21,679 nt of DNA, from the IMG/VR virus record IMGVR_UViG_3300044630_002995, positions 1 through 21,679 of that record; one strand, given 5' to 3'. Positions within the stretch are counted from its first letter, which is position 1; every line of letters begins with the position of its first letter. This document shows, in pieces, positions 1 through 21,679 of this stretch. A model generated the notes under the pieces. That model was not told the origin of the DNA. It was given only the letters and a program-made list of their open reading frames with translations, and made no database searches. The stretch is from a virus. Made by a program: the position numbers and the translations under genes.

Positions 1-544
1 AACCGCTTGATCCAGAAGTACCGCTTGATCCAGAAGTACCGCTTGATCCAGAAGTACCGCTTGATCCAGAAGATCCACTTGTGCCAGAAGAACCGCTTGA
101 TCCAGAAGTGCCGCTTGATCCAGAAGTGCCGCTTGATCCAGAAGTACCGCTTGATCCAGAAGATCCACTTGTGCCAGAAGAACCGCTTGATCCAGAAGTG
201 CCGCTTGATCCAGAAGTACCGCTTGATCCAGAAGTGCCGCTTGATCCAGAAGTGCCGCTTGATCCAGAAGTGCCGCTTGATCCAGAAGAACCGCTTGATC
301 CAGAAGTGCCGCTTGATCCAGAAGTGCCGCTTGATCCAGAAGTGCCGCTTGATCCAGAAGATCCACTTGTGCCAGAAGAACCGCTTGATCCAGAAGTGCC
401 GCTTGATCCAGAAGTACCGCTTGATCCAGAAGTGCCGCTTGATCCAGAAGTACCGCTTGATCCAGAAGTACCGCTTGATCCAGAAGATCCACTTGTGCCA
501 GACGAGCCACTCGTTCCAGAAGAACCACTTGTTCCAGATGGACC
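1..544 (-). repeat. 18-bp tandem array encoding a (Gly-Thr-Ser-Gly-Ser-Ser)n collagen-like tract
   Basis: About 30 units of 18 bp, all in phase with the reading frame, run from Gly-Pro-Ser at 544 to the window edge. Read on the coding strand a typical unit is GGTACTTCTGGATCAAGC. Units differ mainly at a few third-codon positions (GGT or GGC for Gly), and an exact 107-bp block at 147-253 recurs at 345-451. An occasional variant unit (gatccacttgtgccag on the plus strand) starts at 72, 162, 360 and 486, always at multiples of 18. Every third residue is Gly, with Ser or Thr in the X position and Ser in the Y position, and only one Pro, at the start. The near identity of the units points to recent expansion by slippage or recombination. 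Confidence 0.95.
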
Positions 545-3286
545 CTCTACGCCTTCAACTTTAGTAATTAAAATTCTACTAGCAGGATAATTGTTTCTTA
601 CATTTATATTTTGTGGCGTCAACTCGTTATGAAAAACATATACTTCAAAATAATCATTATTTGCTAATGTTAGTGTTGAACTAAAATGTGTTACAGGATA
701 ATCATCATTGGCTGAAATACTATTATAAGAGTATCTTGGTTGAGAAGGAGAGGCGTTATTCTTAACTATAAATACTGATCTAGTAGTACCAGCGGTTGCA
801 CCATTTGCCCAGCTTATGTAACCATCAATATTTACAATACAAGATTCTCCAGAACTATTTGTAAATCTATTTGATGAAGTAAAAGTTAAACCAGTATTTC
901 CTTGACTATTTGCAGTATCAACAGTATTCCAATCTACTATAGTATCTGTACTCGGAGGTATTGTTTGAGCGGTATTATTATATTTAGCTAAAGAACTTGC
1001 TTGTGTTGCTGTTCCACTAGTTCCTGATGATCCACTTGTACCTGATGATCCGCTTGTTCCACTTGATCCGCTTGTTCCCGATGAACCAGAAGTTCCGCTT
1101 ACAGGAGAAATTTCAATACCACGAAAAGTTAACACATTAGCAGTTGTATCTGTTAACGCGAATAAAAGCGGCTTAGAAATTGTTCCATAGGCTGAAGGCT
1201 CAACTGGTTGCCATGTTCCAGAAGTAGTCGTATTTAAAAAGTAAACAGTTCCAGCAATCAAATCCGACAAACCAGTTATCAATCCATCTATTACCACTTT
1301 AAAAGTATTTCCATTTACTGATTTAACGACACCCAACACTTCTGCATTTGCGGCGCTGTCTGCTTGCGCCAAATAAAAATCTGAACCATCATATCTTATG
1401 ACATTTCCAACAGCAAAAGTATGACCAATTTTTGTAAACTCTTCAATTAAAGAAGTGCCGCTCCCTGTATCTAATTGTTTTTTTACAATGTTATCTTCAA
1501 CTACTAATTTATATAAATTTTCTGAAGTTGTTGTTATTGGCAATTCAGTAAATACTAAATCATTACTACTATTATAATACAACGTACCTGTTGTTAATGT
1601 ATCCGAATCAGAGAATTTTGGTATATATCCACTAACACCAGATCCATCAATTACTTTTTTACCACTTAACGGACTAAGATTTATTGTATTATTTACGTAT
1701 CCCGAAGATATATAAAAAAGATCGGAAAATTCTGAGACTACTTCATCACTATTTATTGCGCGAACTTTAACAAAATAATCGTTTTGTTCGTTTACGGGAA
1801 AAATAAAACTTGGATCAATAGGCGAATAAGTAAAATCAGCAAAACCAGTTATTCTTTTTGCCATGCAAATACCAGTATTGTAGTCACCCAAATAAGTTAA
1901 TCCTGTATTATTTAAAGATGTATTAGTTAAGTATCTAGAATCAGAATATGTTCCTGTGTAGATATTGTCTTGATAGTATCCTCCAGATGGTAAAAAATTA
2001 AATTTATTATCGCCAGTGTAATTATAACATAAAAATACTTCATTATTATTAGAGCTACCAGATGGAATTCTTATTTCTGATATGTATTTTAATCCACCTG
2101 TGTATTGTGGAAAAAAACCACTAGGAAAAGAACCAAAATCATCTACATAAATAGTATGATCTTCCCATTTTATTCCTGAATATCCATAATTAGAAAATAT
2201 CGAACCAGTAAAAAGTATACCAGTTCCTGTTCCCGGCACAGTACTTAATATATTTTCTACTGTTCTATTGTTTAAAAAGTAATCGTATTTAGTTTTGTTT
2301 TTTCCACTTTCTTCGACTAATACATGAAAATTACAATCTTCTGATGCCGAAACGGAATCCCATTTTATAAATGCATTTAAATTTAAATCTTTAGATGTGT
2401 TATTGAAATCATAATAAACATATCCAGTAACCCCATTAATTTTATATGGCAATGCAGATTGATTATAAGAAGGTGGCTTTATTCCAGATGATGTTATTAA
2501 TTGACCTGTACTAAAATAATTCGATGGCAAAAAATGAACATAATAAGGAGTTTTAACATAATTATTGACAAGCGAATCAGATCCTCTATCGTTTATCGCT
2601 TTCTCCGGTACAAATATATTGTCAAAAGAAGGATAAAAATATTTATTTGTATATAAATAATCACCATTTGCGCCTGTAAAATCATAATCTTTAGTTACAA
2701 AAAGATCAAGTTCTTTTATTGACTTAGGATCTGATAAGTTTAAATTTATAGATATGTCAGTATCAAAATAAATAGAAGATATAGATAGACTTGAATTAGT
2801 AAAATTTACTAAAGAAACTCCTGTATTATAAAAACCACTATTATAAAATCCGCTATTACTAACGCAAACCACATCTATAAAAAATTGATTTAATCCCGAT
2901 AAATTATTTTCTCCAGTTAATAAAGTAAAAACTTCTGAAATTTGTTCGCTAGTTTTTGAATATTGTGTTGTATATAAAACTTCAGGATCTTGATATAGAA
3001 AATTTCTATTTTTATCATAATAATTTATTAAAAATCCTGAAAAACCACCATCAACAATAAAACCTGATAATAAATTTTTTGTTATCGGCCTTTCTACCTG
3101 CCAAGATAAATCTATAGAATCTTGCCTTATAGAACCACTTATAAAATCAATAGACCCATCCAACCCAAAGCTTTGCGCTGATATTGATTTGTCGGAACTA
3201 GACAAAGCGTTATCGAAGTTAAAATATAAATTTTTAACTACAAAAGGATCGTTATAATTTACCTCAAGATTTTGTAAAAACGCCAT
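1..3286 (-). CDS. Collagen-like tail fibre protein, incomplete at its C-terminus
   Basis: An open frame starts with ATG at 3286 and reads MAFLQNLEVNYNDPF without a stop for 1,095 codons to the window edge, so the C-terminus is missing. Residues 1-470 are a beta-rich, Asn/Ser/Tyr-rich region I do not recognise. About 474-535 looks like a fibronectin type III fold (YFVKVRAINSDEVVSEFSD). About 612-725 is a compact beta domain (HTFAVGNVIRYDG, later GVVKSVNGNTFKVVIDG) of a kind common in phage fibres. Residues 731-757 are nine Gly-X-Y triplets. Residues 758-914 resemble a C1q/TNF-like jelly roll. From 915 a long Gly-X-Y tract begins. The start lies 8 bases after the J-like stop, with no Shine-Dalgarno sequence but a TAATTAA leader. 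It follows the J-like gene, where lambda-type phages encode side or distal fibres, so receptor binding is the likely role. The reading frame and fibre character are clear; the domain names are inference. Confidence 0.87.
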   Translation of the reverse strand, partial: MAFLQNLEVNYNDPFVVKNLYFNFDNALSSSDKSISAQSFGLDGSIDFISGSIRQDSIDLSWQVERPITKNLLSGFIVDGGFSGFLINYYDKNRNFLYQDPEVLYTTQYSKTSEQISEVFTLLTGENNLSGLNQFFIDVVCVSNSGFYNSGFYNTGVSLVNFTNSSLSISSIYFDTDISINLNLSDPKSIKELDLFVTKDYDFTGANGDYLYTNKYFYPSFDNIFVPEKAINDRGSDSLVNNYVKTPYYVHFLPSNYFSTGQLITSSGIKPPSYNQSALPYKINGVTGYVYYDFNNTSKDLNLNAFIKWDSVSASEDCNFHVLVEESGKNKTKYDYFLNNRTVENILSTVPGTGTGILFTGSIFSNYGYSGIKWEDHTIYVDDFGSFPSGFFPQYTGGLKYISEIRIPSGSSNNNEVFLCYNYTGDNKFNFLPSGGYYQDNIYTGTYSDSRYLTNTSLNNTGLTYLGDYNTGICMAKRITGFADFTYSPIDPSFIFPVNEQNDYFVKVRAINSDEVVSEFSDLFYISSGYVNNTINLSPLSGKKVIDGSGVSGYIPKFSDSDTLTTGTLYYNSSNDLVFTELPITTTSENLYKLVVEDNIVKKQLDTGSGTSLIEEFTKIGHTFAVGNVIRYDGSDFYLAQADSAANAEVLGVVKSVNGNTFKVVIDGLITGLSDLIAGTVYFLNTTTSGTWQPVEPSAYGTISKPLLFALTDTTANVLTFRGIEISPVSGTSGSSGTSGSSGTSGSSGTSGSSGTSGTATQASSLAKYNNTAQTIPPSTDTIVDWNTVDTANSQGNTGLTFTSSNRFTNSSGESCIVNIDGYISWANGATAGTTRSVFIVKNNASPSQPRYSYNSISANDDYPVTHFSSTLTLANNDYFEVYVFHNELTPQNINVRNNYPASRILITKVEGVEGPSGTSGSSGTSGSSGTSGSSGSSGTSGSSGTSGSSGTSGSSGTSGSSGTSGSSGSSGTSGSSGSSGTSGSSGTSGSSGTSGSSGSSGSSGTSGSSGTSGSSGTSGSSGTSGSSGTSGSSGSSGTSGSSGSSGTSGSSGTSGSSGTSGSSGSSGTSGSSGSSGTSGSSGTSGSSGTSGSSG
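1016..1096 (-). repeat. Short collagen-like tract, nine Gly-X-Y triplets
   Basis: Nine triplets alternate strictly Gly-Thr-Ser and Gly-Ser-Ser (residues 731-757 of the fibre). Unlike the array at 1-544, codon choice varies freely: GGA and GGT for Gly, ACT and ACA for Thr, TCT, TCA, TCG, AGC and AGT for Ser. The amino acid pattern is therefore kept while the DNA repeat has decayed, which indicates an older tract under selection on the protein. Confidence 0.93.
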
Positions 3287-3300
3287 ATATTTAATTACAC
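3283..3300 (-). promoter_or_regulatory. A/T-rich translation leader of the fibre gene
   Basis: GTGTAATTAAATATATGG on the coding strand, with the J-like stop TAA inside it and the fibre ATG at 3286. It matches the leader of the I-like gene at 17 of 18 positions. The J-like gene itself has TAATTAA one base before its ATG at 6855. Confidence 0.4.
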
Positions 3301-6300
3301 GTTAATAATTTTATAATTTAAATCAAAAGCATAAAGATCAATTGATGTTTTTGCTGATATATTTCCAGCAAAAGATTCACCAAGAAAAATTTTAACTTTA
3401 CGAGCGTCTTCTTTTAACAAATTGAAATTTAATGATTTTCCATTTCTATTTACAATACACATTATACCAAATACATTATTTATGCCTCTTTCACTTATTA
3501 AATCATTAAAGATCGAAATAAAATCAACATTTAAAGCTTCATATTGAGCGCTAAAAAAATTGTCATTTAATATTTCCTGTTCTATCAGAAAACTATAGTC
3601 ATAGCTTGAGTTTGAAGCGCTTACGTAATTAACAGATTCAATTTTAGTGTAGCCACCTATCTGAGCATCAGTAAATAACTCGCTCACAATACTAGAGGTC
3701 GAAAAAACAATTTCTTTCGGTTTGTTTTGAGCTTGATCTACATATTCATTTTTTTCTATTATGTCAAATTTTTCTTCTGTATACTTCATTGCTGATATAG
3801 TATATTCATTTGCTGAAACTTCATTTATACTAATAATTTTATACAAATCAGAAAGCAAATCATTTTCATTTATATAAATAGAAAAATTAGCTCCTGATCT
3901 TAAATTCGAAAACTTGCCATAGATTGCATCAGGATATTTTGAAAAAAGAATGTTTTTAATTGTTCTATTTGGAACGTTCATAGCCACAACACCATGTAAT
4001 GGTTTTCCTTTGGTTGTAGCAGATACGCTAACTGGACCATAAACTAGAGTTTCATTTCTATAATATCTTACGTTTTCTCCATCATATGTAATTCTTAGTA
4101 AATCAGAGTCTTTGACGCTCTTATCAGTCACATTTAAATTAAATGGCAAATTATCTTGTAAGATTGATAAAACAGCAGCAGAACTTCCATCTCCTAACAC
4201 TTGAAAAGCATAATTTATGTCACTTTCATCTATTTTTGGATTATTTATTTTTGACAAACCCACGACGCTATTATGATTTATAGCATAAACAACAGAAAAA
4301 GATATTTGACAATTATTAACAAAACTATTATTTGTATAAGCTTTTTTATCAAAAACATTACCCCCTTCAACTGTTCCTGTAAGTTTTAATCCAGAATCTT
4401 CAACAATAATTTTATTAACAATGCACCAACTCATATAAGCATTAGAAATTATTTTTAAACGTAAATTGGTATTATCTACTTCAAGAATTGAAAAATCTAA
4501 TTCAGACGCTATATCATTAATTAAAGAAAATATTTTAATATTTTTTCCAAGACATTCTGCTGAAACTTCTCTATCAATATATATGTAATTATTTTGAAAA
4601 TCTAAACTTACTATTTTACCAGAAACAGTGTTTGCATTTTTTAAATTATCAGACAGCCTTATTACATTACCTATTTGTAAAACTGTAGCCTCTAAACCAG
4701 TTGAAAACCCAACAACTTCTGACTCTAATTTACCAGTAGCCAAGAACCAACGCCCAATTCTTTGCGCTTCAGACCTACTGGTTATACCAAAACTTAAAAT
4801 ATCTTTTTCAACTATTCCATAGCTTTTAATTAAATCTTGATCTTCAACATACACGACTTTATCTTTAAAATTATCGCTTTTATCTAAATAAGGAACTTTT
4901 GCTACTGAAAACGAAGTGTTTAAATCAGAAGAAGCGTATGTGAATAAACCATCTTTCACATTTGAATTCGTAAAAATATAAGTCGGCTTCTGTTTAACGT
5001 CTGAAGTTAAATTTAAAAGACCATTTTTAAAATAAAATATCCCTCTGAATATTGAGGAAAGATCTGATAACATTTTGAGACCTTCTGTACTACTATTAAT
5101 TAATAAATTACAAGAAAATCTTGGTTCTAAATAATCATCGTCTTCTGGATGTTTTGCGACACAGTACCCTTTATACACATTCAATGAAGCATCAAATATT
5201 TTTAATTTCATTTGATTTTTACTAACAGCTTCGTCTTGTGTAAGAAATAAACCCAAACTAGCATCGCCAATTATATATTTTAAAATGAATAGTTTAATTT
5301 CATTTTCAACGTTTTTAGAAGGATCTTGTTTAACATAGTCCATCAATTTTGAAAACAAATTTCCTCTCAAATCGCTTTCTAATATTTTTCTTGGACCAAA
5401 ATCATTACATAGTTTTATTGTCGCAGTTGTACCGCTTAAAGAAACGGAACAAATAATTTTTTTAAAATTATAATCAACATTTTCATCATATGTATTTTTT
5501 AAATCATAAAGGTATAAAATAGATCCAATTGGATATTTTTGTTTTAAATTTTCCAATGTTTCTGTTGCTGCCACAGTAACAGAAATTACATTATAATTTG
5601 CTTGACCATATTGAATATTATTATCATAAGTGAATAAATCTGCATCATATTTTGTTCTAGAATTAGTTTTTACCAGTTCATCGCAAAATTTAGACAACGT
5701 TAAAAATTGCCATTTATTTAAATCTAATTCATTAATATGTCCCCTACCCATTCCGTATCTACTGTTAATACATAAATCATAAAACACCCAAGCCGGATTA
5801 TTAGTCCACTTCAAACTAACATTGAAATTTCCCGACCAATTATCAACATATTCCCTAGCCTCACCATCATAATTTTCAGGAACCCTTATTTTTAATAATT
5901 TACAATCGTAAGATCTAGTTGGAATTGCGTTAAAATGTTTTGAACTAATTTTTGTAGAAACAGAGCTACAATAAGGATAACTCATGCGATAAGGAACATA
6001 TTCAACGACAGAATCTAAAGAAAACGTTCTAAAAACATTTGTCTGCGACTGCACTGATTGTCTTAAACTATAAATAGTTATATTCATCTCAGGAAATGGA
6101 TCTAACTTTAAATCTCCATCGTTTTTATTTAAACTTATAAAAAACGGTAAAATCAAAGGCCCTCCTTTTGCAACGAAAGATGCATTAAAAAATAAATACG
6201 AAGTTGTTCTTGCGCTTAAATTTTCCGCTTCAATCATAAAGGTAATAGGAGCCGCTGCTGTGCTACCACCATCTTCAATTGAATATAAAGTATCGATACT

Positions 6301-6855
6301 TATTGAAAATTGAACTATTGTTGCATATCTATTAAGAACACGATGACTTACTGGAGTACTAAATTGTTTATATTTAACAAAATCTTTTATTGTTTTATCA
6401 ACGGATGCATCTTCTAATTTAAAAAGTTGACTAAAGAAGCTTGGTTTAAAAACAGTTGGTTCTGTAAGTGTATTTTTATATGCAATTGCTTTTGGTATAT
6501 CATATATTCTGTTTTTATATTCAAATAGACTTGACGGTATAAAACTACCTTTTTTTCTTTCCGTTCCTGTATCAAAACTAATTTGAGTTTGAGCGAAGTT
6601 AAATAAATTTGTTCTGTAATCTACAACAGGTATATTATTATAATATATAGAGCTTCCTACGCTAGATAAAGCAGCACCACCTATTTCTAAATAACCTACT
6701 GTTTCACCATTTTTATTTGCAAAACCTTCTATTGGCCCTTCGCACAAAATATCGTCAGAAGAGTAAAACGATTCCGTTTCAAAAATACTACCTTGAGCGG
6801 TTTGCGCTTGGCTTTTCAAAAAAACAGATACCTGTTCGTCTAGTTCTATTGTCAT
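3295..6855 (-). CDS. Lambda gpJ-like central tail tip protein (host specificity hub)
   Basis: A 1,186-residue protein with the landmarks of the gpJ family. The N-terminal SSDDILCEGPIEGF (about 32-45) matches the SEGPIEG motif. TNNPAWVFYDLCINSRYGMG (351-370), followed by a CDEL segment near 391, is the classic hub motif. SIFRGIFYFKNGLLNL (601-616), DNFKDKVVYVEDQD (661-674), SRSEAQRIGRWFLATG (693-708) and IGNVIRLSD (728-736) follow in the expected order, and YKIISINEVSANEYTISAMK (1005-1024) closes the hub. Between 736 and 1005, residues about 840-970 form an extra domain that looks lectin-like (LLRITYDGENVRYYRNETLV). The protein ends soon after the hub and a 160-residue tail, without the long FN3/fibre region of lambda gpJ; the next gene probably supplies it. 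In the family gpJ forms the trimeric tip that contacts the receptor. It starts 11 bases after the I-like stop, with a TAATTAA leader immediately upstream. Confidence 0.93.
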   Translation of the reverse strand: MTIELDEQVSVFLKSQAQTAQGSIFETESFYSSDDILCEGPIEGFANKNGETVGYLEIGGAALSSVGSSIYYNNIPVVDYRTNLFNFAQTQISFDTGTERKKGSFIPSSLFEYKNRIYDIPKAIAYKNTLTEPTVFKPSFFSQLFKLEDASVDKTIKDFVKYKQFSTPVSHRVLNRYATIVQFSISIDTLYSIEDGGSTAAAPITFMIEAENLSARTTSYLFFNASFVAKGGPLILPFFISLNKNDGDLKLDPFPEMNITIYSLRQSVQSQTNVFRTFSLDSVVEYVPYRMSYPYCSSVSTKISSKHFNAIPTRSYDCKLLKIRVPENYDGEAREYVDNWSGNFNVSLKWTNNPAWVFYDLCINSRYGMGRGHINELDLNKWQFLTLSKFCDELVKTNSRTKYDADLFTYDNNIQYGQANYNVISVTVAATETLENLKQKYPIGSILYLYDLKNTYDENVDYNFKKIICSVSLSGTTATIKLCNDFGPRKILESDLRGNLFSKLMDYVKQDPSKNVENEIKLFILKYIIGDASLGLFLTQDEAVSKNQMKLKIFDASLNVYKGYCVAKHPEDDDYLEPRFSCNLLINSSTEGLKMLSDLSSIFRGIFYFKNGLLNLTSDVKQKPTYIFTNSNVKDGLFTYASSDLNTSFSVAKVPYLDKSDNFKDKVVYVEDQDLIKSYGIVEKDILSFGITSRSEAQRIGRWFLATGKLESEVVGFSTGLEATVLQIGNVIRLSDNLKNANTVSGKIVSLDFQNNYIYIDREVSAECLGKNIKIFSLINDIASELDFSILEVDNTNLRLKIISNAYMSWCIVNKIIVEDSGLKLTGTVEGGNVFDKKAYTNNSFVNNCQISFSVVYAINHNSVVGLSKINNPKIDESDINYAFQVLGDGSSAAVLSILQDNLPFNLNVTDKSVKDSDLLRITYDGENVRYYRNETLVYGPVSVSATTKGKPLHGVVAMNVPNRTIKNILFSKYPDAIYGKFSNLRSGANFSIYINENDLLSDLYKIISINEVSANEYTISAMKYTEEKFDIIEKNEYVDQAQNKPKEIVFSTSSIVSELFTDAQIGGYTKIESVNYVSASNSSYDYSFLIEQEILNDNFFSAQYEALNVDFISIFNDLISERGINNVFGIMCIVNRNGKSLNFNLLKEDARKVKIFLGESFAGNISAKTSIDLYAFDLNYKIINV

Positions 6856-6866
6856 TTTAATTATTA

Positions 6867-7442
6867 TTATGGTTTAGGTTTAATCTGAGCCGATAAAGCT
6901 CCCACTTCTTTAGCCACGTAAAATATTGTTTGATTTGAGCTTTTATCTTCTGCGTGCATTGTAAAATATATATCATTAGCAATTACAATAGAACCTATTT
7001 TTAATCTTCCATAACCTATTGGAATACTCACATTTCTTAAAGAAACGTTTTCATAGCCCGAAAACAATCTTGAAACTGTTTTTATATCAGTTGGAGATTC
7101 AGGAGTTAGTAATTTTGTTATTAACATCTGAATTCCAGTGGATATAGCCAACAATATTAATCCAATTATTATTTGTTCAGCGGAACCTAATATCAACGGA
7201 ATAACTTCAACTTTTGAATTGCGTTTTAAAATTGGAGAATTCAAATATTCTGGAGCCACAATTTTATCATCTACATAAATTATAAAATAACTTATATACT
7301 CATTTATATTTCCTAATGTTGATATGAGCTTACCAGTATTAGCTTCAATAGCTTGAAAAACCTCAATAATAGATTTTACATTTAAACTCCAATTTGTTTC
7401 AATAAAATTTTCAAAAACACCATGTAATTTTACATTGACCAT
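6867..7442 (-). CDS. Lambda gpI-like tail assembly protein
   Basis: A 191-residue protein with the layout of the lambda gpI family. Residues 1-82 are a beta-grasp-like domain (MVNVKLHGVFENF, then FIIYVDDKIVAPEYL and KVEVIPLILG). A strongly hydrophobic helix follows at about 86-111 (EQIIIGLILLAISTGIQMLI). Near 138-155 is the conserved VSIPIGYGRLKIGSIVIA segment, seen in this family as PVGYGR. It sits between the JAMM and J-like genes exactly as lambda I sits between K and J. gpI is needed for tail tip assembly and is not retained in the finished lambda tail; I infer the same here. The start is 4 bases after the JAMM gene stop, and its 18-nt leader is almost identical to that of the fibre gene. 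Confidence 0.86.
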   Translation of the reverse strand: MVNVKLHGVFENFIETNWSLNVKSIIEVFQAIEANTGKLISTLGNINEYISYFIIYVDDKIVAPEYLNSPILKRNSKVEVIPLILGSAEQIIIGLILLAISTGIQMLITKLLTPESPTDIKTVSRLFSGYENVSLRNVSIPIGYGRLKIGSIVIANDIYFTMHAEDKSSNQTIFYVAKEVGALSAQIKPKP

Positions 7443-7456
7443 ATAATTAATTACAC
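7439..7456 (-). promoter_or_regulatory. A/T-rich translation leader of the I-like gene (shared with the fibre gene)
   Basis: On the coding strand GTGTAATTAATTATATGG spans the upstream stop (TAA) and the ATG at 7442. The fibre gene at 3283-3300 has GTGTAATTAAATATATGG, 17 of 18 identical, although the upstream stop falls in a different frame of the shared sequence. There is no Shine-Dalgarno sequence. A role in initiation is inference. Confidence 0.4.
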
Positions 7457-7779
7457 TTTCTTTCTATCATTTCATCACTATCTATATTATACATAAGCAT
7501 GTTTATATTATAATATTTTTGATACAGAATGTCTAAATCAGAAAAAAAAGGATTAGATAAATGACTATGGAAAAAGTATTTTATTTTATACTTATTTTTA
7601 ATTTCTAGATAATCTTTTGGGGAAATTAAAAAATAATTTTTTTTATCTAAATGTTTATTTTCTATTGGCATGAAAATCAAATCATCGCCTGACTCTACTA
7701 TAAATCCACATGTTTCCTCAAATGGATTTTCTTTACAATAATTTTTAATTTCTAACAATAAATTATTTTGAATTATCAT
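7447..7779 (-). CDS. JAMM/MPN-domain metalloprotease-like tail protein (N-terminal half of lambda gpK)
   Basis: The ATG at 7779 gives a 110-residue protein, MIIQNNLLLEIKNYC. I prefer it to the ATG at 7821 because the first 14 residues from 7821 lie outside the JAMM fold and would lengthen the overlap with the L-like gene from 17 to 59 bases. The JAMM residues are visible: Glu22 in the EETCGF segment, then HSHLSNPFFSDLD with His71, His73, Ser80 and Asp83. The spacer between HSH and Ser is six residues, one shorter than the usual seven. The middle part (PIENKH, then YFLISPKDYLEI) is typical of bacterial and phage JAB proteins. Lambda gpK carries a C-terminal NlpC/P60 peptidoglycan hydrolase after this domain; here the gene ends right after the JAMM core (RKCN then stop), so that domain is missing. 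The gene lies between the L-like and I-like genes, the lambda position. Confidence 0.86.
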   Translation of the reverse strand: MIIQNNLLLEIKNYCKENPFEETCGFIVESGDDLIFMPIENKHLDKKNYFLISPKDYLEIKNKYKIKYFFHSHLSNPFFSDLDILYQKYYNINMLMYNIDSDEMIERKCN

Positions 7780-8887
7780 AAGGAAATGTTGACGGAAAAG
7801 CACCAAATGGCAATTTCCCACCAGGAGTATCTGGATCTTCTAAATAATCTTTGAATCTTAATAAACACCCTCTAAGAGTTTTAGAACATTTATCCTGCTT
7901 CCAAATATCAGTATTAAGATCTGGTTGTTTATTTAAAATCTCAGAAGAAATGCAAACATAAAAATTCTTTGGTTTGTTATTTGTATTTAATACAAAATCA
8001 TCATTCAAATCAGTTGGCACACTAGGTATAAAATCTAAATAAACAAAATCCCCTTGAGAATAAGTTATTGATTTATCCCATCTTCCTTTATACGTTAATT
8101 TTTCTAAACCATAATTTTCATTTTGTAAATTATAATTAGAAGTTTTTAGATAATTTTTTAAAAATGTTTTATTATTTTCGTCTGCTACAGGAACCCCGAC
8201 ATCTGCAACATTTCCCCAAACATTAGTAAACCACCACGAACTATTAAGCATTCCATATCTCTTAATATATTTATTGGCGTTATCTATTAAAGGTTGGCTT
8301 AATAGATCTGCACCGTCTCTAAAATTAGGGCCTCTATAATCAGGAGTATTTCCATAGTTACACCCACAACAACGATATCCCCACGAACAAGTATCATTAG
8401 TTACTTTTCTTGCAGGTATATTCAAATTCTGAATATCTATTTTAGTTGCTAATTCTAACTCAACAAATTCTTTATTTTCAGATTTTTTCAGATTTATTAA
8501 AAATTTATCATAAGCAATATAAGTTTTAAATGATGAAATTCCAAATGGATTTATACCATCACTAAAATTTACAATATCTAAATCTTTAGCAAGAATTTTT
8601 TTTCTTATAAACCTCTTGCCAATCAAATCTTTACGATCTTTTAAAACATGCGATATATAATTATTTATATTAGCTATTTTTAATGTTGGCTTAGATTGTT
8701 TTCCATCTGACGAACTCTGTAGATTAGATAATTCAGAAGGTATAAAAATATATTCTTGGCCTTGAAAAACCATACCTTTAGAAAAATTTTTAGAACCATG
8801 AAAACGCAAATAACCTTCTGTCGATTCTAGCTCTAATTCATATAAATCAAAAACCACATAATTGTCTAGTTTAAAAAATGTTTTCAT
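7763..8887 (-). CDS. Lambda gpL-like minor tail protein with a carbohydrate-binding-like insertion
   Basis: A 374-residue protein. The N-terminal half (to about 160) fits gpL domain 1 (VVFDLYELELES, EYIFIPSELS, then ELATKIDIQNLNIPARKV). A cysteine cluster follows, NDTCSWGYRCCGCNYG, with Cys167, 173, 174 and 176. The C-terminus has KCSKTLRGCLLRF (Cys334, Cys341) and KLPFGAFPS, the conserved end of the family. Lambda gpL binds an iron-sulphur cluster through four cysteines, two before and two after a short loop. Here about 157 residues separate the pairs. Within them KGRWDKSITYSQGDFVYL, then FYVCISSE, QPDLNTDIWKQ (about 262-333) read like a CBM5/12-type carbohydrate-binding module. The start is one base after the stop of the 994-residue gene; the stop overlaps the JAMM gene by 17 bases. 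Family assignment is strong; the inserted module is inference. Confidence 0.9.
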   Translation of the reverse strand: MKTFFKLDNYVVFDLYELELESTEGYLRFHGSKNFSKGMVFQGQEYIFIPSELSNLQSSSDGKQSKPTLKIANINNYISHVLKDRKDLIGKRFIRKKILAKDLDIVNFSDGINPFGISSFKTYIAYDKFLINLKKSENKEFVELELATKIDIQNLNIPARKVTNDTCSWGYRCCGCNYGNTPDYRGPNFRDGADLLSQPLIDNANKYIKRYGMLNSSWWFTNVWGNVADVGVPVADENNKTFLKNYLKTSNYNLQNENYGLEKLTYKGRWDKSITYSQGDFVYLDFIPSVPTDLNDDFVLNTNNKPKNFYVCISSEILNKQPDLNTDIWKQDKCSKTLRGCLLRFKDYLEDPDTPGGKLPFGAFPSTFPYDNSK

Positions 8888-8888
8888 A

Positions 8889-11873
8889 TTATGATTTTCC
8901 TGCTAAATTAAAAATATTCGGTAATCTAAAACTATATAAATCAGATTTCAAATTAATACTGGTACAATCGGTTTCTCCACTAAATAAACTCATATAGTAA
9001 TCAGCATAATACGCATATGCAGAATTTAATTCAGATTCCGATAACAATCTTTTGTAAAAAGACACATCAAAATAATTTATACCTATACTGGCATTTCTAT
9101 TAATTAATTTTAAAGTAGTACTATTTAAATTTTTTAATAAAGGGCCGGGCGAATTTGTTTGATTAACTAACTCCCTATTAATAAAATAACTATAAGTATT
9201 GCCTGTTCTTCGTATTTGTAATATAAACGGCCTGTATAAAGCGTTGGATTTAATTTTTTCTACATAAACATTGCTGCCACCTGATATAGTTGACGTTCCT
9301 AATTTAAAAGTATAATCTGTAATATTTGATACAGCGTAAGTGTTTTTATCTTGTACGTGTGGAGAACTTGAATCGTAACTAGCTATACCAGATGGCAGCG
9401 TATCCGCATAAAAACAAACAATATCTCCATTTTGTAAATTATGTTTAGTAGATGTTGTTATGACACTAGAACTAATACTCGATACTTTAGATCTAATATA
9501 CAATTGTTTAGAAATCTTTCTTCCATAAAGTTTAGACGAAGAAGCGTTTATTGAATCGATTAGACATGTATTATTATAATTAAATGAAACATTTTCTTTC
9601 GGAAAAGGGATGTATAACAAACTTTCAAAATTTTTAATATTAAACTGACTGCTAGTTATATTTTTTTCATTTAAATACCAATCAAAAACAGAACAATAAA
9701 CATCGACATCAGTAGATGTGAAATCATCAAAACTACAGACGAAAAATAAATCAAAATCATCGAAAGAAATATTTGCATTTGCAGCAAAAGTCAATTTTAG
9801 AAATTGATTATTTTTTAAATTTATAGCTTTATATGTTGAAGAACTTAAATTTTTATAGTTTGATATATAGGCCCCCTCGTTAGCACTTGTTAGATTTTCA
9901 AGAGTATAAGATCCAGAACCAGACCAACTTGTTGCATTTGATATTCCACTTTGATTGAATCTAAATACATAATCAGAAGCAAGATTTTTATTATATAAAC
10001 TATAATTAACACTGGCGTTTGAAAAAGAATCTATAAGATAACCGGGTTGTCTATTATTTAAATTTTTATTAAATGGATACCAAAAGAATGCGTCTTTTAC
10101 TAAATTTTTATACGATAGCTTTTGATTAGGGTCATTCGTAGCAAGATAAGGAAAATAATAACTATTTTTTTCTCCTCTCACTGTATACGACAAATACGCA
10201 GAACCTACTTCACCATTATCTAGGATTGGGCTAACAACATCATAAGTTGCCTCCAAAATTCTCGCAACGTTTCCATTTGGATCAAGAACTCCCGAATAAC
10301 TTTGAGCATTATAATAAACATAATAAAGCCAATATTTTCTATTAACTTCTGTATCTTCTAAGTACCCTTTTGGATATGTACCATTAAATGGAATAACTCC
10401 ATATTGAGTTGGACTACTTATATTTGAAGTGTCAAAAAATAAAAAAAACGTTTGCCATACACTAACATAAGCAAAACCCCCTTTTCCACCTCCAGCACCA
10501 GCGCCAAACTTTGGTTCACAAACTGTTCCATTTCCTAAATTTGAAACTTGATTAATATTTGGTAATTGACTGTATATATTATATTTTATATCTGTTCTCT
10601 GTCCTATATTTACTAAATTTGTTTTTGCTTTTAATGTTATACATGGACCACCATTTGTTGTATCACTATATTTTTTTAATGGATCAGTTGGGGTTGTTCC
10701 ATTATTAGTTTCAGAAAGATACAAAACTTCTGCTGCGAGTTTAGGAATAAAATTAGCTCCATAAGTTGTACCTGTTCTTTCCATTCCTCTCTCATAATAA
10801 ACATTAGTTCCATCTCCATATTTACCCTTTAATTCCGTATTATATGGAACATATATATTTATAAATGTACCGCCATCTCCAGTTAAGTTATTAAATACAC
10901 CATCTAAACTCAACGCTCCAACATTTCCATCTCTTGATTCAAAAACGCTTTTTTCTGGCAAATAAATGTTTATTCCTGAATAAGCTGAAAAATCAATGCC
11001 ACCATTTTGTTTTATTATTTCAGCGTATAAATCATAAGTATAACTATACCAAGTGCTAAAATTATTATAAAAATTAAAAGCTTTTTTAACTAATTTAATA
11101 TTTATAGGCGCTCCAGAATATCCTATTGATACTTCATTTGAATAAGCATCAGCATTTGAATCAACTCCAGTTGCATATACAGAAACGCCAGTATTGTTAT
11201 TAACTAAACTATATAATCTAGCATAATAATTTTGATCGGCTGTCAAATTTGAATTTATACTTCTATTTAAAGTAAAAACTCTATCATCATCATTAAATCC
11301 ATAATAAGTTGAAAATTTTGGATTTAAATCTGTATTTTCAGCTATATTAAAATCTTTAGAATATTCTATCTGCAAACTAGTAAAATCTACACCAGTAGCC
11401 AAATCTAATCTATAACCAGTAATAAAATAATTTTTTAAATTAGATCCAGAAATCCCTGTCGGATCTTTCCAATAAAAATCATATTTCATGTTTTGTCTAT
11501 CGCCAATAACTCTAAAAGCTCTTGGATTTCCACCAGTTATATCAATTAATTTAGATCCAGTTAAATTTAATGTAATATCTCCACTTGGATCTACTGACCC
11601 ATCCTCGATTGAAATGGATGAAATAGTCAAATCAGTAACTTCATCAGCTAAAGAATTTGATAATGTAGGCTTATAAAAAATATCAAAAATATCATAATCA
11701 CCCGCATTTACAGCAAAACTGTTTTTAGATAAACTAAAATTATTACTATTAGAATTTTCAATACTATAAAGAACCGCTGCATTACCGCTATTAGAAATCG
11801 CTATAGGATAATGTATTCCAAAACCAGTCAAACAGTTTCCTATATTAGCGCCAGTTGTTTTTATATAACTCAT
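8889..11873 (-). CDS. Large multidomain tail adhesin-like protein inserted between the M- and L-like genes
   Basis: A 994-residue protein with no counterpart at this position in lambda. Residues about 8-110 resemble an ASPM-SPD-2-Hydin (Ig-like) domain (AISNSGNAAVLYSI, NSFAVNAGDY, then ITLNLTGSKLI). About 115-250 looks like a fibronectin type III domain. From 290 to 480 is a beta-rich region ending in a glycine run (KFGAGAGGGKGGFAYVSVW), like the Gly-rich tips of some receptor-binding proteins. About 590-960 appears to be a LamG-like lectin fold, starting FFWYPFNKN and closing FDVSFYKRLLSESELNSAY. Within it, about 795-870 (ITTSTKHNLQNGDIVCFY, later NTYAVSNITDYTFKLG) resembles the small FCCH beta domain often found in phage tail proteins. 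The ATG overlaps the M-like stop as ATGA, suggesting translational coupling. Surface attachment is the likely role. It is certainly a real gene; the domain calls are by eye. Confidence 0.78.
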   Translation of the reverse strand: MSYIKTTGANIGNCLTGFGIHYPIAISNSGNAAVLYSIENSNSNNFSLSKNSFAVNAGDYDIFDIFYKPTLSNSLADEVTDLTISSISIEDGSVDPSGDITLNLTGSKLIDITGGNPRAFRVIGDRQNMKYDFYWKDPTGISGSNLKNYFITGYRLDLATGVDFTSLQIEYSKDFNIAENTDLNPKFSTYYGFNDDDRVFTLNRSINSNLTADQNYYARLYSLVNNNTGVSVYATGVDSNADAYSNEVSIGYSGAPINIKLVKKAFNFYNNFSTWYSYTYDLYAEIIKQNGGIDFSAYSGINIYLPEKSVFESRDGNVGALSLDGVFNNLTGDGGTFINIYVPYNTELKGKYGDGTNVYYERGMERTGTTYGANFIPKLAAEVLYLSETNNGTTPTDPLKKYSDTTNGGPCITLKAKTNLVNIGQRTDIKYNIYSQLPNINQVSNLGNGTVCEPKFGAGAGGGKGGFAYVSVWQTFFLFFDTSNISSPTQYGVIPFNGTYPKGYLEDTEVNRKYWLYYVYYNAQSYSGVLDPNGNVARILEATYDVVSPILDNGEVGSAYLSYTVRGEKNSYYFPYLATNDPNQKLSYKNLVKDAFFWYPFNKNLNNRQPGYLIDSFSNASVNYSLYNKNLASDYVFRFNQSGISNATSWSGSGSYTLENLTSANEGAYISNYKNLSSSTYKAINLKNNQFLKLTFAANANISFDDFDLFFVCSFDDFTSTDVDVYCSVFDWYLNEKNITSSQFNIKNFESLLYIPFPKENVSFNYNNTCLIDSINASSSKLYGRKISKQLYIRSKVSSISSSVITTSTKHNLQNGDIVCFYADTLPSGIASYDSSSPHVQDKNTYAVSNITDYTFKLGTSTISGGSNVYVEKIKSNALYRPFILQIRRTGNTYSYFINRELVNQTNSPGPLLKNLNSTTLKLINRNASIGINYFDVSFYKRLLSESELNSAYAYYADYYMSLFSGETDCTSINLKSDLYSFRLPNIFNLAGKS

Positions 11874-13870
11874 AGTTTTACTATTGTATTGAAATAAATA
11901 TCTGAAGCTAAATGCCCTTTAAATTCTAAAAATTTTACATTAACATCATGATTATCTTTAAATTTATAAGTATGATTCCATTCTGGGCAGTAAAAAGTCA
12001 ACCGCTTATTGTAAGGTTCTGGTAAAGTAAATTCAAATAATTTAAAACCACATTTATCATCTAAAAACTTTAAAATTGCAAAAGCTTCTTTATCAGATCT
12101 ATTTGTAAAAGATAAAGATAAATCAAGTATATTTTTATTTATTCCGTCCTGCTCATATGCAACCGAAGTCATTTCGTATTCATTTTTTAAAAATCTTGGA
12201 TTTAATGGAATTTTAAAATCAAGATCTGGTTTAAAATAAAACTTTTCAGTAAATAAACTGTTGTTTCCAGTTGGGCTTTGTGTGCTATTTAAAAATGTAG
12301 ATGCGTCTCCTGTGTACCAATAATAACCTCCAGATATCGATGTATCATTATAATAAACTACATCATGCTTTGAATACGTCTTATTTAGCATAAAAGGTCT
12401 TATTGCTGATTCATCAGTAATAAGATAACCTTTATAATCTAAATTAGAATCATATGCTGTTGTGCAATTTATAACAACGTTATTAATATTAGTGTCTACA
12501 GAATTATAATCTAAATTTTCAAAATAAATTTTAGCATTATCTTTATATGGATAAAAAAGATCCATTGAAACATTTTCATAAGAATCTATTTTATTTAGAG
12601 GTTCGTATTCAAAAGAGTTTTGAAAAAACCCTATCAAAGAAAAAGCCTGTTTATCAGTTAAACCGTCATATTTTAACGAAAAATTACTTACTAAATTATT
12701 TGCATTAGGTATGACATTAGAAAAATATCCATCACCAAAATTTGATTTAATAGCTTTAGTGTTAAAATTAGATGAACACCCATATGTTTTATTAAACAAG
12801 CCATCAATATTTTTAGTTAAATATTGCGAACCAGTTAAATTAATCGGCGCATAGTTATAACTATTTGAAGTGAAATCTTGAGTTGCAATATATAAATTAT
12901 CGTCATTTGTAAAATATTTTTTAAATAAATATTTTTCTAATTTCAAAACCTCTTCGTCTGTCGGCGTTTTTGAATAACCAATTATTTCATAATAAGATAT
13001 ATTACTGGCATCATAATTATAACTAACACCTTGATTCGTACCAATTATCTTACTATTAACAGCGTTTCCAACTCTTAAACTAGCACAACCAGTACCAAAA
13101 AAAGTAGCAGTATTTGTATTTAAAGTTTCAAATCCATTATTTCTTACTCTTAAATTTGTTGTTGTATTATTTTTTAAAATAGAAACTATATTTTTATTGA
13201 ACAAATTGGCCGCTGAAAAATTAGTATTTATATTTGCTGAGTAAGTTGGATTAGAATCAATAACAAAACGCTGAGATCCAGGTTCCAAATTAAAATTTGG
13301 AATTTCTAAACCGTTCGTATTATTGCCGTAAACTCCAAAAAAACCTGTAGATATGGTTGATGTGTTTGCGTTATCTGTGTTTATAATTGTTGAATAATTT
13401 GCAAAATATCCATCCGTAGTGGTTAGCTTTCCCTCTCTCAAAGAATCAAATTCATAAACAACAAACCAACACCTATCTCCAGTCAAAAAACCACTAAAAT
13501 TAGGAGAGCTTGTATCAGTATATAATTCATTATACAAACCCAGATCAGCATTTGCTTCGCATTTTATACTATTTTTATCAAGATCGTATGCGGGTTTAGT
13601 TTGCGAGGCATGGTAGTTATATAAATTTTCTGTTGAATGTCCTGGAGCAGAATTATACCAAATAGAAATTTTACCTGAAGGGTCTATATCAAAATTATTT
13701 AAATCATCACTTTTAAACCAAGCAAACAAACCTGATATATCTGATGGATATGCGGTATCACCTGTATAATATTGATAATCTACTAGATCATATTTAGAAT
13801 ATAATTGAGAATCAATTCTAAAATCTTTAATCCCACTAATTGAAAATTGCGTATCTAAAAATTTACTCAT
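11870..13870 (-). CDS. gpM-like minor tail protein expanded by a LamG-like domain
   Basis: A 666-residue protein; lambda gpM has about 110. The C-terminal part holds two related minor tail domains. The first (about 365-470) has KSNFGDGYFSNVIP and LKYDGLTDKQAFSLIGFF. The second (about 555-655) has TSVAYEQDGINKN, LSFTNRSDKEAFAILKFL and LTFYCPEWNHTYKF, matching the gpM pattern of a long helix and then a Cys-x-x-Trp strand. N-terminal residues about 47-320 look like a LamG-like concanavalin fold: LFAWFKSDDLNNF, ISIWYNSAPGH, CWFVVYEF, and the closing YYEIIGYSKTPTDEEVLKLE. A short YSKxDxV...YYTGD motif occurs twice, at about 24-38 and 499-522, and may be a carbohydrate-binding or linker module. It lies upstream of the L-like gene, as M precedes L in lambda, where both sit at the tail tip below the tape measure. 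It has the only good Shine-Dalgarno-like sequence in the window. Confidence 0.77.
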   Translation of the reverse strand: MSKFLDTQFSISGIKDFRIDSQLYSKYDLVDYQYYTGDTAYPSDISGLFAWFKSDDLNNFDIDPSGKISIWYNSAPGHSTENLYNYHASQTKPAYDLDKNSIKCEANADLGLYNELYTDTSSPNFSGFLTGDRCWFVVYEFDSLREGKLTTTDGYFANYSTIINTDNANTSTISTGFFGVYGNNTNGLEIPNFNLEPGSQRFVIDSNPTYSANINTNFSAANLFNKNIVSILKNNTTTNLRVRNNGFETLNTNTATFFGTGCASLRVGNAVNSKIIGTNQGVSYNYDASNISYYEIIGYSKTPTDEEVLKLEKYLFKKYFTNDDNLYIATQDFTSNSYNYAPINLTGSQYLTKNIDGLFNKTYGCSSNFNTKAIKSNFGDGYFSNVIPNANNLVSNFSLKYDGLTDKQAFSLIGFFQNSFEYEPLNKIDSYENVSMDLFYPYKDNAKIYFENLDYNSVDTNINNVVINCTTAYDSNLDYKGYLITDESAIRPFMLNKTYSKHDVVYYNDTSISGGYYWYTGDASTFLNSTQSPTGNNSLFTEKFYFKPDLDFKIPLNPRFLKNEYEMTSVAYEQDGINKNILDLSLSFTNRSDKEAFAILKFLDDKCGFKLFEFTLPEPYNKRLTFYCPEWNHTYKFKDNHDVNVKFLEFKGHLASDIYFNTIVKL

Positions 13871-13873
13871 ATA

Positions 13874-14674
13874 TTATCCTCTTAATACCGCTAATCTTTG
13901 CGTCATGCTTAACGTACTCTGCAATATACCATCTGATGAAACGTTCAAAGAACGAGATTCTATCTTGCCTAAAATATTAAAAGTGTTTAATAATGTATTT
14001 TGATAATTTTTTAGAAAAAGATTACAATTTACAGACTGGCCTTCTATATCCGCAACATTACTTTTTTTAAAATAATTTCCATCAACAGACATGGATTTTG
14101 TTTTATTTGTTTTCGCAACTCTAAATGGAACGATTTCTCCATTAGCAAAAAATGGCAATAGATCAACTTTTTCTGAATAATCAAAAGAAAAAATTTCATC
14201 AAATCCAAAAACCTTATCCACATCCATTAAAAAAGTATGATGCGAGTGAGATATGTTTGTTAAATTTGTGTTTCTTGTCGCCACGAACGGTTTTATTGCA
14301 GTAGTACTATTGACCACATTTATTGTTCCATACCAATCAAACTGAGCGGATAATAAAACAGACTCAAAATTAGCAACTTTAAAAGACAGTGATTTTAAAT
14401 AACAATTATCAATTTTAATTCCAGCAAACTCGCACGATATTGAACTTTCTGAATTTGATGTCGTATTTAAGTAACTGGGAAACGAATCTGTTAAATAAAA
14501 TTCTGTACTCAAAGATCCTATTACAGTGTTATCTGGAGCGTATCTTAATAAACTTCCATCAGATAATAATACTGGCGATATATTAGATTGCAAAGAAATA
14601 GAAACTGAATTAGAATAAAAGACATCATCATTTATTCTGAAATCAATATTTTCATATTTTATAAATTTACTCAT
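13874..14674 (-). CDS. Minor tail protein, paralogue of the 315-residue protein
   Basis: A 266-residue protein (MSKFIKYENIDFRIND) that I cannot assign to a named family. It is beta-rich, with no membrane segment. The first half has DNCYLKSLSFKV followed by SAQFDWYGTI (about 89-118), and the C-terminal half ends IESRSLNVSSDGILQSTLSM. Both stretches align by eye with the 315-residue protein (SGYLNSFNLSC then SDIVVYGDVG; VSQEFNSSADDILSVKLS), and the shared features keep the same order, so the two look like diverged copies. A two-domain tail tube or adaptor-ring fold is plausible because such proteins cluster around the tape measure and tip genes, but that is inference. The start overlaps the stop of the fibre-like gene by one base (TAATG), so translational coupling is likely. 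Confidence 0.62.
   Translation of the reverse strand: MSKFIKYENIDFRINDDVFYSNSVSISLQSNISPVLLSDGSLLRYAPDNTVIGSLSTEFYLTDSFPSYLNTTSNSESSISCEFAGIKIDNCYLKSLSFKVANFESVLLSAQFDWYGTINVVNSTTAIKPFVATRNTNLTNISHSHHTFLMDVDKVFGFDEIFSFDYSEKVDLLPFFANGEIVPFRVAKTNKTKSMSVDGNYFKKSNVADIEGQSVNCNLFLKNYQNTLLNTFNILGKIESRSLNVSSDGILQSTLSMTQRLAVLRG
13877..13882 (-). promoter_or_regulatory. Shine-Dalgarno-like site of the M-like gene
   Basis: AGAGGA on the coding strand lies six bases (TAATAT) before the ATG at 13870 and overlaps the last two sense codons of the upstream gene. It is the one site in the window with good sequence and spacing. Since those codons are also read as Arg-Gly, coincidence is possible. Confidence 0.35.
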
Positions 14675-16467
14675 TAAACTATTGTGTAAGCAATTGTTGT
14701 TACTACATTAAAATTAGCGGCTATTGTTTTAGTGCCATCTGTATTACATAATCTATACTGCAACAACTGACCAGAAGTAAAGCTAGTTGATCCAAGAAAA
14801 TTAGCTTTATTTTTAACTATAACGGTATTTGTAGTAAGACCAACAATAGTAGTTGCAGCAATAATACCGCTTACTGGAAATGGAGCTACTGGATTACTCG
14901 GTGGACTAACAGAAAAACCAGATACGAAACCATCTGGTATATTTGAATCATATATCGGTGAAATAGCTGATATTTCAAATCTATAATCACCAGCGCTTTC
15001 AGCAGGGATATCAGAAGTCATAAACATCACTCTTTCAACACTTCCATCAAAATTTGTTATTGTAAATGGTGAGTCTATAGAATTATTACCAGAAGGATTA
15101 TCACTTGAATTAGGATACAATGGATTAAAATATACATCAGTACCAGTTACTTGTGTTTGATATGTTTGTACGAATTTACCTTTACAGTATTGATCATTTG
15201 TTGTATAACTACCATCAATATCTAAACTCCCTGCCGTACTTAATTTTGCAACAACATTTGGAGATGCACCAAAATATCCATTTGTTATAAAAACAAAATC
15301 GTCATTTCCACCAAAAGTCGTATCTGTTTTTATATTACCTATAGACCATTTATCTACATCGGTAGAACCGTCATATCTAGAAAATGTTAAAAATGAATTT
15401 CTTGGACCAGTATCTCCTCCACCAATAACTTTATTACTGCCAATTATAATTTCACAAGTTTTCGCACCTGTCGTTTCAAAATGAGCTACAGTATATTCTG
15501 TTGGACCAGTCGAAACTAAATCCAATTTATATAATGGACCAGTTGTTCCAACACCAATAAAACCATTACCTGCTATTACTAAATTGTCTGCACTCAATAT
15601 TGAACTCGGACCAACAAATGCTTTATTAGCTTCTACTCCAAAATAATAGGTAGATGCCGAAGTTTTATAACTACTTACACATCTCCCAACATTAGATTGA
15701 AATCTTGCCACTTCACCAGCAGTCCCGCTTACATGCAGCGTATAAGCTGGAATCGCATGTGCAATACCCACTTTAGGAGCAGTTGAATTATTATCTACAT
15801 AGACTCCATTTTTTCCTATATTAATATCGCCTAAATTATTATAATTTAATAATAAAGTTTCATCGATTGCGCTTGTTTTGATCTCTGTATTAGATGGGTC
15901 AAAATATATAGCATTTCCATCTTTTTGAAACTGAATTGACGCTCCGCTAACTAAAAACTTATCTGATAAAATTCCAGTAGAATCTGTAATACCAAAATTA
16001 CCATTTTGATCCACTACAAATAGATTAGTAAATGTTGATCCATTATTTACTGAAGACTCTAGATATAATTTAGTATCATTAGGTTTTTTACTAAATTCAT
16101 AATAAGTATTTGGATCGCTTAATGAAAAAGCTATTTTTCTACCAGAATTAGCGGTGCTTAATCTGATTTGACCAGAACCAGGTGCAGCATTCAAATTATC
16201 TACGACATCTAATGAAACAAATGGAGTTCTATCATTTATTCCAACAAAACCATATTGTCCGCTTACTGATAATCCATAAACGCCATTAGCTTCAAAAACA
16301 GTAAAGCCATCGTTTCCTTTTGCATATAAACCAGTAAAAGATTTAGAAAATTCTTCCGCCGTTATTTTATTATCTTGTGTAGAATCTAAATTAGATATTA
16401 AAAATATATCAGTCGCCGCAACATTTACGCCTAATTTATTAGATAATGATGATAGTGGTATACCCAT
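14674..16467 (-). CDS. Fibre-like minor tail protein with VGIG-type repeats
   Basis: A 597-residue protein. The N-terminus (ATDIFLISNLDSTQDNKITA, about 18-37) resembles the attachment end of fibre proteins. Three copies of a beta motif of the type VGIGTTxPxxKLDV follow: VGINDRTPFVSLDVVD (75-90), VGIAHAIPAYTLHVSG (233-248) and VGVGTTGPLYKLDLVSTG (305-321, with an extra leading residue). These motifs are common in trimeric fibres of environmental phages, where they usually precede a C-terminal S74 intramolecular chaperone. No such chaperone is seen here. Instead the C-terminus (about 436-597) is a beta-rich domain (FTITNFDGSVERVMFMTSDI, then YRFEISAIS) that may be a jelly roll. The gene lies between two paralogous minor tail genes and starts one base after the first ends. 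Fibre or tip decoration is the likely role. Confidence 0.76.
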   Translation of the reverse strand: MGIPLSSLSNKLGVNVAATDIFLISNLDSTQDNKITAEEFSKSFTGLYAKGNDGFTVFEANGVYGLSVSGQYGFVGINDRTPFVSLDVVDNLNAAPGSGQIRLSTANSGRKIAFSLSDPNTYYEFSKKPNDTKLYLESSVNNGSTFTNLFVVDQNGNFGITDSTGILSDKFLVSGASIQFQKDGNAIYFDPSNTEIKTSAIDETLLLNYNNLGDINIGKNGVYVDNNSTAPKVGIAHAIPAYTLHVSGTAGEVARFQSNVGRCVSSYKTSASTYYFGVEANKAFVGPSSILSADNLVIAGNGFIGVGTTGPLYKLDLVSTGPTEYTVAHFETTGAKTCEIIIGSNKVIGGGDTGPRNSFLTFSRYDGSTDVDKWSIGNIKTDTTFGGNDDFVFITNGYFGASPNVVAKLSTAGSLDIDGSYTTNDQYCKGKFVQTYQTQVTGTDVYFNPLYPNSSDNPSGNNSIDSPFTITNFDGSVERVMFMTSDIPAESAGDYRFEISAISPIYDSNIPDGFVSGFSVSPPSNPVAPFPVSGIIAATTIVGLTTNTVIVKNKANFLGSTSFTSGQLLQYRLCNTDGTKTIAANFNVVTTIAYTIV

Positions 16468-16468
16468 A

Positions 16469-17416
16469 TTAGTTGTTTAAATAACCTTTATAACTAAGTT
16501 TTACACTTAAAATGTCGTCCGCACTTGAATTAAATTCTTGAGACACTAATTTTACATTAGTAAACGATTGACTAAACATATTTATTCCTATCGCTTTTCT
16601 ATATAAAAATAAAAAATCAGTTCCTCCATTAACTGTTAAATTTTGATTATCAATCATGAGGACTTCATCTGCAAAAACTGTTCCATTTATGTTTATTGAA
16701 AAACTAGTGTCATTATCATTATTTAATATATCATACAAAGATCTGGAAGTATAATCATCTACTTCCAATGTAAAAGAAGCGCCTATTTCTATAGGCAAAT
16801 TTAATAATACTTCTGCTGGTATATAATTTACAATTGGAGCAGTTGGTCCAGTTGGCGTTGAATAAGAATATCCGCTCTGATACAATGTATAAATAGGTTT
16901 TTTTTCACAATTAATACTATAATTAAAATTGGTTATTCTATTCGTACTAGATCCACTACAACTTAATATAATATCTTTTGTTTGCGGAACTGATATATAT
17001 GGAGCCTTTAAATTTCCTGATGCGTTATAATTTGGTCCGACATCTCCATAAACAACAATATCTGATGTTGTCGTTGGTGTTTCCCCAACAGAGCAAGAAA
17101 GATTAAAAGAATTTAAATAACCCGATAAAAATCCAAATTTTTTATTTGAATAGTTTAAACTACCAGCAAAAGACTTAGCTGTTCTATCGTTATTTTCTCC
17201 AGTGAAATCTAAAAAAGGCTCGTTATAAAGCAAATATTTATTTATAGAAAAATTTGCAACTGGCACTTCAGCCATCACTTGTTTATTATATCCAACACCT
17301 ATTGTTTTAATTGGTGCATAATTAATAGTATAACTTCCATCAACTGATGTTATACCAGATATAGTACTATTATTTAAGAAAAAATAATTTTCGTAATTTA
17401 ATGTCGCGCCTTTCAT
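16469..17416 (-). CDS. Minor tail protein, paralogue of the 266-residue protein
   Basis: A 315-residue protein (MKGATLNYENYFFLNN) that begins four bases after the tape measure stop. I do not recognise a named family. It is beta-rich with no membrane segment and seems to contain two related halves: one ending FLSGYLNSFNLSCS...DIVVYGDVG (about 96-127), the other with NFNYSINCEKKPIYTL (163-178), PIEIGASFTLEV (208-219) and the end VSQEFNSSADDILSVKLS. The order of these stretches mirrors the 266-residue protein two genes downstream. Its position directly after the tape measure suggests a protein of the tail tube end or the first ring of the tip. That function is inference; the paralogy rests on alignment by eye. 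Confidence 0.62.
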   Translation of the reverse strand: MKGATLNYENYFFLNNSTISGITSVDGSYTINYAPIKTIGVGYNKQVMAEVPVANFSINKYLLYNEPFLDFTGENNDRTAKSFAGSLNYSNKKFGFLSGYLNSFNLSCSVGETPTTTSDIVVYGDVGPNYNASGNLKAPYISVPQTKDIILSCSGSSTNRITNFNYSINCEKKPIYTLYQSGYSYSTPTGPTAPIVNYIPAEVLLNLPIEIGASFTLEVDDYTSRSLYDILNNDNDTSFSININGTVFADEVLMIDNQNLTVNGGTDFLFLYRKAIGINMFSQSFTNVKLVSQEFNSSADDILSVKLSYKGYLNN

Positions 17417-17420
17417 ATTA

Positions 17421-20400
17421 TCAAGTTCTTACTCCAGCTAATGAACCGCCAAATTGTTTTTCTTTTCTAATTACTTCGCCAACAGCAGCATATATCTTAT
17501 TATTTAAATTCTTAGATAATTCGATATCTTGTTGTTCGTAGCTTGTTGTATTGCTTCCCATTTTTAAAGATCCATCTCTTTGAACGCTTGTATTAAAGTT
17601 AAATGAATTATTTGCGCTCGTATTATTATTAACTGTGGAGTTGCTATTTCCAGCGCTACTAATTGGTGAACCACCGCTTTGCATACCAGTTCCGTATCTT
17701 TTCACCATTGGAGAATCGTATAGTCCGCCTTCCATATAACCGGGAATTGTATCAGAAAGACGAGAACCAATTAATCCACCAGTTTGTTTTCTTCTAAATG
17801 GCTTGGATAAAGCTGATCCAGTTTTTTGATACCAAGTTTGACCTTTAGTAGGGCCAGAAAAAACAGACGCGAAACCTGTTTGAGGTGTTGCTCCAATATA
17901 TCTAGATGGCGCGTTTGGCAGACTTGGAGTTACAATTCCTTTTCCTACAAGAGATTGTTGTTTGAAATATTCAGCCTCAGTTCTAGGACCACCCTGAGCA
18001 TTCATTTTTTCTGTAAAACTCATATTATTTTTAGCATCTATATTTTTTGTTACATTAGAAATCCCTGCGCCAATAGCGACTGTAGCAACAGCAGCCACTA
18101 AACTACCAATCATTGCTGCTTTTTGTTTTTTTGCTTCTAATTTTTTAGCTCTATCTTCTGCGGCTTTTTGTTTTGCAGCATCATTTAATTCATTATAATA
18201 TGGACTATTTTCTAATCCCATTTCTGTCATATTAGCTTCCATACTAGAAATATCATTAAATTCTTTTTTGAATGTTCCACCACTAGCAAAACGAGGTGCA
18301 GCAGAGAAATTTAATGTATCAAGAGCGGCAGGACCACCCATTGCCATTACCGCTCTTCTATTTAATACATATTCACCATTCTCAAGCATCGCTGGATATT
18401 TATCGCCAGTTCCAGTGCCTGATATATACATGCCTGATTGAGCGCGAATATATCCACCTTTTTGATTTCCAGTCATTCCTCCTATTAAATCACCAAAACC
18501 TACTCCACTTAAAATATTACGAACTCCAGCTTTCATCAATGTAGTACTTATTTCATCTAAGAATTTAGAAGCTATGCCCATTAAAGCGGTCCCCAAGTTA
18601 TCTGATTCTCTAATTGCGGCTTTAATACCATCTACTAAACCATCAGCGAACATTCCCGGTAAATTTCTACCTAACTGATCAACCATATCGTCGGCTTCTT
18701 TTCCAAGATTCTTAAAACCGATAGCCATATTATTCACAAAACCAGCAGATTTCTCAAAATCTGCTTTTGCTTGTGCAACTTTTGCAGCATAAACAGTAGC
18801 ACTAGAACCTAATGTTTCGCTTGCAGTTTTAAGATCTTGTATGGTATTATCAATAGCGTTTACAGTAGATTGGTCTTTTCCTACTTTTGACTCGTTTAAT
18901 TTAACCATCGCTTGTTCTATAGACATTTCATTAGTAACGCCAAGATCTGATAATTTATTATAAGATAATGTGTTTTTTCTTTCGTTAAAAGATTTTTTTA
19001 ATACGCTCACCCTAGATAGCGCATCACCTTTTTCTGTAATTTTTTCTAAACTACTGTTGTATTCAGGCGTTCCAAAAGTTTTGCCACTTAAATCTTTTAT
19101 AGAAGAGTCTAGTTGTCCACGATATATTGCGGACACTAATTCTAAAATAGCATCAGTATTAGCGTTTTGCGCGTTTATATTTGCTTCTTGAGTAGCAATT
19201 TCTATGATTGATTTTCTAGCATCTAGAATTGCTTGTTTTTGAGCTATTTTTTGCTCATCATCGAAAATTGATTTTTGATCTGTTTGCTGAGAAGCGAAAG
19301 TTTCTCTTTTTCCTGATCCTAAATATCTAAACTCACTTCCAATGTCTATTTTTTTTAATTCTAAAGCTTGTCCCGAAGTTATTTTATAACTTTCTGTATC
19401 TTTCCTTAACTGAAGGGTTGCGTCTTTTTGGGCATAAGTTATTTTTAATTTTTCTTTTTCGAGTTCTAATTGTTTTAAACCTGTTTCATAATTAATTTTA
19501 TTTGCCGTTTCAGTTAAATCAAACTCTTTAGTTTTTAATTTTAAATTGTTCTCTAAATCAGTATTTAAATCAGAAAGAGATTTTTGATCCGCTTCTAAAT
19601 CTTTCGATAAACTTAAGGCGCTTTGAGCAGAAACTCCTAAATTTTTAGCAAAAGATTCAAAGTCTGATCTAGATTTATTTAATGGACCTGATATAAATTC
19701 ATATATCAGGTTCATTGTTGTTGGGTTTCTTGTCACGCCTCCTTCCGCTCCAAAAATTGTTTTTGCCACTTTATCTTCATAAGAAGATGTGTTTTGAGCT
19801 TTTTTTAATCTTGTCGTTTCTGTTATCTGTTCTCTTCCTTTTGACACTTCTGACGCTTGGAATAAATTTGTATAATTTAATTGTGATGATTTTGCACTTA
19901 TTCCCGCCATCTCAGATAAATTTCCAGAAATAGAAGAGTAAATAGAATCATTAATTTCTTTCATTTTTCCAGAAATTAAATTTGTAATAGAAGTGTCAAA
20001 TTCATACTGCCTAATAGAATCTGAAACTTTAATTAACGAGTCAGACAATGTTAAAGTTAATTGTCTTTTTAATGAAAGAAAATCATTAATCAAAATATCT
20101 GCTGCTTTTTTATCAACATCTTCTTTTTTTGTTTTTGTCTTTGCATACTTCATTAAATTACCTAAACGATTAATTAAGTATCCACCAATTACATTGCTGT
20201 CTTCTTCCAACTCATCAAAACGAGCGGCTAGACGTTCAGACATTCCTTCTGAAACGCCATTTTTTGTTAAAAAAGACGACACCACTTCAGGATCAAAATA
20301 ATCTGCTTTTCTTTGCGCTTGTATTAATTTTGCAAACTCTTCAACTTTGTCTTCGGTTAACGCGCCTAAATCTTCAAAAGTCTGTTTATAATCAGCTAAA

Positions 20401-21679
20401 ACTCTATCGTCGTTTTGTTTAGAGTTTTCTAAGTAAACGAAATCAGGTAGTAATAATGAATCGCTTTTGTTAGTCTTACTTTTATTATAACCTAATTCAG
20501 ATAACTGTTTAGCGTTTTTAGCTTTGCTACCCAAAGCAGCTTTTGTATCTTCATCAGCTTCATTTTGAGTTTTTTTACGATCTTTTTCGTATTGATTTAA
20601 TGCGTCTCCTAGTTTTTTAACATCAGTACCTGTATTTTTAAAAATTTCTTGTAAATTGACGTCTTTAATATTAGAAAAATTTTCAGCTAAAGACTCACTT
20701 GCTTTTTTAATTATTTCTGGATCTGTAGCTGTATTTAAAGTTTTTAACGTTTCTATATAAGTTTGAGCGGTAGATACATTGTCTTGAGTTTTTGATTTAT
20801 ATTCACTCGCTACTTGACTCAATTCATCTGCACTTAATGAAGCCGCGCCTAAAGATTGAGCTAAACCTACAGCCGCTCCAGCAAGGACACCTATACCTAG
20901 TCCCAAAGGACCAAAAGCCGCTCCAATAGATGCTCCAGTTGACGCCGCTGTTAATCCAGTGCTTAGTCCTGATTGAACTTGACGTTCTCTAGCAGACATG
21001 TCGGCTCTTTTTCTGTCACCAAAAACAACTTGTTCAGTTAATCCAGCAGCCGTTGGACCAACAAACGCTAAAGTTTTTCCAAAGTTAGATATTTGTGTTT
21101 GAAATTCTGGAGAATCTATTTTACCAGATAAACTCGCAAATGAAGACTTAGTTGAATTAGTTAGTGTTTTACCTGCATTTGATAGTGTATTACCCGCATT
21201 TGATATACTTGATATTATTTTTTTAGCCGTTGATTCGGCGGTTCTTTCTATTTTTTGTGGATCAAAATTGCTATTCATCACACTAAGACCCAATAAAATA
21301 TTTTCTTTAACCGTTCCAATCTTGAAACTTAATTGTTTACCAAAATTATCAACAGATGCAGCAATTGAATTGGAAAATTTAACGAGATCAAAACCTTTAT
21401 TATTTTGTGGCGCTGCAAAATTTGGAACATATCCTTTATTCATCAATCCAGCATTCTTCTGCCCTCTCATTGAATCACTCAAAGCATTACTTAAACCACC
21501 ATGATCAGATATTGCGGAACTGAATGTTGGCTGACTCTTGTTTCTAATGTGTGGGAAAGGCTTAGTATCGAATACGGCTTTTTCTCCGCTCATGCTTTCT
21601 TCTAAGCCCATTACTGCTTGTTTATACGCAAAGTTGGGAATAAAACCTTTTGCAGCATTCATTGCCAAGAACTCAGGAT
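17421..21679 (-). CDS. Tail tape measure protein, incomplete at its N-terminus
   Basis: The frame is open to the right edge (Pro-Glu-Phe-Leu precede the first in-window Met), so the TTG at 21668 is probably not the true start and residues are missing. I number from that TTG. GFIPNFA (8-14) and GYVPNFA (79-85) bound a 71-residue repeat. Residues about 235-277 are a Gly/Ala-rich hydrophobic helix pair. Long charged helices follow, with coiled-coil character around 690-760. Near 1085-1105 GTGTGDKYPAMLENGEYVLN is the conserved C-terminal segment of tape measure proteins, and a weaker copy (GSRLSDTIPGYMEGG) comes later. A second hydrophobic helix lies at about 1183-1203. The end (an Asn-rich stretch, then EVIRKEKQFGGSLAGVRT) is typical. 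In this family the protein fills the tail tube and sets its length; at about 0.15 nm per residue the visible part alone implies a tail longer than about 210 nm. A role for the hydrophobic helices in DNA entry is inferred. Confidence 0.94.
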   Translation of the reverse strand, partial: PEFLAMNAAKGFIPNFAYKQAVMGLEESMSGEKAVFDTKPFPHIRNKSQPTFSSAISDHGGLSNALSDSMRGQKNAGLMNKGYVPNFAAPQNNKGFDLVKFSNSIAASVDNFGKQLSFKIGTVKENILLGLSVMNSNFDPQKIERTAESTAKKIISSISNAGNTLSNAGKTLTNSTKSSFASLSGKIDSPEFQTQISNFGKTLAFVGPTAAGLTEQVVFGDRKRADMSARERQVQSGLSTGLTAASTGASIGAAFGPLGLGIGVLAGAAVGLAQSLGAASLSADELSQVASEYKSKTQDNVSTAQTYIETLKTLNTATDPEIIKKASESLAENFSNIKDVNLQEIFKNTGTDVKKLGDALNQYEKDRKKTQNEADEDTKAALGSKAKNAKQLSELGYNKSKTNKSDSLLLPDFVYLENSKQNDDRVLADYKQTFEDLGALTEDKVEEFAKLIQAQRKADYFDPEVVSSFLTKNGVSEGMSERLAARFDELEEDSNVIGGYLINRLGNLMKYAKTKTKKEDVDKKAADILINDFLSLKRQLTLTLSDSLIKVSDSIRQYEFDTSITNLISGKMKEINDSIYSSISGNLSEMAGISAKSSQLNYTNLFQASEVSKGREQITETTRLKKAQNTSSYEDKVAKTIFGAEGGVTRNPTTMNLIYEFISGPLNKSRSDFESFAKNLGVSAQSALSLSKDLEADQKSLSDLNTDLENNLKLKTKEFDLTETANKINYETGLKQLELEKEKLKITYAQKDATLQLRKDTESYKITSGQALELKKIDIGSEFRYLGSGKRETFASQQTDQKSIFDDEQKIAQKQAILDARKSIIEIATQEANINAQNANTDAILELVSAIYRGQLDSSIKDLSGKTFGTPEYNSSLEKITEKGDALSRVSVLKKSFNERKNTLSYNKLSDLGVTNEMSIEQAMVKLNESKVGKDQSTVNAIDNTIQDLKTASETLGSSATVYAAKVAQAKADFEKSAGFVNNMAIGFKNLGKEADDMVDQLGRNLPGMFADGLVDGIKAAIRESDNLGTALMGIASKFLDEISTTLMKAGVRNILSGVGFGDLIGGMTGNQKGGYIRAQSGMYISGTGTGDKYPAMLENGEYVLNRRAVMAMGGPAALDTLNFSAAPRFASGGTFKKEFNDISSMEANMTEMGLENSPYYNELNDAAKQKAAEDRAKKLEAKKQKAAMIGSLVAAVATVAIGAGISNVTKNIDAKNNMSFTEKMNAQGGPRTEAEYFKQQSLVGKGIVTPSLPNAPSRYIGATPQTGFASVFSGPTKGQTWYQKTGSALSKPFRRKQTGGLIGSRLSDTIPGYMEGGLYDSPMVKRYGTGMQSGGSPISSAGNSNSTVNNNTSANNSFNFNTSVQRDGSLKMGSNTTSYEQQDIELSKNLNNKIYAAVGEVIRKEKQFGGSLAGVRT
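19681..19716. repeat. 15-bp inverted repeat inside the tape measure gene
   Basis: aatggacctgatata (19681-19695) and tatatcaggttcatt (19702-19716) are inverted copies with one mismatch in 15, separated by a 6-base loop (aattca). In the transcript this would form a hairpin with one A-C mismatch. It encodes MNLIYEFISGP in the tape measure, so it is not an intergenic terminator, and there is no U-run after it. Function unknown; chance is possible in AT-rich DNA. Confidence 0.5.
21414..21647 (-). repeat. GF(I/V)PNFA repeat module in the tape measure
   Basis: AAKGFIPNFA (residues 5-14) and MNKGYVPNFA (76-85) lie 71 residues apart and bracket one full module containing SGEKAVFDTKPFPHIRN and FSSAISDHGGLSNALS. 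The right edge of the window cuts into this region, so more copies may lie upstream. I have the impression that such PNFA motifs recur in the N-terminal part of large phage structural proteins; their function is unknown to me. Confidence 0.6.

Follow-up and report, generated by a model that had tools for sequence, protein, structure and literature searches.

The DNA analysed here (the window) is a virus record of 21,679 bases from a metagenome, presumably of a freshwater phage. At 7763..8887 on its minus strand lies a gene for a gpL-like tail-tip hub of 374 amino acids. The ORF matched the PF05100 (Phage_tail_L) profile with an E value of 4.6e-34 (118 bits, with a cut-off of 25) and PHROG 18 (phrog_18, minor tail protein) with an E value of 7.2e-44, and phmmer matched the encoded protein to tail tip protein L of phage lambda (gpL, 8iyk_L; E 2.3e-14). 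Residues 4–150 (8438..8878, minus strand) correspond to the N-terminal tail-tube-like hub domain (HDI), which was superposed by VIA-align on residues 9–156 of lambda gpL (Z 15.2, rmsd 3.2, 142 residues) and was the only part of the full-length model to align with that protein. These matches bear out the gpL-like identity proposed in the initial annotation, and the 374-residue protein is a gpL-family (PF05100) baseplate hub protein.

The genes around it on the minus strand are, in order, M-like, a 994-residue ORF, L, a JAB-domain K-like gene, I-like and J-like, which is the gpL-type order M-L-K-I-J with an extra ORF between M and L. This extra ORF (8889–11873, minus strand) is absent from the lambda gene order; its one match, weak and Ig-like, lies near the start and falls short of the cut-off (E 0.0077). 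The M-like protein (11870–13870, minus strand; 666 residues) has its PF05939 domain at 543–649 only, and so carries a very long N-terminal extension; its residues from about 485 slightly resemble the module in L described below, a likeness for which hhalign gave no support. The K-like ORF (7447–7821, minus strand; 124 residues as listed) overlaps the end of the L gene and holds a JAB domain only, with a readable JAMM-like HSH...SDLD motif. It is too short to fit an NlpC/P60 part, such as lambda gpK has. Further away, a tape-measure-like ORF (17421–21668, minus strand) has short G(F/Y)(I/V)PNFA repeats near its N-terminus. After J, an open-ended ORF (2–3286, minus strand) contains long (SSG/TSG)n Gly-Ser-Thr repeats, with an 18-base tandem unit present in 29.8 copies at 2–538; it resembles a tail fibre or appendage built of repeats, and the PLDPEVP ORFs on the plus strand are antisense to it.

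Cysteines of the C-terminal domain

The gpL-like protein has cysteines at 167, 173, 174, 176, 312, 334 and 341. All but C312 had been listed in the initial annotation, together with a 157-residue gap, and their positions agree with the translation. Conservation was counted over 29 non-redundant relatives and over 53 distinct spans from the first to the fourth ligand cysteine (C1-to-C4), the latter once near-identical contigs had been removed. By phmmer, TCSWGYRCCGCNY of the window pairs with TCTWTYRGDECGY of lambda gpL, and DKCSKTLRGC pairs with DKCSKCLSGC (shared motif DKCSK-x-L-x-GC); the second stretch, which covers C334 and C341, is not significant alone (i-Evalue 170), and multiple alignments give the same pairing. 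On the basis of this pairing with 8iyk_L, C167 and C176 correspond to lambda Cys173 and Cys182, and C334 and C341 to lambda Cys205 and Cys212. In the description of the lambda tip, these four cysteines surround the cluster density, and the iron-sulphur domain lies on the outer surface of the tip (PMC10721106).

The predicted ligands are therefore C167 (8387..8389), C176 (8360..8362), C334 (7886..7888) and C341 (7865..7867), all on the minus strand. They reproduce the C-x8-C and C-x6-C spacing of lambda gpL, and each is a cysteine in 29/29 relatives. As judged from alignment, these four residues most probably coordinate a [4Fe-4S] cluster in the C-terminal domain. The three close cysteines of the CCGC stretch had raised the question of which ones are ligands, and alignment with the L family together with the conservation counts resolves them into one predicted ligand, one clade-specific residue and one stray. 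C176 is the predicted ligand; C173 (8369..8371, minus strand) is conserved in the clade (28/29 relatives, 48/53 distinct spans), with glycine at its position in lambda and in three remoter relatives (L089, L092 and L095); and C174 (8366..8368, minus strand) is sporadic, being found in 2/29 relatives (the window and L010) and 3/53 distinct spans. The additional C312 (7952..7954, minus strand) is invariant in the 29 relatives and is also kept in L089, L092 and L095, all of which are without C173; these comparisons turned up no partner for it.

A long loop in two pieces between the cysteine pairs

In the window, 157 residues separate C176 from C334. In lambda gpL, which has the same N-terminal hub domain and cysteine spacing, the corresponding gap is 22 residues (Cys182 to Cys205, PMC10721106); the longer gap of the window also holds a predicted beta module. 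We surveyed this Cys2-Cys3 loop in contigs of the window's clade, which were found by searches with the window protein and an alignment of its relatives (n = 83, near-identical contigs included). The loop was 120–203 residues long in 83/83 contigs; 82 were parsed in the survey and the remaining one (L020, 136 residues) was read separately. Of the clade members read, L020 carries a stop within the N-terminal part of its L. Classical L loci were gathered with classical queries, one of whose alignments also contained two inserted forms. The first query gave a loop of 22 residues in 80/80 loci (the best 80 of 172), and the second gave 22 residues in 72/80, with one loop of 20 and seven loci unparsed (the best 80 of at least 569). 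Five further classical L (L032–L035 and L177) added three loops of 22 and one of 21, with L177 unparsed. Pooled, all 157 parsed loops, from 165 examined, were 20–22 residues long (155 at 22, and a single loop each at 21 and 20), counts that are no census of the family because the two main queries were classical and covered their 80 best loci each. As 83/83 clade contigs have loops of 120–203 residues and the classical L have 20–22, the long loop is a fixed feature of the clade.

Long loops also occurred in a remoter group comprising a Flavobacteriaceae MAG and viral contigs (L089–L096), where they ranged from 129 to 266 residues in 8/8 loci (L096 and L089 are the same genome). L089 was the sole relative found among the genome contigs searched, and PF05100 was present in 2/395 genomes of the class of genome G001. 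Among phage isolates, sequences covering 80% of the query were absent from 994 records in the isolate collection searched, from 557 with a second query (P0001) and from 47 with the module and C-terminus as the query.

A domain between the cysteine pairs, with the cluster intact, is already known from two other hubs. In that of phage vB_DshS-R4C (R4C, 8gtc), the ion-binding domain comprises residues 142–161 and 244–266, and the oligosaccharide-binding domain residues 162–243 (PMC10276861); in RcGTA Rcc01696 (6tba), the ion-binding residues are 143–167 and 250–263, and the oligosaccharide-binding residues 168–249 (PMC7296036). A four-cysteine cluster is reported in the maps of both (PMC7296036, PMC10276861). 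We read the R4C hub gene (vBDshSR4C_014) as C147-x9-C157, 86 residues, then C244-x6-C251, so that R4C (C157 to C244) and the window (C176 to C334) both carry a domain between Cys2 and Cys3. The initial annotation had argued that this loop must be a tolerated decoration point; the 86 residues at the same site in R4C, with the cluster seen by cryo-EM (PMC10276861), fit that view. As in the window, the RcGTA and R4C domains sit in a split iron-binding domain, and theirs are read as oligosaccharide-binding in the published accounts. The comparisons drawn there for the RcGTA domain are with the insertion domain of LKA1 gp49 and with the T4 hub protein, not with CBM5/12 (PMC7296036).

The inserted loop of the window is not one uniform insertion. 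Residues 183–229 (8201..8341, minus strand; insertion A) are hypervariable in sequence and length, with a mean pairwise identity of 0.33 and 17.1 gap columns per pair, compared with an identity of 0.71 in the N-domain. They are followed by GVPVADENNK within residues 230–243 (8159..8200, minus strand), a segment that motif and alignment identify as retained from the classical 22-residue loop. The motif G-x-P-x-A-D-x-N-[DN]-K occurs in 53/53 distinct inserted loops and aligns with GPPVADE-x-D of the classical loops (for example, GYSGPPVADEKDRPTTDPSKDK), 39/74 distinct examples of which have a similar motif. Next come a variable linker (residues 244–258; 8114..8158, minus strand; mean pairwise identity also 0.33) and insertion B, a CBM5/12-like beta module at residues 259–333 (7889..8113, minus strand). 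Because all inserted loops keep the classical-like motif, the classical loop appears to have been opened at two places and not replaced: from the alignments, insertion A (183–229) is the predicted opening before the retained GVPxADENDK segment, and the linker with the module (244–333) the one after it. The initial annotation had described a single inserted module at residues 262–333, which do correspond to 7889–8104. An insertion exists there, as stated; it is wider than that interval and consists of two pieces round a retained segment.

Fold and variation of the module

The full-length model (29 sequences) had a mean pLDDT of 66.9, with block means of 91 and 94 over residues 261–280 and of 94 and 87 over residues 311–330; pLDDT was below 50 over residues 150–183 and 287–305. 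The latter stretch falls in an expanded variable loop within the module (residues 286–305; 7973..8032, minus strand; mean pairwise identity 0.28). A model of the module only (residues 259–340) had a mean pLDDT of 73.9. Searched with Foldseek, it gave 29 matches at E values up to 10, of which 16 were chitinase or chitin-deacetylase chains and three were chains of the A-1(L) fibre or of the Anabaena injection-system baseplate; none of the 29 reached 0.001, and the best was 0.21. As the Foldseek E values are above 0.2, the call of a CBM5/12 fold rests on the agreement of the hits on one small module type.

Pairwise superpositions by VIA-align gave the closest match to a segment of the cyanophage A-1(L) fibre (8kec_a, residues 134–184; Z 9.1, rmsd 1.1 over 50 residues). 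For CBM5/12 modules (ChiC 1wvv/2d49, ChiA1 1ed7, ChiB 1e15 and Vibrio cholerae chitin deacetylase 4nyu), Z was 4.6–7.0 and rmsd 1.3–4.0 over 42–50 residues: ChiC (1wvv_B) and the deacetylase (4nyu, residues 386–434) each scored 7.0 and the isolated chitin-binding domains 2d49 and 1ed7 scored 5.7 and 4.6, values that should be read with the caution that a Z below 8 may reflect a common arrangement. The same small fold was found in the Anabaena baseplate protein All3316 (7b5h_AE, Z 5.2) and in Agrobacterium phage Milano (8fqc_Q1, Z 5.0); in these proteins and in the A-1(L) fibre it belongs, as far as seen, to other particle proteins and not to the iron-sulphur loop of a hub. On the models, residues from about 259 to 333 are a separate beta module of predicted CBM5/12 fold, as the initial annotation had expected.

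The sequence evidence for CBM5/12 membership is weak. The Pfam CBM_5_12 profile matched 5 of the 29 members scanned at E values up to 10 (best E 0.02); its cut-off was not reached by any of them, and the window's own module was absent from the matches. An hmmsearch of PDB sequences with a profile of the module gave no significant match (best E 0.16). With hhalign against ten CBM5/12 segments the probability was 59% over 16 confident columns, which is suggestive only, and it was 2.6% when a global alignment was forced.

In a relaxed alignment, W270, Y276, G279, P322 and W329 pair with the CBM5/12 framework, so the W, Y, G, P pattern is common to both. The window module is unlike CBM5/12 in its expanded loop (286–305), in the invariant C312 and at the tandem Trp site. 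CBM5/12 modules bind chitin through an exposed pair of tandem tryptophans, and the segments that we aligned show WW there; in the window the site is occupied by I313-S314. All 29 relatives have Ile, Val or Leu at 313, no aromatic residue is present at 314 in the 26 of 29 letters listed, and 0/52 parsed distinct spans (the 53rd, L029, being unparsed) have an aromatic in either of the two places after the module cysteine. As the tandem site is non-aromatic, the canonical chitin platform is missing from this module. Of the CBM5/12-like module first proposed, the predicted fold stands, family membership has weak sequence support, and the canonical binding site is absent.

Variation is unevenly spread along the protein. 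The low identities of insertion A, the linker and the module loop contrast with 0.57–0.62 in the module framework and with 0.81 and 0.74 in the cluster segments, a pattern that fits an exposed scaffold bearing variable loops, as far as the alignments go. The identities of the N-domain and of the module parts were correlated (Spearman 0.50–0.60), which is compatible with evolution with or without swapping.

The combination of gpL with a CBM5/12-type module may already have been deposited without comment, as hinted by the name of BFVD entry A0A6J5N8N2 ('ChiA1_BD domain containing protein', uncultured Caudovirales phage, 252 residues), which matched the full model with a Foldseek E value of 4.6e-4 over 173 columns. 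In the literature searched, mostly outside subscription papers, we recognised no description of a CBM5/12-like module at a gpL-type Cys2-Cys3 site. What is new is the CBM5/12-like type of the module, its fixation in an environmental phage clade and the two-piece anatomy of the loop.

Possible roles of the module

Our overall reading, to which we assign about an even chance, is that the protein is a gpL hub with a [4Fe-4S] domain, that its loop has been expanded by two insertions, and that the module is an auxiliary adhesion domain. The short Cys2-Cys3 loop, positioned as in lambda on the outer face of the tip, would have been expanded round a retained core. The cluster would close beneath the module, as in R4C and RcGTA, which is feasible since the chain runs into and out of the module at a single loop. 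Three copies of the module per tip, the number implied by a threefold hub, would project sideways and might give low-affinity adhesion to the envelope or capsule of the host, with contact probably made through the variable loops and not through the canonical chitin-binding Trp pair.

The strongest competing account, clearly less probable though one we take seriously, is that the module is a bead of CBM5/12 fold that binds no ligand and serves as a structural spacer, filling space or touching neighbouring gpJ, gpI or fibre proteins. In its favour, the tandem site is non-aromatic, the nearest solved match to the fold is the phage fibre segment 8kec_a 134–184, the fold also recurs in an injection-system baseplate and in phage fibres or baseplates (7b5h_AE, 8fqc_Q1, 9rkv_O), and the framework residues are conserved above the loops. 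A caution for the adhesion reading is that, in phage A-1(L), a carbohydrate-binding module on the neck fibre is reported to have shown no binding to host cells (PMC10966104). Against a spacer, loop identities of 0.28–0.33 represent more variation than would be expected of a fixed protein–protein interface, and the domain published from this site in other hubs has been read as saccharide-binding (PMC10276861, PMC7296036). Because the conservation pattern fits an exposed scaffold with variable loops, we modestly prefer auxiliary adhesion over a pure spacer.

The extra cysteines suggest a further account, in which the module is fastened to the cluster domain by C312 and C173, through either a disulphide between them or a second metal site. 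Their conservation (C312 in 29/29 and C173 in 28/29 relatives) speaks for such a link, but L089, L092 and L095 keep the equivalent of C312 with glycine at the position of C173, so the two do not co-vary, and the region 150–183 is modelled at low confidence; we regard the link as improbable. Less likely still, the module, C312 and the extra cysteines might make up a working unit in which the variable loops sense the host and the iron-sulphur domain relays binding and helps to trigger opening of the tip. What the iron-sulphur cluster does in hubs of the gpL family has, by the published account, yet to be characterised (PMC10721106). If the relay were real, the Cys2-Cys3 loop of the gpL family would serve generally as a socket in which adhesion domains can be exchanged, and it would be coupled to the cluster.

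That residues 262–333 are simply part of the ordinary gpL fold is very unlikely: the retained GVPxADENDK segment is indeed ordinary gpL, though it lies outside that interval, and the survey of loop lengths leads us to reject this reading (20–22 residues in the classical loops, 157 parsed of 165 examined, vs 120–203 in the clade). An assembly or annotation artefact fusing two genes, conceivable in a metagenomic virus record, is the least credible of all and is rejected on the presence of the same architecture in 83 contigs of divergent sequence, since that divergence makes a mis-assembly common to all of them unlikely.

The clade, R4C and RcGTA together suggest repeated use of the loop between the cysteine pairs for tail-tip decoration near the cell surface. 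The natural series of loop lengths (22, 120–203 and 264–266 residues) bears on the idea of the cluster as a structural clamp that lets the loop carry a cargo domain. Extra stretches inside the module itself were seen in L089 (5977–7437), L092 (3001–4464) and L029 (2–1195), whose L proteins are 398 (partial) to 488 residues long, and these are a decoration within the decoration.
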